In this document: positions 1-64,000 of the stretch, piece by piece
How positions within the stretch are numbered: position 1 is the stretch's first letter
Layout: every line of letters begins with the position of its first letter
Origin: Psychromonas hadalis ATCC BAA-638
GTDB lineage: Bacteria > Pseudomonadota > Gammaproteobacteria > Enterobacterales > Psychromonadaceae
Assembly: GCF_000420245.1 (NCBI RefSeq)
Contig: NZ_ATUO01000001.1
Span: 1-64,000 of the forward strand
Length of the DNA: 64,000 bases
Reading direction: 5' to 3'
Notes under the pieces: generated by a model
Databases searched by the model: none
What the model saw: only the letters and a program-made list of their open reading frames with translations
Told to the model about the DNA's origin: nothing
Made by a program: the position numbers and the translations under genes

Positions 1-90
1 CAAAAGCCCCCGGAAACACATTTCAGCAAAATAAACATTTGAAATGTATCCTCAACAGGAGCAGTGAACTCTACAATTTGGGTACAGACT

Positions 91-250
91 TATACCAATC
101 CGCCTAAGTAACTGATCGTTTTTACTGGTTTAAATGACTAATATCTGCGTTGCATTCAATCGCAATAGCCGGCTATTACTCAATCATGCGCCTTGACCTT
201 AGTCATTTACCCTGCGTAAAACCTGATCATTATATTAAGCGGAATGGTAT
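91..250. repeat. Nested palindromic intergenic element (type D)
   Basis: Imperfect terminal inverted repeats (ATACCAATCCGCCTAA at 92-107 against TTAAGCGGAATGGTAT at 235-250) enclose an 11-bp perfect stem (TAAATGACTAA 131-141 with TTAGTCATTTA 199-209). A central palindrome AATAGCCGGCTATT lies at 164-177. The whole 160 bp can fold as nested arms. It ends at the stop codon of the chemoreceptor gene, so it may also act in 3'-end formation. It shares the blocks CTGCGTTG and CGCCTTGACC with other elements in the window. It encodes nothing and looks like a non-autonomous, MITE-like repeat. Confidence 0.75.
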
Positions 251-1653
251 TATACTGTTAAATCTTTCATTAAGTCTTCAAGCACATCAGCCTGCATATT
301 AAGCTGCTGTACCTCTGTAGCCGACTGAGTGATCATTTCAGCAACTAAACTCGATTGACTACGTACCTGCTCGACATCGGAAGCGATGTTATCAGCTACC
401 GCTCCCTGCTCTTCTGCGGAGGCCGCAATTTCAATGCTACGATCAGCAATGTATTGATTTTTCTCTGCTATTTTCTGAATGTCACTATTAACAGTATTCA
501 TATGTTGTTCACTCAATTCAGAATTATTGACGGTTTGGTGCATTACCTTCATTAATCCTTGGCTATTGCCTTGTAGTGACTCAATCATCTTTTTGATCTC
601 CACCGTAGCTTGTTGCGTTCTACCCGCCAACGTACGCACTTCATCGGCGACAACAGCGAAACCACGACCTTGCTCACCAGCCCGCGCAGCTTCGATGGCT
701 GCATTTAATGCCAGTAAATTTGTTTGTTCAGAGATAGAGTTAATGGTCGTCACTACATTGTCAATTTGCGCAGCATCGTTATCCAGTTTTGCTACAGCAT
801 CTGCGGCTGAATTGATTTCAGAGGCTAATTGCTTTATCGCATCAAGTGTTTGATCGACATGTGTCAGACTCTCAGTTGTTGTTTGCATTGCCTCGCTAGT
901 CTGGATAGAAGTGTTGTGCGCGTGACGAGCCACTTCACGGATTGAGCTGGCCATCTGTTCGGTTGCACTGGCTAAAGAATCTATACGTTCTTGCTGTTGG
1001 CGAGATAACGCTTCATTCTCGTTACTACGTTGACGCAACTGTGCGCTAATTTGCTTGATCAATGCGATAGCTTCCTGCGTTGCTTTTACCAGCTGTTGTT
1101 CGCGAACAGAAACACGATCAATCGTTTGTGCTATTAGATTAAATTCATTTCGGGCTGGCGCATAACCAATACGAGAAGCCAGGTCGCCATCGGCAAGACG
1201 GTGTAATGCATCATAAATATTAAATAATGCTCCGCCCATAAAGGTCATAATGTAATAAAGGGATAATGAGATGAGTAAGCATGATGCGATGATAATGCTG
1301 ATATGAGCAATACTAAGTTTACTGAGTAAGCTTGGCTGCACTTGAGTTGTTAAACTGTAGTTAGCATCCTTTACCTCAGTTGTATTAACGCCCTTTGACC
1401 CCACCTGAATACTGCTGTTAGCAAGGATACGCGTAACATCGTTTTCAGACAGGTCTGATTGCGATATCAAGTTAGAAATCGTATTCATGTTCTGCAGTAA
1501 CAACTGTTCTTGTTGCTGCTGAGAAGCATTTATTAGCGCTAAACTGACCATGATGATCGCGAGAAGTGGCATAAAAAAGAGGAATAAAAAATTTTCTTTA
1601 ATTTTTACATTTACCAAATATTGATCAATCCAACGAAATGCGACTTCTTTCAT
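250..1653 (-). CDS. Methyl-accepting chemotaxis protein
   Basis: Transmembrane chemoreceptor that passes ligand signals to CheA/CheW and so to the flagellar motor. Of 467 residues, a membrane segment lies at about 22-42, a short (about 70-residue) periplasmic region follows, and a second membrane segment lies at about 113-138. A HAMP region follows to about 190, then the long coiled-coil signalling domain. The highly conserved hairpin tip ([20 protein letters not shown] and the following [12 protein letters not shown]) is intact near residues 305-345. The ATG at 1653 is preceded by AAGGAAGT. The sensory domain is too short to be a full Cache domain, so the ligand cannot be guessed. The gene stands alone, with about 1 kb of non-coding DNA upstream. 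Confidence 0.95.
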
Positions 1654-2653
1654 TATTTTTACTTCCTTATTAATGCCATTATTAATGACTCCATTTTCAA
1701 GTGGAGTCTATTGTTATATTCACAACTATCAATACAGGAACAGATCAATTATTTTGAGCTTGTATTGATAGTTTGGTTGTAAAATTATTTTGTATTTTGA
1801 TTCTTTTCCCGTCCACAACGGTCAAAGAGATCCAAATATTTTCATAATTACATGCAAGCTTTAGCCCTCACAGTGAGAGAACCCAGTGGCAGTCTCGATA
1901 AAATCAACTTCATTTCCGCTTTTTTATTTTACGGAAGAGCCTTGGCACTTAAACATAAACACAATAAATTTAAATTAGTTTATTTTAATAATCCAATAAA
2001 AAGTGTGAGCCATAGCAAGGGAATAATATGAAAAGCAACTTCTGTAATAGTGCTAACAAAAAGTGTTGTTTTTTCTCTTTGCATGGCGTTATATAGAGAA
2101 TGTTTAATTTGTAAATAATCTCTGATTAACAAGTAAATATTCTTCAAAGAAAGCCGACACCTGACTTGGTAATCGTTTATGAGTTAATTATTCTTTAGGC
2201 ATAAATATTATATACCCGTTATCATTCAATGTGCAAAGTTCAGCAAGTATTGAAGTTTAAGTGGCGATGATTTTTGCACGATATCGATTATTAAAAAGCA
2301 AAGAAAAAACAGTTTAATCTTGATTTATAAGGAGTGACTATATATGTCCCCGATTAGTTTCTAAAGGAATTGATTGAGCAAGAAAAACGCAAATGGAAAG
2401 TAAGGCTCGCTCCAAATTGGTCTGTTGACCTATGGAAAGGTTTGGATTATTCTAACATAGCAACAAGGTAAACCCTCTGCCACAATAACTAAACATTCTA
2501 CTGAATGAGCTCGACGAACTATAATCAAAACAGACGTAAAATCCTCACCTATAAGTGCTTGCCATTCGTGGGTAGTTAATTATTCAATGCTAACCTTGCT
2601 AGCAAAACAGAGGCGTTTTACCTTCATCATTGCACAACGATAGGGAAAATAAC
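1654..2653. other. Long intergenic region, no gene recognised
   Basis: About 1 kb between the chemoreceptor and iscX with no convincing gene. It holds two inverted repeats just upstream of the chemoreceptor: GACTCCA 1687-1693 with TGGAGTC 1702-1708, and ACTATCAATACA 1725-1736 with TGTATTGATAGT 1759-1770. A weak palindrome with the sequence TTCCG...CGGAA lies near 1914-1936, and there is a solo repeat end at 2208-2247. A 36-codon open stretch near 2350-2470 ends in TAA but resembles nothing I know. The region may contain decayed genes. Confidence 0.5.
2208..2247 (+). repeat. Solo end of the 59-kb palindromic element
   Basis: This 40-bp stretch matches 59024-59063 at 38 of 40 positions, beginning TTATATACCCGTTATCATTC. 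In the distant copy this is the left terminal repeat of a 330-bp element. Here no matching right end was found nearby, so it is read as a remnant or solo end. Confidence 0.75.
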
Positions 2654-2851
2654 ATGACCTTAAAATGGATAGACTCTTTAGAAGTAGCATTAGCTTTAAT
2701 CGACAAATACCCTAAACAAGATCCTGTATTGCTTCATTTTACTGAGTTACGTGAATGGATTTTAGCGCTCGATGAGTTTGATGATGATCCTAAACATTGC
2801 AGTGAACGTATTTTAGAAGCAATCCAGCAGTGTTGGATTGAAGAGTTATAA
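2654..2851 (+). CDS. iscX: IscX, Fe-S cluster assembly adaptor
   Basis: Small acidic protein (65 residues) that binds the cysteine desulfurase IscS and is thought to act as an iron-dependent modulator of Fe-S cluster assembly. The family hallmarks are visible: LKWIDS at the start, HFTELREWI in the middle, then the acidic EFDDDP motif and a C-terminal ILEAIQQCWIEE. The start at 2654 is preferred over an upstream ATG at 2630 because it gives the family's usual length and has AGGGA upstream. It lies 64 bp before pepB, the order seen at the end of the enterobacterial isc operon. The rest of isc is not upstream here. Confidence 0.93.
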   Translation: MTLKWIDSLEVALALIDKYPKQDPVLLHFTELREWILALDEFDDDPKHCSERILEAIQQCWIEEL

Positions 2852-2915
2852 AACAGATTATTTAAGATAAACGCAAGCCTTAGCTTGCATTTTTGTTTAT
2901 TAGAAAGGGAAAACA

Positions 2916-4208
2916 ATGACTAACTTTTTTTTTGTATCACTGAGTTTTGAACCCGCTTCAGCAGTTTGGGGTGATAATGCGCTATTAAGTTTCGCTGAAG
3001 CACACGCGGTTATCCATCTGGATAAAAATAAAAATCTGTTTCGCCAAGTACAAACAGCTGCGCGCAAATTAGATGGTATGTCATTACAGAGTATTAAGTT
3101 ACAAGGCGAAGCGTGGGATTGTGAGTTGCGCTGGGCATTTAGCCAAGGACTGTTTAACGCTAAAAAAGGGGCAAAACTGCATTTTGGTGAAATAGATGAA
3201 ATACAATTACAAACGCTAACGTCTCGTAAATTGATTGTGGAATGGGTACGCAATACCATCAACCTCGGACCTGAGGCGCTTTCACCTGAATTGTTATGTG
3301 ATAAATCGGCTGATTTAATTAAACATGTTTTACCTGATAATAATTTTATCCAATATCATATTATCAGTGGTGAACAACTCAATGAACAAGGTTTTCAAGG
3401 AACTTATCAAGTGGGTAAAGGCAGCGTTCGTGCCCCTGCAATGTTACAGCTTGACTATAATCCTACGGGTGATGAAAATGCGCCTGTTGAGTATGCACTA
3501 GTGGGTAAAGGGATCACTTTTGACTCTGGCGGTTACAGCTTAAAACCAAGTGCGGGGATGGCGGTGATGAAGAGTGATATGGGGGGGGCTGCCACTTTAG
3601 CAGGCGCATTAGCATTAGCGATTGTTAATGGTTTAGATAAACGTGTGAAGCTCTATCTTTGTTGTGCTGAAAACTTAGTGAGTGGTAATGCTTTTAAATT
3701 AGGAGATGTGATCACCTATAAAAATGGGGTGACGGCGGAAGTATTAAACAGCGATGCAGAAGGGCGTTTAGTATTGGCCGATGGATTGCTTGCCGCGCAG
3801 CAAGATAACCCTAAAAAAATCATCGATGCAGCTACATTAACAGGCTCTGCCAAAATGGCAGTAGGACGTGATTATAACTGCGTGTTAACCATGGATGACC
3901 AATTCGCACAATTGGCCAGTGACAGCGCCAAACAAAGTCATGAGATGTTATGGCGTTTGCCTTTTGAAGATTTTCACTTACAACAAATTAGCTCTTCCTT
4001 TGCAGATATTGCCAATATCCACAGTGGTGAAGGCATGGCGGGCGCATCTACGGCTGCTGCTTTTTTAGCTAAATTTGTAAAAACACCCGAAAAAAACTGG
4101 TTACACTTTGACCTCTCAGGCAGTTATCAAATAGGTGAAAATGGTTTATGGGCTGCTGGTGGCAAGGGTCATGGTGTGATGATGATCAGCGAGATATTAC
4201 TCGCTTAA
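2916..4208 (+). CDS. pepB: Aminopeptidase B (PepB, leucyl aminopeptidase family M17)
   Basis: Cytosolic two-metal aminopeptidase that removes N-terminal residues from peptides during protein turnover. It has 430 residues, against about 427 for the E. coli enzyme. The M17 core is present: GKGITFDSGGYSLKP around residue 205 with the metal-binding lysine and aspartate, MKSDMGGAA, and NSDAEGRLVLADGL around 285 supplying the remaining metal ligands and the catalytic arginine. The start has AAGGGA upstream. It follows iscX closely, probably in the same transcript, and ends in a strong hairpin terminator. Confidence 0.95.
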   Translation: MTNFFFVSLSFEPASAVWGDNALLSFAEAHAVIHLDKNKNLFRQVQTAARKLDGMSLQSIKLQGEAWDCELRWAFSQGLFNAKKGAKLHFGEIDEIQLQTLTSRKLIVEWVRNTINLGPEALSPELLCDKSADLIKHVLPDNNFIQYHIISGEQLNEQGFQGTYQVGKGSVRAPAMLQLDYNPTGDENAPVEYALVGKGITFDSGGYSLKPSAGMAVMKSDMGGAATLAGALALAIVNGLDKRVKLYLCCAENLVSGNAFKLGDVITYKNGVTAEVLNSDAEGRLVLADGLLAAQQDNPKKIIDAATLTGSAKMAVGRDYNCVLTMDDQFAQLASDSAKQSHEMLWRLPFEDFHLQQISSSFADIANIHSGEGMAGASTAAAFLAKFVKTPEKNWLHFDLSGSYQIGENGLWAAGGKGHGVMMISEILLA

Positions 4209-4233
4209 ACGGTTAAATTTTATCTCAATGAAA

Positions 4234-4257
4234 AACACGGTTTTACCGTGTTTTTTT
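4234..4257 (+). terminator. Rho-independent terminator after pepB
   Basis: Stem AACACGGT (4234-4241) pairs with ACCGTGTT (4245-4252) over a 3-nt loop, followed by a T run. A TATAAT box at 4261-4266 directly follows and may belong to the rlmKL promoter, although no good -35 is visible. Confidence 0.85.
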
Positions 4258-4321
4258 GTGTATAATGCCTCCCATTTATTTTCCGAAATAATTTACCTAA
4301 ATTCAGAGAGCCAACGCCATT

Positions 4322-6676
4322 ATGCAAACGATTCAAAGTTACTTCATCCCAACCGCTAAAGGTTTAGCCCCACTGCTTGAAGCAGAGCTAAGAGAGATGG
4401 GTATTGAAACCCCCAAACAGATGAGTGGCGGTGTTAGCTTCGAGGGATCATTAGAGCAAGGTTATCAAGTCTGTTTATGGTCACGCTTTGCGTCACGCGT
4501 ATTACTTAAACTCAGTGAATTCAAAGTGATTACCACGTTGGATCTTTATCTGGGGTGTAGCAATATCCCATGGGAAGAACATTTTGATATTAACAGCACA
4601 TTTTCAGTCGATTTTTCAGGGGCTAACGATGAAATTCGTAATACCCAGTTTGGCGCACTGAAAATTAAAGATGCCATTGTTGATAGATTCCGAAAAAAGT
4701 TTGATGAACAGCGTCCTAATGTTGAAAAACGCGATTCAGATATCCGTTTTAATGGCCGTTTATGGAAAGATAAAGTTTCTATCTATCTGGACTTGTCAGG
4801 ATCTCCATTACATCTTCGTGGCTATCGTACTATTGCCGGTGAAGCGCCTTTGCGTGAAACATTAGCTGCAGGTATTGTGAAACGCAGTGGTTGGAAAGGT
4901 GAAGCCTTGCTTGATCCTATGTGTGGTTCGGGTACGTTAATTATTGAAGCAGCAATGATGGCACTGAATATTGCACCGGGTTCAATGCGTTCTCGTTTTG
5001 GTTTTGAAAAGTGGAAAAAGCATGATGATGAATGCTGGAAAGCCTTAAAAACATCGGCACAGGTTTATGGTAAACGTGCTGTTAAAGATTGCACTGAAAA
5101 ATTCTTTGCTTCTGATTTGAGTCAAGAGATGATTCGTATCGCCAAGCAAAATGCACAGCGTGCAGGTGTAGCAGAGCTAATTGAATTTTCTGTTCAAGAT
5201 GCGAAAAAAGTGTTGCCTGCACCAGAATTAGAGACAGGGTTACTTATCTCAAACCCACCATACGGTGAGCGTTTAGGTGGTTTCAGCGATACCATTACGC
5301 TTTACACTGAATTAGGCGCTCATTTTAAAGATGCCTTTGCAGGTTGGAACTTATCGATGTTTGCGATGGACACTGAACTATTAAGCTGTTTAGGCATGCG
5401 CGCAGGTAAAAGCTTTAAATTCTTCAATGGTCCTATTGAATGTGTGCTTAAAAACTACCGCATATCTCCTAAGCGTAATGTTGAAGCCGTGCTAGCGCCT
5501 GTTGTTGAGAGCAGTAACGATAAAGTCTACAAAGATAACAACGAAGATAAATATGCAAAGCGTAGTCAAAAACACAGTGAGAATACTGAAAAAGTTGAGG
5601 CAATAAACCCGTGGACTATGGGTAGAGGTGAAGAGGGGCAAGGTGATGAAGCTGAAAATGTTGATAGCTTTGAAATGGGCCAAGAAACAGAATCTGAAAT
5701 TGTTTTCAAAGAAGCTCAACAAATTAAACCTGCTATTTATAGTGAAGCATTTGCCAACCGTTTAACTAAAAACCTTAAGAAAATAGAAAAGTGGGCAAAA
5801 CGTGAAAACGTTGAATGTTACCGCATGTATGATGCTGATTTGCCAGAATATAACGTAGCGATTGACCGTTACGGTGAATATATCATTATTCAAGAGTACC
5901 GTGCACCTAAAGAGATTGAGCTTGGTAAAGTGCGTCGTCGTTTCTTAGATGTTGTTTCAACCGTGCGTTACATGCTTAATATTAGCGATGATAAACTGGT
6001 TATTAAAGTGCGTGAACGCCAAAAAGGGCGCAAGCAGTATGAGAGACTCGATGCAAAAAAACAATCCCTTATTATGCATGAAGGACAAGCCAAACTGATT
6101 GTTAATCTGCAAGATTACTTAGACACAGGTTTGTTTCTTGATCATCGTCCTATCCGTTTACAAATTGCAAAAATGGCGCAAGGCAAAGATTTCTTAAACC
6201 TATTTTGTTATACCGCAACGGCGTCAGTACATGCCGCTTTAGGTGGCGCAAAATCAACCACCAGTGTGGATATGTCCAACACCTATTTAGCATGGGGTGA
6301 GAAAAACTTTGCTGAAAATGGTATTAAAGGTAAGCATCAGTTTATTCAACAAGATTGTATTAAATGGTTACAACATGCACATGAAATGTATGATCTGATT
6401 TTTATTGACCCTCCTACGTTTTCAAATTCAAAACGGATGAAAGAGATCTTCGATGTACAAGACGATCACGTGAGTTTGTTAACCGATGCGAGTAAACGTC
6501 TGAATGACGGGGGAGAGATCATCTTCTCTAATAACAAACGTAACTTTAAATTAGATGTTGAAGCAATTAAAGCACTGGGTTTCTATATCAAAGATATCTC
6601 TAAAGCCTCTATTCCAGAGGACTTTAAACGTAATCAAAAAATCCATCAATGCTTTATTTTAACCAAGCATGACTAA
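4322..6676 (+). CDS. rlmL: Bifunctional 23S rRNA methyltransferase RlmKL
   Basis: Modifies 23S rRNA at two sites: the N-terminal RlmL half makes m2G2445 and the C-terminal RlmK half makes m7G2069. The RlmL half has a THUMP region at about 50-160, SAM motif DPMCGSGT near 198 and catalytic NPPYGERL near 310. The RlmK half has a second SAM domain with FIDPPTFSNSK near 692. It has 784 residues against about 700 in E. coli. The excess is an acidic, low-complexity linker at about 385-470 between the two enzymes. The last 8 bp overlap the next gene, so the two are probably translationally coupled. Confidence 0.95.
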   Translation: MQTIQSYFIPTAKGLAPLLEAELREMGIETPKQMSGGVSFEGSLEQGYQVCLWSRFASRVLLKLSEFKVITTLDLYLGCSNIPWEEHFDINSTFSVDFSGANDEIRNTQFGALKIKDAIVDRFRKKFDEQRPNVEKRDSDIRFNGRLWKDKVSIYLDLSGSPLHLRGYRTIAGEAPLRETLAAGIVKRSGWKGEALLDPMCGSGTLIIEAAMMALNIAPGSMRSRFGFEKWKKHDDECWKALKTSAQVYGKRAVKDCTEKFFASDLSQEMIRIAKQNAQRAGVAELIEFSVQDAKKVLPAPELETGLLISNPPYGERLGGFSDTITLYTELGAHFKDAFAGWNLSMFAMDTELLSCLGMRAGKSFKFFNGPIECVLKNYRISPKRNVEAVLAPVVESSNDKVYKDNNEDKYAKRSQKHSENTEKVEAINPWTMGRGEEGQGDEAENVDSFEMGQETESEIVFKEAQQIKPAIYSEAFANRLTKNLKKIEKWAKRENVECYRMYDADLPEYNVAIDRYGEYIIIQEYRAPKEIELGKVRRRFLDVVSTVRYMLNISDDKLVIKVRERQKGRKQYERLDAKKQSLIMHEGQAKLIVNLQDYLDTGLFLDHRPIRLQIAKMAQGKDFLNLFCYTATASVHAALGGAKSTTSVDMSNTYLAWGEKNFAENGIKGKHQFIQQDCIKWLQHAHEMYDLIFIDPPTFSNSKRMKEIFDVQDDHVSLLTDASKRLNDGGEIIFSNNKRNFKLDVEAIKALGFYIKDISKASIPEDFKRNQKIHQCFILTKHD

Positions 6677-6905
6677 TCGTTTAAGGTTTTATTATACCGA
6701 TGGCTGTCATCTTTGTGATGACGCTTTGGTGTTATTAGCGCAACTCAATCTGACTTTTGTGAAAGTTGATATTGTTGAAAAACAGGCTTTGATTGCGTTA
6801 TATGGCACACTTATTCCCGTTGTAGAAAATGAATCTGGATCAACGTTAAATTGGCCTTTTTCGCTACAACAATTACAAAATTTTATATCTAACCAAAAAG
6901 GTTAG
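6669..6905 (+). CDS. Glutaredoxin-family thiol protein
   Basis: Short (78 residues) thioredoxin-fold protein of the DUF836/glutaredoxin-like family. A redox-type CHLC motif sits near residue 14, after a predicted first beta strand (LRFYYTDG). The conserved cis-proline region reads LIPVVEN near residue 48. It overlaps the rlmKL stop by 8 bp, implying co-translation, and is followed by a palindromic repeat and uup. Its substrate cannot be named. The role as a dithiol redox protein is inferred from fold and motif only. Confidence 0.85.
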   Translation: MTNRLRFYYTDGCHLCDDALVLLAQLNLTFVKVDIVEKQALIALYGTLIPVVENESGSTLNWPFSLQQLQNFISNQKG

Positions 6906-6931
6906 ATGTTTACTTAAATAAAATAAATGCT

Positions 6932-7035
6932 CAGGGCTAAGCCATTTACGCTTAATTCAAGGCGGAAAAGCGCCAGTTTAGTTTTTTAAATGAGCCTTTT
7001 TCAACGCAGAAGTTAGCTTAAATGGCGACGAGCTG
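6932..7035. repeat. Palindromic intergenic element (type C, copy 1)
   Basis: About 100-bp element with terminal inverted repeats GCCATTTACGCTTA (6941-6954) and TTAGCTTAAATGGC (7013-7026), which pair at 12 of 14 positions. A near copy lies in the opposite orientation at 62731-62832. It fills nearly the whole gap between the glutaredoxin gene and uup and stops just before the uup ribosome site. Confidence 0.85.
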
Positions 7036-7058
7036 AATAATTTATAAAAGAGAATTTA

Positions 7059-8957
7059 ATGGCTTTATTAACATTACATAATGCAGAGCTTGCTTTTGGC
7101 GAGCATCCTCTGTTAAACAAAACCAACTTAGTGATCGAACCCAATGAACGTGTTTGTTTAGTGGGTCGTAATGGCGCAGGAAAATCAACGCTCTTAAAAG
7201 TATTAGATGGCCGTATTCAGCTTGATGATGGCTCACTGCTTATCAATACTGATGTTAAAATTGCGCGTCTTGAGCAAGATCCACCGAGTGCAAACACTAT
7301 GACCGCTTACGATTTTGTGGCCTCTGGCATGGATGAAGTAGGAGACGTTTTAAAAGCCTATCATCATCAACTAATTGTGATTGAAACCGATTGCAGCGAA
7401 AAACAGCTTAATAAATTAGCACACTGGCAAGAGAAATTAGACCAGCTTGATGGTTGGCAGTTAGACAGTAAAATCAATCAAATCTTAGACCGTTTAGCTA
7501 TCTCTCCTGATGTTTGTTTAAACGAACTGTCGGGTGGTTGGTTGCGCAAAGTGGCACTGGCGAAAGCGCTAGTGAACGATCCTGATTTACTGCTTTTAGA
7601 TGAGCCGACTAACCATTTAGACGTAGGTACCATTGAATGGCTTGAGCAGTTTTTATTAAGCTTTAAAGGCTCTATTATTTTTATCAGCCATGATAGAGAG
7701 TTTATCCGCCGTTTATCGACCCGTGTTATCGATATTGACCGTGGTAATTTAAGTTCTTGGCCGGGTGGTTACGATGAATACCTTATCGCTAAAGAGGAAG
7801 CGTTACGTGTTGAGGAGGAGCAAAATTCTGAGTTTGACCGTAAATTAGCGATTGAAGAGAAGTGGATCCGCCAAGGTATTAAAGCGCGTCGTACTCGTAA
7901 TGAGGGGCGTGTACGCGTGCTAAAAGCATTGCGTAATGAGCGTGCTGCTCGTCAAAACGTGCAGGGTAAAGCTAAAATCAATATCGATGTATCGAATCGC
8001 TCAGGTAAAATCATCTTTGAAGCTGAGAATGTCTCGTACAGTTATGGTGATCTGTGTATCGTAAAAGATTTCACTACCACAATTATGCGTGGTGATAAAA
8101 TAGCCTTTATCGGTCGTAATGGTTGTGGCAAAAGTACGATGTTAAAACTATTTTTAGACCAAATTCAACCTGATTCAGGTGTCCTGAAATGTGGTACTAA
8201 ATTAGAAGTGGCTTACTTTGACCAATACCGCGATACCTTGGATCCTGAAAAATCGGTAATGGATAATTTAGCAGAGGGCAGGCAAGAGGTTGAAATAAAT
8301 GGTCAGAAACGCCATGTTTTAGGTTATTTGCAAGACTTTTTATTCCACCCTGTGCGCGCAAGAACACCTGTTAAAGCACTCTCTGGTGGTGAAAAGAATC
8401 GTCTTTTACTGGCCAAAATTTTCTTAAAACCCAATAACTTATTGATTCTTGATGAACCAACCAACGATCTTGATGTCGAAACGCTGGAGTTATTAGAAGA
8501 GTTATTAGCAAATTATAAAGGCACATTGTTATTAGTGAGTCATGATCGTAGTTTTGTTGATAATACTGTCACCCATACTTGGTTCTTTGATGGCAACGGC
8601 AATATCGAGCAGTTTGTTGGTGGTTTTACAGACGCTGCCCGTCATAAAGCACAAAGTGAAGCACCTGTTGCTGTTGAGAAAAAAGAGAAAGTAGTTGTTA
8701 AAGAAAAATTGACTAACAAAGCCACCAAAAAATTATCTTACAAGATGCAACTTGAGTTAGATGCACTACCAAGAGAACTGGAACAGTTAGAAGAGAAAGT
8801 TGAAGCACTACAATTGATGATCAATACGCCTGAGTTCTTTACTAAAGATAAAAAAGATGCGGATAAATTCCTCGCTGAGCTTGCGGAAAAAGAACAAAAA
8901 CTAGACACCGCATTTGAGCGTTGGGAACATTTAGAAGAGTTACAAAACGGAGAATAA
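7059..8957 (+). CDS. uup: ABC-F ATPase Uup
   Basis: Soluble ABC-F protein with two ATP-binding cassettes and no membrane domain. The family acts on ribosomes or branched DNA, and Uup mutants in E. coli show raised transposon excision. Walker A motifs GRNGAGKS (near 36) and GRNGCGKS (near 350) are intact, as are signatures LSGGWLRKVALAKAL and LSGGEKNRLLLAK and Walker B LLLDEPTNHLD and LILDEPTNDLD. The C-terminal 90 residues are lysine/glutamate-rich and coiled-coil, as expected for the Uup DNA-binding tail. The length of 632 matches the family. AAGAGA precedes the start. Confidence 0.95.
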   Translation: MALLTLHNAELAFGEHPLLNKTNLVIEPNERVCLVGRNGAGKSTLLKVLDGRIQLDDGSLLINTDVKIARLEQDPPSANTMTAYDFVASGMDEVGDVLKAYHHQLIVIETDCSEKQLNKLAHWQEKLDQLDGWQLDSKINQILDRLAISPDVCLNELSGGWLRKVALAKALVNDPDLLLLDEPTNHLDVGTIEWLEQFLLSFKGSIIFISHDREFIRRLSTRVIDIDRGNLSSWPGGYDEYLIAKEEALRVEEEQNSEFDRKLAIEEKWIRQGIKARRTRNEGRVRVLKALRNERAARQNVQGKAKINIDVSNRSGKIIFEAENVSYSYGDLCIVKDFTTTIMRGDKIAFIGRNGCGKSTMLKLFLDQIQPDSGVLKCGTKLEVAYFDQYRDTLDPEKSVMDNLAEGRQEVEINGQKRHVLGYLQDFLFHPVRARTPVKALSGGEKNRLLLAKIFLKPNNLLILDEPTNDLDVETLELLEELLANYKGTLLLVSHDRSFVDNTVTHTWFFDGNGNIEQFVGGFTDAARHKAQSEAPVAVEKKEKVVVKEKLTNKATKKLSYKMQLELDALPRELEQLEEKVEALQLMINTPEFFTKDKKDADKFLAELAEKEQKLDTAFERWEHLEELQNGE

Positions 8958-8963
8958 CGTTAG

Positions 8964-10775
8964 ATGAAATTTAAAGTAACGGTTGCCTCATTGGCACTAT
9001 TAATGGCAAACAGTGTTTACGCACAAAATTTGCCCTATTACACGGTTGAAGAGATCGGTGTTACTGCTGATGGCGCGTTGTATGGGCCTTTTCCTGTGGC
9101 GATGGCAACGTCAGAGGATGAGGCGCTTATCGCGACCTATTCGATGAAAGCGTCATTATCGACAAATATTGATATTGGTCTACCGTTCACTTTTAATCGT
9201 GAGTGTCAGTACGATGATGAACTTTGTGAATTGGAATTTGAGGGCAGTGAAACAGCAGGACAACATAGCTACGAAAATGCTTATCAAGCCTGGCGTAATG
9301 CACAGTCGTATGTGGCGAAATACGGTCATCGTTATACAAGTTATATGTTTGGTAATGTCGGCGATACATCTATACAACCCTTTGATTCAGGAGAGGGAAA
9401 TACAGATGTAAAAGTGACTGATGTTTATATCAGTGATAGTGAAGAAAAGTTTGTGATTGGTTACTCCTCTGCGCCTTATAACACTGGAAAACGTGATTTT
9501 GTTCGCCGTGCATTTATTCAATCGTTAGATGGAAGTCTGGTAACACAATTGTTACCGACACCTTTTACCGCTGATAATGGAAAATATAATGACAATGGTG
9601 GCTTTAGTAGCGCTTACAAAATTACAAAATTAAAAAATGGAAAGGTATTAGTGATTGGTCATGCGAGTGTCTCTTATCCTCGTGATAACGTAGATTATTT
9701 TAATGACTGTTATAAGAGTGATGAAGATGATGAACGTTACAACATTAATGAACTTGTACGTTGCCCTGGGTTTGATACCCAAGCGTGGACTTGGGATGTG
9801 ACGGATATTGTTAATGGGAACACGAGTGATAAAGAGTTGACAGGCACCGCATTAGCATCAAATTGGCTAGATAACCGTGGTGGCAATGCAACTTTTAGTG
9901 CCAATGCGTTTGATATTAATCGCACGGGTATCGCTGTCGGCGCTTCTACTTTTGAATTTCACAATAATGATGAGGGGGCACGTCAACGCGCTATTATAAT
10001 GCCACTTGTTAATGGAAAGTATGGAGAGCCTGTTGAGATAAAAGCTGTCACCAATGATATTGAAGATCAAGAAGATTGGATCTACAACACCTGGGCATTA
10101 ACTATTTCAGAAGCGGGTATTATTACCGGCAATCGTGAGTATGAAGCGGCCAAAGGGCGTAACAAAGCAACTGAGTTTTTTGTTTATAACAATAAAACGG
10201 GCGCAATTAGCTTTCCGCTGAAAGATAAAAAAGTAGCCACTAAAAAACAAAGTCTTGAAAGTGGGAGTCAAACTATTAGTAAAAGTGGCGCCAATAGCCG
10301 CGTTTATGCTGCCAATAAAGATAATTGGATGGTTGGTGCAGTGGATGACTTTGATCAAGTTGATCCCGTTTATTATGGTAGCCCACGTAGCCAAACTGCA
10401 TTTTTGTTTGATAACAGTACAAATCAAGCGTGGTTGATGAACGATCTGATTTGTAAACGTATTGATGGTGTGGTTGTACAAGATGAGTTAATTCGCATTC
10501 GTAGTGCGCGTGTTATTAGTGATTCAGGTGTTGTACTTGCAGAAGGATTTAGATACCCAAATGCAGAGGATTACAAAATCAAAATTAATGGTAAACAGGT
10601 TGCTTTTAAATTAACCCCTAATCCTGCGGTATCATCACCAAACGATAGCCCTAACTGTTGGGAATCATCACTGCTTAAAAGTAATGAAGAGCCTTATGAA
10701 CGTCAAGGTGGTGCAACATTGTGGTTATGGATTTTTGCTTTGCCACTGCTCTTTATCCGCCGTTTTAAACGGTAA
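8964..10775 (+). CDS. DUF3466 family exported protein with C-terminal sorting signal
   Basis: Secreted protein of 603 residues with a signal peptide ending near VYAQN (about residue 20). The central region is rich in GTATAS-like and NAFDINRTGIAVG motifs typical of DUF3466 and HAF-type repeat proteins. The C-terminus is GGATLWLWIFALPLLFI followed by the basic cluster RRFKR. That is a glycine pair, a single hydrophobic helix and a basic tail, the layout of a GlyGly-CTERM signal processed by a rhombosortase. The ribosome site (GGAGA) lies inside the end of uup, so the two genes are linked. Biochemical role unknown. A hairpin terminator follows. Confidence 0.85.
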   Translation: MKFKVTVASLALLMANSVYAQNLPYYTVEEIGVTADGALYGPFPVAMATSEDEALIATYSMKASLSTNIDIGLPFTFNRECQYDDELCELEFEGSETAGQHSYENAYQAWRNAQSYVAKYGHRYTSYMFGNVGDTSIQPFDSGEGNTDVKVTDVYISDSEEKFVIGYSSAPYNTGKRDFVRRAFIQSLDGSLVTQLLPTPFTADNGKYNDNGGFSSAYKITKLKNGKVLVIGHASVSYPRDNVDYFNDCYKSDEDDERYNINELVRCPGFDTQAWTWDVTDIVNGNTSDKELTGTALASNWLDNRGGNATFSANAFDINRTGIAVGASTFEFHNNDEGARQRAIIMPLVNGKYGEPVEIKAVTNDIEDQEDWIYNTWALTISEAGIITGNREYEAAKGRNKATEFFVYNNKTGAISFPLKDKKVATKKQSLESGSQTISKSGANSRVYAANKDNWMVGAVDDFDQVDPVYYGSPRSQTAFLFDNSTNQAWLMNDLICKRIDGVVVQDELIRIRSARVISDSGVVLAEGFRYPNAEDYKIKINGKQVAFKLTPNPAVSSPNDSPNCWESSLLKSNEEPYERQGGATLWLWIFALPLLFIRRFKR

Positions 10776-10795
10776 ATAGAGTAAGTTTTGCTATT

Positions 10796-10832
10796 AAGGC
10801 CTATTAATATTTTGTTGATAGGCCTTTTTTTT
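10796..10832 (+). terminator. Terminator after the DUF3466 gene
   Basis: AAGGCCTAT (10796-10804) pairs with ATAGGCCTT (10818-10826), followed by an uninterrupted T run. Confidence 0.9.
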
Positions 10833-10947
10833 CAAATTAATTTCAGCTGTCATTAAAGTGTCACAGAAAGTGTGCATATTAGTCACATCACCAAGAGGAA
10901 GACCTCTTACCCTTTACTTAATAAAATAAATATCTATCGGAGCAAGA

Positions 10948-11910
10948 ATGAAACTTAAAAAATTAGTAACCGCGATGGCACTTAGCGCATCATTATTTGC
11001 AGTTGCAACTCCTGTGGCAGCTAGCTCACTACCAAGTTATGAAAAAGTAAGTGGCATCTCAGGAAACCTTTCTTCGGTTGGCTCTGATACGCTTGCAAAC
11101 ATGATGACCTTTTGGGCGGAAGAGTTTCAACATAATTACCCAAATATCAACATCCAAATTCAAGCCGCTGGCTCTTCAACGGCGCCACCTGCGTTAACGG
11201 AAGGTACTTCTCAGTTTGGCCCAATGAGTCGTAAAATGAAATCTAAAGAGATTGAAGCGTTTGAAAAACGTTACGGTTACAAACCAACGGTCGTACGTGT
11301 TGCTATTGATGCGCTTGCCGTGTTTGTAAATAAAGACAATCCAATCAAAGGGTTAACCATTAAACAAGTCGATGCAATTTTCTCTGCAACACAAAAATGT
11401 GGTAATGACAAAAATGCAACACGTTGGGCGGATGTGGGTCTAACAGGCGGTTGGGCTGCCAAAGATATTCAACTTTTTGGTCGTAACTCAGTATCGGGTA
11501 CGTATGGTTATTTCAAGAAAAAAGCACTGTGTAAAGGTGATTTTAAAAATACTGTGAACGAGCAACCGGGCTCAGCGTCAGTGGTACAGTCTGTTGCTTC
11601 TTCGCTGAACTCAATCGGTTACTCTGGTATCGGTTATAAAGTTGCAGGTGTGAAAGCGGTTGCACTGTCTAAAAAAGGCGGTCCATTTGTTGAAGCAACA
11701 ATGGAAAACGCGCTCACCGGTAAATACCCGTTATCACGCTTTTTATATGTTTACGTGAACAAGCACCCAAACAAACCTCTTTCTCCACTACAAGCTGAAT
11801 TTTTACGCATGGTATTGTCTCAGCAGGGGCAAGCGATTGTTAAAAAAGATGGTTACATTCCATTGCCAACGAAAGTGGCGCTGAAAGAACTGGCTAAATT
11901 GGGTCTTTAA
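10948..11910 (+). CDS. PstS-like phosphate-binding periplasmic protein
   Basis: Periplasmic binding protein (320 residues) with a clear signal peptide ending at VAAS near residue 25. The phosphate-binding class II fold motifs are present: [10 protein letters not shown] near 46, [12 protein letters not shown] near 77, GPMSRKMKS near 97 and [12 protein letters not shown] near 180, which supply the serine/threonine and arginine contacts for phosphate. No pstC, pstA, pstB or phoU is next to it, so it is an orphan. It may feed a transporter encoded elsewhere or act as a sensor. It has GGAG before the ATG and its own terminator. A PstS role is family inference. Confidence 0.85.
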
Positions 11911-11936
11911 CTTTTATCAATAATTCTTACTAATAA

Positions 11937-11963
11937 AAACAGCGCATTAGCGCTGTTTTTTTT
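11937..11963 (+). terminator. Terminator after the PstS-like gene
   Basis: AAACAGCGC (11937-11945) pairs with GCGCTGTTT (11950-11958), followed by T residues to 11963. Confidence 0.9.
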
Positions 11964-12016
11964 TGTGTTTTTTGTATACTTACCAGCATCTCTCCCGATA
12001 TATAAGGCAGGTGCTT

Positions 12017-15000
12017 GTGTTTCAAGTTTATCATTCTAATCAACTTTCTCTTTTAAAAGATCTGCTTGTTGCGCTGATGCAGCAATCTCCCCTTGAAAAT
12101 CCCTTTGATAATGAAACCGTGTTGGTACAAAGCCCCGGCATGGCGCAGTGGTTGCAACTTGAGATAGCGAGTTCAACAGGGATTAGCGCCAACATTGATT
12201 TTCCTTTGCCAGCCAGTTTTATCTGGCAACAGTTTAAACAACTGCTTAATGACGTGCCTGAAAGTAGCCCTTTTAATAAGATGTCGATGACGTGGCATAT
12301 TATGCAACTGTTACCTGAGTGTTTACAGGATGATGATTTTTCTGCATTGAAACGCTATCTTGAAAATGACGGTGAATGTCGTAAACGTTTCCAGTTGAGC
12401 CAAAAAATAGCGGATATATTTGACCAATATTTAGTGTATCGACCTGAGTGGATCGACAGCTGGGATCAAACAACAGAGAGTGAAATTAGCGAGTGGCAAG
12501 CTGAAAACCCTAAAGCAACACCGTTATGGATAGAGGAGCAACGTTGGCAAGCGAAATTATGGAAAAAGCTTAGTGATAAAATTGAGTTGAATTTTAGCGA
12601 GCAGGGTAAAGCTTATCATCGTGCAGGCTTGTATAAAGCCTTTTTAAGCAAGCTTAACAGTGCAGATAAACTCACCCATCTACCTAAACGTATTTTTGTT
12701 TTTGGTATTTCTTCATTGCCTGAATCTTATCTGCAGGCGCTATTAGGTTTATCAAAGCATTGTGATGTGCACTTTTTATTAAATAATCCTTGCCGTTATT
12801 ATTGGGCCGATATTGTTGATCCTAAACTGCTGGCCAAACGTTTTGCTTTAAACCGCCAAAAATTAACTGTGACGCAGGGTAAAATTAAAAACCTCAATGA
12901 TTCTAGTTGGCAAAAAGATGAAACACATCGAACATGGGCGCTCAGTGAAGATGAATTCAGTGAAGTGGGTAATCCATTACTTGCTTCGATGGGAAAAATG
13001 GGCCGTGATTTCCTTTATCAGTTATATAGCCTTGAGCAAAACGAGATTGATGCTTTTGTGGATATTAACCGTGATAGCTTATTGCACCACATCCAAGCGG
13101 ATATCTTAGACTTACAAGATAGCAGTCAAGCGCTGAGTTTACAGGCTGATAAACACATTGTTATCGACAAAAATGATCATTCGCTGAGTTTGCATTTAAC
13201 CCACAGTATTATGCGTGAAGTTGAAGTGTTACACGATAATTTGCTCACTATGCTCAGTGAAGATAGTGAATTGACCCCCAAAGATATTATAATTATGGTG
13301 CCTAATATCGACCAGTATGCACCTTACGTACAAGCGGTGTTTAGCAGTGTTGAGGGAAACCGTCGTATTCCATTCACTATTTCTGATATGAGCGCGCAAC
13401 AAGAAAATCCTATATTAGTCAGTTTTTTACAGTTGTTAAACCTGAATCAAAGCCGTTATACCCGCGAAGATATCCTCAGTTTGTTAGAAGTGCCTGCGAT
13501 TTTACAGCGCTTTAAACTCTCTCAAGCAGACTTTGTACTGTTACAAAAATGGATCAATGAGAGTGGTATCCGTTGGGGGCTCAATGAGCGCAGCAGTGAG
13601 CAGTGGGACTTGCCTAAGCTTTCACAAAATAGCTGGTTATTTGGTCTAAAACGTATGTTACTCGGTTATGCAATGGGTGATGAGCTGTTTGCAGATATCT
13701 CTCCCTATGATGATATTGAGGGATTGCAGGGAGAGTTGCTGGGTCGTTTTATCGATTTTATCGAGGTTTTAATTGCACTTGAAGTGCGCTTGAAATCTCC
13801 CTATCAGGCATCACAATGGCAAGCTTTTATCTACCAACTCATTGATGATTTTTATCTTGAAGATGATGAAAACAGTGATCTGTTTACCCTTATTCGTGAG
13901 CAGGTTGATAAGTTAGTGACGGGCACAACGGATGCACAGTTTGATGAGCCTATTTCACTGTTTGTATTGCTTGAATTTCTTAATGATAACCTTTCTGCAC
14001 AGTCTAATAGTCAGCGTTTTTTAGCGGGACAAGTGAACTTTTGCACTTTGATGCCGATGCGCTCTATCCCGTTTAAAGTGGTGTGTCTGTTAGGCATGAA
14101 CGACGGTGTTTATCCACGTAATATTGTGTCGATGGGGTTTGATTTGATGGCAGGTCATCGAAAACGTGGCGACAGATCTCGCAGAGAAGAGGATCGTTAC
14201 CTGTTTTTAGAAGCCTTATTATCAGCACAAAACCGTTTGTATATCAGTTATATTGGCCGAGATATTAATGATAACAGTGAAAAAATGCCGTCGGTATTAG
14301 TGGCTGAATTACTTAACTATTGTACGCAAAGTTTTGTTTTAGCCGATAATCTTAATGATAAAAGTAGTGTTGCCAGTAAGATGCTATTAAAAGCTATTTG
14401 TAAAAATTATCCGATGCAAAGCTTTAGCGAGTCTTATTATATGGGTGGTGTTAAAACCTATAACCCTGTTTGGTGGCAAGCGATACAAACTGAAAAAAGG
14501 GTAGAAAAAACAGATAAAGAGGATCTGTTACAAACGATTCCACTGGCAGAGCCTTTGATTGAGGTGCAACTGTTACACCTGAAACAGTTCTTAAAACATC
14601 CTTGTAAAACATTTTTTAATCGCCGTTTAGACATCTATTTTGAACTTGATACACATGAACAAGATAACGATGAGCCTTTTTCATTGGATAACTTACAGCA
14701 GTATCACCTTAAAGAGCAACAGTTTGAAACCGCGCTTGAAGGGCGCTCTCTACCTGATTTGTTTGAAGGGATAAAAGCCACTGGGGAGTTACCTGTGGCC
14801 GAGTTTGCACCTTTAGCTTTTAATCGTGATTTACAAGCGATGAAAGATCTGGCTGATATTACCGCTGGTTATTTTGTTGGTGAGATAGAAACCGTTACGG
14901 TGGATATACAATTCGCTGAAAAACGACTATTAGGTGAGCTAAGCGATCACTGCGAAAATGGTCTAGTGCGTATTAAAACAGGGGGCATAAAAGGCAAAGA

Positions 15001-15472
15001 GATATTAACTTTGTGGCTTGAACACCTTTGTTACTGCATTACCCACGGTGAAAACCTCAATTCAACGCTACTTGGACAGGGCAGTGGTATCTATTTTGAA
15101 GAGGTGCCCGCCGATTATGCCTATCAACGTTTAAGTGAACTCATTGAGTTATATGAACAAGGGTTGCAACAGCCTCTGCCTTTTTTCATTCAAAGTGCAT
15201 TTGCATGGTGCACCTTTGTTAATCTTCAACAGCCCGATTGTTTTGTACTGGCTGATCTCGATTTTGAAACACGCGCCGAAGCGCAAAAAGAAGCGTTAAA
15301 AATATTCGATAATAATCGTGGTTTTAGTGAGGGAAGTGATCCCTACATCAGCCGTGTTTATGACAATTTAGAAGATCACTGGTTAGAGTTTGAGATGATC
15401 GCTTTTAAAGTATTTAAACCAATTTTAAGCAATATTAGCACCATTGAATATTCAGCAATGGAGGATCAGTGA
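12017..15472 (+). CDS. recC: Exodeoxyribonuclease V gamma subunit RecC
   Basis: Chi-recognition and scaffold subunit of RecBCD, the helicase-nuclease that resects double-strand breaks and degrades linear foreign DNA. I place the start at GTG 12017, because VFQVYHSNQ then matches the conserved family start (M-L-R-V-Y-H-S-N), with AAGGCAG upstream; an upstream ATG at 11963 would start inside the terminator. Conserved blocks VQSPGMAQWLQ, NIDFPLPASFIW and KVVCLLGMNDGVYPR are present. It has 1151 residues, against 1122 in E. coli. The stop overlaps the recB start (TGATG). The gene for protease III, which lies between recC and recB in E. coli, is absent. Confidence 0.95.
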   Translation: MFQVYHSNQLSLLKDLLVALMQQSPLENPFDNETVLVQSPGMAQWLQLEIASSTGISANIDFPLPASFIWQQFKQLLNDVPESSPFNKMSMTWHIMQLLPECLQDDDFSALKRYLENDGECRKRFQLSQKIADIFDQYLVYRPEWIDSWDQTTESEISEWQAENPKATPLWIEEQRWQAKLWKKLSDKIELNFSEQGKAYHRAGLYKAFLSKLNSADKLTHLPKRIFVFGISSLPESYLQALLGLSKHCDVHFLLNNPCRYYWADIVDPKLLAKRFALNRQKLTVTQGKIKNLNDSSWQKDETHRTWALSEDEFSEVGNPLLASMGKMGRDFLYQLYSLEQNEIDAFVDINRDSLLHHIQADILDLQDSSQALSLQADKHIVIDKNDHSLSLHLTHSIMREVEVLHDNLLTMLSEDSELTPKDIIIMVPNIDQYAPYVQAVFSSVEGNRRIPFTISDMSAQQENPILVSFLQLLNLNQSRYTREDILSLLEVPAILQRFKLSQADFVLLQKWINESGIRWGLNERSSEQWDLPKLSQNSWLFGLKRMLLGYAMGDELFADISPYDDIEGLQGELLGRFIDFIEVLIALEVRLKSPYQASQWQAFIYQLIDDFYLEDDENSDLFTLIREQVDKLVTGTTDAQFDEPISLFVLLEFLNDNLSAQSNSQRFLAGQVNFCTLMPMRSIPFKVVCLLGMNDGVYPRNIVSMGFDLMAGHRKRGDRSRREEDRYLFLEALLSAQNRLYISYIGRDINDNSEKMPSVLVAELLNYCTQSFVLADNLNDKSSVASKMLLKAICKNYPMQSFSESYYMGGVKTYNPVWWQAIQTEKRVEKTDKEDLLQTIPLAEPLIEVQLLHLKQFLKHPCKTFFNRRLDIYFELDTHEQDNDEPFSLDNLQQYHLKEQQFETALEGRSLPDLFEGIKATGELPVAEFAPLAFNRDLQAMKDLADITAGYFVGEIETVTVDIQFAEKRLLGELSDHCENGLVRIKTGGIKGKEILTLWLEHLCYCITHGENLNSTLLGQGSGIYFEEVPADYAYQRLSELIELYEQGLQQPLPFFIQSAFAWCTFVNLQQPDCFVLADLDFETRAEAQKEALKIFDNNRGFSEGSDPYISRVYDNLEDHWLEFEMIAFKVFKPILSNISTIEYSAMEDQ

Positions 15473-18400
15473 TGAATAATCCCATTAACAACAGTATTAA
15501 ACCACAATCATTAGACGCGTTAACGTTTCCCTTATACGGCATGCGTTTAATTGAGGCCTCAGCGGGCACGGGAAAGACCTATACCATTGCGAGTCTGTTT
15601 ATTCGACTATTATTAGGTCACGGCAAAGAGAATGCGCACCACTGTGCATTAACCGTAGATAAAATTTTGGTGGTTACCTTTACGGAAGCTGCTACTGCTG
15701 AGCTACGTAGTCGTATTCGTGAACGTATTATTGATGTGCGTTTAGAGTTTATGCTCGGTACAAGTGGTGATACGTTTATTCAAACATTGATCGATCAAAG
15801 CGACGATTTAGCGATTGATATTCGTTTATTACGTTTTGCTGAGTTGCAGATGGATGAAGCTGCTATCTATACCATTCATGGTTTTTGTCAGCGCATGTTG
15901 ATGCAAAATGCTTTTGAATCGGGCGCACTGTTTCAGCAAAATCTATTAGAAGACGATAGTCAATTATTGTTACAAGCAAGCAATGATTTTTGGCGTACTC
16001 ATTTTTATGATCTCTCTATTCCACTCACTGAGCTTATTTTTGATTATTGGCAAACACCAGAAGCGCTTAAAAATGAATTACGTAGTTGGTTATCTCGTGC
16101 GGATTTACAATTTCTGCCACAGATAAATGATTTTGATTTTAAAGCAAAATATGAGAAAAGTTTAAAGATCATTGAGCAATTAAAAAATAATTGGCTTGAA
16201 AGTGAAGATGATTACTTTGATATTATCAGTCACTCTGATGTTTCTAAACGCAGTTATACCAAGAAGAATCTGCCCGTGTGGTTAAAAGAGATATCGCAGT
16301 GGGCATTTCAAGAGAGTAATGAGTTAGCACTACCTAAAAACTTAGTGAAATTCTCACAAAAAACACTAGATGAAAAAACCGCTAAAGGCGCTACACCGAA
16401 GCATAAGGTGTTTAGTGAAATTGAAGAGATTCTTGCTTTAGACCTGTCTATTAAAAATACCTTGTTAATAAAAGCAACCCATTGGGTGCGTGCGCACCTT
16501 AAAAAAAGCAAACACAGTCAAAGTTTATTAGGTTTTGATGATCTGCTAATCGGGCTTGATAATGCCCTACAAAACTCGCCTGAAAATCATCTTGGTGAGC
16601 AGATTCGATCTACTTACCCGATTGCTTTGATTGATGAGTTCCAAGATACCGATCCTGTGCAATACCGTATTTTCCAAACTATTTATCAGCAAGATGAAGA
16701 AAGCAAACATTCAGGCTTATTCATGATTGGCGATCCTAAACAGGCAATTTACAGCTTTCGTGGTGCAGATATCTTCACCTATATGAAAGCGCGTCAAAAC
16801 GTTAGCGCGCATTATAGTTTAGATTTCAACTACCGTTCCTCGCCTGAAATGATCGATGCCGTTAATCATTTTTTTGAATTTTGCCCTGCGCCTTTTATTT
16901 ATGAGCAGGATATCCCTTTTTTACCGGTGCAAGCGCCAACCATTAAACGTAAAAAGCTGGTGGTGAAAAATGTGGATGATCCGACTCAAACTGCGCTGCA
17001 ATTTATTCACCCTGTGGGGGGAGAAAATGCCGAGGGATTCAAACAGTCGATAACCTTTGGCTGTGTGAACGAGATAAAAAACATATTGATGCTTGCCCAG
17101 CAGGGTAAAGCTTATTTAGAAAATGAGAAGGGTGATAAAAAACCAATCTGTGCTAATGATATTGCGATATTAGTGCGCACAGGTAAAGAGGCGAGTTTAA
17201 TTCGTAAAGCCCTGTTAGAGGAAAATATTAACAGTGTTTATCTCTCCTTAAAAGAGAGTGTCTACGCAACACCATTGGCAAAAGATCTGCTTTATATTTT
17301 AAAAGCATGTTTAAACCCAGAAGATGAACGTCTACTGCGTAATGCGATCGGTTGCAAACTGTTCGCGCTGAGTCCTCTTGATATTCATCAACTGCTTTTT
17401 GACACCAAAGAGTGGGAGCAAAAAATAGCGCAATTTTTTAACTACCAAGCATTATGGAATAAAAGTGGTGTGTTGGTCATGTTACATAAGTTGTTTCATG
17501 AGCAGGGCATCAATCAGCAGTTATTAAAAGAGCGCAAAGGTGAACGTCTACTTACGGATCTATTACACCTGTGTGAACTGTTACAAAAAAACAGTGCCGA
17601 GCATGACGGCGGATTTTCACTGTTACGTTGGTATGGCGAACAGGTTACACAAATCAGTGGCGATAATAGTGAGCAAAAACAGCGTTTAGAGAGTGAAAAG
17701 GATCTGGTTCAGGTAAGTACGTTACATAAATCCAAAGGATTAGAGTACGACATTGTGTTTATGCCTTTTACGGGGTTATATCAAAAACCACGCGATTGTC
17801 TGTATCACGATCCTAATCAAGATCATCAACTGTTTTATGATCTTGAAAAAGATAAAAACCACTTCGCGCTAACGGAAAAAGAGCAGCTAGCGGAAGATCT
17901 GCGTCTTTTGTATGTGGGTATTACGCGCAGTGTTTACCGCTGTTATATCGGTATTAGTAGTTACAAAACAGGGCGCGTAAAAAATAGTCCCTTGGCAAAA
18001 AGTGCCTTGGGTTATATCTGTTTGCAAACAGACAAAGATTTGCTTGCGGGTGACACAGTGGGGTTAAACAGTCATCTACAGAAAATGTGTCAACGTAGTC
18101 ATAATATTTCAGTGCGCACAACACCCGTTGAAAATGAACTGCCCTATCTGGTGCAACAGGGAGGGGGAACATTGCAACCGCCCGCCACTTTTACTGCAAA
18201 GATAGAGCGTAACTGGTGGATCAGTAGCTACTCTTCCTTGTCACGTTTTCATACGGGCAGTCATGGCGTTGTTACACCGCCCCGAGAGCCAATATTAGCC
18301 GAGTCTATCTTCATTGAGACAATAAAAAGTCCCTTTAGTTTTCCACGAGGTGCAAAACATGGTTCATTTTTACATCTTTTGTTTGAGCTTATTGATTTTC

Positions 18401-19047
18401 AAAACAGTGATGAAAATGCGTTAACCCTTATTATTGAGGAGCAACTAAGCAACCACCTTTACGACGATGTTGAATTGTGGACGCCTATTTTAGTGCATTG
18501 GTTTAAGCAAATTTTAGCCTTTCCATTAACAGAAAAGTTTGCTTTAAAGCAGTTAAAACCTGCGCAGAAAAAAGTGGAGATGCCGTTTTTTATCGATATG
18601 AAACCACTGCATGCTTATCAAGTAAATCAATTGATAAAGCAGTTTGATCCCCTCTCAAAACGTGCGGGAGAGTTACAATTTCAAACGGTGCAAGGTTTCT
18701 TAAAAGGTTTTATCGATCTCACTTTTGAGTTTGAGGGCAAGTATTATATTTTAGATTATAAATCGAACTATTTAGGGGATGAACTCAGTGATTATCAGCA
18801 AACTAATATTGACAATGCGATGATCGAGCATCGTTATGATTTTCAGTATCAACTGTATACCTTAGCGCTACATCGTTTACTGCGCACGCGATTGCCTGAT
18901 TATGATTATCAAAAACATATTGGTGGTGTTTTTTACACCTTTATTCGTGGTATGCAGGATGATAAAAACAGTGGCGTCTATTTTAACAAGCCTGATTTCG
19001 CGTTGATTGATGGGTTAGATAAGCTGTTTAGTGGGGAGAGTTACTGA
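15472..19047 (+). CDS. recB: Exodeoxyribonuclease V beta subunit RecB
   Basis: The 3'-5' SF1 helicase and the only nuclease of RecBCD. The Walker A motif EASAGTGKTYTIASLF lies near residue 27, AIQ/DEFQDTDPVQYRIFQ is helicase motif II, and VSTLHKSKGLEYDIVF is motif V. The C-terminal nuclease has GFIDLTFEFEGKYYILDYKS, with the catalytic Asp, Asp and Lys all present. It has 1191 residues against 1180 in E. coli. GTG 15469 is an alternative start, but ATG 15472 is better spaced from GGAGG (15460-15464). It is coupled to recC and recD by single-base overlaps. Confidence 0.96.
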   Translation: MNNPINNSIKPQSLDALTFPLYGMRLIEASAGTGKTYTIASLFIRLLLGHGKENAHHCALTVDKILVVTFTEAATAELRSRIRERIIDVRLEFMLGTSGDTFIQTLIDQSDDLAIDIRLLRFAELQMDEAAIYTIHGFCQRMLMQNAFESGALFQQNLLEDDSQLLLQASNDFWRTHFYDLSIPLTELIFDYWQTPEALKNELRSWLSRADLQFLPQINDFDFKAKYEKSLKIIEQLKNNWLESEDDYFDIISHSDVSKRSYTKKNLPVWLKEISQWAFQESNELALPKNLVKFSQKTLDEKTAKGATPKHKVFSEIEEILALDLSIKNTLLIKATHWVRAHLKKSKHSQSLLGFDDLLIGLDNALQNSPENHLGEQIRSTYPIALIDEFQDTDPVQYRIFQTIYQQDEESKHSGLFMIGDPKQAIYSFRGADIFTYMKARQNVSAHYSLDFNYRSSPEMIDAVNHFFEFCPAPFIYEQDIPFLPVQAPTIKRKKLVVKNVDDPTQTALQFIHPVGGENAEGFKQSITFGCVNEIKNILMLAQQGKAYLENEKGDKKPICANDIAILVRTGKEASLIRKALLEENINSVYLSLKESVYATPLAKDLLYILKACLNPEDERLLRNAIGCKLFALSPLDIHQLLFDTKEWEQKIAQFFNYQALWNKSGVLVMLHKLFHEQGINQQLLKERKGERLLTDLLHLCELLQKNSAEHDGGFSLLRWYGEQVTQISGDNSEQKQRLESEKDLVQVSTLHKSKGLEYDIVFMPFTGLYQKPRDCLYHDPNQDHQLFYDLEKDKNHFALTEKEQLAEDLRLLYVGITRSVYRCYIGISSYKTGRVKNSPLAKSALGYICLQTDKDLLAGDTVGLNSHLQKMCQRSHNISVRTTPVENELPYLVQQGGGTLQPPATFTAKIERNWWISSYSSLSRFHTGSHGVVTPPREPILAESIFIETIKSPFSFPRGAKHGSFLHLLFELIDFQNSDENALTLIIEEQLSNHLYDDVELWTPILVHWFKQILAFPLTEKFALKQLKPAQKKVEMPFFIDMKPLHAYQVNQLIKQFDPLSKRAGELQFQTVQGFLKGFIDLTFEFEGKYYILDYKSNYLGDELSDYQQTNIDNAMIEHRYDFQYQLYTLALHRLLRTRLPDYDYQKHIGGVFYTFIRGMQDDKNSGVYFNKPDFALIDGLDKLFSGESY

Positions 19048-21101
19048 TGTTAAAAGAATTAAAAAAGTGGAAGGAACTGGGATTATTACGTGCGATTGAT
19101 GTTCATTTCGGGCAATTTATTGGTGAGTTAGGGGCAGATAACTTAACCGTGTTAAGTGCGACTTTTTGCAGTGAATATCTGGGCTTGGGTCACGTTTGTT
19201 TACCCCTTGAGCAGATCACCAAACAGCTTAATGAAAAATGTTTTAAAACAGAAACAGATCTGCAAAGCTTCTGTGAGCAGCATGATTTGAGCTGTTTATT
19301 ACAAAATGGTGCAGAATTACACGCCGAGTTACATGCAAAACTGGGTAACTCATTGTGTGTTGGTGAAAAAGCCCCCCTTACCTTAGAGCATGGTGCACTG
19401 TATCTGCGTCGTTATGCGCTGTTTGAACAACTGATTGCAGATAAATTATTACATCAACCAGAAATTATGATCATGGGAGATGCAAAAACAGAGTTAGATA
19501 AACTGTTTACCATCAATTATAACTATATTTACCAAGCTTGGATAAAGGATAAAAGCCAATCTTTACCACTATTATGTGAAAAATATTTAGATGTTTTGCC
19601 ACAAAAAAAGCTCGATTGGTCGGCGATTGAAAACTGTTTTTTGCAGGCAAATAGCGCGCAAGAGCTTTCTTTTTTAGAAACACTCATCCCAGAAACTGCT
19701 CGTTGTGATTGGCAAAAAGTCAGCGCGGCTTTAGCACTGACCAGTGCGCGCTGTGTTATCTCAGGAGGCCCTGGTACAGGTAAAACCACGACGGTGACTA
19801 AACTGTTAGCACTTTTATTACAGGTGCATGAAAACATGATCATCAAAATGGTCGCCCCCACAGGTAAAGCTGCTGCCCGTTTAACCGAGTCGATCACTAA
19901 TGCGCTGAGTAGCTTGGATGTTGAGCAACATATTAAAGATAAAATCCCAACGCAAGCGAGCACGATTCACCGTTTATTAGGGGTGCAGGTAAACAGTAAC
20001 CATTTTCGTTTTAATGAAAATAAACGTCTGCACTTAGACTTGTTACTGGTGGATGAAGCGTCAATGGTGGACTTACCCTTAATGGCAAAACTATTAATGG
20101 CATTGCCTGAGCATGCGCGTTTAATTTTACTGGGAGATAAAGACCAATTGGCTTCCGTGGAAGCGGGGGCAGTGTTAGGAGATATCTGCGCGTTTATCAA
20201 CTCAGGTTATAGTGAGCAAAAAGCCCAACAGTTAGCAGAATTAACAGGATTTGATAGTTTGCTCTCTCAAACTACAAATAGCGCAGGCATGGCTGATAAA
20301 CTGTGTTTATTAAGAAAGAGTTATCGCTTTGATCAATACTCAGGTATCGGTTTTTTAGCTTCTGCCATTAATCAAGGTAAAGCGAGCAGTAAAGCTGTGC
20401 TTGCGCTGTGTGAAAAATATAATGATGTTAACCACTATGCTAATAATGACAGTAGTTTGGCATTATTAAGTGAGATGACAATTACGGGTTATCGTTGTTA
20501 TCTAAGTAATATCAAACAGATCCGTGCCGATAACCGTGATCTTGCCAAACAGCTTTTAAAACAATTTAGCCAGTTTAAAATACTCTGTGCCATTCGAGAG
20601 GGTGAGTGGGGCGTTGCAGGATTAAATAATCTTGCCGAAACGGCACTTATCAGTGCAGGGTTAATTACCCTTGCTAATGGTGGCGATCAACTTGTTAGCC
20701 GATGGTACATTGGGCGACCAGTGATGATAACGCAAAACAACTATCATCTAGGCCTTTATAATGGTGATATTGGCTTGTGTTTATTGGATGAAAATGAGCA
20801 ACTACGCGTCTATTTTCAAATGAGTGACGGTGAGATAAATGACTTCCAACCGAGTCGCTTACCCAGTCATGAGACCGTATTTGCCATGACCGTACATAAA
20901 AGTCAAGGCTCTGAATTTGACCATACCGTGTTAGCCTTGCCACAAACGCAGGTCGCGGTTGTGACTCGCGAGTTAATTTATACGGGTATCACACGCGCTA
21001 AAAAACAGCTCACTTTGTTTGCAGATTTAACCATCATGTCACGTGCCATCAAAGATAAAACGCTGCGTTTTAGTCGTTTGATCGAACGTTTAAAAAACTA
21101 A
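19047..21101 (+). CDS. recD: Exodeoxyribonuclease V alpha subunit RecD
   Basis: The fast 5'-3' SF1B helicase of RecBCD and a negative regulator of RecA loading. Walker A reads SGGPGTGKTTTVTKLLALL near residue 237, motif II is LLVDEASMVDLPLM, and the C-terminal VHKSQGSEFDHTVLALP and YTGITRAKK motifs are complete. It has 684 residues against 608 in E. coli, with the extra length in the N-terminal region and mid-domain loops. Its ATG overlaps the recB stop by one base, so all three subunits are probably made at matched levels. Confidence 0.95.
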   Translation: MLKELKKWKELGLLRAIDVHFGQFIGELGADNLTVLSATFCSEYLGLGHVCLPLEQITKQLNEKCFKTETDLQSFCEQHDLSCLLQNGAELHAELHAKLGNSLCVGEKAPLTLEHGALYLRRYALFEQLIADKLLHQPEIMIMGDAKTELDKLFTINYNYIYQAWIKDKSQSLPLLCEKYLDVLPQKKLDWSAIENCFLQANSAQELSFLETLIPETARCDWQKVSAALALTSARCVISGGPGTGKTTTVTKLLALLLQVHENMIIKMVAPTGKAAARLTESITNALSSLDVEQHIKDKIPTQASTIHRLLGVQVNSNHFRFNENKRLHLDLLLVDEASMVDLPLMAKLLMALPEHARLILLGDKDQLASVEAGAVLGDICAFINSGYSEQKAQQLAELTGFDSLLSQTTNSAGMADKLCLLRKSYRFDQYSGIGFLASAINQGKASSKAVLALCEKYNDVNHYANNDSSLALLSEMTITGYRCYLSNIKQIRADNRDLAKQLLKQFSQFKILCAIREGEWGVAGLNNLAETALISAGLITLANGGDQLVSRWYIGRPVMITQNNYHLGLYNGDIGLCLLDENEQLRVYFQMSDGEINDFQPSRLPSHETVFAMTVHKSQGSEFDHTVLALPQTQVAVVTRELIYTGITRAKKQLTLFADLTIMSRAIKDKTLRFSRLIERLKN

Positions 21102-21121
21102 ATGAAAAGGGATAAAAGAGA

Positions 21122-21733
21122 ATGTTTGAGATAAAAACAGAACAAGAATTACGTGAAATTATCGGGTCTGCAAATCCGATGGCCAGCAAAAAAATATATC
21201 CTTTTTTGAATGAACGTATGGTTAATTTTATTGAAAAATCACCTTTACTGATGTTATCGACGGTGGATCAATTTGGTTTTCCTACCATCTCTCCTAAAGG
21301 TGACAAAGCAGGGTTTGTACAAATCGATAAACAGGGGCGATTATTGATTCCTGAATTGCGTGGCAATAAACTCGCTTTTTCACTGACTAATATATTACAA
21401 CACCCTCAAGTCGCGTTATTTTTTATGGTGCCGGGCAGTTTAGAAACCTTGCGTATTCATGGCGAGTGTCGATTATTAACGGGTGAGTTATTGTGTAAAA
21501 AGCTGGCTTCACACTCCCATAATGCGCTGTTAGTGTTAGAGGTAACGGTAAAAAATGCCTATTTTCATTGTGCTAAAGCATTATTACGCAGTCAACTTTG
21601 GCAGAGCGCCACATGGCCAGAGCCTATTAAAATCTCTTTTGGCAAAGAGATTGCAGAAAATAGTGGTGCAGATGATGCCTTTATTGAACAGGTCGATAAG
21701 GCTGTTGCAGGTCGTTATGTGACGGATCTATAA
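21122..21733 (+). CDS. Pyridoxamine 5'-phosphate oxidase family flavoprotein
   Basis: Split-barrel flavin-binding protein of 203 residues in the PPOX superfamily. The core reads LMLSTVDQFGFPTISPKGDKAGFV near residue 43, then strands typical of the FMN-binding fold (LRGNKLAFSLTNILQHPQVALFF). The C-terminal third has ALLRSQLWQ, seen in members annotated as putative flavin-nucleotide-binding proteins. It is not PdxH itself: the PLP-site residues and length differ. AAGGGATAAAAGAG precedes the ATG. It is 2 bp upstream of ybaK, likely one transcript. The substrate is unknown. Confidence 0.8.
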   Translation: MFEIKTEQELREIIGSANPMASKKIYPFLNERMVNFIEKSPLLMLSTVDQFGFPTISPKGDKAGFVQIDKQGRLLIPELRGNKLAFSLTNILQHPQVALFFMVPGSLETLRIHGECRLLTGELLCKKLASHSHNALLVLEVTVKNAYFHCAKALLRSQLWQSATWPEPIKISFGKEIAENSGADDAFIEQVDKAVAGRYVTDL

Positions 21734-21735
21734 CC

Positions 21736-22203
21736 ATGACACCAGCGACAAAACTACTCAAAAAACAAAAAATCCCGTTTACTGTTCATCACTATGAGCA
21801 TGAGAAAAACAGCCTCTGTTATGGTGTAGAAGCGCTTGAAAAAATGGGCGTTGCAAGCCAGTTAGTGTTTAAAACACTGGTAGTCTCGCTTGATAACGGG
21901 CAATTAGTGGTGGCTATTTTGCCTGTGTCTGAAAAGCTAAGCATGAAGTTAGTGGCTAAAATATTTTCTGCTAAGAAAGCACAGATGGCCGATAAAAACG
22001 AAGTGTTACGTTCAACGGGTTATGTGCTTGGTGGTGTGAGCCCAATTGGTCAGAAAAAACGTTTAAAAACAGTCATTAATAGCAGTGCTTTTGAGTTTGA
22101 CAGTATCTTTATAAGTGCAGGAAAACGCGGTTTGGAAGTTGAGTTAACTCCACTTGATCTACAACAAATATTACAAGCTGAAAAAGGAAGTATTTGCCTA
22201 TAA
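21736..22203 (+). CDS. ybaK: Cys-tRNA(Pro)/Cys-tRNA(Cys) deacylase YbaK
   Basis: Trans-editing enzyme of the YbaK/ProX/EbsC fold that clears cysteine misattached to tRNA-Pro. The 155 residues contain the family start ATKLLKKQKIPFTVHHYEHE, the VFKTLVV strand containing the catalytic lysine, and the GGVSPIGQKK loop near residue 98. The length matches the family (about 159). It begins directly after the PPOX gene with little room for its own ribosome site, so coupling is likely. Confidence 0.93.
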   Translation: MTPATKLLKKQKIPFTVHHYEHEKNSLCYGVEALEKMGVASQLVFKTLVVSLDNGQLVVAILPVSEKLSMKLVAKIFSAKKAQMADKNEVLRSTGYVLGGVSPIGQKKRLKTVINSSAFEFDSIFISAGKRGLEVELTPLDLQQILQAEKGSICL

Positions 22204-22274
22204 AATATTCATTATGCTGATTGAAAAACTATGTTACCCTCGCATTTTTAATCCCCTTTTGAGAGACTACAGTC

Positions 22275-22889
22275 ATGATTGAGCAGTTTTTTTCACTGTA
22301 TTTAAAAATATTTTTTATGATGACCCCCTTCTTTGTTTTGTCTCTGTTTTTAACCATGAGTAAAAACTTGACTAAGCCTGAGAAAAAACAGGTTATTTTA
22401 AAACTCAGTATTGCGGTCATGGTGGCAGGTTTAGTCTTTTTATTGTTTGGGAAATATATTTTTAGCCTATTTGGTATCACTTTAGATGCGTTTAAAATTG
22501 GTGCGGGTACGGTATTGTTTTTAAGTGCGTTAGATATGATCCGCGGTGGTAATGATGTAGAAAACAGTGAAGCAAGAGGCAGTGATTTTAGCCGTAATGA
22601 TTTTGCAGTTGTGCCACTAGCCATACCAAGTGTCGTTGGCCCCGGTATGATAGGCATCTTAATGGTAATGGGGGCGGAGATGTCTGGTCCTGTAGATACA
22701 GTACTGGTGATATTTTCTTTACTTGCTGCTGTTCTTTCACTGGCAGGTGTATTGTTTATCTCGAATAAACTACAACATTTAATGGGTAAGCAGGGATTAG
22801 AGATTTTACCTAAAATAACCGGGTTGTTTGTTTCTGCCATCGGTGCTCAGATTATCTTTTCGGGGATACAAGGCTTTTTTAATCTTTGA
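22275..22889 (+). CDS. MarC family inner membrane protein
   Basis: Integral membrane protein of 204 residues with about six hydrophobic segments, of the MarC/YhgN (UPF0056) family. The conserved AIPSVVGPGMIGILMVMG segment lies near residue 117. The opening EQFFSLYLKIFFMMTPFFVLSLFL is typical. The family's function is not established; the old link to multiple antibiotic resistance is not supported by mar regulation. The ATG at 22275 follows GAGAGAC. It stands alone between ybaK and a small ORF. Confidence 0.88.
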   Translation: MIEQFFSLYLKIFFMMTPFFVLSLFLTMSKNLTKPEKKQVILKLSIAVMVAGLVFLLFGKYIFSLFGITLDAFKIGAGTVLFLSALDMIRGGNDVENSEARGSDFSRNDFAVVPLAIPSVVGPGMIGILMVMGAEMSGPVDTVLVIFSLLAAVLSLAGVLFISNKLQHLMGKQGLEILPKITGLFVSAIGAQIIFSGIQGFFNL

Positions 22890-22904
22890 TAAAGCCGGTT
22901 TAAA

Positions 22905-23072
22905 ATGAAAAAATTAACAGGGAAATGGCGTTTGTGGATGGATCGTGGTGTGGAGGTCCAAGTGCAAGAAGATCAAAATGGGCAACTTGTTTGGCGTGAA
23001 GCTGGCGCGGATGATTTACTTGAACGTTTGAAGTTTAAAGTAAAGTGGCAATTTGTTGGTTGCCACGATTAA
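22905..23072 (+). CDS. Small conserved-looking hypothetical protein (55 aa)
   Basis: An open frame starting MKKLTGKWRLWMDRGVEV and ending KWQFVGCHD. It lies 15 bp after the MarC gene on the same strand and runs to just before the convergent VOC gene. Codon use (CGT, GGT, GAA) is like the neighbours. It has no membrane segment and is rich in Trp and charged residues. The ribosome site is poor. Function unknown; reality is supported only by fit and codon use. Confidence 0.55.
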   Translation: MKKLTGKWRLWMDRGVEVQVQEDQNGQLVWREAGADDLLERLKFKVKWQFVGCHD

Positions 23073-23085
23073 AATCCACCGTTAA

Positions 23086-23451
23086 TTAACAGATGCCTGT
23101 TGGTAATTTGGCCTCTGACCAAATTGCATACTCATTGCCGTTAGGATCTGTAAAATGAAAGCGAATTCCACCTGGAAAAGCAAACAGGGGTTTAACCACT
23201 TCACCGCCCGCTCTAATGATATCACTCTGAGTCTGAGTAATATTTTCACTGTAGAGCACGGGTAATATAGAGCCTGTTGCTGTTGTACACGTTAAATCTG
23301 TGTGGAAATAAAAACCACCATTAACACCCGCTCCTCCAAAAACCATGTACTCAGGGCCGTAATCTTCAAATGTCCAACCAAACACACTAGTAAAAAAATC
23401 TTTGGTTATTTGCATGTTTTTACTTGGGATTTCTAGATAATCAATTTTCAT
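23086..23451 (-). CDS. VOC (glyoxalase/bleomycin resistance) family protein
   Basis: Vicinal-oxygen-chelate fold protein of 121 residues. The opening MKIDYLEIPSKNMQITKDFF and closing strand IRFHFTDPNGNEYAIWSE carry the usual paired beta-alpha-beta-beta-beta pattern. An IRAGGEVVKP block sits between them. Close family members are annotated as putative dioxygenases or glyoxalase-like proteins with unknown substrates. It lies just downstream of the broken sensor kinase gene, 15 bp away on the same strand. Confidence 0.87.
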   Translation of the reverse strand: MKIDYLEIPSKNMQITKDFFTSVFGWTFEDYGPEYMVFGGAGVNGGFYFHTDLTCTTATGSILPVLYSENITQTQSDIIRAGGEVVKPLFAFPGGIRFHFTDPNGNEYAIWSEAKLPTGIC

Positions 23452-23466
23452 TTTTTTGCTCCTAAT

Positions 23467-24482
23467 TTAAGATTCATTTAATGGTATTGTAATTTGTACG
23501 GTTGCACCTTGATCTGGCTCCAAAATTGTAATGGTTGATAAAGGGTGATGTAGCTGTAATCGTGCTTTAATATTTTTAAGTGCCACGGATTGATCACTTG
23601 CTTTAACATCATCAAAACCGATGCCATCATCACTGACTTCAATAATTAACTTCATTAGCTCACTTTTAATGGTTAAGTTAATTACCCCTTGGTGACCTTG
23701 AGGAGCTAGCCCATGTACGATAGCATTTTCAATTAAAGGTTGGATTAATAGCGGCGGTAGCATTTGTTCTTTCAGTTTTTCATTAATACTTTCAATAAAA
23801 CGAATATAGGGAAAGCGTGTTTGTTGAATAGCAATATACACATTAATCAGTGCTAATTCATCGCCGACTGTACCTCTGAAGTTTGTGTTAAAGGTAGCGT
23901 TTGACGCAGAAAAAAGGTGTAATCGGTTAATAGATGTTGCGCTTTTTTCGGTTCACTAAGAATATATTGTTTAATATTGTCGAGGGTATTAAATAAAAAG
24001 TGAGGGTTGATTTGTGCTTGTAACAGTAATAATTTATTTTCTTGTAAGGTTTTTTCACTTACTGAATTTTCACTTTGCTCATGAATTAATTGTTTTTTTG
24101 CCTGTATTTTGTTGTCTTTATAATTAAAAAGTGTCATCACTGGCAGTGTAATGATAGCCACTAAGATGGTCAGTTCAGGCAATGTAATAAAATCGTGTAA
24201 AAAGTTAATGCCTATAAAACTTGCAGGGAGAACCGGCACCGGCAGAAAGTAGTAAAGTTTTCGGTAATCTTGTTTAAAAGGAGGGTATAAAACTTTTGCG
24301 CTTTGAATAATGGTTACAATGGTTAGACCAATACTTTGTGAGGCTAAAAATTGTGTCACAATATCGATATTGGAATTTAAAATAAAAATAAAAATGACAA
24401 TAACGCAGTTGATAATAAAGGTGATTTTCACCGATTGTACAATCTCTTGCACATCTTCCTTGGTGATGATTACATGTTCCAT
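23467..24482 (-). pseudogene. LytS-type sensor histidine kinase, frameshifted
   Basis: Membrane histidine kinase of the HisKA_7TM/LytS class, read in two frames. The N-terminal part (24482 down to 23853) has about four membrane segments and the phospho-acceptor block LLQAQINPHFLFNTLDNIKQ. The C-terminal part (to 23467) has LIQPLIENAIVHG and the ATP-site DDGIGFDDV. Reading shifts near 23868-23882: after QTS-E, the other frame gives GTVGDELALINVYIAIQQTR, the normal family continuation, so one base appears to be missing. It could be a sequencing error or a true inactivation. No LytTR response regulator gene is adjacent. Confidence 0.85.
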
Positions 24483-24824
24483 ATGCCTCTCTACTTGTTA
24501 CTCCATAATTTATATTTTATTGATTTATTGACGAGGTTGCAACTTTATATCTCTTTAAATTTATGTAGATGTACGTGGCTAATCGTTAGTTTTTCATCAA
24601 GTTGATAAAGTATTAACGCTAATCTGTTTGTTGTTGACGATGAATAGGCAATAATTATTTTTGGTCTAACTATTTTTCAGCACATGGGATATTTTGTCGA
24701 ATAAACATGTTACTTCAGTTGTAACTACTTATTTATACAGTGGTAACTGCTGGTTTATTGTTAGGCTAAAGTGAATCATAATTAAAAACAGTCATGAAAA
24801 TGTGAGGCTGGTGATGTGTAAAAC

Positions 24825-24853
24825 TCGACTCTTATAAAAAGCTTGTCTATAAT
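24825..24853 (+). promoter_or_regulatory. Possible sigma-70 promoter upstream of tig
   Basis: TCGACT at 24825-24830 and a perfect TATAAT at 24848-24853 are separated by 17 bp, about 160 bp before tig. The -35 is weak. The rest of 24483-25014 shows no gene or RNA that I can identify. Confidence 0.45.
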
Positions 24854-25014
24854 GGCGCGTCTTAAATTTCATCAATTAAATTGATTTTTAGTTCTTAACA
24901 AGAAATACAGTTGGCTTTTTTGTATTGCCCCTTGTAATCTCACTGTTTGCCCATATTAATAGCAACAGATTAAGAGTTTTAAAAATATTAACGTAAAAGA
25001 ATAAAGGAAATAAC

Positions 25015-26325
25015 ATGCAAGTTTCTGTTGAAGCATCACAAGGTTTAGAGCGTACACTTACTATCACGGTTGCTGCTGAGCAATTTGAAAAAGAGTTTGA
25101 TGGCCGTATTCGTCAATTATCAAAAACACAACGTGTTGATGGTTTCCGTCCAGGTAAAGTGCCTGTTTCTGTTATCAAAAAACGTTTTGGTGCTGCTATT
25201 GAAAATGAAGTTGCTGGTGAAGTAATGCAACGTAACTTTTTTGAGGCGATTGTTGCTGAGAAATTAAACCCAGCTGGCGCGCCAAAAGTTGCACCTAAAG
25301 CGCGTAAAAAAGGTGAAGAGTTTACTTTTACTGCAACATTTGAAGTTTACCCAGACGTGAAATTAGCGGAACTTGCTGAGTTAACGCTTGAGAAAGAGAC
25401 TGCTGAAGTAACAGACGCCGATCTCGATAAAATGCTTGATACGCTACGTAAGCAACACGCTACATGGTCTGATGTTGAAGTCGATTCAGTTGATGGCAAC
25501 CAAGTAACGGTTGATTTTGAAGGTTCTATCGACGGTGAAGTGTTTGAAGGTGGTAAAGCGGAAGGTTTCCAAATCGTACTTGGCTCTGGTCGTATGATTC
25601 CAGGTTTTGAATCTGGCATCGTGGGTAACAAAGTAGGTAGCGAGTTTACTCTCGACGTTAACTTCCCAGAAGATTACCACGCTGAAAACCTAAAAGGTAA
25701 AGCAGCACAATTTGTCATTAAACTAACAAAAGTTGAAGAGCAAATTTTACCTGAAATCACAGAAGAGTTTGTTAAAAAATTCGGCGTAGAAAGTGGCGAT
25801 ATCGAAGCACTTAAAACCGATGTTAAACAAAACATGCAACGTGAGCTTGAGCAAGTACTTAAAAACAGTGCAAAAGATGTTGTATTAACAGCATTAGTTG
25901 CGGGTAACGAAATTGAAGTGCCAAAAGCATTGATTGAAGGCGAAGTGACCATCCTGCGTAAACAAGCAATGGAGCGTTACGGTAAACAGATGGATCCTAA
26001 AAACCTACCTGAATTACCGGCTGAATTGTTTGCAGAGCAAGCTGAAAAGCGTGTTAAAGTAGGTCTTTTATTAGGTGAAGTGATCAAAGGTAACGAGCTA
26101 AAAGTTGACCAAGATAAAGTCACTGCATTGATTGAGTCTGCAGCATCTGCATACGAGAATCCAACAGAAGTGATCGAGTACTACAAAAATAATAAAGAGA
26201 TGATGCAAAACATGGAAAATGTTGCATTAGAAGAGCAAGCGGTTGATTTTATCATTGAAAAAGCTAAAGTAAGCGAAGTGAATAAATCGTTTGATGATGT
26301 GATGAACAAAATGGCTGCTCAATAA
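25015..26325 (+). CDS. tig: Trigger factor, ribosome-associated chaperone
   Basis: ATP-independent chaperone that binds at the ribosome exit tunnel and shields new chains. The ribosome-binding domain has the signature [17 protein letters not shown] near residue 43. The FKBP-type prolyl isomerase domain follows at about 150-245 ([17 protein letters not shown] and [13 protein letters not shown]), then the helical substrate-binding arms. Of 436 residues, E. coli has 432. It begins the tig-clpP-clpX-lon cluster in the standard order. AAAGGAAA precedes the ATG. Confidence 0.97.
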
Positions 26326-26359
26326 TAGTTATTATTGAAGTAACGGTTTAAGTTTTAAT

Positions 26360-26389
26360 GGCTCGAGTGAATCCACTCGGGCCATTTTT
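26360..26389 (+). terminator. Hairpin terminator between tig and clpP
   Basis: GGCTCGAGTG (26360-26369) pairs with CACTCGGGCC (26374-26383) with one G-U pair, followed by ATTTTT. It separates tig from clpP transcription at least partly. Confidence 0.85.
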
Positions 26390-26455
26390 CATTCACTGTC
26401 TCCGTATTTTAAATACTAAGAATAGAAAATAAATCACATAAATTTAGGATAGAAA

Positions 26456-27076
26456 ATGTCAAACCCATTTGCTGCAAATACAGATCCAATTACTAACGCG
26501 CTTATACCGATGGTTGTAGAACAAACAGCAAAAGGTGAGCGCTCTTATGATATCTATTCTCGCCTTTTAAAAGAGCGTATTATCTTTTTAACAGGCCCTG
26601 TTGAAGATTACATGGCCAACGTGATTGTCGCTCAACTACTTTATTTAGAGTCTGAAAGCCCAGAAAAAGATATTTTTATCTATATTAATTCACCGGGTGG
26701 TTCAATCAGTGCGGGTATGGCAATTTACGATACTATGCAATTCATCAAACCTGATGTCAGTACCGTTTGTATGGGTATGGCCGCTAGTATGGGCGCATTT
26801 TTATTAGCCAGTGGCGCTGCCGGAAAACGTCATTGTCAACCGAATGCAAAAGTGATGATCCATCAACCCCTTGGTGGTTTTCAAGGTCAGGCATCTGATT
26901 TTGAAATTCATGCTAAAGAAATTTTAGCGACTAAACATCGTATGAATGAGCTGTTGGCTTTTCATACAGGTAAAGATATTGAAGTGATTGCACAAGATAC
27001 TGATCGCGATAACTTTATGCGTGCTAATGAAGCGGTAGAGTACGGCATTGTTGATTCAATATTAACGAAAAGATAA
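26456..27076 (+). CDS. clpP: ATP-dependent Clp protease proteolytic subunit
   Basis: Serine peptidase that forms the tetradecameric chamber fed by ClpX or ClpA. The catalytic triad is visible: Ser111 in [14 protein letters not shown], His136 in MIHQPLGG and Asp185 in DRDNF, the same numbering as the E. coli pro-protein. It has 206 residues. It lies 14 bp upstream of clpX and is presumably co-transcribed with it. Its short leader lacks the heat-shock promoter pattern seen before lon. Confidence 0.97.
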
Positions 27077-27090
27077 TCAAAGGAATAAAA

Positions 27091-28371
27091 ATGTCAGATA
27101 ATAAAGGCGATAGTCTACTTTATTGCTCTTTTTGTGGAAAAAGTCAGCATGAAGTAAAAAAATTGATTGCAGGTCCTTCGGTTTATATTTGTAATGAGTG
27201 TGTGGATCTCTGTGATGATATTATCAAAGAGGAGATTGCAGAGATAGGCAATGTCTCTGAAACTGATATTACAGATAAAAAATTACCAACGCCACATGAA
27301 ATTCGCGCTAATTTAGACGATTACGTGATTGGCCAAGATACTGCGAAAAAGGTGTTGGCGGTAGCTGTATATAACCATTACAAGCGTCTTAAACATGGTG
27401 ATATTGCTAATGGTGTTGAGCTAAGTAAAAGTAACATTCTATTAATTGGCCCAACAGGAAGTGGTAAAACGTTGCTTGCTGAAACAATGGCGCGCTTATT
27501 AGATGTACCGTTTACCATGGCAGATGCCACTACGCTAACGGAAGCGGGTTATGTGGGTGAAGATGTTGAAAATATCATCCAAAAACTACTGCAAAAATGT
27601 GATTACGATCCAGAAAAAGCGCAACGTGGCATTATCTATATTGATGAAATTGATAAAATCACCCGCAAATCTGAAAATCCATCTATTACCCGTGATGTGT
27701 CAGGTGAAGGTGTGCAACAAGCATTGCTTAAACTGATTGAAGGAACGGTTGCTTCAATTCCGCCACAAGGTGGACGTAAACATCCAAATCAAGAGTTTAT
27801 TCAAGTAGATACTTCTAAGATTCTGTTTATCTGTGGCGGTGCATTTTCTGGCCTTGAAACGATTATTGAACAACGTGTTGATACAGGTGCTGGCATCGGT
27901 TTTGGTGCAACAGTACGTGACAAAGATAGTAAAGCAACACTCAGTGAAACATTACAAAAAGTTGAACCTCAAGATTTGACTAAATATGGGCTTATTCCTG
28001 AATTTATCGGTCGTTTACCCGTGTTGGCAACCTTAACTGAACTTGATGAAGAAGCGCTAGTTGAGATTTTAACGGTGCCTAAAAATGCAATAACCAAACA
28101 GTATGCAGCTCTATTTGGTCTTGAAAATGTTGAGCTTGAATTTCGTGACGAGGCGTTAACGGCCATGGCGAAAAAAGCGATGGGCCGTAAAACAGGTGCA
28201 CGTGGTTTGCGCTCTATTGTTGAATCGGTTTTATTAGATACGATGTACGATTTGCCATCTATTGAGGGTGTGAGTAAAGTCGTTGTTGATGAGAAGGTGA
28301 TTAATGGTGATACCAAACCATTAATGATCTACTCGGATGAACAAACAAAACTTGTTTCGTCTGATAAATAA
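27091..28371 (+). CDS. clpX: ClpX unfoldase, ATPase subunit of ClpXP
   Basis: AAA+ hexameric unfoldase that recognises tagged substrates and threads them into ClpP. The N-terminal zinc domain has Cys12, Cys15, Cys34 and Cys37 (CSFC ... CNEC). Walker A GPTGSGKT lies near 119, Walker [11 protein letters not shown] near 182, and the IGF loop that docks ClpP is present in the sequence [10 protein letters not shown]. It has 426 residues, normal for the family. It starts 14 bp after clpP and is followed by a strong terminator. Confidence 0.97.
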
Positions 28372-28396
28372 ACAATTATTTCACTAATTGTAATAA

Positions 28397-28422
28397 AAGG
28401 AAGCTTTATGCTTCCTTTTTTT
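28397..28422 (+). terminator. Terminator after clpX
   Basis: GGAAGC (28399-28404) and GCTTCC (28410-28415), extended by flanking A/T pairs, form a compact stem with a 5-nt loop, followed by a T run. Confidence 0.9.
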
Positions 28423-28431
28423 GTTTTTTAC

Positions 28432-28460
28432 CTTGAAAAAATTCTTAACATCCCCAGTAT
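28432..28460 (+). promoter_or_regulatory. Sigma-32 (heat-shock) type promoter of lon
   Basis: CTTGAAA at 28432-28438, a 13-bp spacer and CCCCAGTAT at 28452-28460 fit the RpoH consensus (CTTGAAA, 13-14 bp, CCCCATnT) closely. It lies about 60 bp before lon, directly after the clpX terminator, so lon is predicted to be separately heat-inducible. Confidence 0.8.
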
Positions 28461-28521
28461 CAATTGTTCAATGTGTCTTTAATTTACCTCTTTTTTAGGT
28501 AAATACTTTTCTGGGAAATTT

Positions 28522-30882
28522 ATGAAAACTGAATCAGAGCTGCAACTAACCCTGCCTGTTTTACCACTGCGCGATGTTGTGGTGTACCCACACATGGTCA
28601 TTCCACTGTTTGTTGGCCGTAAAAAATCGATTAACTGTTTAGAAGCTGCCATGGAGCAAGGAAAAAAAGTATTATTAGTGGCGCAAACTGAAGCCTCGTT
28701 AGATGATCCTAAAATGGAAGATCTTTACAGCGTTGGCACTGTGGCAAATATTTTACAACTATTAAAGCTACCCGATGGCACTGTGAAAGTATTGGTAGAA
28801 GGGGTGCAACGTGCACAGCTTATTAACAATATTGAACATAAAGATTATTTCTTTTCGGAAATTGAGTTATTAGAGAGTGAGGATATCGACCCTGAAGAGG
28901 AAGATGCACTGCTGCGCACGGTATTAACGCAGTTTGAATCTTATATTAAACTCAATAAAAAAATTCCACCTGAAGTATTAGCCTCGGTTAATGGTATTGA
29001 TGAAGCTGAGCGTTTAGCAGATACCATTGCGGCGCACATGCCGTTGAGTTTAGGTGACAAACAGACCGCACTTGAGATAACTTCTATTACCGAGCGCTTT
29101 GAATTTTTAATGGCGATGATGGAAAGTGAAGAAGATATCTTAAAAGTTGAAAAACGTATCCGTACCCGCGTTAAAAAACAGATGGAGCGTAGCCAACGTG
29201 AGTATTACCTTAACGAGCAGATGAAAGCAATTCAAAAAGAGTTAGGGGAAACGGAAGAGGGGACCAATGAAAATGATCTACTCGGTAAAAAGATAGCAGA
29301 AGCGGGTATGTCAACGGAAGCCAAAGAGAAAGCAGAAGGGGAACTTAAGAAGTTAAAAATGATGTCTCCAATGTCATCGGAAGCAAGTGTTATCCGCACC
29401 TACATCGAAAGTCTCGTTAATGTCCCGTGGAAAAAACGCTCGCCTGTAAAAAAGAATATTGCTAAAGCGCAAGAGATTTTAGATGCGGATCATTATGGTC
29501 TTGAAAAAGTAAAAGAGCGTATTTTAGAGTATTTAGCGGTGCAAACACGCATCAATAAACTCAAAGGCCCTATTTTGTGTTTAGTGGGTCCTCCGGGCGT
29601 GGGTAAAACTTCTTTAGGACAATCTATTGCGCGCGCTACAGGGCGAAAGTATGTGCGTATGGCACTTGGCGGTATACGTGATGAAGCGGAAATTCGTGGG
29701 CATCGCCGCACCTATATCGGCTCTCTACCGGGTAAGATAGTTCAAAAAATGACCAAAGCAGGGGTTAAAAATCCGCTGTTTTTATTAGATGAGATTGATA
29801 AGATGGCCTCTGATATGCGTGGCGACCCTGCTTCTGCATTGCTAGAGGTGTTAGATCCTGAGCAAAATAGTACTTTTAATGATCACTACCTTGAAGTTGA
29901 TTATGATCTTAGTGATGTGATGTTTGTTGCTACTTCAAACTCGATGAACATTCCAGGCCCACTCTTGGATCGTATGGAGGTGATTCGTCTTTCAGGTTAT
30001 ACCGAAGATGAAAAAATGAATATTGCTAAAGAGCATTTAACCGATAAACAGATTAAACGTAATGGTTTGAAAAACAGTGAGATTAGTATTGATGACAGTG
30101 CCATTATTGGTATTGTTCGTTATTATACTCGCGAGGCTGGCGTACGTGCTTTAGAGCGTGAAATATCTAAAATTTGTCGTAAAGTAGTGAAAAAAATTCT
30201 GCTTAATAAGAAATTGAAAAAAGTAGACGTCACCATTGATAATCTTAAAGATTACCTTGGTGTCCGTCGTTATGACTTTGGCAAAGCAGAAAACGCAAAC
30301 CAAGTTGGCCAAGTAACGGGGCTGGCTTATACCGAAGTTGGTGGTGAGCTATTAACCATTGAAGCGACCTCAATGCCAGGTAAAGGTAAATTGAATTATA
30401 CGGGTTCATTAGGTGATGTGATGAAAGAGTCGATTCAAGCAGCCATGACCGTTGTGCGTTCAAAAGCAGAGCAGTGGCGTATTAATGCTGATTTCCATGA
30501 AAAACGTGATTTGCATGTGCATGTACCAGAAGGTGCAACACCTAAAGATGGTCCAAGTGCGGGTGCTGCTATGTGTACAGTATTAGTGTCTAGCCTTACA
30601 GGTATCCCAGTACGTGCAGATGTTGCGATGACCGGTGAAATTACGTTACGTGGTGAAATATTACCGATTGGTGGTTTGAAAGAGAAGCTATTAGCCGCGC
30701 GCCGTGGCGGTATAAAAACAGTATTAATTCCATTTGAGAATACTCGTGATTTGGAGGACATTCCAGCTAATATCAAAGATCAGCTGGAAATTAAACCCGT
30801 TCGCTGGATCGATGAAGTGTTAGAGCTTGCGCTGACTGAAAGCCTAAAAGGCTTTTCAATTGAAGAAACGAAGAAAAAATAA
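28522..30882 (+). CDS. lon: ATP-dependent protease La (Lon)
   Basis: Homohexameric AAA+ serine protease that degrades misfolded and regulatory proteins. The N-terminal substrate domain begins [20 protein letters not shown]. Walker A is [12 protein letters not shown] near 355 and Walker [11 protein letters not shown] near 420. The proteolytic site has Ser near 679 in [11 protein letters not shown] and Lys near 722 in [10 protein letters not shown], forming the Ser-Lys dyad. It has 786 residues, the usual length. GGGAA precedes the ATG. It is followed by hupB, as in E. coli. Confidence 0.97.
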
Positions 30883-31059
30883 AAAAATAGGTGATAAAAC
30901 GCATAAAATAGGGGCTTGTTAGTGAGTTTTTACTAAATTCACTTGCACCTATTCGCATAGCAAAGTAGCCTAACAACCAATATGTTTTAACGTGTGTTCC
31001 TACTACTTTAGACGAAGTTACGGGGTGCACCATAATTATTATAAAATGGGGAATAAAAA

Positions 31060-31335
31060 ATGAACAAAGGTCAACTAATCGATAACATCGCTGAAAGTGC
31101 AGACATCTCTAAAGCAGCAGCTGGTCGCGCATTAGACGCATTCATTGAAAGTGTAACAAGTGCGCTTGTTGAAGGTGATAGTGTATCACTGATTGGTTTT
31201 GGTGCTTTCTCAGTAAAAGATCGCGCAGCACGTACGGGCCGTAACCCACAAACAGGTGCACCAATCGAAATTAAAGCTGCACGAGTACCTGCCTTCAAAG
31301 CGGGCAAATCATTAAAAGATGCAATCAACGCTTAA
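31060..31335 (+). CDS. hupB: Histone-like DNA-binding protein HU (beta type)
   Basis: Small nucleoid protein (91 residues) that bends and compacts DNA as a dimer. The sequence has the HU start [20 protein letters not shown] and the beta-arm signature [20 protein letters not shown], with the intercalating proline in the NPQTG tip. It sits between lon and ppiD, the position of hupB. GGGGAATAAAAA precedes the ATG, and a terminator follows. Confidence 0.96.
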
Positions 31336-31360
31336 TTCGTTGTTTGCTCGACAATGTAGT

Positions 31361-31387
31361 AAGCGCGTCACTTGATGCGCTTTTTTT
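31361..31387 (+). terminator. Terminator after hupB
   Basis: AAGCGCGTCA (31361-31370) pairs with TGATGCGCTT (31373-31382) through a G-U pair, allowing a small apical loop, followed by a T run. Confidence 0.85.
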
Positions 31388-31555
31388 GTTTTAAGCCGAG
31401 TGTAATATTTTACATTTAGACGGATTAAAACAGCTCAGTGCATATGGACATGTACTGATTTAAATAAGTAACTATTTAATCTCCTTTAAAATTTAAAGTT
31501 GTTTTTGGCACAATGTTTTGAAAATAGTTACTTAATAACAGATAGAGAAAAAATT

Positions 31556-33454
31556 ATGTTAGAGAAAATGCGCGAAGGCTCACAAGGGATTGCTGCTAAA
31601 ATTATATTAATTGTGATTATCTTATCGTTTGCTTTAGCGGGCGTGAGCGGTTATTTAGGTGGTAGCAATGTCGCGGTTGCGGTTATTGTTAATAATCAAG
31701 AGATCACACAAGCAAGTGTAGATCAAGCTTATCAAAATGAACGTTCTCGTTTACAACAGCAATATGGTGAGCAATTTGAAATATTAGCTTCCAATCCTAA
31801 TTTTGCACAGCAGGTACGAGCACAAGCAACACAAGGTTTAATTTCTGATACATTGATTGCACAAGCGATTAATGAGATGGGATTACGTGTTGGTGATGAA
31901 CAGATCAAAAATGAAATTCGTAATATGACAGAATTTCAACTTGATGGTAAATTCAACAATGAACAATACTTAGCGGTGTTACGCCGTGCAAGTTATACCC
32001 CAGCACAGTTTAGTCAAAGCTTAAAAAGTGATTTAGCGCGTCGTCAACTGTTACAGATGTTAGTGGGCAGTGAATTTGTATTACCCACAGAGGTTGATAT
32101 TGCAAACCAGTTACAGGCTCAACAACGCGTTGCTAAAGTATTAACAGTAAGCGCTTCTGATTTTGAAGATGTTGCTCCTGTAACAGATGCAGAGATTAGC
32201 GAGTATTACCAAAATAATAGCGCACGATTTCAAGCTGCAGAGCAAGTCAGTGTTAATTATGTCTTGTTAGATGGCAGCACATTAGTTGACCAAGTCAGCA
32301 TTACAGATGCTGAAATTGAAGCATATTATGAGTCGCATCAATCTGATTATCAACGTGCTGAGCGTCGTAAAGTTGCACATATTTTAGTGCAGGGAGTCAC
32401 ACCTGAAGCGAAGCAAAAAGCAGAAATGATGCTTGCTGAGCTTAATGAGGGTGCAGATTTTTCTTTATTAGCAACAGAAAAATCAGACGATACTTACTCT
32501 GCTAAAAATAGTGGGGAATTAGATTGGTTTGAAGCGGGTGTGATGGATCCTGCTTTTGATAAAGCGTCTTTTGAGTTAACTAAAGTAGCACCTGTTTCAA
32601 TGGTTGTTGAATCGCAGTTTGGTTATCATATTATTAAATTAGTTGATATCGAAGCAAGCGAAGCATTACCATTGAGTGATGTTAAAGTACGTGTTGAAAC
32701 TGCGTTGCAAAAAGAGAAAACCAATGAATTTTATTACGAACTTTATCAGAGCTTAAGTGAAGTTGCTTTTGAGTCGCCTGATAACCTTGAAGAAGCTGCG
32801 GGCGCTGTCTCTGTTGAAGTACAACATAGTGAGCTGTTTAACGCTAATAATGCACCACAAGTGCTCGCAAGTAGAGCGGTATTGCAAACACTATTTGATC
32901 AAAATTTTCGTGAAGAGGGTATGAACTCTGAACTGATTGAACTGTCTGAAAACAAAGCCATTGTTGTACGCGTGAATGAATACAAGCAAGCAACGGTAAA
33001 ACCGCTAACTGAAGTTACTGCGCAGATTAAAGCGCAACTAAGCGCACAAAAATCACGTGATTTAGCTCAGCAATTTGTGAAATCAGTCATGGTTAAACTT
33101 GAGAACAAAGAATCAATTGAAGCTGAACTTACAGAAAAAGATCTCGCCTTTAGTGCAGATCTGACTTTTGCGCGTTATACACGCGAATATGACTATCAAG
33201 TGATTCAGAAATTGTTCAAACTGGTGAAACCTGCTGAAGGTGAAGTTTCTCGCCAATGGGTTACTGCTAGTACAGGTGACTTTGCAATTATTGAACTTTC
33301 AAAAGTAATTGAAGTTGATGCAAGTGCAGATAATAGTGAAGCGAAAGCACAAATTAAAAACATGTTAGCGCGTTCAACCTCAGATGAAACCTATCAAGCA
33401 TTAGTGGCTCAATTAATTGCCAATGCAGAGATTAAATATCCTGTTGCTAATTAA
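31556..33454 (+). CDS. ppiD: Periplasmic folding factor PpiD
   Basis: Inner-membrane-anchored chaperone that meets proteins leaving the Sec channel. The true start is taken as ATG 31556 (MLEKMREGSQG), which matches the family and leaves a single membrane helix at about 14-36. An in-frame ATG at 31499 would add an unlikely 19 residues. SurA-like N-terminal region at about 40-200, one parvulin-type domain at about 265-370 (RRKVAHILVQG and SQFGYHIIKLVDIE), then a C-terminal region. It has 632 residues against 623 in E. coli. Confidence 0.93.
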   Translation: MLEKMREGSQGIAAKIILIVIILSFALAGVSGYLGGSNVAVAVIVNNQEITQASVDQAYQNERSRLQQQYGEQFEILASNPNFAQQVRAQATQGLISDTLIAQAINEMGLRVGDEQIKNEIRNMTEFQLDGKFNNEQYLAVLRRASYTPAQFSQSLKSDLARRQLLQMLVGSEFVLPTEVDIANQLQAQQRVAKVLTVSASDFEDVAPVTDAEISEYYQNNSARFQAAEQVSVNYVLLDGSTLVDQVSITDAEIEAYYESHQSDYQRAERRKVAHILVQGVTPEAKQKAEMMLAELNEGADFSLLATEKSDDTYSAKNSGELDWFEAGVMDPAFDKASFELTKVAPVSMVVESQFGYHIIKLVDIEASEALPLSDVKVRVETALQKEKTNEFYYELYQSLSEVAFESPDNLEEAAGAVSVEVQHSELFNANNAPQVLASRAVLQTLFDQNFREEGMNSELIELSENKAIVVRVNEYKQATVKPLTEVTAQIKAQLSAQKSRDLAQQFVKSVMVKLENKESIEAELTEKDLAFSADLTFARYTREYDYQVIQKLFKLVKPAEGEVSRQWVTASTGDFAIIELSKVIEVDASADNSEAKAQIKNMLARSTSDETYQALVAQLIANAEIKYPVAN

Positions 33455-33483
33455 CTTTTAGCTGTTATTTAAGATGATACTGA

Positions 33484-33508
33484 GGCGACTATTTTAGTCG
33501 CCTTTTTT
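33484..33508 (+). terminator. Terminator after ppiD
   Basis: GGCGAC (33484-33489) and GTCGCC (33497-33502) form a stem with a 7-nt loop, followed by six T residues. Confidence 0.9.
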
Positions 33509-33615
33509 GTAACTAGTGCCTTTGGACTTAAATTCGATCACTATTACCCGTAAAAAACTTTTAAAAATAGTGGGTTATTTTTAAAAGTAATTACTGTTAT
33601 TTAAGTCTGTTGCCA

Positions 33616-35016
33616 CTAGTGAAAATTATTAATATATAAGAAACCTTCAGTATGTGGAAAACCACCACGAATAGAAAATGTATTATTGTTGGTCTCCTCT
33701 TCATTTAACAGCAATGCCTCACGTGCATTAATAAATGCAGAATAATCAGCGCGATTCGGGTAAGCTTTTAAATAGAGTGCGACAGCGCCTGCTACATGTG
33801 GCGAAGCCATGGATGTGCCACTGATTGTCTCATATTTGTTATCTTTCCAAGTGGAGAGAATGCCCATGCCGGGTGCTGAAATAGCAACAGGAAAAGAGTT
33901 ATGTTGATGGCCCAATATTGTGCTTTTATTCCCCCAGTTGGACCATGATGGCCAACCAAATTGTCCAGTAACGTTACCATTGCTATCAGTTACTCTACCA
34001 ATGGCTGAAACTGCGATGCTACTATCATCATAAGATGCGGGTTTTTTGGTGCTTGCGTCAACGCCTTCATTACCAGCTGCAACCACGAAGACTGCGCCGT
34101 GCTGTGTTGCACGACAGATTGCTTCATGGTAGCTATCTTTTCCTTGGTATGAGTCTGCGGAGCAAATACCACTTTTACTACCATTACCACCTATAGACAT
34201 ATTAACAACATAAGCAACATGCATATCTGCCATATAAGCTGCCATTTTATCAATGCCACTAATAATACCTGAGGTGTAACCTGAGCCACGACTATCGAGT
34301 ACTTTCACTGCATGTAAGATAACTTCAGGCGCTACACCTATTACGCCAAAGGCATTGTTTTCCGCTCCTACTGTTCCTGCCACGTGTGTGCCGTGGCCGT
34401 TATCATCATCCCAAGCTTCTCGGCAGCTACTTTTTTTACCTTTGCCTTGGCAAGAAATGGTTGTAAAACCTACTCCTAAGTTTTGTAAGTCTTCATGGTT
34501 AGAATCAATACCTGTATCAATAATAAACAGATGGATTCCTTCTGCCTTGTTATCTGCTGCAAGCCCTATTCTTTCAATACCCCATGGTGTCTGTTGCGTT
34601 GACTCTTCACTCGGTGTAATCCCACAACCCGGTCCTGTTGGATTATCTGTACAGCGTGGCGCTTTAAGTGTTTTATTTGGTCGCAAAGGGAAATGCTGTA
34701 GCTTATCTACTTCAATATATTTAATGCGTGGGTCATTACTTAGTGTGGCTAATCGCTTATGTGATAAATTTGTTGAGAAACCATAAAGTACATTACCAAA
34801 GCTATGTTTGGCTTTTAAGCCCATAGAGAGTGCAATATTGGAAGCTTGATTACGCTTGTTTTTTCCTTTATCAATGTTGTAATTATCATTGAGCACTACA
34901 ATCACTTTAATTTTGTTATCTAAAAGTTTTGAGTTATCCGAAAATAAACTGGGCGAGGCGATAAGCATTAAAAGTAGCAGAAAAAAGGGCCGTATATAAG
35001 GAAGGTAAATAGACAT
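33616..35016 (-). CDS. Secreted subtilisin-like serine protease (S8)
   Basis: Exported protease of 466 residues. A signal peptide covers about residues 1-26, then an inhibitor I9-like propeptide (about 35-108, including VDKLQHF at its end), then the peptidase S8 domain. The catalytic triad is complete: Asp167 in IIDTGIDSNHED, His208 in NGHGTHVAG and Ser402 in SGTSMASPHVAG, with the oxyanion Asn316 in AAGNEG. Cysteines near 122, 131, 189 and 198 may form disulfides. GGAGAAAG precedes the ATG. It stands alone and probably degrades extracellular protein for nutrition. Confidence 0.93.
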   Translation of the reverse strand: MSIYLPYIRPFFLLLLMLIASPSLFSDNSKLLDNKIKVIVVLNDNYNIDKGKNKRNQASNIALSMGLKAKHSFGNVLYGFSTNLSHKRLATLSNDPRIKYIEVDKLQHFPLRPNKTLKAPRCTDNPTGPGCGITPSEESTQQTPWGIERIGLAADNKAEGIHLFIIDTGIDSNHEDLQNLGVGFTTISCQGKGKKSSCREAWDDDNGHGTHVAGTVGAENNAFGVIGVAPEVILHAVKVLDSRGSGYTSGIISGIDKMAAYMADMHVAYVVNMSIGGNGSKSGICSADSYQGKDSYHEAICRATQHGAVFVVAAGNEGVDASTKKPASYDDSSIAVSAIGRVTDSNGNVTGQFGWPSWSNWGNKSTILGHQHNSFPVAISAPGMGILSTWKDNKYETISGTSMASPHVAGAVALYLKAYPNRADYSAFINAREALLLNEEETNNNTFSIRGGFPHTEGFLYINNFH

Positions 35017-35211
35017 GTTCTTTCTCCTGTTTATTAAAAATTAGATTTATGAACCGCACCCTCAAGTATAGTATTGCAGTTGACCATTACAGTAATATTT
35101 TTTTTGACTAATAAAGTATTTGCTTATTCATCAGTAATCTATTAACTGGCAATAAATTTTATTCGTTCTAAGCTCTGCTTAGGAATTGGTTTATAGATCA
35201 GGGGTAAAAAT

Positions 35212-37092
35212 ATGAAAGTTGCGGTTAAAGTTGTATTAGTTTCTTCGCTGGTACTTATTATTGCGATTAGTTCACTCTCTCTTTTTCAATATAAAGCGAT
35301 AACAAGTACGTTGCGACAACAATCAAGTAATGCGATTGAGGAATCTAGTGATGCGCTTGCTCAGCAAATTACTAATTGGCTTAATGGTAAATTAGAGATC
35401 ATTGATTTGATGTCACAGGTGATAGATGCTGATTTTAATGCATCAATGATTCAAAAAACATTTAATAGCCCGTTATTAAAAAAGAATTTTGTACTTATCT
35501 TTGGTGGTTTAGCCACTGATGGTAAAGCGATAACAAATGATCCCTCTTGGAATCCTGAAAATTGGGATGCGCGGAAAAGACCTTGGTATGATTTGGCTAA
35601 ATCATCTGATCTTGCAAAAATCACAGAGCCATATGAAGATTCGGTGACCAAAGATATTTTAATCTCTGTGGCTGCTAATTTAACGGATAATGGTAAGTTT
35701 ATGGGGGCATTCGGGGGGGATTTAAGTCTTAAAACAGTGTCTGATTCACTTAATACACTCACCTTTAATGACGCCGGTTATGCTTTTTTAGTTACTAAAA
35801 GTGGCAATATTATTAGCCACCCAGACGGTAATTATAATGGTAAAAATTACAGTCAGCTGTTTGCTGGTAAAGCACTGACATTAGATAAACATATTCAAGA
35901 GGTCTCTGTAAATGGTAAGACTTTATGGGTTAGTTTTACCGCATTAAAAAATCTACGTGGTATGGCGTGGTATATCGGTGTTGTCGTTGATGAAAGCATT
36001 GTCATGAAAGATGCTAATGCGATGGGATTACAAACCTTAGCGGGTGTGATCATCAGCCTCCTGATTAGTATTATTGCATTAAGTGCGGTAATGAAAAAAA
36101 TACTACAACCAATTGGTCTGTTATCTGAGTCTTTGGTTGAGATTAATAGTGGCAACGGGGACTTGACTAAACGATTACCCATTATTTCTCGTGATGAGTT
36201 TGGTGATGTTGCTGAGCAATTTAATATTTTCGTGGGAAATTTACAGGTTATTATTTCCAAAGTAAAAAACCTTGCTTCTGAAGTGGATCAAAGTACAGAA
36301 TTAGTCAGTACTGAATCTGAAAAAGCGTCTAGAGAATTAGATCAACAACTCACTGAGCTTGACCAGCTGGCAACGGCGATGAACCAGATGGCTTCAAGTG
36401 CGGTTGAAGTAGCAAGTAATGCTCAAGCTGCTGCGCAATCTGCCACCACGGCAGATCAAGAAACAGCAACGGGTGTTGCTATTGTTTCTAATGCAACAGA
36501 TTCCATTAATAAACTAGCGATACAGATGGAAAAAGCGGTTGACTCTGTCGTTGAATTGGCTAATTTTAGTAATAATATCGAATCTATTTTAACGGTTATT
36601 ACCGCTATCGCAGAGCAAACGAACTTACTAGCACTTAATGCGGCCATTGAAGCTGCACGTGCGGGTGAATCAGGTCGTGGTTTTGCAGTTGTTGCTGATG
36701 AAGTACGCTCTCTTGCATCTCGTACCCAAGAGTCAACCAGTGAAATCCGTTCTATGATTGAGCAGTTACAAGCAGGGGTACGCAAGGCTGAAACGAATAT
36801 TAAAGAGAGCCGTGAAGTCGCGATAACCACCTCCGAAGAGGCGAGTAAAGCGAATGAAGCGTTAGAAATTATTCGCACTGCAATCGTGCAAATTAGTGAT
36901 ATGAATTTACAAATTGCAGCCGCAGCTGAACAACAATCTGCGACTTCAGAGGAGATAAATCGCAATACCACTAATATTCGAGATATCAGTCAAAATGTTT
37001 CTAACGGAGCGCAGCAACAGGTAAAATATGCGCAATTAATGAAACAGCAGGTAGCAGATCAAGATACTCAACTTAATAAATTTAAAGTGTAA
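35212..37092 (+). CDS. Methyl-accepting chemotaxis protein with dCache sensor
   Basis: Chemoreceptor of 626 residues. The first membrane segment is at about 5-27. A large periplasmic dCache_1 domain follows (about 35-270), including the motif [11 protein letters not shown] near 123 and the [12 protein letters not shown] stretch typical of amine- or amino-acid-binding Cache domains. A second membrane segment lies at about 273-295, then HAMP (about 297-350), then the signalling domain with [20 protein letters not shown] and [15 protein letters not shown] near 465-505. AGGGG precedes the ATG. It ends immediately against the stop of the convergent next gene. Confidence 0.95.
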
Positions 37093-37497
37093 TTAGCTTT
37101 GAATAAGATAAAACTCAAAGATCTCTTGTTGCTCCGCAGCCTCCACAATCGCTTTGATCATTAAAGCAAAGCCGGCAGGTTGTGGGCGTTTTTTTCTTAT
37201 CTTTTGCCACAGTGTAACTTCGGGTGTTTCTGACTCAACAAACTGTTTTAAATTGGCAATATCATCGTTATTAAAACGAAACAGTTGTGCGTCATAACGG
37301 TGTGTTTCGGGGTTAACTGCTAGCCATTCATAATTTTGCTCAAATAATACTTTTTGCTGATCGTAGGCGATATAAAGTGTTTCACCAATCCCTGTTATTG
37401 CAGGTATATCAGTTAATTCAAAAGCGGAGTATTCACCTGTTTCATCATTTGGTAACGCGTAAATGATATTGTCATTATTGGTAATATAGCGTTGCAT
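37093..37497 (-). CDS. Hypothetical protein, 134 aa
   Basis: A soluble protein, MQRYITNNDNIIYALPNDET at the start and EFYLIQS at the end, with no signal peptide or membrane segment. AGGATAAAC precedes the ATG at a good distance, and codon use matches neighbours. Its stop abuts the stop of the upstream chemoreceptor gene (37092/37093). I do not recognise the family. It has a repeated acidic surface pattern and an RKKRPQPAGFALMIKAIVEA stretch. No function assigned. Confidence 0.75.
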   Translation of the reverse strand: MQRYITNNDNIIYALPNDETGEYSAFELTDIPAITGIGETLYIAYDQQKVLFEQNYEWLAVNPETHRYDAQLFRFNNDDIANLKQFVESETPEVTLWQKIRKKRPQPAGFALMIKAIVEAAEQQEIFEFYLIQS

Positions 37498-37597
37498 ATG
37501 TTTATCCTAAAAACTTTGCAGAAAGGTTAGATCATAACAGTTAGTGCCCATGTTACAATTACTTCATTGAAGATTTAAAACAACTTTAGAGGTTATT

Positions 37598-37876
37598 ATG
37601 GCTAGAACTGTTGCCGCATTACACATTTTGGTAAAGCACAAAGAGCAAGCTGAAGACATTCTTGCACAGCTTAAAAAAGGAGCAAAGTTTCAAACCCTTG
37701 CAAAAAAACACTCCAACTGTCCATCGGGAAAAAAGGGGGGGGATTTAGGTGAATTTAAAAAGGGACAAATGGTACCCGCTTTTGATAAAGCTTGCTTTAC
37801 GGGTGAGATTTTAACGCCATTATTAGTAAAAACAAAACATGGCTGGCATGTGCTAAAGGTACTTTACAGGACCTGA
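37598..37876 (+). CDS. ppiC: Peptidyl-prolyl isomerase C (parvulin), with a replaced 3' end
   Basis: Single-domain parvulin of 92 residues, cytosolic, very close in length and motifs to E. coli Ppi[37 protein letters not shown] and AFDKACF. AGAGGTT precedes the ATG. The last seven codons (K-V-L-Y-R-T-stop, 37856-37876) appear to have been supplied by an inserted segment. A second, differently spelled copy of the same codons lies at 39230-39250, beyond the insert. Confidence 0.95.
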
Positions 37877-39240
37877 TTAACACTTCTTAACTATCAACTT
37901 CTTGAATTATATTTATTAATTTGAATTTCACACTGAAACACAGCATATTAAACAAATCTAAAAAAAAGGAATTGATATGCTGTTGTATGAACCTACAGAT
38001 AATAGAAAACTGAATATCAGCTATTCATTAGCCAATTTGACTGACTCAACAAGCAGGTTACAGACAGGGATTACGGATAACTTTGCAACAATGTCATTGT
38101 CTAAGCTAATCGGTGGCGGTATTAAGTCTATAGATGAACTGAATGCTGCTGAGCAGTGTTTACGAGCACTGATCTTTCATGAAACTGTTGTACGACAGTC
38201 TCCATGTGTCACAGTGGACAATTTATTTTCACCTGAATTGGAGCTGGATAAGTCTCCAGTACATTTATCTGACTATCTAGGAACTGACATCATCAAGCAC
38301 TATGTCGGTAATATTAACAATCTCAGAGGCTTCACTGACGAGAAACAGGCAATGGCCGAAATTTCTCGAAGAAATGAAAAGAATAAGCAAAAAAAGGAAT
38401 TACATCGAAAACATGGATTTACTGAACCAGTATTTTCTTATTCATCTGATAGCTGCCCATTAGGGTACGTAGCTAACAACATAACTGATTACACAAGATC
38501 TTGTTTTGCGAAAGACTTAAGTCTTCAATCTAGATTTATACTTCCAATCGCTCAAACCAAGCTATCCTCTTATATTTCATATCCATTTCTGTTGAATAAC
38601 TTTGAAAATACAGCTCTGAACCAAGAAAAGGTATATCAAGCAAAAGAGTTTTTTGGCTCTATTGATGATGTGTGGAAGTTATATAATGAGAAGCTAAGAA
38701 ACCAAATCGAATTTTCAACACCAGTATTTTTGAATATTGTTTTAACTAGAGCATCGAACAAAGATGACATTGGTAGAGTGATTCTTGAATTGCGAGATGA
38801 GTACAGAGGTGCTAGAGCAGAGCTTTGGAGACATTTTGATAATGCTGATGAGTGTGATTCTAAGGACATTCTTATAGACATCGAGGATATAACTAAACGG
38901 ATATTTAATGAGTCATTGCTTTCAAGTTCTAACATGAAACTCGTTGCATCTCTTGATAACAGGAAGAGATTTGTTTCTTACTTGACTGCTGGAGCTATAC
39001 TTTTCAGTGTGGCTGACGCTGGTACTGCAATGGCAATACTTGCTCTTACGAATGCATATTTGAATAGTTTAACTGTTGGAAATTCAATGAATATGACGGC
39101 AGCACGCCTGACGGTTCAACATATACAGCAACTGAATCAGGAAGGACTTTTTACTAAGTTCTTCACACCTCAAGAAATACGCGATATTGAATGTTCATTA
39201 AGAAATTATAGTTAAATGAACATATTACGAAGGTACTTTA
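37856..39240 (+). mobile_element. Putative integrated element at the 3' end of ppiC
   Basis: An identical 11-bp sequence AAGGTACTTTA occurs at 37856-37866 (inside ppiC) and 39230-39240, 1374 bp apart. After the first copy the frame reads TAC AGG ACC TGA, after the second TAT CGC ACT TAG; both encode Y-R-T-stop. This is what integration into the end of a gene with restoration of its reading frame leaves behind. The segment holds one gene with Arg codon use unlike its surroundings and no recombinase. The type of element is not known; homologous replacement is an alternative. Confidence 0.7.
37977..39215 (+). CDS. Unknown cargo protein of the ppiC insert (412 aa)
   Basis: No family recognised. 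The protein starts MLLYEPTDNRKLNISYSLAN. It is mainly hydrophilic, with one hydrophobic stretch near residues 340-370 (YLTAGAILFSVADAGTAMAI), and a segment FLNIVLTRASNKDDIGRVIL followed by ELRDEYRGARAELW near 255-290. Of 23 arginine codons that I counted, 13 are AGA, 2 AGG, 5 CGA, 2 CGC, 1 CGG and none CGT, whereas tig, hupB and lon nearby use mostly CGT. AAGGAA precedes the ATG. Foreign origin is well supported. A defence or stress role would be a guess from its isolated mobile context. Confidence 0.85.
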   Translation: MLLYEPTDNRKLNISYSLANLTDSTSRLQTGITDNFATMSLSKLIGGGIKSIDELNAAEQCLRALIFHETVVRQSPCVTVDNLFSPELELDKSPVHLSDYLGTDIIKHYVGNINNLRGFTDEKQAMAEISRRNEKNKQKKELHRKHGFTEPVFSYSSDSCPLGYVANNITDYTRSCFAKDLSLQSRFILPIAQTKLSSYISYPFLLNNFENTALNQEKVYQAKEFFGSIDDVWKLYNEKLRNQIEFSTPVFLNIVLTRASNKDDIGRVILELRDEYRGARAELWRHFDNADECDSKDILIDIEDITKRIFNESLLSSSNMKLVASLDNRKRFVSYLTAGAILFSVADAGTAMAILALTNAYLNSLTVGNSMNMTAARLTVQHIQQLNQEGLFTKFFTPQEIRDIECSLRNYS

Positions 39241-39250
39241 TCGCACTTAG
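39221..39250 (+). pseudogene. ppiC: Displaced original 3' end of ppiC
   Basis: Thirty bases reading H-I-T-K-V-L-Y-R-T-stop, matching the C-terminus of PpiC proteins (ours H-V-L-K-V-L-Y-R-T). It has no start of its own. Its TAG overlaps the AGGAG ribosome site of the next gene, implying that ppiC and that gene were once 10 bp apart. Confidence 0.75.
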
Positions 39251-39260
39251 GAGAACATTT

Positions 39261-39680
39261 ATGGTTTATGTGATTGCACAGTTTTCCCTATTAGCAGTGA
39301 TCGCATGGCCTATCACTAATTTACACTTTTCTATTATTGGGCTGTTATTAATTTTTATTGCCATAGTGGTCGCTGTATGGACCTTAATGACCAACAAACC
39401 AGGGAACTTTAATATTCGGCCTATTCCTAAAATAACGGGTGAGTTGATCACCCATGGTATCTATCGTTATATTCGTCATCCAATGTACAGCTCCCTCTTT
39501 TTTGCTGGCTTAGGTATTATTTTTTGTATGCCTATCTGGTGGAAGTTAGTTGCTTGGCTATTGTTAGTGGTCACATTAATTTTTAAAGCGCGTTTTGAAG
39601 AGAGGGCATTGGTTAAGCATTATGTGGGTTATCAAGCTTATCAAAAAAATAATAAGGCTTTTATCCCCTTTATTTGGTGA
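39261..39680 (+). CDS. Isoprenylcysteine carboxyl methyltransferase-like membrane protein
   Basis: Membrane protein of 139 residues with about four hydrophobic segments and the signature YRYIRHPMYSSLFFAGLGI near residue 80, which binds SAM in the ICMT/PEMT family. The C-terminal RFEERALVKHYVGYQAYQ is also typical. I choose ATG 39261 because AGGAGA (39249-39254) lies 6 bases upstream. An in-frame ATG at 39216 directly follows the stop of the inserted gene and would read through the old ppiC tail. Bacterial members' substrates are mostly unknown. Confidence 0.85.
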   Translation: MVYVIAQFSLLAVIAWPITNLHFSIIGLLLIFIAIVVAVWTLMTNKPGNFNIRPIPKITGELITHGIYRYIRHPMYSSLFFAGLGIIFCMPIWWKLVAWLLLVVTLIFKARFEERALVKHYVGYQAYQKNNKAFIPFIW

Positions 39681-40172
39681 TTTTTTTACTATTATTAAAT
39701 TGACCTTATTTCACTTGCTTAAAAATGTAACTACCCGTTAAGTTGTCACTTCTTTGCATTTTATGAGTCGCTAAATTAACGGTAACTACAGCTGTATCCT
39801 ATTAGTTTGAAAATCATTTAAACTTTCTGTAATTATTTTATTAGATAACTCTCTAATTTTTTTGTATAAAACTGTATAGCTGGACTATTATTGACTAATA
39901 CAGAGCATCAAAGGCGAGACTGTCATTGTTTATGCATTGCAGTTATAAGTGTTATGTATCGATTATCTCATTTTTTATTTTAAGTGAGGTAACCCTAATA
40001 TAAATATTGTTAGTTACCGAGCTTTCAACATTGCTCAATTTTTCAAGCTGAAGATACTCGCTAAGCTGATAGAGTGTTGCTAACATCATTTTCATATTGA
40101 AATTTCCAACAGGCAGGAACTCAACCACTAGAACTATTGTTACCAATTACCTACTTTCATTAGGAGAATAAT
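39681..40172. other. Intergenic region, no gene supported
   Basis: About 490 bp, AT-rich. It has an inverted pair CCCGTTAA near 39734 and TTAACGGT near 39776, with nothing else clear. A 64-codon minus-strand frame (39952-40146) has no convincing start context or family and is not called. Confidence 0.5.
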
Positions 40173-40955
40173 ATGTCAATAAGTCAAGCCGTGTACAACC
40201 ATAAAAAACAATACGCTAGAACTATAGAGTGTAATAAATTAGATGTTTTTTCCCCATTCCATTGGTTAGCACTTGCCGTTGATGATTTTTTTGCGACCCC
40301 ATTTATCAGCATAGGTTATGGTTTGATTTTCAGTATTATCCCATTTAGCGCACTATATCTATTTTCCACTGAAGCTAATCCGATGTTTCTTATTCCTATG
40401 ATAGTGGGGCTTACCTTGATAGGGCCAATTTTTTCCTCTGCTTTATACGATGTTGCGTGGGAATTAGAAAAAGGCCATTCACCTACATTTAACCATAGCT
40501 TTAAGTCTCTGTTGAGGAATCAAGTGGGGTTATGGGGATTCGCTGTCATATTGTTATTACTGTTGACATTATGGATTCTTTTGGCTGGGTTAGTCTTTGC
40601 GCTTTACCCTAGTGCCTCTGAGCCTACATTAATTGAACTATCCGCATTTCTGGGATTAGGCTCCATCTTAGGAGCTATATTGTTGGTTGTCGTGCTGGTT
40701 ATTTCTGCTTTTACGCCACAAATTATTATGGAACGCCATGTAGACATAATGACTGCAGTTTTCAGCTCTGCACATGCGGTGAAAAATAATCTTTTAGTTA
40801 TGTGTGTATGGGGAGTGATTATTTTAGGCTCAGTGACAGTTGGTTTTTTAACTTCTGCAATAGGTTTTATCATTATTATGCCCCTTTTAAGCTTTGCTAG
40901 TTGGCATGCATATATTGCAACCATTAAAACCAAAAAAACGCGTAGCTTTGAATAA
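40173..40955 (+). CDS. DUF2189 family integral membrane protein
   Basis: Membrane protein of 260 residues with about six hydrophobic segments and the family pattern HWLALAVDDFFATPFISIGYG near the start, and a later FTPQIIMERHVDIMTA loop. AGGAGAATAAT precedes the ATG. DUF2189 proteins are often found beside cytochrome c oxidase genes, and here the oxidase operon lies next door on the other strand. This suggests, but does not show, a link to oxidase assembly or function. A bidirectional terminator follows. Confidence 0.82.
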   Translation: MSISQAVYNHKKQYARTIECNKLDVFSPFHWLALAVDDFFATPFISIGYGLIFSIIPFSALYLFSTEANPMFLIPMIVGLTLIGPIFSSALYDVAWELEKGHSPTFNHSFKSLLRNQVGLWGFAVILLLLLTLWILLAGLVFALYPSASEPTLIELSAFLGLGSILGAILLVVVLVISAFTPQIIMERHVDIMTAVFSSAHAVKNNLLVMCVWGVIILGSVTVGFLTSAIGFIIIMPLLSFASWHAYIATIKTKKTRSFE

Positions 40956-40998
40956 AGAAACAACACAGATAAACCTTCCACAACTATTCATCAAACAT

Positions 40999-41025
40999 AA
41001 AAAAGCCTGCTTGTGCAGGCTTTTT
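40999..41025. terminator. Bidirectional terminator
   Basis: AAAAAGCCTGC (to 41010) pairs with GCAGGCTTTTT (from 41015) over a TTGT loop. With A and T runs on both sides it can stop transcription from the DUF2189 gene and from the opposite gene. Confidence 0.88.
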
Positions 41026-41026
41026 C

Positions 41027-41248
41027 TTAACGTTGGAACTCTTTATCGCGATAATGCGGATCTGTCCAACACTCTGGTAAACCTTCACCAGAGAGAAATA
41101 ATAACGATGACTTATCAAAAACCTCCACATCTTGTAACTCTTCTCCTGCTTGGTATCGGCCATGAATTTTAGTTTCAAAAACATCACATAGTTCATCAAA
41201 GTTGATAACTTCAACTCGATCACCATTATTTTGTGTCTGTAAAAACAT
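41027..41248 (-). CDS. Small conserved hypothetical protein, 73 aa
   Basis: Soluble acidic protein starting MFLQTQNNGDRVEVINFDEL and ending CWTDPHYRDKEFQR. It resembles a short uncharacterised protein that I recall from other marine gammaproteobacteria (ending in a WTD-HYRD motif), but no function is known. GAGGTAA precedes the ATG. An overlapping frame at 40984-41226 on the same strand is a shadow with worse context. Confidence 0.72.
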   Translation of the reverse strand: MFLQTQNNGDRVEVINFDELCDVFETKIHGRYQAGEELQDVEVFDKSSLLFLSGEGLPECWTDPHYRDKEFQR

Positions 41249-41381
41249 AATTACCTCGGTATCAGTGCATCTTGATATTAGTATAGTATGAATTTAAGAT
41301 GTAAATGATAATTGTTTGTAACTATTAATCAGTGATGCATTGTTATTATTGCTTAAACCTCTTACTGCCACTAAATGAAAA

Positions 41382-42296
41382 TTAAATTAATAATTTATCG
41401 ATAAAAAAGGCAATAAATAACAGCGTTAAATGTAATATTGAGAATTTAAACAGAGCAAATGCATTACGATTATGGCTGGATACTTTTAATAGTATGGCTT
41501 TATAGATAAAGATACCATTGAGTATAAGTGCACTAAATAGATAGATATAACCTGACATGTGGATTAAAAAGGGTAATACGCATACTAGGGTTAATAAAAC
41601 TGTGTAGAGCAGCACACATGTTTTAGTGTACTCAATACCGTGTGTGACGGGTAACATGGGAATATTTGCTTTAGCGTAATCCGCTCGGCGATGAATTGCG
41701 AGTGCCCAAAAGTGTGGCGGCGTCCAAGTGAAGATGATCATCACTAAAATCCAGGGCTGTGCCGATAATACGCCAGTTTCAGATACCCAGCCTAATAAAG
41801 GTGGCATGGCACCCGCGAGCCCTCCAATGACGATGTTTTGAGGGGTAGCACGTTTTAAATACAGGGTGTAAACCACTGCGTAACCTAATAACGCAAATAA
41901 AGTTAAATACGCAGTGAGCCAATTTGCAAAAAACACTAATAAAGCAAAACCACATGTCGCTAATAACCCTGAAAAGAGTAATGCACGATTGCGAGATACT
42001 CTTTTCTTTACAATAGGACGGTTTTTAGTGCGTGCCATGATGGCATCAATGCGACTATCAACGATATGGTTGATGACTGCCGCACTACTTGAAAGCAAGC
42101 CTATGCCGAGTAAACTGAGCAGTTGCTCAATGTATCCTCGGCCCATATCTGGCGCTAATGCGGCCCCTATTACGGCAGTGAGCACTAATAGGGCGATTAC
42201 TTTAATTTTACACAGTTCCAAATAGTCTTTTAGTTTCGCCGATTCATTATTCTCTGATGGTATGGTCAATTTGCTGTGTGTTAATAGTTGTGCCAT
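41382..42296 (-). CDS. cyoE: Protoheme IX farnesyltransferase (heme O synthase)
   Basis: Membrane prenyltransferase (UbiA family, 304 residues, about eight to nine helices) that attaches the farnesyl group to heme B, giving heme O, the precursor of heme A. The aspartate-rich motif NHIVDSRIDAIMARTKNRPI near residue 77 and the WTPPHFWALAIHRRADY block near 210 are intact. The start at 42296 (MAQLLTHSK) follows GAGGAGAT; upstream starts would overlap ctaA. It is the last gene of the oxidase operon, 10 bp after ctaA. Confidence 0.94.
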   Translation of the reverse strand: MAQLLTHSKLTIPSENNESAKLKDYLELCKIKVIALLVLTAVIGAALAPDMGRGYIEQLLSLLGIGLLSSSAAVINHIVDSRIDAIMARTKNRPIVKKRVSRNRALLFSGLLATCGFALLVFFANWLTAYLTLFALLGYAVVYTLYLKRATPQNIVIGGLAGAMPPLLGWVSETGVLSAQPWILVMIIFTWTPPHFWALAIHRRADYAKANIPMLPVTHGIEYTKTCVLLYTVLLTLVCVLPFLIHMSGYIYLFSALILNGIFIYKAILLKVSSHNRNAFALFKFSILHLTLLFIAFFIDKLLI

Positions 42297-42306
42297 CTTA
42301 ATCTCC

Positions 42307-43311
42307 TCATTGTGCTTGAACGTTGTTATTGCTGTTTTTACTGAGTGCATAACTTAAGCGTATTAAGCTCATTAATAATAATGCAGCGCATAGGTTATGT
42401 GCCAGTGCCATTAATAAGGGGAAATGCCAAAAAACCATCATCACGCCTAACAAAACTTGGCTAATCATTAATAAAGCAACCCATAACGCACAGTTTTTAA
42501 TGTGTAAATCAACATTGCTTAGGTAGACGCTGATGATAAATGTGAATACCATTAAAGTGGTTACAATGGCCCAAAAACGATGAAAAAGGTGAATAGACAA
42601 ACGTGCTTGTGCCGGCAGCACCCCAAACTCATAATGACTACTTACGGGCAGTTGCCAAATACTGTCAAAAGAGAATTGTTGCCAGCTGTAATCACTATTA
42701 AAACCATCACAGAAGGGCAGTTCATTACAAAATGACGCCGCGTAATTTGCACTTAACCACCCCCCTAGCGCTATTTGGCTTAACAGTAAAAAAATCAATA
42801 ATAGGCTAACTACAAATGTCATGTTTATTGATGATCTCTGGTTCGCATTTTGGTTATTAAGATTAAGCAATAATAGCCAGATTAAATTGAGCACCAAAAA
42901 ACCACCTAATAGGTGAGCCACTACAATTAAAGGTTGTAATGACATCGTTACCGTTAACATGCCAAGGGTTGCTTGAAATAATACTAATATTAATAATAGA
43001 GAGCTTAAGATACGCGTTGAGCGGTAAGCCTTTAAGCATAGGGAGCTAATAAAGATAATTAAAATAAGTAGACCTAAACTCCCCGCAACATAACGGTGGA
43101 TCATCTCTTTCCACGCTTTTTCCGTGTCTAACAAACCTAATTCAGGTGGCACTTGATTAGCATTTGGCACCGCTAAAAATCCATAACACCCTGGCCAGTC
43201 AGGGCAACCTAAACCGGCGTTGCTTAAGCGCGTATAAGCGCCTAATACAATGACAACGATTGCTAATAGCAAGGTGAATTGCACTAACCTTGGGTAATAA
43301 TTATTTTGCAA
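42307..43311 (-). CDS. ctaA: Heme A synthase (CtaA/COX15)
   Basis: Oxidises heme O to heme A for the oxidase. Membrane protein with about eight helices, the opening motif GAYTRLSNAGLGCPDWPGCYG with conserved cysteines, and histidines in MIHRYVAGSLG, VVAHLLGGF and HLFHRFWA as heme ligands. The start is uncertain: TTG 43311 has GGAGAG 5 bases upstream, whereas the longer frame begins with TTG at 43341, overlapping the previous gene. GTG 43317 is a third option. Confidence 0.92.
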   Translation of the reverse strand: MQNNYYPRLVQFTLLLAIVVIVLGAYTRLSNAGLGCPDWPGCYGFLAVPNANQVPPELGLLDTEKAWKEMIHRYVAGSLGLLILIIFISSLCLKAYRSTRILSSLLLILVLFQATLGMLTVTMSLQPLIVVAHLLGGFLVLNLIWLLLLNLNNQNANQRSSINMTFVVSLLLIFLLLSQIALGGWLSANYAASFCNELPFCDGFNSDYSWQQFSFDSIWQLPVSSHYEFGVLPAQARLSIHLFHRFWAIVTTLMVFTFIISVYLSNVDLHIKNCALWVALLMISQVLLGVMMVFWHFPLLMALAHNLCAALLLMSLIRLSYALSKNSNNNVQAQ

Positions 43312-43324
43312 ATTCACTCTCCGG

Positions 43325-43822
43325 TTAAGCACTACGGGCAAATTTAAATAACTTTTTCAGGTCTTTAATTAGGCCTATTTTAATTAAACGGTTTTCTTCT
43401 GCGTTGTCAGACAAGGGGTAAGCCAACACTATCAAACCAAATCGATCAATTAAGTAGAGAGTATTAACCTGTAACTCTTTATGTTGCAGTGGGTAGCTTT
43501 TTATCCCTGATACAGTTGCCAAACTACCTAACAGCACCAAGTCTACCTTGTCCTTATACTTACCTAATGCGTTAGCTACTTGTTGCATTTGCTGTTGGTT
43601 GTTTAGGCATTTTTTCCCGCATTTTTTTACTGTTTGCTGTGCAATCGACCATTGTTTCGGTTTTATTAGTTGCCAGTCCTTGAGGGTGATTTGTTGTGTT
43701 AAAAATGTACCGTTATTGACTTGTTGCACCGGAGACCAATTTATTTTTAATAAAATAAAGGCTAACAATAATGGCGTAACAAAGCTCAGTACAAATAGCG
43801 TTAATACTTTTTTATTATTCAA
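43325..43822 (-). CDS. Membrane-anchored SCO-like assembly protein of the cox operon
   Basis: One N-terminal membrane helix (about 6-26), then a domain of about 135 residues with CGKKC near residue 68 and LYLIDRFGLIVLAYP near the end, a pattern like a degenerate thioredoxin/SCO fold. Genes of this kind commonly sit between SURF1 and ctaA in marine gammaproteobacteria. The likely start is TTG 43822, with GGGGA upstream and overlapping the SURF1 stop. A copper-site or thiol role is inferred only from position and the paired cysteines. Confidence 0.75.
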   Translation of the reverse strand: MNNKKVLTLFVLSFVTPLLLAFILLKINWSPVQQVNNGTFLTQQITLKDWQLIKPKQWSIAQQTVKKCGKKCLNNQQQMQQVANALGKYKDKVDLVLLGSLATVSGIKSYPLQHKELQVNTLYLIDRFGLIVLAYPLSDNAEENRLIKIGLIKDLKKLFKFARSA

Positions 43823-44543
43823 GTTGATCCCCTAAACGTATGCGGTTTTTGGTAAAAGGTTTAACCGCAAAGATAAACACTACCAGTGCGGCGATAGCGA
43901 GCAACAACCACTGTAATGCATATGCAAGGTGTTTCTCGGGTGGCATGACCACCGGTTTATAATGAGGCTGTAATGAAAATTGAGCTCTGCTACTGTAGGC
44001 AATGAAATCAATGAGCTCGGTTGCACTTTCTTGTTGCATGATAGTCAAATCGATATATTGAATTCGTTTCGGCCAAGGTGCATTATTTGCGACTTGTTTC
44101 TGTAGATAAAACCCCGCTAAATCCCCTTGTTTTAATTGCACTTGTAATGTAATTTTTTGTGTTGGTAAGTTAACGATGGCTTTGTGTGCACGGCTTTGTG
44201 GTGCTTTTACCCAACCTAAATTTACAATCATCGCTTTGTTACTCTGTGCGGGATAAAAAACAGCTAATACATCAAAGCCCACTTGTTGCTTAAAAACGCG
44301 GTTATCTAATAACCAATATTGATCACTTAATAAGTGTCCACTGAGTTGCATTTTAATCCCTGTTTTATTCAAGCCATTAGGTAAAAACTGCAAGTCACTC
44401 CAGCGTATCGTGCCTTTAGCCTGTAATGCACTGATATTGTCTAATCGTGTTTGTTTATCTTGTGCGCGATTATGTTGCCAATTAGCCAACATTAAACAGG
44501 TGACAACCACTATCAGGGTTAAAGATGAACTTAGAATCGGCAT
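43815..44543 (-). CDS. SURF1 family cytochrome oxidase assembly protein
   Basis: Inner-membrane protein of 242 residues with one helix at each end and a periplasmic domain between, the SURF1 layout. The family helps heme A insertion into subunit I. Visible motifs include YWLLDNRVFKQQVGFDVLAVF near 75, NLGWVKAPQSR, and the C-terminal HLAYALQWLLLAIAALVVF. It starts 3 bp after the subunit III gene and its end overlaps the next gene by 8 bp, so the block is one operon. Confidence 0.9.
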   Translation of the reverse strand: MPILSSSLTLIVVVTCLMLANWQHNRAQDKQTRLDNISALQAKGTIRWSDLQFLPNGLNKTGIKMQLSGHLLSDQYWLLDNRVFKQQVGFDVLAVFYPAQSNKAMIVNLGWVKAPQSRAHKAIVNLPTQKITLQVQLKQGDLAGFYLQKQVANNAPWPKRIQYIDLTIMQQESATELIDFIAYSSRAQFSLQPHYKPVVMPPEKHLAYALQWLLLAIAALVVFIFAVKPFTKNRIRLGDQLE

Positions 44544-44546
44544 AAC

Positions 44547-45434
44547 TTAGACAACATAAACGATGAAAAACAAGCATATCCACACGATATCAACAAAGTG
44601 CCAATACCAACTACCTGCCTTTAGCGCAAAATGATGCTGTCCATTAAAATGCCCTTTAAGAATACGCAGCAAGGCAATAAACAAAAGTATTAATCCTAGG
44701 GTCACATGCAAACCATGGAAGCCGGTTAATAAATAAAAGGTATTACCATAAATGCCCGATTGCAGTGTTAACCCCAGCTCATGGTAAGCATGGATATACT
44801 CATTGGCTTGCAAAAATAGGAAACAAATACCGAGTAATAAAGTGATCGCCATAAAGCCTTTTAATCGCGGTCGGTTATCTTGTTGCATCGCTTTTTCGGC
44901 AAAATGTAAGGACACTGAAGAGGTTATTAATATTAGAGTGTTAATAAGTGGTAGGCCTTGCCAGCCCATTGCTTGGGTCGTTTCACCTGCAGGTGTCTTT
45001 AATAATGGCCAAAATGACTGAAAATCGGGCCATAAAATTTGTTGCGTCATGACATTATTTGAAGCGCCACCTAACCAAGGGACGGAAAAGTTTCGTGCAT
45101 AAAACAAAGCGCCAAAGAACACAAAAAAGAACATCACTTCTGAAAATATAAACCACAGCATCGCTTGCTTAAAGGAAATATCCATTTGTTTTGAATACAG
45201 TCCATTACTTGATTCAGTGATCACATCTTTAAACCAAGAAAACAGCATAATGAATAATATGGCGAGTCCAAGCACTAATAAAAATATGCCGGAAACATCA
45301 CTTTTATTGAGTTGCATAATGCTGAGACCACTGCCTAGGGCAACAAAAAAAAGCGCAATGGCACCCAAAATTGGCCAGGGACTTTGCGCAGGCACGTAAT
45401 AGCTTGGTGGTGATTTTTTATTTTCAACTGACAT
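44547..45434 (-). CDS. ctaE: Cytochrome c oxidase subunit III
   Basis: Membrane subunit (295 residues, seven helices) of the aa3-type oxidase, which stabilises subunit I. The family signatures SEVMFFFVFFGALFYAR near 93 and FHGLHVTLGLILLFIALLR near 240 are clear, and the C-terminal SWYWHFVDIVWICLFFIVYV is textbook. GGGGATTTT precedes the ATG. The gap of about 55 bp to ctaG is the longest inside the operon. Confidence 0.96.
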   Translation of the reverse strand: MSVENKKSPPSYYVPAQSPWPILGAIALFFVALGSGLSIMQLNKSDVSGIFLLVLGLAILFIMLFSWFKDVITESSNGLYSKQMDISFKQAMLWFIFSEVMFFFVFFGALFYARNFSVPWLGGASNNVMTQQILWPDFQSFWPLLKTPAGETTQAMGWQGLPLINTLILITSSVSLHFAEKAMQQDNRPRLKGFMAITLLLGICFLFLQANEYIHAYHELGLTLQSGIYGNTFYLLTGFHGLHVTLGLILLFIALLRILKGHFNGQHHFALKAGSWYWHFVDIVWICLFFIVYVV

Positions 45435-45490
45435 AAAATCCCCTGTTAATTTTAAAATTAGTGATAATAAGGTGTCTTAATAGTTACTGA

Positions 45491-46009
45491 TTAAATGTTG
45501 TCAGTAATATCAAACAGCGTATAAGATAATGTCATCTCTTCAATTTCAATGGGCAGTGCTTCATCAATATAAAAAAGTAATGTCATCTCTATGTTTTCAT
45601 TTGCTTTGAGGGCTTGTTGCTCAAAGCAAAAACATTGCACTTTATGTAAGTATTGGGCTGCAACACCGGGACTCACGGAGGGGATGGCTTGAAACACGCG
45701 GTCTTGGTTACTTAAGTTACTGGCGATAAAGCTCACTTTATTCATTTCCCCAATATTGACGGTCAGCCTTTGGTTTTTAGTGTTCACTTTAAAAGGGGAG
45801 CCTTCTTTGGCATGTGTTAAAAAATTCACATCAACCTGTTGTGTCGTATTTATCGAATCACTGATCGGTGCTTTTTCCATGGACGGTTTGCCATTAAGCC
45901 CGGTCACCTGACAAAATACGTCATATAACGGGACTAAGGCAAAGGCAAAAGCAAACATGAATACTGAGCTTATCACTAAGCGTTTTAGCAAAGGCCGATG
46001 TTGATTCAT
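45491..46009 (-). CDS. ctaG: Copper chaperone CtaG/Cox11
   Basis: Single-helix inner-membrane protein that delivers copper to the CuB site in subunit I. The start at 46009 (MNQHRPLLKR) is well supported by GGAGGT upstream and overlaps the subunit I stop by 4 bp; the longer frame has no such site. Conserved PLYDVFCQVTGLNGK lies near residue 29, and the copper-binding KVQCFCFEQQALKANE near 118. It has 172 residues, somewhat shorter than many (about 190). Confidence 0.94.
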   Translation of the reverse strand: MNQHRPLLKRLVISSVFMFAFAFALVPLYDVFCQVTGLNGKPSMEKAPISDSINTTQQVDVNFLTHAKEGSPFKVNTKNQRLTVNIGEMNKVSFIASNLSNQDRVFQAIPSVSPGVAAQYLHKVQCFCFEQQALKANENIEMTLLFYIDEALPIEIEEMTLSYTLFDITDNI

Positions 46010-47589
46010 TTGACCTCCGGTGGTGTTGCAAAGGTATGATAGGGTGCTGGAGACGCGACTTGCCATTCTAAACCTTCAGCGCCATCCCAGACCTTAGCAG
46101 GCACTTTTTCTCCACCTCGAAAACATTGCACAACACAGTAAACAAATAACAGCTGTGATAAGCCAAAAGCGAAACCACCTAAACTGATGATCATATTAAA
46201 ATCAGCAAACTGCAGTGCATAATCGGCGATGCGTCTCGGCATGCCCGCAAGTCCTACAAAATGCATTGGAAAGAATAAAACGTTGACACTGATTAATGAT
46301 AGCCAAAAATGTATTTTAGCTAAGCGGATATTAAACATATGACCAGTCCATTTTGGCAACCAAAAATAGACACCCGCAATAATGGAGAATAACGCGCCTG
46401 TTACTAATACATAGTGGAAATGCGCCACTACAAAATAGGTATCGTGATATTGAAAATCTGCTGGTGTTATTGCGAGCATCAACCCGGAAAAACCGCCAAT
46501 AGTGAAAAGAACAATAAAGGCGATTGCAAATAACATCGGCACTTCAAAACTCAGAGACCCCCGCCACATTGTTGCAATCCAATTAAAGATTTTTACACCG
46601 GTTGGAACGGAGATAAGCATGGTGCTATACATAAAGAATAGTTCTGCAGCTAATGGCATACCCGTAGTAAACATATGATGTGCCCAGACAATAAAAGATA
46701 AAAAAGCGATAGACACAGTGGCATAAACCATTGAATGATACCCAAAGAGTTTTTTGCGTGAGAAGGTGGGAATGATGGTCGAAATAATGCCAAACGCGGG
46801 CAAAATCATAATGTACACTTCGGGATGGCCAAAGAACCAAAAGATGTGTTGGAACATTACTGGGTCACCGCCTCCCATTGCATTAAAGAAACTGGTGCCA
46901 AAATATTTATCGGTTAATACCATGGTGACGGTGCCGGCTAATACGGGCATGACGGCAATTAATAAAAAGGCGGTGATTAACCACGTCCAGACAAATAATG
47001 GCATTTTCATTAATGTCATGCCCGGTGCGCGTAAATTAAAGATGGTAACAATGATATTAATTGCACCCATGATTGAACTGATACCCATTATATGTATTGA
47101 AAATACAAATAAAGCGGTATTATCGTTACTATAAGTTGTTGAAAGCGGAGCATAAAAAGTCCAACCAAAATTTGGGCCTCCGCCGTCCATAAACAGTGAG
47201 CCAATTAAAATAGAGAAGGCAAAAGGTAAGATCCAAAAACTCCAGTTATTCATGCGTGGTAAGGCCATATCTGGCGCGCCAATCATCAAAGGAATCATCC
47301 AGTTGGCTAATCCTACAAAAGCGGGCATTACTGCGCCAAATACCATTATTAAGCCATGTACTGTGGTCATTTGATTAAAAAAGTTTGGTTCGACTAGCTG
47401 TAATCCGGGTTGAAATAATTCGGCGCGGATAACCATTGCCATGCCACCACCAATAAATAACATCAGTAATGAAAAGCCTAAATATAATGTACCGATGTCT
47501 TTATGATTAGTGGTATATAACCAACGTTTAATACCTGAAGCTTGGTAGTGTTCAATCGACTCATTTTGCTGCTGTTTTGAATCATTCAT
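46006..47589 (-). CDS. ctaD: Cytochrome c oxidase subunit I
   Basis: Catalytic subunit of an aa3-type oxidase (527 residues, twelve helices) holding heme a and the heme a3-CuB site. Histidine ligands are in TVHGLIMVFGAVMPA (heme a), WFFGHPEVYIMILPAFG (CuB and the cross-linked tyrosine), VWAHHMF (CuB pair) and VVAHFHYVLVTG (heme a3 and heme a). The HPEVY motif marks the A-type family. The stop of subunit II and this start share TAATG. It supplies proton-pumping respiration with oxygen. Confidence 0.97.
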   Translation of the reverse strand: MNDSKQQQNESIEHYQASGIKRWLYTTNHKDIGTLYLGFSLLMLFIGGGMAMVIRAELFQPGLQLVEPNFFNQMTTVHGLIMVFGAVMPAFVGLANWMIPLMIGAPDMALPRMNNWSFWILPFAFSILIGSLFMDGGGPNFGWTFYAPLSTTYSNDNTALFVFSIHIMGISSIMGAINIIVTIFNLRAPGMTLMKMPLFVWTWLITAFLLIAVMPVLAGTVTMVLTDKYFGTSFFNAMGGGDPVMFQHIFWFFGHPEVYIMILPAFGIISTIIPTFSRKKLFGYHSMVYATVSIAFLSFIVWAHHMFTTGMPLAAELFFMYSTMLISVPTGVKIFNWIATMWRGSLSFEVPMLFAIAFIVLFTIGGFSGLMLAITPADFQYHDTYFVVAHFHYVLVTGALFSIIAGVYFWLPKWTGHMFNIRLAKIHFWLSLISVNVLFFPMHFVGLAGMPRRIADYALQFADFNMIISLGGFAFGLSQLLFVYCVVQCFRGGEKVPAKVWDGAEGLEWQVASPAPYHTFATPPEVK

Positions 47590-49145
47590 TATTCAGCTCC
47601 TTTGATTTGATTATTGACATCTGACGCTTGAATAACTTCACCAGAACGCCCCCATGCATTACGTTCATAAGTAATAATTGCGGCAATGGTTGCTGCCGAT
47701 AATTTATCTTTAAAGGCCATCATAGCGGTCAACTCTTTGCCGTTTAAGACAAGTTCAATGTGTTGCTCAATCGGGCCTTCTATCATTGCGCTGCCTTTTA
47801 AAGCTGGGAAGGCCCCCGTTAAACCGAGTCCGCTTGCTTGATGGCACATCGCGCAATTCTCAAGATAGGCTTGCTCGCCGAGTTGCATGAGTTGTGACTT
47901 ATCAAGGTCAACGAGGGGATCTTGTGATGCTGTATTATTGGTCGATTTTTTTTCTGTGGGTATTTCAATAGCGAGTGTCGGTTGTGATGCTTTGACAGGT
48001 CTGTCAGCACTCGGTTCATTTACTTGAACATCTCTAGGTTGAACAACATCGCCTGAATTAAGACCCCACGCATTACGCTCATAGGTAATAACAGCTGCAA
48101 GTTGTTTACTTGATAGTTGTTTTGAAAATGCTTGCATTGCACTGCCAGGTTTTCCATGGAGAACAATATCGATATGTTGTTGTACATCACCGCTAGTTAT
48201 CGGGCTATCTTTTAAAGAAGGGAACAACCCCGGTAAACCTTGGCCAGTAGATTGGTGGCACACAGAACAATTGGCTTCATAAACATCTTTCCCTAAGGCC
48301 ATTAACTCATCCATGTTAAAGCTGACGTCTTTTAACGCGTCCTCTTGTTGTGCTTGTTGTGATGCTAATTGTTGCTGCTCAATTAACCATTGCTCAAACT
48401 GCTCTGGACTACGCACATCAACGACAATGGGCATGAAAGCATGGCTTTTACCACACAGTTCAGCACATTGACCACGGTAGATGCCTTCAATATTTACATT
48501 TGTCCACGCTTCATTGATAAAGCCCGGTACCGCATCTTTTTTGACTGCAAAATCAGGGATCCACCAAGCGTGAATGACATCATCGGAGGTAAATAAAAAG
48601 CGTACTTTTTTACCTGTAGGGATCACTAAGGGTTTATCGACTTCTAATAGGTAGGTCTCACTTTTTTGTTGCTGATTGGTTATTTGTGACTGAGGGGTTG
48701 AGATAATAGAGTAAAAACCAAGGTCTAATGTTTGCTGACCATAGGTTAAATATTGGTAGTGCCATTTCCACTGCGAGCCTGTCACTTTAATGGTGAGGTC
48801 TGATTTGCTTGGATCTTCCATTCTTATTAACGTTTGCGTGGCTGGGATCGCCATAGCGATCAGAATTAAAACGGGAATCGCGGTCCATAATATTTCTACT
48901 TTTGTACTTTCATGGAACTGTGCTGCTTTAGCACCTTTGCTTTTTCGATGGTTGACAATAGACCAGAACATCACTGAGAACACTAATAATGCAATGACAC
49001 AGCAAATGATAAAAATGGTCATATGTAATTGATAAACATCTTCACTGATATCAGTGACCCCTTGACGCATGTTGATGGCACTATTAGCGAATGCAATCTC
49101 AGGTAAAAAAAATATCAAATAAGCAACAGCGCGAACAAGAGTCAT
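47589..49145 (-). CDS. ctaC: Cytochrome c oxidase subunit II with two fused cytochrome c domains
   Basis: Signal peptide, two membrane helices, then the CuA domain with HAWWIPDF near 190 and the CuA motif GQCAELCGKSHAFM near 225. Two cytochrome c domains follow, with heme motifs CSVCH near 295 and CAMCH near 431, joined by a flexible linker rich in T, N and S. Both domains have methionine-containing C-terminal regions and share the NAWG ending (RNAWGLNS and RNAWGRSG), so they look like a tandem duplication. It has 518 residues, against about 380 for a one-heme caa3 subunit. AGGAGAAAGG precedes the ATG. Confidence 0.95.
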   Translation of the reverse strand: MTLVRAVAYLIFFLPEIAFANSAINMRQGVTDISEDVYQLHMTIFIICCVIALLVFSVMFWSIVNHRKSKGAKAAQFHESTKVEILWTAIPVLILIAMAIPATQTLIRMEDPSKSDLTIKVTGSQWKWHYQYLTYGQQTLDLGFYSIISTPQSQITNQQQKSETYLLEVDKPLVIPTGKKVRFLFTSDDVIHAWWIPDFAVKKDAVPGFINEAWTNVNIEGIYRGQCAELCGKSHAFMPIVVDVRSPEQFEQWLIEQQQLASQQAQQEDALKDVSFNMDELMALGKDVYEANCSVCHQSTGQGLPGLFPSLKDSPITSGDVQQHIDIVLHGKPGSAMQAFSKQLSSKQLAAVITYERNAWGLNSGDVVQPRDVQVNEPSADRPVKASQPTLAIEIPTEKKSTNNTASQDPLVDLDKSQLMQLGEQAYLENCAMCHQASGLGLTGAFPALKGSAMIEGPIEQHIELVLNGKELTAMMAFKDKLSAATIAAIITYERNAWGRSGEVIQASDVNNQIKGAE

Positions 49146-49444
49146 TCCTTTCTCCTCGGGTGTTTCATTATAAAATGGCTTAATTTGTGGTTGTTTAATC
49201 GTCTATTAAAGGTTCTATTTGGGATTCTAAAAAATTATATAAATCAACTGATGAATAAATAAATAGTCAAGGAACGAAAAATGTGCAAGTTTTAATCAAT
49301 TTAAAACTAAGTACTTAGCGCTATGTTACTTAATAGAGTGATTCAGTGTGTTGACGAGGTTGAATGAATAAAGAGGCATTAGATTAGCTAGAGATACCCT
49401 TTGCAGGATAAATACTTTGTTACAGAAAAAGTGTCAAGGAAAAC
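49146..49444. promoter_or_regulatory. Upstream region of the cox operon
   Basis: About 300 bp between the ctaC start and the pilin remnant. It must hold the oxidase promoter on the minus strand, but I could not fix its boxes. No gene seen. Confidence 0.4.
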
Positions 49445-49780
49445 GTTAATAGGGTTAAAAATCAATGGGTTACCTTAATTTAACTAGAGGTTGTTATTGT
49501 GCTTTTAGGTGTTTTAGTCGCTGTAGCGGTACCTAAATTGGTGAATTTAAGTCGTGATGTAGGTATCTAAGATGTACTTTCATACTAATTACAACTAGTG
49601 ATGGGATATTGGTTATAACCAATAAAATGCACCTGTATCAAACATGATATCTGTGTCGTAGGAAATTCTAACAGGAGTACTCTATTTACCCATTCAACGC
49701 AAGTGAATGGACGGGTAAATTATACCTATTATTACCATTTTTCTGATGGCGAATTGCCTAGTGTAGACGGTGTTTGTTAA
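49445..49780 (+). pseudogene. Decayed type IV pilin (MSHA/PilA-like) gene
   Basis: A single frame of 112 codons reads N-R-V-K-N-Q-W-V-T-L-I, stop, then LEVVIVLLGVLVAVAVPKLV and NLSRDV. This is the type IV pilin start (G-F-T-L-I-E-L-V) with GGT-TTT changed and GAA turned to TAA at 49481. In-frame TAA codons also occur at 49568, 49586 and 49616. After these the frame stays open for 53 codons (CTCIKHDIC ... NYTYYYHFSDGELPSVDGVC) to TAA 49778-49780, a pilin-like Cys-terminated end. AAGGAAAAC precedes a GTT where ATG would stand. The middle seems shortened. Confidence 0.8.
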
Positions 49781-49787
49781 AAATAGA

Positions 49788-49812
49788 AAAGGAGAACGAT
49801 TGTTCTCCTTTT
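49788..49812. terminator. Bidirectional terminator at the end of the his operon
   Basis: AAAAGGAGAAC (GGAGAAC 49791-49797) pairs with GTTCTCCTTTT (GTTCTCC 49802-49808). It lies just past the pilin remnant and about 40 bp past hisIE on the other strand, and probably ends his transcription. Confidence 0.88.
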
Positions 49813-49847
49813 CTGAAACTAAACAGCTTAATGCGTAACAGGTAAAT

Positions 49848-50471
49848 TTATTTGCTATGGCGTTCCTGCAATTTTGCTGCCACATCTGCAAGTTGTAAAC
49901 CTTCATTTTGCAATAAAACCGTTAAGTGATAAAGCAAGTCGGCACTCTCACAAGTCAGTTCATCCCTATCTTTTGCCATGGCAGCCAGTGCAACTTCTAC
50001 ACCTTCTTCACCGACTTTTTGGGCAATACGTTTTGTACCACGTGCATACAATGACGCGGTATAACTGCTTTGTGGATCAGCGCCTTTACGACTTTTAATC
50101 ACTTGTTCTAAATCTGCAATAAAGGTAAGTGCAGGTTGTAGTTTACCTTTAAAGCAGCTTTCAGTGCCAAGATGACAAGTAGGGCCAATAGGCTCAACAA
50201 TGGCAAGCAGAGTATCGTTATCGCAGTCGGTGCTGATTTCAAGTACGTTTAAGAAGTTACCTGACTCTTCACCTTTACACCATAAACGCTGTTTAGTGCG
50301 ACTAAAAAAGGTCATTTTACCTGACTCAAGTGTGGCTGCTAATGCTTCTTGGTTCACGTAACCGAGCATCAATACTTTACCTGAGGTACGGTTTTGCACG
50401 ATGACAGGCATGAGGTTATCTACCTTTGCCCAATCAAGTGCATTTAATTGTTCTATATTCATTAAGCTCAT
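49848..50471 (-). CDS. hisI: Phosphoribosyl-AMP cyclohydrolase / phosphoribosyl-ATP pyrophosphatase HisIE
   Basis: Fusion enzyme for steps 2 and 3 of histidine synthesis. The HisI half (about 1-115) has [19 protein letters not shown] and the metal-site cysteines in DCDNDTLL and HLGTESCF. The HisE half (about 118-205) has the MazG-like [20 protein letters not shown] block and [13 protein letters not shown]. It has 207 residues, normal length. Its start overlaps the hisF stop by 4 bp (ATGA), and it is the last gene of the operon. Confidence 0.96.
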
Positions 50472-51241
50472 AGTCTAATCTCTACCTGTTGTGTTTTAAG
50501 GTAAGATTTTAACTCACCAATATTAATTATTTGTTTATGAAATACACTGGCCGCTAATGCGCCATCAACATCCGCTGTCTTAAAGACGTCTGCAAAATGA
50601 ATCATTTCACCTGCACCGCCAGAGGCGATTAACGGGATAGTACAAATAGTACGCGCTTGGCTAAGTTGCTCGATATCGTAACCACAACGTACGCCATCTT
50701 GGTTCATTACGTTTAATACAATTTCCCCCGCGCCACGTGATTGTACTTCTTTGATCCAATCAAAGGTATTCCATTTTGTGGTGACCGTTGCTTTCTCATT
50801 ACCGGTAAATTGTTTTACTTGGTGTTGGCCTGTCGCTTCATCAAAGTAAGAGTCGATACCAATAACAATACACTGTGTGCCAAATTTTTCTGCTAAACGG
50901 TTAATTAAGCTAGGATCGGCAAGCGCAGGGCTATTGATAGATATTTTGTCTGCACCAAACTCTAAAATGCGTTTTGCATCCTCGATAGTTTTAATGCCAC
51001 CAGCCACACAAAAAGGGATATCAATCACCTCTGCAACGCGTGATACCCAGCTTTTATCCACAACACGATCGTCAGAGCTTGCAGTAATATCGTAAAATAC
51101 TAATTCGTCTGCGCCCTCGGAGGCGTAACGTTTAGCAAGTGGCACAATATCTCCGACAATTTCGTGGTTACGAAACTGAACACCTTTTACGACCTGTCCA
51201 TCTTTGACATCAAGACAAGGGATAATTCTTTTTGCTAGCAT
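50468..51241 (-). CDS. hisF: Imidazole glycerol phosphate synthase subunit HisF
   Basis: Cyclase subunit, a TIM barrel of 257 residues, which joins ammonia from HisH with PRFAR to give imidazole glycerol phosphate and AICAR. Catalytic aspartates are in [12 protein letters not shown] (Asp11) and in the [20 protein letters not shown] segment. The GGIKTIEDA and ASGGAGEM phosphate loops are present. AGGAG lies 9 bases upstream of ATG 51241. Immediately upstream, ending one base before this ATG, is a short frame that repeats the HisF start. Confidence 0.96.
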
Positions 51242-52653
<1,412 letters not shown>

Positions 52654-52657
<4 letters not shown>

Positions 52658-53724
52658 AAAACACCTTTACTTGATGGCATTTCAGTACCGACAATCTTTA
52701 TGCTTTGGCGTAGTGTACGGCCAAATGTTTTAAACAGACCTTCAACCATGTGGTGCGCATTGCCATTTTCAACCTCTAAATGTAGCGTCGCACGCATCGC
52801 TTGTGCTAGTGAGTAAAAGAAATGTTCAACCATCTCCGTTGACATCGTGCCCACTAATTCACGCGGAAAATTGGCTTTGAATTTAAGGTAAGGACGCCCA
52901 GAGAGATCTAATGTACAGCTTGCTTTGGTTTCATCCATTGGTAATACAAAACCAAAACGGCCAATACCACGCTTGTCTCCTAGTGCGATATTCATCGCTT
53001 CGCCTAACGCTAATGCAGTATCTTCAACGCTGTGGTGATCGTCAATATGCAAGTCACCTTTAACGCTAACCTTCATTTGGAAACCGCCGTGTGTGGCGAT
53101 TTGATCCAGCATGTGATCAAAGAAACCCATGCCGGTATCGATACTATTTTCACCACTATTATCTAAATCTACAAAGACGTTAATATCGGTTTCGTTGGTT
53201 TTACGTGTTACGGTTGCTGTGCGCCCAAGCGAGGTTAACTGTTTAACAATGGCTTTCCAGCCCAGTGTCTCTTTATTATAAAGAATGCCAGTAATGCCCA
53301 TGTTTTCAGCAAGGCCGATATCAGTATGGCGATCGCCAATCACAAAGGAGTTTTTATGATCAATGCGCCCCGATTGCAGATACTCTTTAACCATACCTAA
53401 ATGGGGTTTGCGGCATGAACAGTTATCACTTGGGAAATGTGGGCAAAGTAGCGTCGCTTCAAAGTGTACACCCTGTGATGCGAAGATCTCGATCATCTTA
53501 TTTTGTGGAATATCGAAATCACTTTGTGGATAGCTTGTGGTGCCTAAACCATCTTGGTTTGAAACGATCACTAAGACATAACCTGCATCTTGCAGTGTTA
53601 AAAGACTTGGGATAACGTCAGGTTCAAAAACCAGTTTTTCTAGGGTATCTACCTGCTTATCACTGATTGGCTCATCAATTAACGTACCGTCTCTGTCGAT
53701 GAAAAGAAATTTTTGTTGACTCAT
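52654..53724 (-). CDS. hisB: Bifunctional histidinol-phosphatase / IGP dehydratase HisB
   Basis: Two enzymes in one chain of 356 residues, for steps 7 and 9. The N-terminal HAD phosphatase (about 1-165) has [23 protein letters not shown] and the zinc-loop cysteines in [18 protein letters not shown]. The C-terminal dehydratase (about 170-356) has the manganese-binding histidines in [16 protein letters not shown] and [16 protein letters not shown]. The fused form is typical of Gammaproteobacteria. Confidence 0.96.
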
Positions 53725-53733
53725 TTTGGTTTC

Positions 53734-54819
53734 CTACAGTGCGTTTAATATGTTGAGTGTTTTTTGCATCTCATTGACATTACCAATGCTGATACGAATA
53801 CAATTTTCAAGACGTTTTTTGCTCGCAAAATCGCGCATGATAATGCCGTTTTCGCTAAATGCCTGCCAAACTTTTTTAGAGTCTGTAAAGCGTACTAAAA
53901 CAAAGTTACCCGTTGCCGGGAATATCTCTGTAACACAAGTTAATTGTTGTAATGCGTTGGCTAAAACCATGCGGTTATTATTTAAAATCACCACTCGCTC
54001 ACGCATTATCTCAAGTCCTTGTTCCGATAGCGCTTGCGTTGCAATTTGTGCTACTGGATCAGGCACGGGGTAAGGCGCAATGACTTTGCTCATCATCTCA
54101 ATAACAGACTTCTGTGCAAGGGTAAATCCACAGCGAATAGAGGCCAATGCAAATGCTTTGGAGAGGGTACGGGTGATCACTAAGTTTTCGTGACTGTTAA
54201 TAAGATCAGCTTGGCTAAATTCAGGGCAGAATTCGATATACGCTTCATCGGCAACAATCAGTGCTTTGCCTAATGTGGCTTGTAATAGTTTAACCAATTT
54301 TTCTTTGTCTAACATGTTCCCTGTTGGATTGTTTGGCGCGCATAAAAACACAATTTTAACGTGGCTATCGGCTGCATTAACGGCTTGCTCAACGGCGCTA
54401 TAATTAACATTAAAGTGCTCATTTAACGCGATTTCATCTACTTGTACCCCACATGTTTCTGCGCTGATTGCATACATACCATAAGTGGGTGGACAGATTA
54501 AGATGCGGTCGATTTTCTCCTCACAAAAAGTACGAATTAATATTTCGATGCTTTCATCTGCGCCACGTGTGGTCAGAACTTGTTCTGTGGTGATTGATGC
54601 ACCGTGGATTGATGCGTAATGTGCATAAGCGTTCATTAAAGCAGGGGGCTGAAACTCAGGGTAACGATTGAGGTTACTTGAGTCTAATTGATATTCACTG
54701 CAATCTGGGGCTTCATTGGCATTTAACCAAACATCACCTTTACCACCAATACGGCGCGCAGAAAGATAAGGCGTTAATGCTTGTATATTTTCACGGGCGA
54801 GTTGTTTTATATCACTCAT
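53734..54819 (-). CDS. hisC: Histidinol-phosphate aminotransferase HisC
   Basis: PLP-dependent aminotransferase of fold type I (361 residues), step 8 of the pathway. The PLP-binding lysine is in ITRTLSKAFALASIRCG near residue 213, the cofactor aspartate and tyrosine in VADEAYIEFCPEF near 185, and NPTGNMLDKEK near 155. It is 9 bp upstream of hisB. A 79-bp gap separates it from hisD, containing a small hairpin (GGAGTAA 54861-54867 with TTACTCC 54874-54880) without a T run, perhaps a processing site. Confidence 0.96.
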   Translation of the reverse strand: MSDIKQLARENIQALTPYLSARRIGGKGDVWLNANEAPDCSEYQLDSSNLNRYPEFQPPALMNAYAHYASIHGASITTEQVLTTRGADESIEILIRTFCEEKIDRILICPPTYGMYAISAETCGVQVDEIALNEHFNVNYSAVEQAVNAADSHVKIVFLCAPNNPTGNMLDKEKLVKLLQATLGKALIVADEAYIEFCPEFSQADLINSHENLVITRTLSKAFALASIRCGFTLAQKSVIEMMSKVIAPYPVPDPVAQIATQALSEQGLEIMRERVVILNNNRMVLANALQQLTCVTEIFPATGNFVLVRFTDSKKVWQAFSENGIIMRDFASKKRLENCIRISIGNVNEMQKTLNILNAL

Positions 54820-54898
54820 CTTTTTATATTCCCTATACTGATAAATGTGACGTAAATGTGGGAGTAAGTTTTATTACTCCTTTATTGATCTTATGCAT

Positions 54899-56215
54899 TT
54901 ATCTATTAAGTTTTTCGATACGTATAGTAACCGCACGTTTATGGGCAGTTAATCCTTCTGCATCAGCCAGACAAATTACCGTTGGTGCAAGTCTGCGCAG
55001 CCCTTCTTTGGTTAGCTCTTGCACCGTGTAACGTTTCACAAAATCAGCGAGTCCAAGGCTTGAGTAGGTACGTGTATAACCGTAAGTAGGTAATACATGA
55101 TTGGTACCACTGGCGTAATCACCGACTGACTCAGGTGTCCAAGCACCTAAAAAGATAGAGCCCGCATTTTTAAATTTTGCTTGCAGTGCGCGTGGATCTT
55201 CGGTTTGTACAATAAGATGCTCTGGCGCATAACGGTTAGATATTTCAATTGCTTCATCAATATCAGCACAAACAATGCTCACGCTATGTGCAATGGCTTG
55301 TTCAGCAATCTCTTTACGTTCTAAAACGGCTAACTGTTTTTCAATTTCTAATGCCGTTTGTTTTGCGATGTTAGCGCAAGGGGTGACTAAAATTGATTGT
55401 GAATCATGGCCATGCTCCGCCTGAGATAATAGATCTGCAGCAATAAAGGCAGGATCTGATTCTTTATCTGCAATGACTAATACTTCTGAAGGTCCTGCTG
55501 GCATATCAATGGCTGCGCCTGCAAAATCGTTGCTGACTTGACGTTTTGCTTCGGTAACAAAGGCGTTACCCGGACCAAATATTTTATCAACACAAGCAAT
55601 TGTTTTTGTGCCATAAGCAAGGGCTGCAATCGCTTGCGCGCCACCGACAGTGTAAATTTCAGTGACGCCACACAGCGATGCTGCATATAAAATTTCATCA
55701 GCAATCGGTGGTGGGGTGCATAACACCAAGCGGGTACAACCTGCAATTTGTGCGGGTGCACCGGTCATAATAACGGTTGAAGGCAGTGGGGCACTGCCAC
55801 CTGGAATGTATAAACCAACAGATTCAATCGCTTGGGTGTGCATTTCACAGACAACACCAGGCATAGTTTCAACGCGGATCACATCTTGCACTTGTGCTTG
55901 ATGAAATTTAACGACTTGATCATATGCCGTTTTAATCGCGTTTTTAATCTCAGTGCCTAAACGTGCTGTTGCTTGTTTGATATCAGCTTCAGTTTTAGTG
56001 AAATTATCACCTTCAAACTTATCAAAACGCTTAGTGTATTCAAGCAGGGCGCTATCACCTCGCTTGCGAATTGCTTTAATAATCTCTGCAACGGTATTAC
56101 CTAATGTTGCAGAATCTGCCATTGCAGGACGAGCAAGTTGTTGTGCTTGTTCATCGCTTGATAATTCAGCCCAAATAACGGTTTTCATTCCAGTTGGCTT
56201 CATTCCAGTAGACAT
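54899..56215 (-). CDS. hisD: Histidinol dehydrogenase HisD
   Basis: Zinc enzyme of 438 residues for the last two oxidations to histidine with NAD. The signature VDKIFGPGNAFVTEAKRQV lies near 223, the zinc ligands Gln/His in DLLSQAEHGHDSQSIL near 265, and the C-terminal His in GTNHVLPTYG. The first residues contain a five-codon tandem repeat (TGMKP-TGMKT), which makes a second start possible. The first ATG, with GGAG upstream inside the end of hisG, is preferred. Confidence 0.96.
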   Translation of the reverse strand: MSTGMKPTGMKTVIWAELSSDEQAQQLARPAMADSATLGNTVAEIIKAIRKRGDSALLEYTKRFDKFEGDNFTKTEADIKQATARLGTEIKNAIKTAYDQVVKFHQAQVQDVIRVETMPGVVCEMHTQAIESVGLYIPGGSAPLPSTVIMTGAPAQIAGCTRLVLCTPPPIADEILYAASLCGVTEIYTVGGAQAIAALAYGTKTIACVDKIFGPGNAFVTEAKRQVSNDFAGAAIDMPAGPSEVLVIADKESDPAFIAADLLSQAEHGHDSQSILVTPCANIAKQTALEIEKQLAVLERKEIAEQAIAHSVSIVCADIDEAIEISNRYAPEHLIVQTEDPRALQAKFKNAGSIFLGAWTPESVGDYASGTNHVLPTYGYTRTYSSLGLADFVKRYTVQELTKEGLRRLAPTVICLADAEGLTAHKRAVTIRIEKLNR

Positions 56216-56220
56216 GGTTT

Positions 56221-57117
56221 TTACTCCATCATTTTTTCAATAGGCAATACTAATATTGAGCTTGCACCTAATGCTTTTAGTTGTTCCATTGTTTCCCAGA
56301 AAAGGTTTTCTTTACTGACTACGTGTAGTGCAACGTGATCATCACTGCCCGCTAAATCCATTACAGTGGGTAGATCAGAGCCGGGTAATAAATCGGTGAT
56401 TGCTTGTAGATTTGCTTTAGGTGCGTTGAGCATAATGTATTTAGATTCTTTCGCTGTTTGCACGCCATCAATACGGGTTAAAATACGATCCACTAATACT
56501 TGTTTGTCACCTGTTAACGCTTCATCACGTTGCATTAAAACAGCCGTTGAGCGGTAGATAACTTCAACTTCTTTAAGACCATTTGCTTCTAAGGTTGCGC
56601 CTGTTGACACAAGGTCGCATATCGCATCAGCAAGACCTGCGCGAGGGGCAACTTCAACAGAGCCCGTTAACATACATGAAGTGTAAGGGACGTTTGCCTC
56701 TTCCATAAAACGTTTTAGAATATGAACATAGGTGGTCGCTATACGCAGACCAGAAAGTGATTGCACACCTTGATAATCAAAGTCGTTATCAACCGCAAGT
56801 GAGAAACGACAACCACCAAAGTTAAGTGCTTTTACTACTTTGTGGGCAGTTGGCTCACCAGCGACAGCGCGCATCATGGTCTCTTCTTCTAATACATTTT
56901 GACCAATAAAACCAAGATCAACAACACCGTCCATAATAAGGCCCGGAATATCGTCATCACGTACACGTAAAATATCAATGGGCATATTTTCGCTGTGGGC
57001 AATTAAACGTTGGGTGTTTAAATTCACCTTGATGCCACATGCTTTTAATAACTTAACGGTAGCGTCACTTAAACGGCCTTTTTTCTGTATTGCGATTCTT
57101 AAACGTTGCTCTGACAT
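56221..57117 (-). CDS. hisG: ATP phosphoribosyltransferase HisG (long form)
   Basis: First and feedback-inhibited enzyme of histidine synthesis. The long form (298 residues) carries its own C-terminal ACT-like regulatory domain (about 225-298, [20 protein letters not shown]), so no HisZ is needed. The PRPP loop [18 protein letters not shown] lies near 175. ATG 57117 is preferred over 57123 because AAGGA then has normal spacing. It is the first structural gene, about 245 bp after the attenuator. Confidence 0.94.
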
Positions 57118-57176
57118 TGTCATTTTCCTTGCTGTGAGACCAATTATATTTAATGAACGATCAATTTTACTGGTTA

Positions 57177-57314
57177 AAATGGGTTACTTCTGCGTTGGAA
57201 GTTTTGTCAAGGGAATAACCATTAAAGAATTAAAGTCTTTATTTTAATTCTACCGATAGAGGATTACATCGTAATCGCTCGAAAGGTCAACTTCCGCTTT
57301 AAATTAACTCATTT
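57177..57314. repeat. Structured palindromic element in the his leader (type A)
   Basis: Outer arm AAATGGGTTA (57177-57186) against TTAACTCATTT (57304-57314), and middle arm GGAAGTT (57197-57203) against AACTTCC (57289-57295). Two inner hairpins: AGAATTAAA (57226-57234) with TTTAATTCT (57243-57251), and GAG-GATTAC (57259-57267) with GTAATC-G-CTC (57271-57280). The same two hairpins, with compensating base changes, occur at 59221-59282. It lies in the transcribed leader between the his attenuator and hisG. Confidence 0.8.
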
Positions 57315-57362
57315 TTCCTGCGCAATATTTTCTCATAATATTAATATAACTGGCCTAAAACT

Positions 57363-57399
57363 AAAAAACCCTCGGGAGACTTAACTTCCGGGGGTTTAT
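57363..57399 (-). terminator. Histidine operon attenuator
   Basis: On the minus strand AACCCCCGGAAG and CTCCCGAGGGTT form a GC-rich stem with two mismatches and a 6-nt loop, followed by a run of six T. It sits about 60 bases after the leader peptide and well before hisG, the arrangement of a transcription attenuator controlled by His-tRNA charging. Confidence 0.85.
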
Positions 57400-57459
57400 A
57401 TTTGTTGGTTACCACTGGAAGCACATAAAAGTTCTTCCAAGAATAAAAATCCTGAAAGA

Positions 57460-57507
57460 TTAGGTAATATGATGGTGGTACTGTGCTTTCAGAATAACTT
57501 TCTTCAT
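57460..57507 (-). CDS. hisL: his operon leader peptide HisL
   Basis: Fifteen-residue frame MKKVILKAQYHHHIT, with three consecutive histidine codons (CAC CAT CAT) directly before the end. When charged His-tRNA is scarce, ribosomes would stall there and prevent formation of the downstream terminator. AAAGAGA lies upstream. Only three His codons is few compared with seven in E. coli. Identification rests on position, the His run and the following attenuator. Confidence 0.85.
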   Translation of the reverse strand: MKKVILKAQYHHHIT

Positions 57508-57539
57508 GGTGTAAATAATCTCTTTGTTTAATTGTCGCT

Positions 57540-57568
57540 AGAATATCAATCTCAGCCTTAAAAGTGAA
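57540..57568 (-). promoter_or_regulatory. Predicted his operon promoter
   Basis: On the minus strand TTCACT (57568-57563), 17 bp, then TATTCT (57545-57540). It lies 33 bp upstream of the hisL start, a fitting position for a sigma-70 promoter. Confidence 0.6.
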
Positions 57569-57612
57569 CTGTTTTTTTTACAATTTAAAGAATAGTTATG
57601 CAGTTATTATGA

Positions 57613-57783
57613 CTATTCAGTTATTTCTGATGGCTTCTCATTTTTCTGTTCGTTTTCTAGCGCTTCTAATTTGGCTCGCTCTGCTTTTGAAACATACTTA
57701 CCTTTGTTGCTAGGTGCTTTTTTAGCATTCATTTTTTTAATGCGGGCATTAAAAATTTTATTTAGTTTTTTCTTGCGGTTCAT
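57613..57783 (-). CDS. DUF2986 family small basic protein
   Basis: Fifty-six residues starting MNRKKKLNKIFNARIKKMN, followed by KAPSNKGKYVSKAERAKLEA, the hallmark of DUF2986 proteins of marine gammaproteobacteria. Very lysine-rich N-terminal half, acidic C-terminal end, no membrane segment. AGGAAATAA precedes the ATG. Function unknown; RNA or ribosome binding is possible from charge alone. It lies immediately upstream of the his promoter. Confidence 0.85.
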   Translation of the reverse strand: MNRKKKLNKIFNARIKKMNAKKAPSNKGKYVSKAERAKLEALENEQKNEKPSEITE

Positions 57784-57988
57784 TATTTATTTCCTAGCAT
57801 TTTAAAGAGGGGCATTGTAAAGCTCTGGTGATGAAATACAAGTCTCTTTGGAATTGACAATAGCACCCCCATATTTTGTAAGTAAGTTATTATTTTGCTA
57901 TAAAATAGGTTAAAACCGTTGTTTACACCCACAATAAGCGTTGCTTGCTCGATTATACTGTATGCATAATTCATTAAAGGAATAGATC

Positions 57989-58990
57989 ATGATAACGAAA
58001 AACTTGCCACTTACTGACATCCACCGCCATCTTGATGGTAATATTCGAGTTCAAACTATATTAGATCTGGGGCAAAAATTTGCATTAGAGCTGCCCGCTT
58101 TTACGGTTGAATCGTTACGTCCTTTTGTACAAATTGTTGAAGCAGAGCCAAGTTTGCTTGCATTCTTATCTAAATTGGATTGGGGCGTGGCTGTGTTGGG
58201 TGATTTAGATGCGTGCCGTCGTGTGGCTTATGAAAATGTTGAAGATGCAAAAAATGCACAAATAGACTATGCAGAATTACGTTTCTCCCCTTATTACATG
58301 GCGATGAAACACAACCTACCGATTGCGGGTGTGGTTGAAGCGGTGGTAGATGGTGTACAAGCGGGTTGTCGTGATTTTAATATCAAAGCAAATATGATTG
58401 GTATTTTAAGCCGTACTTTCGGCCAACAAGCCTGCTCACAAGAGCTAGCAGGTTTACTTTCTCAAAAAGATAACTTAGTGGCGATCGATTTGGCGGGTGA
58501 TGAATTAGGCCAACCGGGTGAATTGTTTGTTAGCCACTTTAAACAGGTACGTGATGCGGGTTTGCAAGTCACCATACATGCTGGGGAAGCCGCAGGTGCG
58601 CAAAGTATGTGGCAAGCCATTAATGAGTTAGGCGCAGTGCGCATCGGGCATGGCGTAAAAGCAATTGAAGATAAAAAACTGATGGATTATTTAGTAGTGC
58701 ATAAAATTGGTATTGAATCTTGTATTACCTCGAACATTCAAACCAGTACCATTAGTGACATTAAAAATCATCCCATTAAAACCTTTTTAGAGCATGGTAT
58801 TTTAGCGTCTATCAATACTGACGATCCTGCCGTTGAAGGCATTGAATTACCTTATGAGTATGAGGTTGCAGCACCAAATGTAGGGTTAACACAAACGCAA
58901 ATTCGCCAAGCACAAATTAATGGCTTAGAAGTGGCTTTTTTATCAGAGCAAGAGAAACAGGCGTTACGTGAAATAGCAAAAAGCCGATAA
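57989..58990 (+). CDS. add: Adenosine deaminase
   Basis: Zinc hydrolase (333 residues, the E. coli length) that converts adenosine and deoxyadenosine to inosine forms in purine salvage. Metal ligands are in [11 protein letters not shown] near 9, the catalytic histidine and glutamate in [14 protein letters not shown] near 195, HGVKAIED near 221, and the metal aspartate in [11 protein letters not shown] near 275. AAAGGAAT precedes the ATG. It stands alone, followed by a palindromic element. Confidence 0.96.
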
Positions 58991-59023
58991 TAGTTAAGTA
59001 TTTCCTTTTTTTGCCGATAAACG

Positions 59024-59359
59024 TTATATACCCGTTATCATTCAAGGTGCAAAATTCAGCAAGCTGTGAGGTGAACAGATTCTAGGCAGAAAGTTGAAGG
59101 TCTAACGGGTTCAATCGATGCTTTCTAACAACGAAGGTGTTTGCCTCAAAACTTGCCCTTCGGGTCGTCAGCTCGAAAACTAATTCAGCGTTGCAGTATT
59201 TGATAAGGACGAGCCATTAAAGAATGAAAGTCTTTTATTTCATTCTACCGGCAGAGGATTAACGTCTTTTTGTTAATCTCTCGTAAGGTCATCATACTAC
59301 GCCTTGCCTTAGTGTCCGAGCTGACGACTGAATAAAGCACTTTGATTGGTAACGGGTAT
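59024..59359. repeat. MITE-like nested palindromic element (type B, about 330 bp)
   Basis: Terminal inverted repeats ATACCCGTTATCATTCAA (59028-59045) and TTGATTGGTAACGGGTAT (59342-59359) pair at 16 of 18 positions. Inside, GTCGTCAGCTCG (59164-59175) pairs perfectly with CGAGCTGACGAC (59317-59328), then an AGTAT-type middle arm. Two hairpins follow: AGAATGAAA (59221-59229) with TTTCATTCT (59238-59246), and GAG-GATTAAC (59254-59263) with GTTAATC-T-CTC (59272-59282). No ORF of note. It spans the whole gap between add and the next small gene. Confidence 0.85.
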
Positions 59360-59389
59360 CAACAAAGTATTTATCGGTAGGAGAGGGTT

Positions 59390-59620
59390 ATGAGTCAACA
59401 TTTGATCACCCAATTTATCAATCGTAGTTATGTTTTTAAGCCTTTTAATGATGCCAAATTGGTTAACCATAAGCTTAAAAAGTATCAAGCGTCTAATCGG
59501 CACAATAACAGCTCTCCTGAAGATGTGGCAGAGAGCACTCATATTCTGCAAAAAATAAAAATCAAAGAAAAAAAAAGTGTAGAGGATGAACAAGGATCTA
59601 ACATAGATGTGATGGTTTGA
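59390..59620 (+). CDS. Small hypothetical protein, 76 aa
   Basis: Basic hydrophilic protein starting MSQHLITQFINRSYVFKPFN, with a lysine-rich C-terminal half (ILQKIKIKEKKSVEDEQG). A strong ribosome site (TAGGAGAGGG) precedes the ATG, the main evidence that it is real. It overlaps the end of the convergent ygbA-like gene by 23 bp. No family recognised. Confidence 0.65.
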   Translation: MSQHLITQFINRSYVFKPFNDAKLVNHKLKKYQASNRHNNSSPEDVAESTHILQKIKIKEKKSVEDEQGSNIDVMV

Positions 59621-59981
59621 GTTTTCTTAAATGACGATTACTCTGTTGCATTGGCACTTCACTTGGCACGGCTCTTTTTTCTGCATGCAGGTGTTTAATA
59701 GCCAAAATAGGGTGGTGGATTAACATTCTTGGCCCAGCGTAACGCATAATGGTGCGCGCTTGCTCACGTTGCATGGGTTTGTAGCAATGGATAGGACATT
59801 TGTTACAGGTGGGTTTACTTTGACCGTAAGGACATCTATCTAACTTCTCATTCGCATATTCAAGAAACGCAGTACATTCTGCACACTCTCCCTGTTTTTT
59901 ATGAAATGTTTTACAATAGATTTTAACCATTGCTTTAATGGTTTTAAATTCAAGCCCAAGCAGAGAGGGTAGGTCAACCAT
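59598..59981 (-). CDS. ygbA: YgbA-like protein (nitrous oxide-stimulated promoter family)
   Basis: Cysteine-rich cytosolic protein of 127 residues with the pattern IYCK-x-H near 20, CAECTAFLEYANEKLDRCPYG, then KPTCNKCPIHCYKP near 68, followed by MRYAGPRMLIHHPILAIKHL. This matches the YgbA family, which in enteric bacteria is induced by nitric oxide through NsrR. The eight or so cysteines suggest a metal or Fe-S site. Start 59981 has TAGGAT upstream; a longer frame reaches 60029. The family name is not a known function. Confidence 0.85.
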   Translation of the reverse strand: MVDLPSLLGLEFKTIKAMVKIYCKTFHKKQGECAECTAFLEYANEKLDRCPYGQSKPTCNKCPIHCYKPMQREQARTIMRYAGPRMLIHHPILAIKHLHAEKRAVPSEVPMQQSNRHLRKLKPSHLC

Positions 59982-60055
59982 CAATTTTAATCCTATTAAA
60001 TTACATTTATTACAGTAGAATACAGGCAATTAATCCGTCATCAAGAGTAACCCGT

Positions 60056-61978
60056 TTGATCTCCTCTTTTTTTTCACCATCAGGTGCGTTAAGTCAAATA
60101 TTACCCCATTTTATTGCCCGTGATGCACAGGTTGAGATGGCAGAAGCGGTTGCGTCGGTGATTAAAAGTAAACAACCGTTAGTGGTGGAAGCTGAAACGG
60201 GGACGGGTAAAACTTTTGCATATTTAGCACCTGCGTTGCTCTCCTTTAATAAAGCGGATAGTTCAAAAATCATCATATCCACGGGCAGTAAAGCGCTGCA
60301 AGAACAACTCTATATTAAAGACTTACCGTTGCTGATAAAAGCAACCGAATTTACCGGCACGGTAACGCTACTTAAAGGGCGCAGTAACTATCTGTGTAAT
60401 GAACGTTTAAGCCGTTTTATGTTAGAGAGCAAACATAAAGAGAAAGCGTTACAGATTGAGTTAGTAAAGATAAAAAACTGGTCACTTTCAACGAAAACAG
60501 GTGATATTGCTGAAATTGAAAATTTAGCTGAAGATGCCTTTATTATCCCTGCCATTACCAGTAACAACGATAACTGTTTAGGCCGAGAGTGCCCCAGTTT
60601 CGATGATTGTTTTATTGTTAAAGCACGTAAAAAAGCGATGGATGCAGATTTGGTGGTGATCAATCATCATCTGTTTTTTGCCGACTTAGCGGTGAAAGAG
60701 ACTGGATTTGGTGAGTTAATTCCTGAAGCGGGTACCTATATTTTTGATGAAGCGCATCAACTGCCCGATATTGCCAGTCTCTATTTTGGTGAATCGTTGT
60801 CAAGCAAGCAGTTAATTGAGCTCGCTAAAGATATCGATTTTGTCTATCGCACTGAGCTACGTGAAGCAAAACAGATATCAAAAGCTGCAGAGCAACTGCG
60901 TATTGCTGCGCTGGATTTTCGTTTAGCTTTTGCGATAGATAAAGGTACTGGCAGTTGGCGAGAAAAGTCACGAGAGCGTGTGATGCAATTACATGCACAA
61001 CGTTTAGTGCAGGTGATGCATTTTTTAAATGATGTATTGATTGAACGACTCGGAAAAAGTGAGGTATTAGATCACTGTTTTGAGCGTTTAAATCAATTTA
61101 CCTTGCTGTTTAAAAAATTAAATGATGTTAATGAAAGTGGCTTTAGTTATTGGTTTGATTGCACAAGGCAGCACTTCTCGCTCAATATTACCCCTTTAAG
61201 TGTTGCAGATCGCTTTCAATTAGAATGTCAGAAGAAACAGGCCGCTTGGATATTTACCTCGGCAACACTCTCGGTAAAAGGTAAATTTAACCATTTTACT
61301 GAATTGTTAGGGTTGCAAGATAGCCAATGTTTACAGCTTAATAGCCCCTTTGATTACGCCACCCAAACGTTGTTTGTAGTACCGCGTTTATTACCAGAGC
61401 CGGGAACCCCTGGACTTGCCAGTAAACTGGTCGAAACGCTTGCGCCTGTTATTCGTGCCAGTAAAGGTCGTTGCTTCTTTTTATGCACTAGCCATGCAAT
61501 GATGAATCAGCTTGCGACGGGGTTTCGGCAAACACTGACCATGCCTGTTTTGTTGCAGGGTGAAAAAAGTAAACAAGCATTGCTTGATGAATTTATTGAA
61601 CATGGTAATGCCTTGCTGGTGGCAACGGGCAGTTTTTGGGAAGGGGTCGATGTACGAGGGCAAGCGCTTTCTTGTGTCATTATTGATAAAATTCCCTTTA
61701 GTTCTCCCGAAGAACCATTGCTTAAAGCACGCATTGAAGATGCTATGTTAAAAGGCAAAGATCCCTTTTTTGATGTGCAGCTACCCCAAGCGGTGATCAC
61801 CTTTAAACAGGGTATCGGACGTTTGATTCGTGCAGAGCAAGACAGGGGAGTACTGATTGTTTGTGATAATCGTTTAGTAACACGTAAATATGGTAATCTT
61901 TTCTTGAATAGTTTACCGTGCATGCCACGCACTCGCTCATTAGAGAATGCGATCACTTTCTTGAAAAATATTGATTAA
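60056..61978 (+). CDS. yoaA: DinG-family ATP-dependent DNA helicase YoaA
   Basis: XPD/DinG-type 5'-3' helicase with an Fe-S cluster, 640 residues (E. coli YoaA 636). In E. coli it works with the chi clamp-loader subunit in DNA damage tolerance. Walker A is VEAETGTGKTFAYLAPALL near 43. The Fe-S cysteines are in YLCNERL and NDNCLGRECPSFDDCF (near 123-188). DEAH motif TYIFDEAHQLPD is near 228, and the C-terminal GSFWEGVDVRGQALSCVIIDK and GIGRLIRAEQDRG motifs are complete. The start appears to be TTG 60056; no ATG fits. Confidence 0.94.
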   Translation: MISSFFSPSGALSQILPHFIARDAQVEMAEAVASVIKSKQPLVVEAETGTGKTFAYLAPALLSFNKADSSKIIISTGSKALQEQLYIKDLPLLIKATEFTGTVTLLKGRSNYLCNERLSRFMLESKHKEKALQIELVKIKNWSLSTKTGDIAEIENLAEDAFIIPAITSNNDNCLGRECPSFDDCFIVKARKKAMDADLVVINHHLFFADLAVKETGFGELIPEAGTYIFDEAHQLPDIASLYFGESLSSKQLIELAKDIDFVYRTELREAKQISKAAEQLRIAALDFRLAFAIDKGTGSWREKSRERVMQLHAQRLVQVMHFLNDVLIERLGKSEVLDHCFERLNQFTLLFKKLNDVNESGFSYWFDCTRQHFSLNITPLSVADRFQLECQKKQAAWIFTSATLSVKGKFNHFTELLGLQDSQCLQLNSPFDYATQTLFVVPRLLPEPGTPGLASKLVETLAPVIRASKGRCFFLCTSHAMMNQLATGFRQTLTMPVLLQGEKSKQALLDEFIEHGNALLVATGSFWEGVDVRGQALSCVIIDKIPFSSPEEPLLKARIEDAMLKGKDPFFDVQLPQAVITFKQGIGRLIRAEQDRGVLIVCDNRLVTRKYGNLFLNSLPCMPRTRSLENAITFLKNID

Positions 61979-61989
61979 CAGGTTTTTAA

Positions 61990-62724
61990 ATGTCTACAAA
62001 ATTAAACATATTATGTGTTGATACATCAACGGAAGCTTGCTCTGTTGCTGTGTTACAGCACTCAGATACTGAGCAAGTTATCAGCGAACAATTTATGTTA
62101 GCCCCGCGTGAGCACACCACTAAAATTTTGCCTACGGTTGAAGCGGTGTTAGCAGATGCGGGCGTGGCACTCAGTGATATTGATATTGTTGCTTACGGGC
62201 GAGGCCCGGGTAGTTTTACGGGAGTGCGTATTGGCATCAGTATTGCACAAGGTTTAGCCTTCGGCATCGAAAAATCGATGGTAGGTGTATCAACACTACA
62301 AGCGATGGCGCAGCAAGCGTATAAAACAGAGCAAGTATCAGATGTTTATGCTGCTATTGATGCACGAATGGGTGAAATTTATTTTGCACACTACCAGTTA
62401 GCTGGCGAGTTAATGACACTGGTAAATGAAGAGGTGGTGATAAAACCAGCGTTGCTTTTAGCATCTGAGTTAACGGTTGTTGAAAATGCAGCGTTAGTAG
62501 GCAGTGGATGGGGCGCATATCCTGAACTTTTAGACTACTTTTATGAAGAGCGTAATGAAGGGCGCAATAGTGCACGTTTGTTAGATATTGAGTTCCCGTC
62601 AGCAACGTATATGCTTGAGCAAGTGATCAATGATGTAAAACAGGGGTTAACCGTATTACCAGAGCATGCTAGGCCTGTCTATTTACGAGATAAAGTAACA
62701 TGGAAAAAACTACCGGGACGGTAA
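61990..62724 (+). CDS. tsaB: tRNA threonylcarbamoyladenosine synthesis protein TsaB
   Basis: Non-catalytic partner of TsaD in making t6A37 on tRNAs that read ANN codons. ASKHA-fold protein of 244 residues with LCVDTSTEACSVAVL at the start and the strongly conserved YGRGPGSFTGVRIGISIAQGLAFG near 74, and ARPVYLRDKVTWKKLPG at the end. It lies 11 bp after yoaA, the same order as in E. coli. A palindromic element follows. Confidence 0.95.
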   Translation: MSTKLNILCVDTSTEACSVAVLQHSDTEQVISEQFMLAPREHTTKILPTVEAVLADAGVALSDIDIVAYGRGPGSFTGVRIGISIAQGLAFGIEKSMVGVSTLQAMAQQAYKTEQVSDVYAAIDARMGEIYFAHYQLAGELMTLVNEEVVIKPALLLASELTVVENAALVGSGWGAYPELLDYFYEERNEGRNSARLLDIEFPSATYMLEQVINDVKQGLTVLPEHARPVYLRDKVTWKKLPGR

Positions 62725-62730
62725 ACACTC

Positions 62731-62832
62731 AGGCCGTTGCCATTTAAGCTTATGTCATCGTTGAAAAATGCTCATTTAGAGGATTAAACCGCACTTTTTG
62801 CCTTGACCTAAGCATAAATGGCTTAGCCCGGA
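62731..62832. repeat. Palindromic intergenic element (type C, copy 2)
   Basis: Near-identical in layout to 6932-7035 but inverted. Terminal repeats GCCATTTAAGCTTA (62739-62752) and TAAGCATAAATGGC (62809-62822) pair at 13 of 14 positions. Shared interior blocks include CGTTGAAAAA, GCTCATTTA and GCCTTGA. Confidence 0.85.
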
Positions 62833-62904
62833 ACATTTACACTATTTTTTAGGGATATAATAAATTGTCTATGTTTATTACTTAAAAACACAATTGGAAA
62901 ATAG

Positions 62905-63204
62905 ATGGCAATTGTAAATAACAGCACATTTGTAACAAAACCACTTAACACAGTGAAGAGTACGACAGCGAAAAATGTCAGCTCTGCCAATGTGAGTGAA
63001 GTTGTACCTGTTGCTAAAAAAGCAAAGGCTGAGCAGTTTTCCATGATGCTTTCTGAAAAACAGAAAGACACTTTGCATCAAAGTCTCGGATATGACCAGC
63101 CAAGCTCAAAACAACTTGGTGCAGTGCATGCTTATATGCAAGTTGCAGCTCAAGAGAAGCGTGAAGCCATTATGCAAAGTATGAGCTTTCATTTTGTGGT
63201 TTAA
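62905..63204 (+). CDS. Conserved hypothetical protein, 99 aa
   Basis: Cytosolic protein with a low-complexity Ser/Thr/Ala/Val N-terminal half and a structured-looking C-terminal half, LGYDQPSSKQLGAVHAYMQV then EKREAIMQSM. A Y-D-Q-P motif followed by A-Y-x-x-V and K-R-E recurs in short proteins of related marine bacteria as far as I recall. GGAAAATAG precedes the ATG. Function unknown. Confidence 0.72.
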   Translation: MAIVNNSTFVTKPLNTVKSTTAKNVSSANVSEVVPVAKKAKAEQFSMMLSEKQKDTLHQSLGYDQPSSKQLGAVHAYMQVAAQEKREAIMQSMSFHFVV

Positions 63205-63234
63205 TTATTATCTTTAATTCGATAGGTCAGTTAC

Positions 63235-64000
63235 ATGTTTCGTACTCTTTTTGTATTATTATTTTCTCTCTCTAGTTTTCCCCTGTTCAGTGCTCCCTAT
63301 AACGTCAATTTAAGCCCCTTACAAGCAGAGCAACTCGGTTTATTGATCTGGAAAAATGAGGGAAAACAAAAAATTCAACACTTGACGACTTGGAATCGTG
63401 GTGAAGACTTCCCTTCACTCGGACTTGGGCATTTTATCTGGTATCCAACCACGAAAAAAGGCCCCTTCAAAGAGCAGTTTCCGCAGTTAATTCAATTTAT
63501 GTCAAAACAGGGTGTTGAACTACCTCAATGGCTAATTGACGCAGAGGTTGCACCATGGAAATCACGTGAACAATTTTATGCCCAATTTGATAAACCACCA
63601 TTAACTCAGCTACGCAGGTTATTGAGTGAGCAATTAGCATTACAAGTGCGCTTTATTATTTTACGTTTAGAAAATGCGATTCCTCATATTATTGAAAGCA
63701 GTCGCCTTGCAGAGCAAAAAATAATTACCAGAAATCTACAACAATTAGCAACGCCAGAGGGGATCTTTACGCTACTTGATTATGTGAATTTTAAAGGAGA
63801 GGGGATCAATGAAAAAGAGCGTTACCAAGGAGAAGGTTGGGGGCTTAAGCAGGTTTTATTAGCGATGCCAGCGCATTATGAAAATCCACTGCGTAGTTTT
63901 GGCTTAGCTGCTGATGAGATGTTAACGCGCCGTGTTAAAAATGCCCCAAGAGATGAGTTTCGCTGGTTAAAAGGGTGGCGAGCACGCGTACATAGTTACC
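63235..64000 (+). CDS. Exported hypothetical protein, truncated by window edge
   Basis: At least 255 codons, running off the right end. The signal peptide is about residues 1-20 (LFVLLFSLSSFPLFSA). The mature part starts with LSPLQAEQLGLLIWKNEGKQ, then TTWNRGEDFPSLGLGHFIWY, and later YQGEGWGLKQVLLAMP. The glutamate followed by a GLGHF-type loop is reminiscent of lysozyme-like folds, but I cannot confirm this. A periplasmic or cell-wall role is a guess. GATAGGTCAG precedes the ATG. Confidence 0.75.
   Translation, partial: MFRTLFVLLFSLSSFPLFSAPYNVNLSPLQAEQLGLLIWKNEGKQKIQHLTTWNRGEDFPSLGLGHFIWYPTTKKGPFKEQFPQLIQFMSKQGVELPQWLIDAEVAPWKSREQFYAQFDKPPLTQLRRLLSEQLALQVRFIILRLENAIPHIIESSRLAEQKIITRNLQQLATPEGIFTLLDYVNFKGEGINEKERYQGEGWGLKQVLLAMPAHYENPLRSFGLAADEMLTRRVKNAPRDEFRWLKGWRARVHSY

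Follow-up and report, generated by a model that had tools for sequence, protein, structure and literature searches.

A putative integrase-less element at the 3′ end of ppiC in Psychromonas hadalis and its likeness to defence-carrying serine-recombinase islands

Organization of the ppiC locus

The window analysed, i.e., the whole stretch of 64,000 nucleotides at the start of contig NZ_ATUO01000001.1 of Psychromonas hadalis ATCC BAA-638, includes the gene ppiC (nt 37598–37876, forward strand), predicted from its ORF and a Pfam Rotamase match (3.5e-20) to code for a parvulin-type prolyl isomerase of 92 aa. It is followed, on the same strand, by a 100-bp leader with an AAGGA ribosome site, extending from the ppiC stop codon to the start of the next gene (nt 37877–37976), by an ORF coding for an orphan protein of 412 aa (nt 37977–39215) and by a methyltransferase gene of the PEMT/ICMT type (nt 39261–39680; ORF, Pfam PEMT 8.9e-13). 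Upstream of ppiC, on the opposite strand, a 134-aa ORF (nt 37093–37497) without significant Pfam match is conserved in other Psychromonas with 77–81% identity.

The sequence AAGGTACTTTA is present at both nt 37856–37866 and nt 39230–39240, with a spacing of 1374 bp. The first copy continues into TAC AGG ACC TGA (nt 37865–37876), which forms the present end of ppiC, and the second into TAT CGC ACT TAG (nt 39239–39250). Both tails encode Tyr-Arg-Thr-stop, all four codons being different and synonymous (4/4), with 6/12 bases changed and the peptide identical. This repeat with its two synonymous tails, reported in a preliminary description of the locus, was confirmed and found to be unique, since the degenerate tail pattern AARRTNYTNTAYMGNACNTRR matches just these two sites in the whole 3.98-Mb genome. 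For the second copy, the reading frame can be followed upstream by three more codons (CAT ATT ACG AAG GTA CTT TAT CGC ACT TAG, nt 39221–39250), giving H-I-T-K-V-L-Y-R-T-stop; the stretch immediately before the AAG codon is element DNA and not ppiC, since other insertions contain it too, as AATGAACATRTTACT.

The two copies might in principle be a chance repeat enclosing a normal resident gene, as congeners do have other genes (sfsA and others) in the interval from ppiC to the methyltransferase. However, an estimate from base composition gives an expectation of 3e-5 hits of the tail per 1.4 kb, and the 412-aa gene is not seen as a stable vertical trait of close relatives, an alternative the preliminary description had allowed for, being absent from 23/23 other genomes of the genus. 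The same structure moreover recurs at other ppiC loci (see below), which refutes this explanation, and we regard it as hardly credible.

Read as an insertion, the element would extend from about nt 37858 to nt 39231 (1374 bp), with the left and right copies of the core AAGGTACTTTA as putative attL and attR, the tail TAC AGG ACC TGA as a donor-borne replacement of the last ppiC codons and TAT CGC ACT TAG as the displaced original tail. Its predicted right end, or P arm, is AAGAAATTATAGTTAAATGAACATATTACG (nt 39200–39229). The insert contains a single ORF longer than 100 aa, on the same strand as ppiC and without similarity to recombinases, which upholds the earlier statement that no integrase is present and that the element is non-autonomous or decayed. 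Its G+C content (35.5%) is on the low side of the spread of the window, 8% of the equal-sized windows being as low or lower.

The methyltransferase gene, outside the element, starts 10 bp after the old ppiC end. That this was the ancestral gap, as previously proposed, is plausible in view of the overlap between the TAG stop and the AGGAG ribosome site, but such a gap was not seen in any relative: the exact empty site (ppiC, 10 bp, methyltransferase) of the window's own species was not found among the relatives compared, and congeners have intervening genes. Both sfsA and a secreted-looking protein of 117–121 aa, lying behind ppiC in congeners (loci L003, L082 and L092), are missing from nt 37876–39261 of the window; the window's species would therefore have lost or moved them.

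Short tail units behind ppiC in other genomes

Additional ppiC tails were found in a second Psychromonas genome, the MAG GLG-1 (G018), where three of them follow one another at distances of 55 and 54 bp, thus forming two tandem tail units of 54–55 bp behind ppiC. The DNA after the third tail matches, with 81% identity over 68 bp (E 1e-9), the sequence immediately downstream of ppiC in P. aquimarina, which has a single ppiC end. P. aquimarina thus represents the unoccupied state of the site and the terminal tail of GLG-1 is the old one, in line with the order proposed for the window in the preliminary description.

Extra tails right behind ppiC also occur in 8/129 genomes of another genus (g6), taken as Shewanella by inference from the best matches of the ppiC regions to named loci; most of these genomes match Shewanella first, with G428 and G466 marginally closer to Vibrio loci. 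Six of the eight have units of 58 bp, and in G402 and G232 the second tail lies about 122 bp on. Up to eight ppiC tails were counted, in G471. The tandem 58-bp units at this locus (L132, G471:C1:1077461–1077844; eight tails) and in G223 (L127, G223:C1:4279776–4279985; five tails) each combine a complete K[VI]LYRT-stop tail with a spacer of 37 bp containing GCCAACCAAGTTRCTGGC. Expressed otherwise, the 58-bp unit corresponds to two 28-nt half-sites and a dinucleotide, and nothing else; such tandem units of 54–58 bp have no ready explanation. The synonymous-only pattern among the array tails is partly built into the search pattern, which is not so for the window.

In 9/10 of the loci where short tail units follow ppiC, the window counted, the extra tail is preceded by a shared sequence unrelated to ppiC, either AATGAACATRTTACT or AATGATTACGTTACT. 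The exception is G434, where the first extra tail is located inside a longer ppiC duplication; at this locus (L130) the duplication covers about 100 bp of the ppiC 3′ end, tail units of 58 bp come next, and one of the tails reads KILYRI-stop. The 30-nt P arm of the window matches in register those of GLG-1 (21/30), G232 (21/30) and G402 (20/30), none of 20000 random 30-mers being as good, and matches among these four P arms range from 20 to 26/30. Likewise, TACAGGACNTGA forms the ppiC end beside the short units in both G232 and G402.

Alternatively, slippage or unequal exchange might have duplicated the ppiC 3′ end locally, with the 412-aa gene inserted later in an unrelated event, as the 58-bp arrays of the presumed Shewanella look partly like slippage expansion and G434 contains a longer, partial copy of that end. 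This is hard to reconcile with the DNA preceding the extra tails, which is not derived from ppiC yet common across genera (window, GLG-1, G402 and G232), with the two window tails, which differ in half of their bases while the peptide is the same, and with the comparison of GLG-1 and P. aquimarina, which reveals an insertion and not a copy of the native end. A duplication origin is therefore already largely refuted and appears improbable.

When a related pattern, excluding native ppiC ends, was searched in 395 genomes of the order, matches away from ppiC were retrieved in about 11 genomes, similar to the reversed control. The tail matches away from ppiC (L143–L150, L155, L157 and L158) were rejected as chance.

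Serine-recombinase islands at the ppiC 3′ end

In G014, a member of the genus Psychromonas, ppiC ends with KVLYRI-stop, with a changed codon, and about 100 bp behind it lies the gene for a 503-aa large serine recombinase (LSR) with Resolvase, Recombinase and Zn-ribbon domains. A second ppiC tail, KVLYRT-stop, occurs 9912 bp on. The last gene of the island, 74 bp before this tail, codes for a CAP12-type TIR domain (PF10137, 3.8e-32; PADLOC candidate PDC-S35, 2.5e-64). The TIR protein (433 aa) has a repeated PSAIAEMTKQL motif and its TIR domain at the C-terminus; beside the LSR, the 9.9-kb island (L204, G014:C24:33500–44500) includes genes for a small resolvase and for a ParB-like protein.

In G066, taken as Vibrio on the same grounds as given above for Shewanella, ppiC likewise ends with KVLYRI-stop and is followed by an LSR of 529 aa, 34% identical to that of G014. 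Here the two tails, the far one being KVLYRT-stop, are 11808 bp apart, and the genes of the 11.8-kb island (L205, G066:C4:319000–332500) include those of a nuclease of the EcoRV type (PDB sequence match to EcoRV, 9e-42), of a D12 methylase, of an antirestriction-like protein and of two further proteins, one BT4734-like and the other helicase-like with 682 aa. Other cargo at the same place and integrases beside ppiC 3′ ends, which the preliminary description suggested looking for, are both present in these islands, in which the LSR directly follows ppiC.

When the island ends were joined to reconstruct attP, a dyad symmetry was found in G014 (19/28; 0/2000 shuffles) and in G066 (15/28; p 0.004). 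Its centre falls in both islands between the first and second positions of one and the same Lys codon, and neither attL nor attB has such symmetry. This points to AA as the putative central dinucleotide of LSR recombination, as deduced from symmetry rather than from an observed crossover. Since these two bases of the codon form the dyad centre in both islands, the probable crossover point in the window is the AA of nt 37856–37857 or the position immediately to its right.

The G014-type LSR family is rare. No PF07508 protein adjoining ppiC was found in the fetched loci of 126 presumed Shewanella genomes, and no LSR relative in phage and plasmid records at E 1e-20. Viral contigs contained neither attP-like patterns nor ppiC, and none of their LSR relatives (29–31%) adjoins ppiC.

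The cargo gene

Searches with the 412-aa protein against Pfam, PHROG, PADLOC, NCBIfam, PDB (by sequence), plasmids, phages and viral contigs gave no match. The one relative found is a distant 404-aa protein with 24% identity in another genome of the same order, whose gene (L203:1285–2499, reverse strand) lies beside a GNAT-like gene. The AlphaFold model computed without alignment had a mean pLDDT of 36 and was useless. As no sigma-70-like promoter was found in the leader, the gene may be transcribed by read-through from ppiC. By its position next to attR, the place occupied in G014 by the defence gene, the orphan may be tentatively taken as a defence-type gene, although nothing in its own sequence says so.

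Origin of the window insert

Taken together, the insert of the window is probably a mobile, integrase-less element with one gene, inserted site-specifically at the last codons of ppiC and related to the LSR islands. This reading is carried by the anatomy of the insert, the recurrence at the same codons in other genomes, the empty/occupied pair and the two LSR islands. The element would have entered by site-specific recombination with the last ppiC codons as target, its left half-site (P′) supplying a substitute end, so that the host gene would remain whole with its proper C-terminus, while the old end would be pushed to the right flank, with the right half-site (P) before the second tail. It could thus be a stripped relative of a G014/G066-type island, having retained no more than both att half-sites and the final gene ahead of attR, and its insertion would be due to an LSR that acted in trans or has since disappeared. 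The earlier proposal of a site-specific integration with a donor-borne tail and a displaced old end is in this way supported by the two autonomous islands, by the short units at ten loci (window included) and by the pair P. aquimarina/GLG-1. As for the accompanying suggestion of a mobilisation in trans, no PF07508 protein was found in the whole genome of the window, which excludes a resident LSR as the present agent in this assembly, although 11 tyrosine-recombinase matches are present.

The reconstructed attP of the window has no dyad (8/28, p 0.66), and the same applies to the other short elements. The link to the LSRs consequently lies only in the shared site, the shared Lys codon and the moderate match of the window P arm to the G014 island (17/30, p about 0.001). 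With G066 the P arm does not match (7/30). For these reasons, and because no LSR adjoins ppiC in the sampled presumed Shewanella, the short elements may have been moved by a different enzyme that shares this target. A tyrosine recombinase, or another enzyme, could indeed use the ppiC end independently, the LSR islands sharing the target only. This is consistent with the lack of an LSR-type attP dyad in the short elements, with a genome that has tyrosine recombinases and no LSR, and with the gene end being donor-borne within the identity block, as is common for tyrosine integrases that target 3′ ends (PMC5704250). On the other side, both autonomous islands at the ppiC end have LSRs, the P arm of the window resembles that of G014, and a simple, unvalidated motif scan revealed no tyrosine recombinase motif near ppiC in any fetched locus. 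We consider such an independent enzyme the less likely source, but one with an appreciable chance of being right.

Beside the preferred reading of a stripped LSR-island relative, a broader and rather doubtful one is that the ppiC 3′ end serves as a cassette platform of marine Gammaproteobacteria, where serial newcomers would supply a working gene end and push older ends downstream, with the recombinase acting in trans. The minimal unit would then be two back-to-back att half-sites (54–58 bp, with a full substitute ppiC end) and a filled unit would carry one gene; if true, the locus would be a readable record of past insertions, as with the eight tails of G471.

The ppiC 3′ end as integration site

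The preliminary description did not know the ppiC end as an attachment site, and none of the papers searched describes integration at ppiC; the main text of PMC10083194 does not mention this gene. On the comparisons made here, the ppiC 3′ end is a recurrent landing site, and would be a new integration site of the LSR type, carrying defence genes. Serine-recombinase islands at this end restore their target and carry in anti-phage genes, for EcoRV-type restriction-modification and for a TIR effector; the SCC elements of staphylococci behave in much the same way. A second ppiC tail may thus serve as a simple marker for finding new defence genes, the 412-aa orphan being a candidate, and the two LSR/attB/attP sets supplied here make the putative core dinucleotide directly testable.

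Comparison with known systems

In Vibrio, mobilizable islands that occupy the 3′ ends of yicC and trmE use tyrosine integrases, as does SGI1; element-borne DNA restores the gene end, and restriction-modification is listed as cargo of MGIVchMoz6 (PMC5704250). The ppiC islands are similar in the housekeeping-gene 3′ end restored by element DNA and in the defence-type cargo; in contrast, the autonomous ones use serine recombinases. A tyrosine recombinase at one end, as in islands of this type, was detected neither in the insert nor, by a weak motif scan, near ppiC in the fetched loci. IMEs with serine recombinases usually disrupt their target gene, gene-end restoration being described for tyrosine integrases (PMC5704250), whereas at ppiC an LSR is combined with a restored target. 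The dyad-symmetric attP of LSR genomic islands is found in G014 (19/28) and G066 (15/28) but not in the window (8/28). A promoterless-looking ORF and a recombination site beside a fixed platform, together with tandem units, recall integron cassettes; the insert, however, is without integron integrase and known attC-type site, and the units end in a protein-coding tail.

A CIME, or cis-mobilizable element, is an integrated element that has lost recombinase and transfer genes while retaining attL and attR, and that can be involved in accretion (PMC5704250). The window element does retain attL and attR without recombinase or transfer genes, and the tandem units of relatives resemble accretion. 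It differs in its size of about 1.4 kb with one gene, down to 54–58 bp without genes in the short units, and in an ICE or IME parentage that is putative.

SCC/SCCmec, pseudo-SCC and ECC are islands moved by LSRs at the 3′ end of a housekeeping gene, with direct repeats, variable cargo, remnants and multiple attR sites (PMC6222049, PMC7029136). The ppiC islands likewise combine an LSR, a housekeeping-gene 3′ end, direct repeats, variable cargo and integrase-less remnants. An LSR at the element end beside the target is present in the G014 and G066 islands and missing from the insert and the genome of the window. Instead of the rlmH 3′ end with its TATCATAA core, the window has ppiC and AAGGTACTTTA, the core being an AAR Lys codon; a single LSR gene is found here, and the hosts are marine Gammaproteobacteria rather than Firmicutes. 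By analogy, the ppiC elements would work like SCC/ECC and like CIME accretion, but they are not SCC, as target, core and recombinase differ.

Follow-up and report, generated by a model that had tools for sequence, protein, structure and literature searches.

A type IV pilin gene relic between cox2 and hisIE of Psychromonas hadalis and its full-length relatives in the genus

Between cox2 and hisIE of Psychromonas hadalis lies a short stretch of DNA that reads like a type IV pilin and is interrupted by stop codons. Is it the remnant of a gene, or is it kept in use, as a donor of pilin sequence, as a short protein or as a regulatory or RNA element? The DNA analysed (the window) comprises positions 1–64,000 of contig NZ_ATUO01000001.1, and the block in question spans 49445–49780. 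Its translation is as first described, and its original recognition as a type IV pilin relic was right. We assign a probability of about 0.94 to the reading that a stand-alone MshA-like type IV pilin gene has become a pseudogene here and is in neutral decay. The features of the locus, compared with genome G014 of the same genus, are as follows (codon numbers by arithmetic on coordinates).

49451–49780, plus strand: probable pilin pseudogene, running from the AGG that now occupies the aligned start to the final TAA, ~109 codons versus 178 in G014.
49453–49566, plus strand: encodes the prepilin leader and the hydrophobic block at the N-terminus, agrees with the G014 pilin at 82 of 114 bases and has TAA 49481 at the Glu5 codon.
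49567–49604, plus strand: deletion-scarred stretch, 38 bases versus 184 in G014 (net −146, not a multiple of three), internal alignment uncertain.
49605–49666, plus strand: middle block, aligned with 1190–1252 of G014 locus L034 (42 of 63 columns identical); a 1-base deletion at ~49618 restores the phase.
49720–49780, plus strand: C-terminal block (YYYHFSDGELPSVDGVC plus stop), which aligns to the ortholog C-termini; 27 of 36 bases identical over 49720–49755.
49787–49812, no strand assigned: inverted repeat containing runs of A and T, in the gap that separates the relic from convergent hisIE.
47589–49145, minus strand: cox2, encoding cytochrome oxidase subunit II; lies divergent to the relic and is the neighbour in G014 too.
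49848–50471, minus strand: hisIE, convergent neighbour of the relic.

Full-length counterparts of the relic exist in relatives. Thirty hisIE loci from relatives and the window genome were searched with the relic translation, and locus L034 of G014 proved decisive. Here, a stop-free pilin frame of 178 codons (890–1426) is located between cox2 and hisIE, which is the unbroken gene that the original prediction had proposed to look for; its expression is uncertain given its ACG start. The ortholog in G010 is 61% identical, has an ordinary ATG and a Shine-Dalgarno-like sequence, and lies ~1.5 kb from hisIE with another gene in between, while that of G002 is about 60% identical and is found elsewhere in the genome. 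The full-length frame is therefore present in three of 24 genomes of the genus (G014, G010, and G002) and the relic in the window genome; among the matches listed, the remaining genomes of the 24 display only weaker pilin matches (≤78.5 bits). When the three ortholog proteins serve as queries against 38 loci of hisIE and cox2, the gene or relic is recovered in two of these loci (window genome and G014); flanks of ≤1.5 kb were covered in most loci, and the G010 copy falls outside them. Within flanks of ≤1.5 kb, cox2 is likewise seen next to hisIE only in these two genomes.

The orphan pilin family is patchy: in a draw of 394 genomes from the order, the C-terminal part of the G010 protein has matches with E ≤ 1e-4 in 20. 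The full-length orthologs show the constraint of coding sequence: NG86 estimates among them give dN of 0.31–0.38 and dS of 1.5–2.3, the latter near saturation, and third codon positions change most. The G010 protein matches PF07963 and TIGR02532, and the best of 17 solved sequences found is 9lab (residues 2–105, E 8.5e-15). The intact family is best called an orphan MshA-like pilin.

Several observations concern the surroundings and other pilin-type frames. The cox2 product of the window is long (518 aa) and carries two CxxCH motifs, which probably mark two cytochrome c domains; its first 259 residues find matches in five of 24 genomes of the genus, the window genome included. On the 3′ side of hisIE (L029–L051, 22 of 23 loci read), gene content differs between genomes of the genus, and this stretch therefore looks like a variable site. 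Among the 80 HisIE loci listed in a scan of named genomes, the best match to the window protein is an uncultured Psychromonas at 85%, a value inside the 75–94% span of the genus members examined, which makes Psychromonas the probable genus. A distant pilin relative with one in-frame TAG occurs in another family of the order (G205:C92:125805-126167). Moreover, another pilin-type frame of G014 is interrupted by two in-frame TAA codons (L096, G014:C257:34500-37500, ~930–1376, minus strand), and the ortholog of this frame in G023 is stop-free and 76% identical over the searched part.

The similarity of the relic to these pilins extends beyond the N-terminus. In the N-terminal block, the 82 of 114 identical bases (72%) score 100 against the G014 pilin, while the maximum in 2000 dinucleotide shuffles is 43. 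The middle block scores 39 at the DNA level, a value reached by none of 2000 shuffles, and the C-terminal part scores 33, a weaker match reached by 15 of 2000. Further, the three blocks keep the order that they have in the orthologs. At the protein level, frameshift-aware alignment of the second half gives scores of 71, 63, and 54 against G014, G010, and G002, respectively, and the best of 15 mononucleotide shuffles reaches 36; at a gap opening of −11, the G010 and G002 alignments cover the N-terminal block only. Hence, the N-terminal and middle blocks match the pilin beyond chance, and the C-terminal block does so more weakly. Profile searches register little of this similarity: the relic has no Pfam hit up to E 0.1, and NCBIfam yields three weak pilin hits, at E values of 0.0013–0.011 that fall well short of the curated cut-offs; TIGR02532 is not among them.

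The relic carries lesions that would disable a pilin gene, namely an AGG start, a TAA at Glu5, and net losses of 146 bases and 1 base. The original prediction placed the lost start at a GTT; this triplet, at 49445, is not the start, and the codon aligned with the start of the orthologs is AGG at 49451–49453. A functional type IV pilin leader has Gly-1, Phe or Met at +1, and Glu5 (PF07963/TIGR02532). At these places, the relic has Trp, Val, and a TAA codon. All four predicted in-frame TAA codons are present (49481, 49568, 49586, and 49616), followed by the closing TAA at 49778. Part of this pattern would suit an expressed short pilin-like protein, in which the stops are read through or TAA is reassigned, since reading TAA as a residue would yield an open frame. 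However, such a protein would start at AGG, would lack both cleavage-site residues, and would be encoded in part out of phase, and the closing codon of the relic as well as the stop of hisIE are TAA themselves. We regard this explanation as practically negligible.

The phase of the relic deserves closer attention, as the block had been described as kept in one frame with no frameshift. Counted on aligned coordinates, three net losses separate the relic from G014, of 146, 1, and 51 bases. Between 49566 and 49605, 38 bases stand against 184 in G014, and this net loss of 146 bases breaks the phase; the 1-base deletion at ~49618 puts the relic back in phase, and the further 51 bases are missing 3′ of it. 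The evidence for the out-of-phase segment is mainly a DNA match: bases 49605–49617 agree with G014 at 12 of 13 positions when shifted by one base relative to the diagonal of the block that follows, and at 5 of 13 without the shift, and this 13-mer matches at 12 or more positions at only one of 63,988 plus-strand positions in the window. At the protein level, the out-of-phase middle alone fits best in frame +1 with a weak score of 28, which 190 of 1000 shuffles reach. A frameshift is used by the alignments with G014, by the whole-length one with G010 at a gap opening of −8 and by that of the second half with G002, whereas the G002 alignment over the whole length, also at −8, does without. In the global DNA comparison of the relic with G014, the middle is gap-rich and untrustworthy. 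Weighing these sequence comparisons, we judged that the DNA match outweighs the protein-level evidence and that an absence of frameshifts is not supported. The two ends of the relic would share a frame by coincidence, because the losses sum to multiples of three. TAA 49586 and TAA 49616 are located within or next to the out-of-phase stretch and so need not be mutated sense codons. Altogether, the relic is shorter than the G014 frame by about 69 codons, roughly a third, through several losses.

Is the remaining sequence under constraint, as the original prediction had considered? In a gap-rich global alignment, 239 of 308 columns are identical between the relic and G014 (78%), and in the same alignment the 5′ flank, including a few cox2 codons, is identical in 227 of 276 columns (82%). 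Thus, the relic is conserved no better than the DNA around it and gives no sign of selection. Differences from G014 are distributed over the codon positions in a coding-like manner (24 of 101, 14 of 104, and 31 of 103, again from a gap-rich alignment), a pattern that a constrained G014 branch would also give. With the last one included, the relic has five stops in frame 0, compared with a mean of 8.6 in 1000 shuffles, so it is not fully randomised, which is a point against free decay; 56 of the 1000 shuffles have four or fewer, and the low stop count is not striking.

The same comparison bears on the proposal that a role as a regulatory or RNA element, and not as a pilin, is what preserves the DNA, which we consider very improbable. 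It draws on the inverted repeat 3′ of the relic, for which a similar repeat is seen by eye at the equivalent place in G014. This repeat is probably a two-way terminator shared by hisIE and the pilin gene, which would explain its presence in both genomes, and the relic itself is no more similar to G014 than the adjacent intergenic DNA. Additionally, an Rfam scan of 49100–49900 returns two matches, both below their gathering scores, and no family that reaches its gathering score.

A further proposal of the original prediction was that the block serves as a recombination donor for an active pilin gene, in the manner of a silent pilS cassette. The ends of the relic stand in one frame and the genome contains other pilins, as this proposal would have it. 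A donor cassette requires near-identical stretches in an expressed gene. Elsewhere in the window genome there are 28 PF07963 matches, none with an internal stop, and the C12 cluster is, by eye, an MSHA-like locus. The best matches of the relic among these 28 loci are N-terminal (66% over 32 aa in L014), and at the DNA level identity amounts to 64–73% over 70–148 bases. Beyond the N-terminus, the matches fade: a C12 pseudopilin gives a gap-rich alignment of 125 columns (29%, E 9e-7) that lies mostly on its N-terminus, L001 gives one 28-residue stretch running through a stop (joined E 0.006), and the remaining body matches have E 1.2 or worse. The G014 pilin behaves likewise: it has 15 matches in the window genome, and the 11 of them that were listed are all confined to the N-terminal half, and the G010 C-terminal part has no match at E 1e-4 in this 351-contig assembly. 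Of the expectation that an own-genome pilin would match either end, the N-terminal part holds essentially for the shared pilin motif, while no pilin matching the body or C-terminus was found in these contigs.

The DNA of the relic gives the same picture. Apart from itself, it has 40 matches in its own genome; those elsewhere in the genome are 15–35 bases long with E 0.40 or worse, and one (E 0.11) is a palindrome within the relic that matches itself. The 351 contigs yielded no further copy of the relic, nor a recipient for recombination, a cassette array or a long near-identical stretch in a pilin gene of its own genome. Being single-copy and having out-of-phase segments, the relic is an extremely improbable donor. 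A word upstream of the relic, 49407–49431, recurs in many contigs as a 15–24-base match and was rejected as a lead, as the match does not extend; according to 11 of 12 fetched stretches compared, it is located inside two multi-copy sequences, which by eye look like parts of insertion sequences, and at one other place.

We therefore return to the reading as a pseudogene. Most likely, no pilin is produced from the relic and it serves no function at present, as far as its sequence can tell. The gene may have become dispensable in a genome with 28 other pilin- or pseudopilin-type N-termini, including the MSHA-like cluster; it would then have been inactivated and would now be decaying without constraint.

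The G014 frame raises the question of whether the same gene is failing there as well. At the aligned start, behind a Shine-Dalgarno-like sequence, it has ACG (L034, 890–892), with a TAA just upstream and no ATG, GTG or TTG 5′ of the hydrophobic block. Protein identities are 107 of 170 between G014 and G010, 101 of 169 between G014 and G002, and 92 of 168 between G010 and G002. The G014 protein has therefore diverged from the other two no more than these have from each other, which suggests that the loss is recent, that ACG is a weakly working start codon or that the sequence contains an error. If real, the ACG would mean that this gene has been hit a second time, in a neighbouring species. A parallel loss of the orphan pilin, shredded in the window genome and with an ACG start in G014, is a tentative and rather unlikely scenario; it could mean repeated selection against a surface pilin, for example in escape from phages or predators. 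Alternatively, the G014 pilin could be made at a very low level from its non-standard start codon.

Taken as a pseudogene, the pilin-like block represents a gene that has died while full-length relatives persist in the genus, and most of the support for a silent recombination cassette is removed. The relic itself is ordinary, and the patchy orphan pilin family may interest students of pilin repertoires. Among the papers listed on pilin pseudogenes and MSHA, orphan pilins, and Psychromonas pilins, none describes the gene, judging by titles and abstract openings.

Among known systems, the silent pilS cassettes of Neisseria likewise consist of partial pilin sequence without a start, as does the relic. 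In contrast to them, the relic is a decayed single copy for which no matching expressed recipient was found in the 351 contigs. The MshA-type major pilin of the MSHA system (PDB 9lab) shares the N-terminal motif with the G010 ortholog and is its best solved match, whereas the C-terminal part of the latter (residues 106–175) lies outside the matched stretch. Unlike the MSHA pilin, the gene described here is stand-alone; the stretches of G014, G010, and G002 that were read show no pilin operon around it. The closest likeness is to pilin pseudogenes and other lost genes for surface structures, in which loss of the start, a premature stop, and internal losses occur alongside full-length orthologs, as in the relic.
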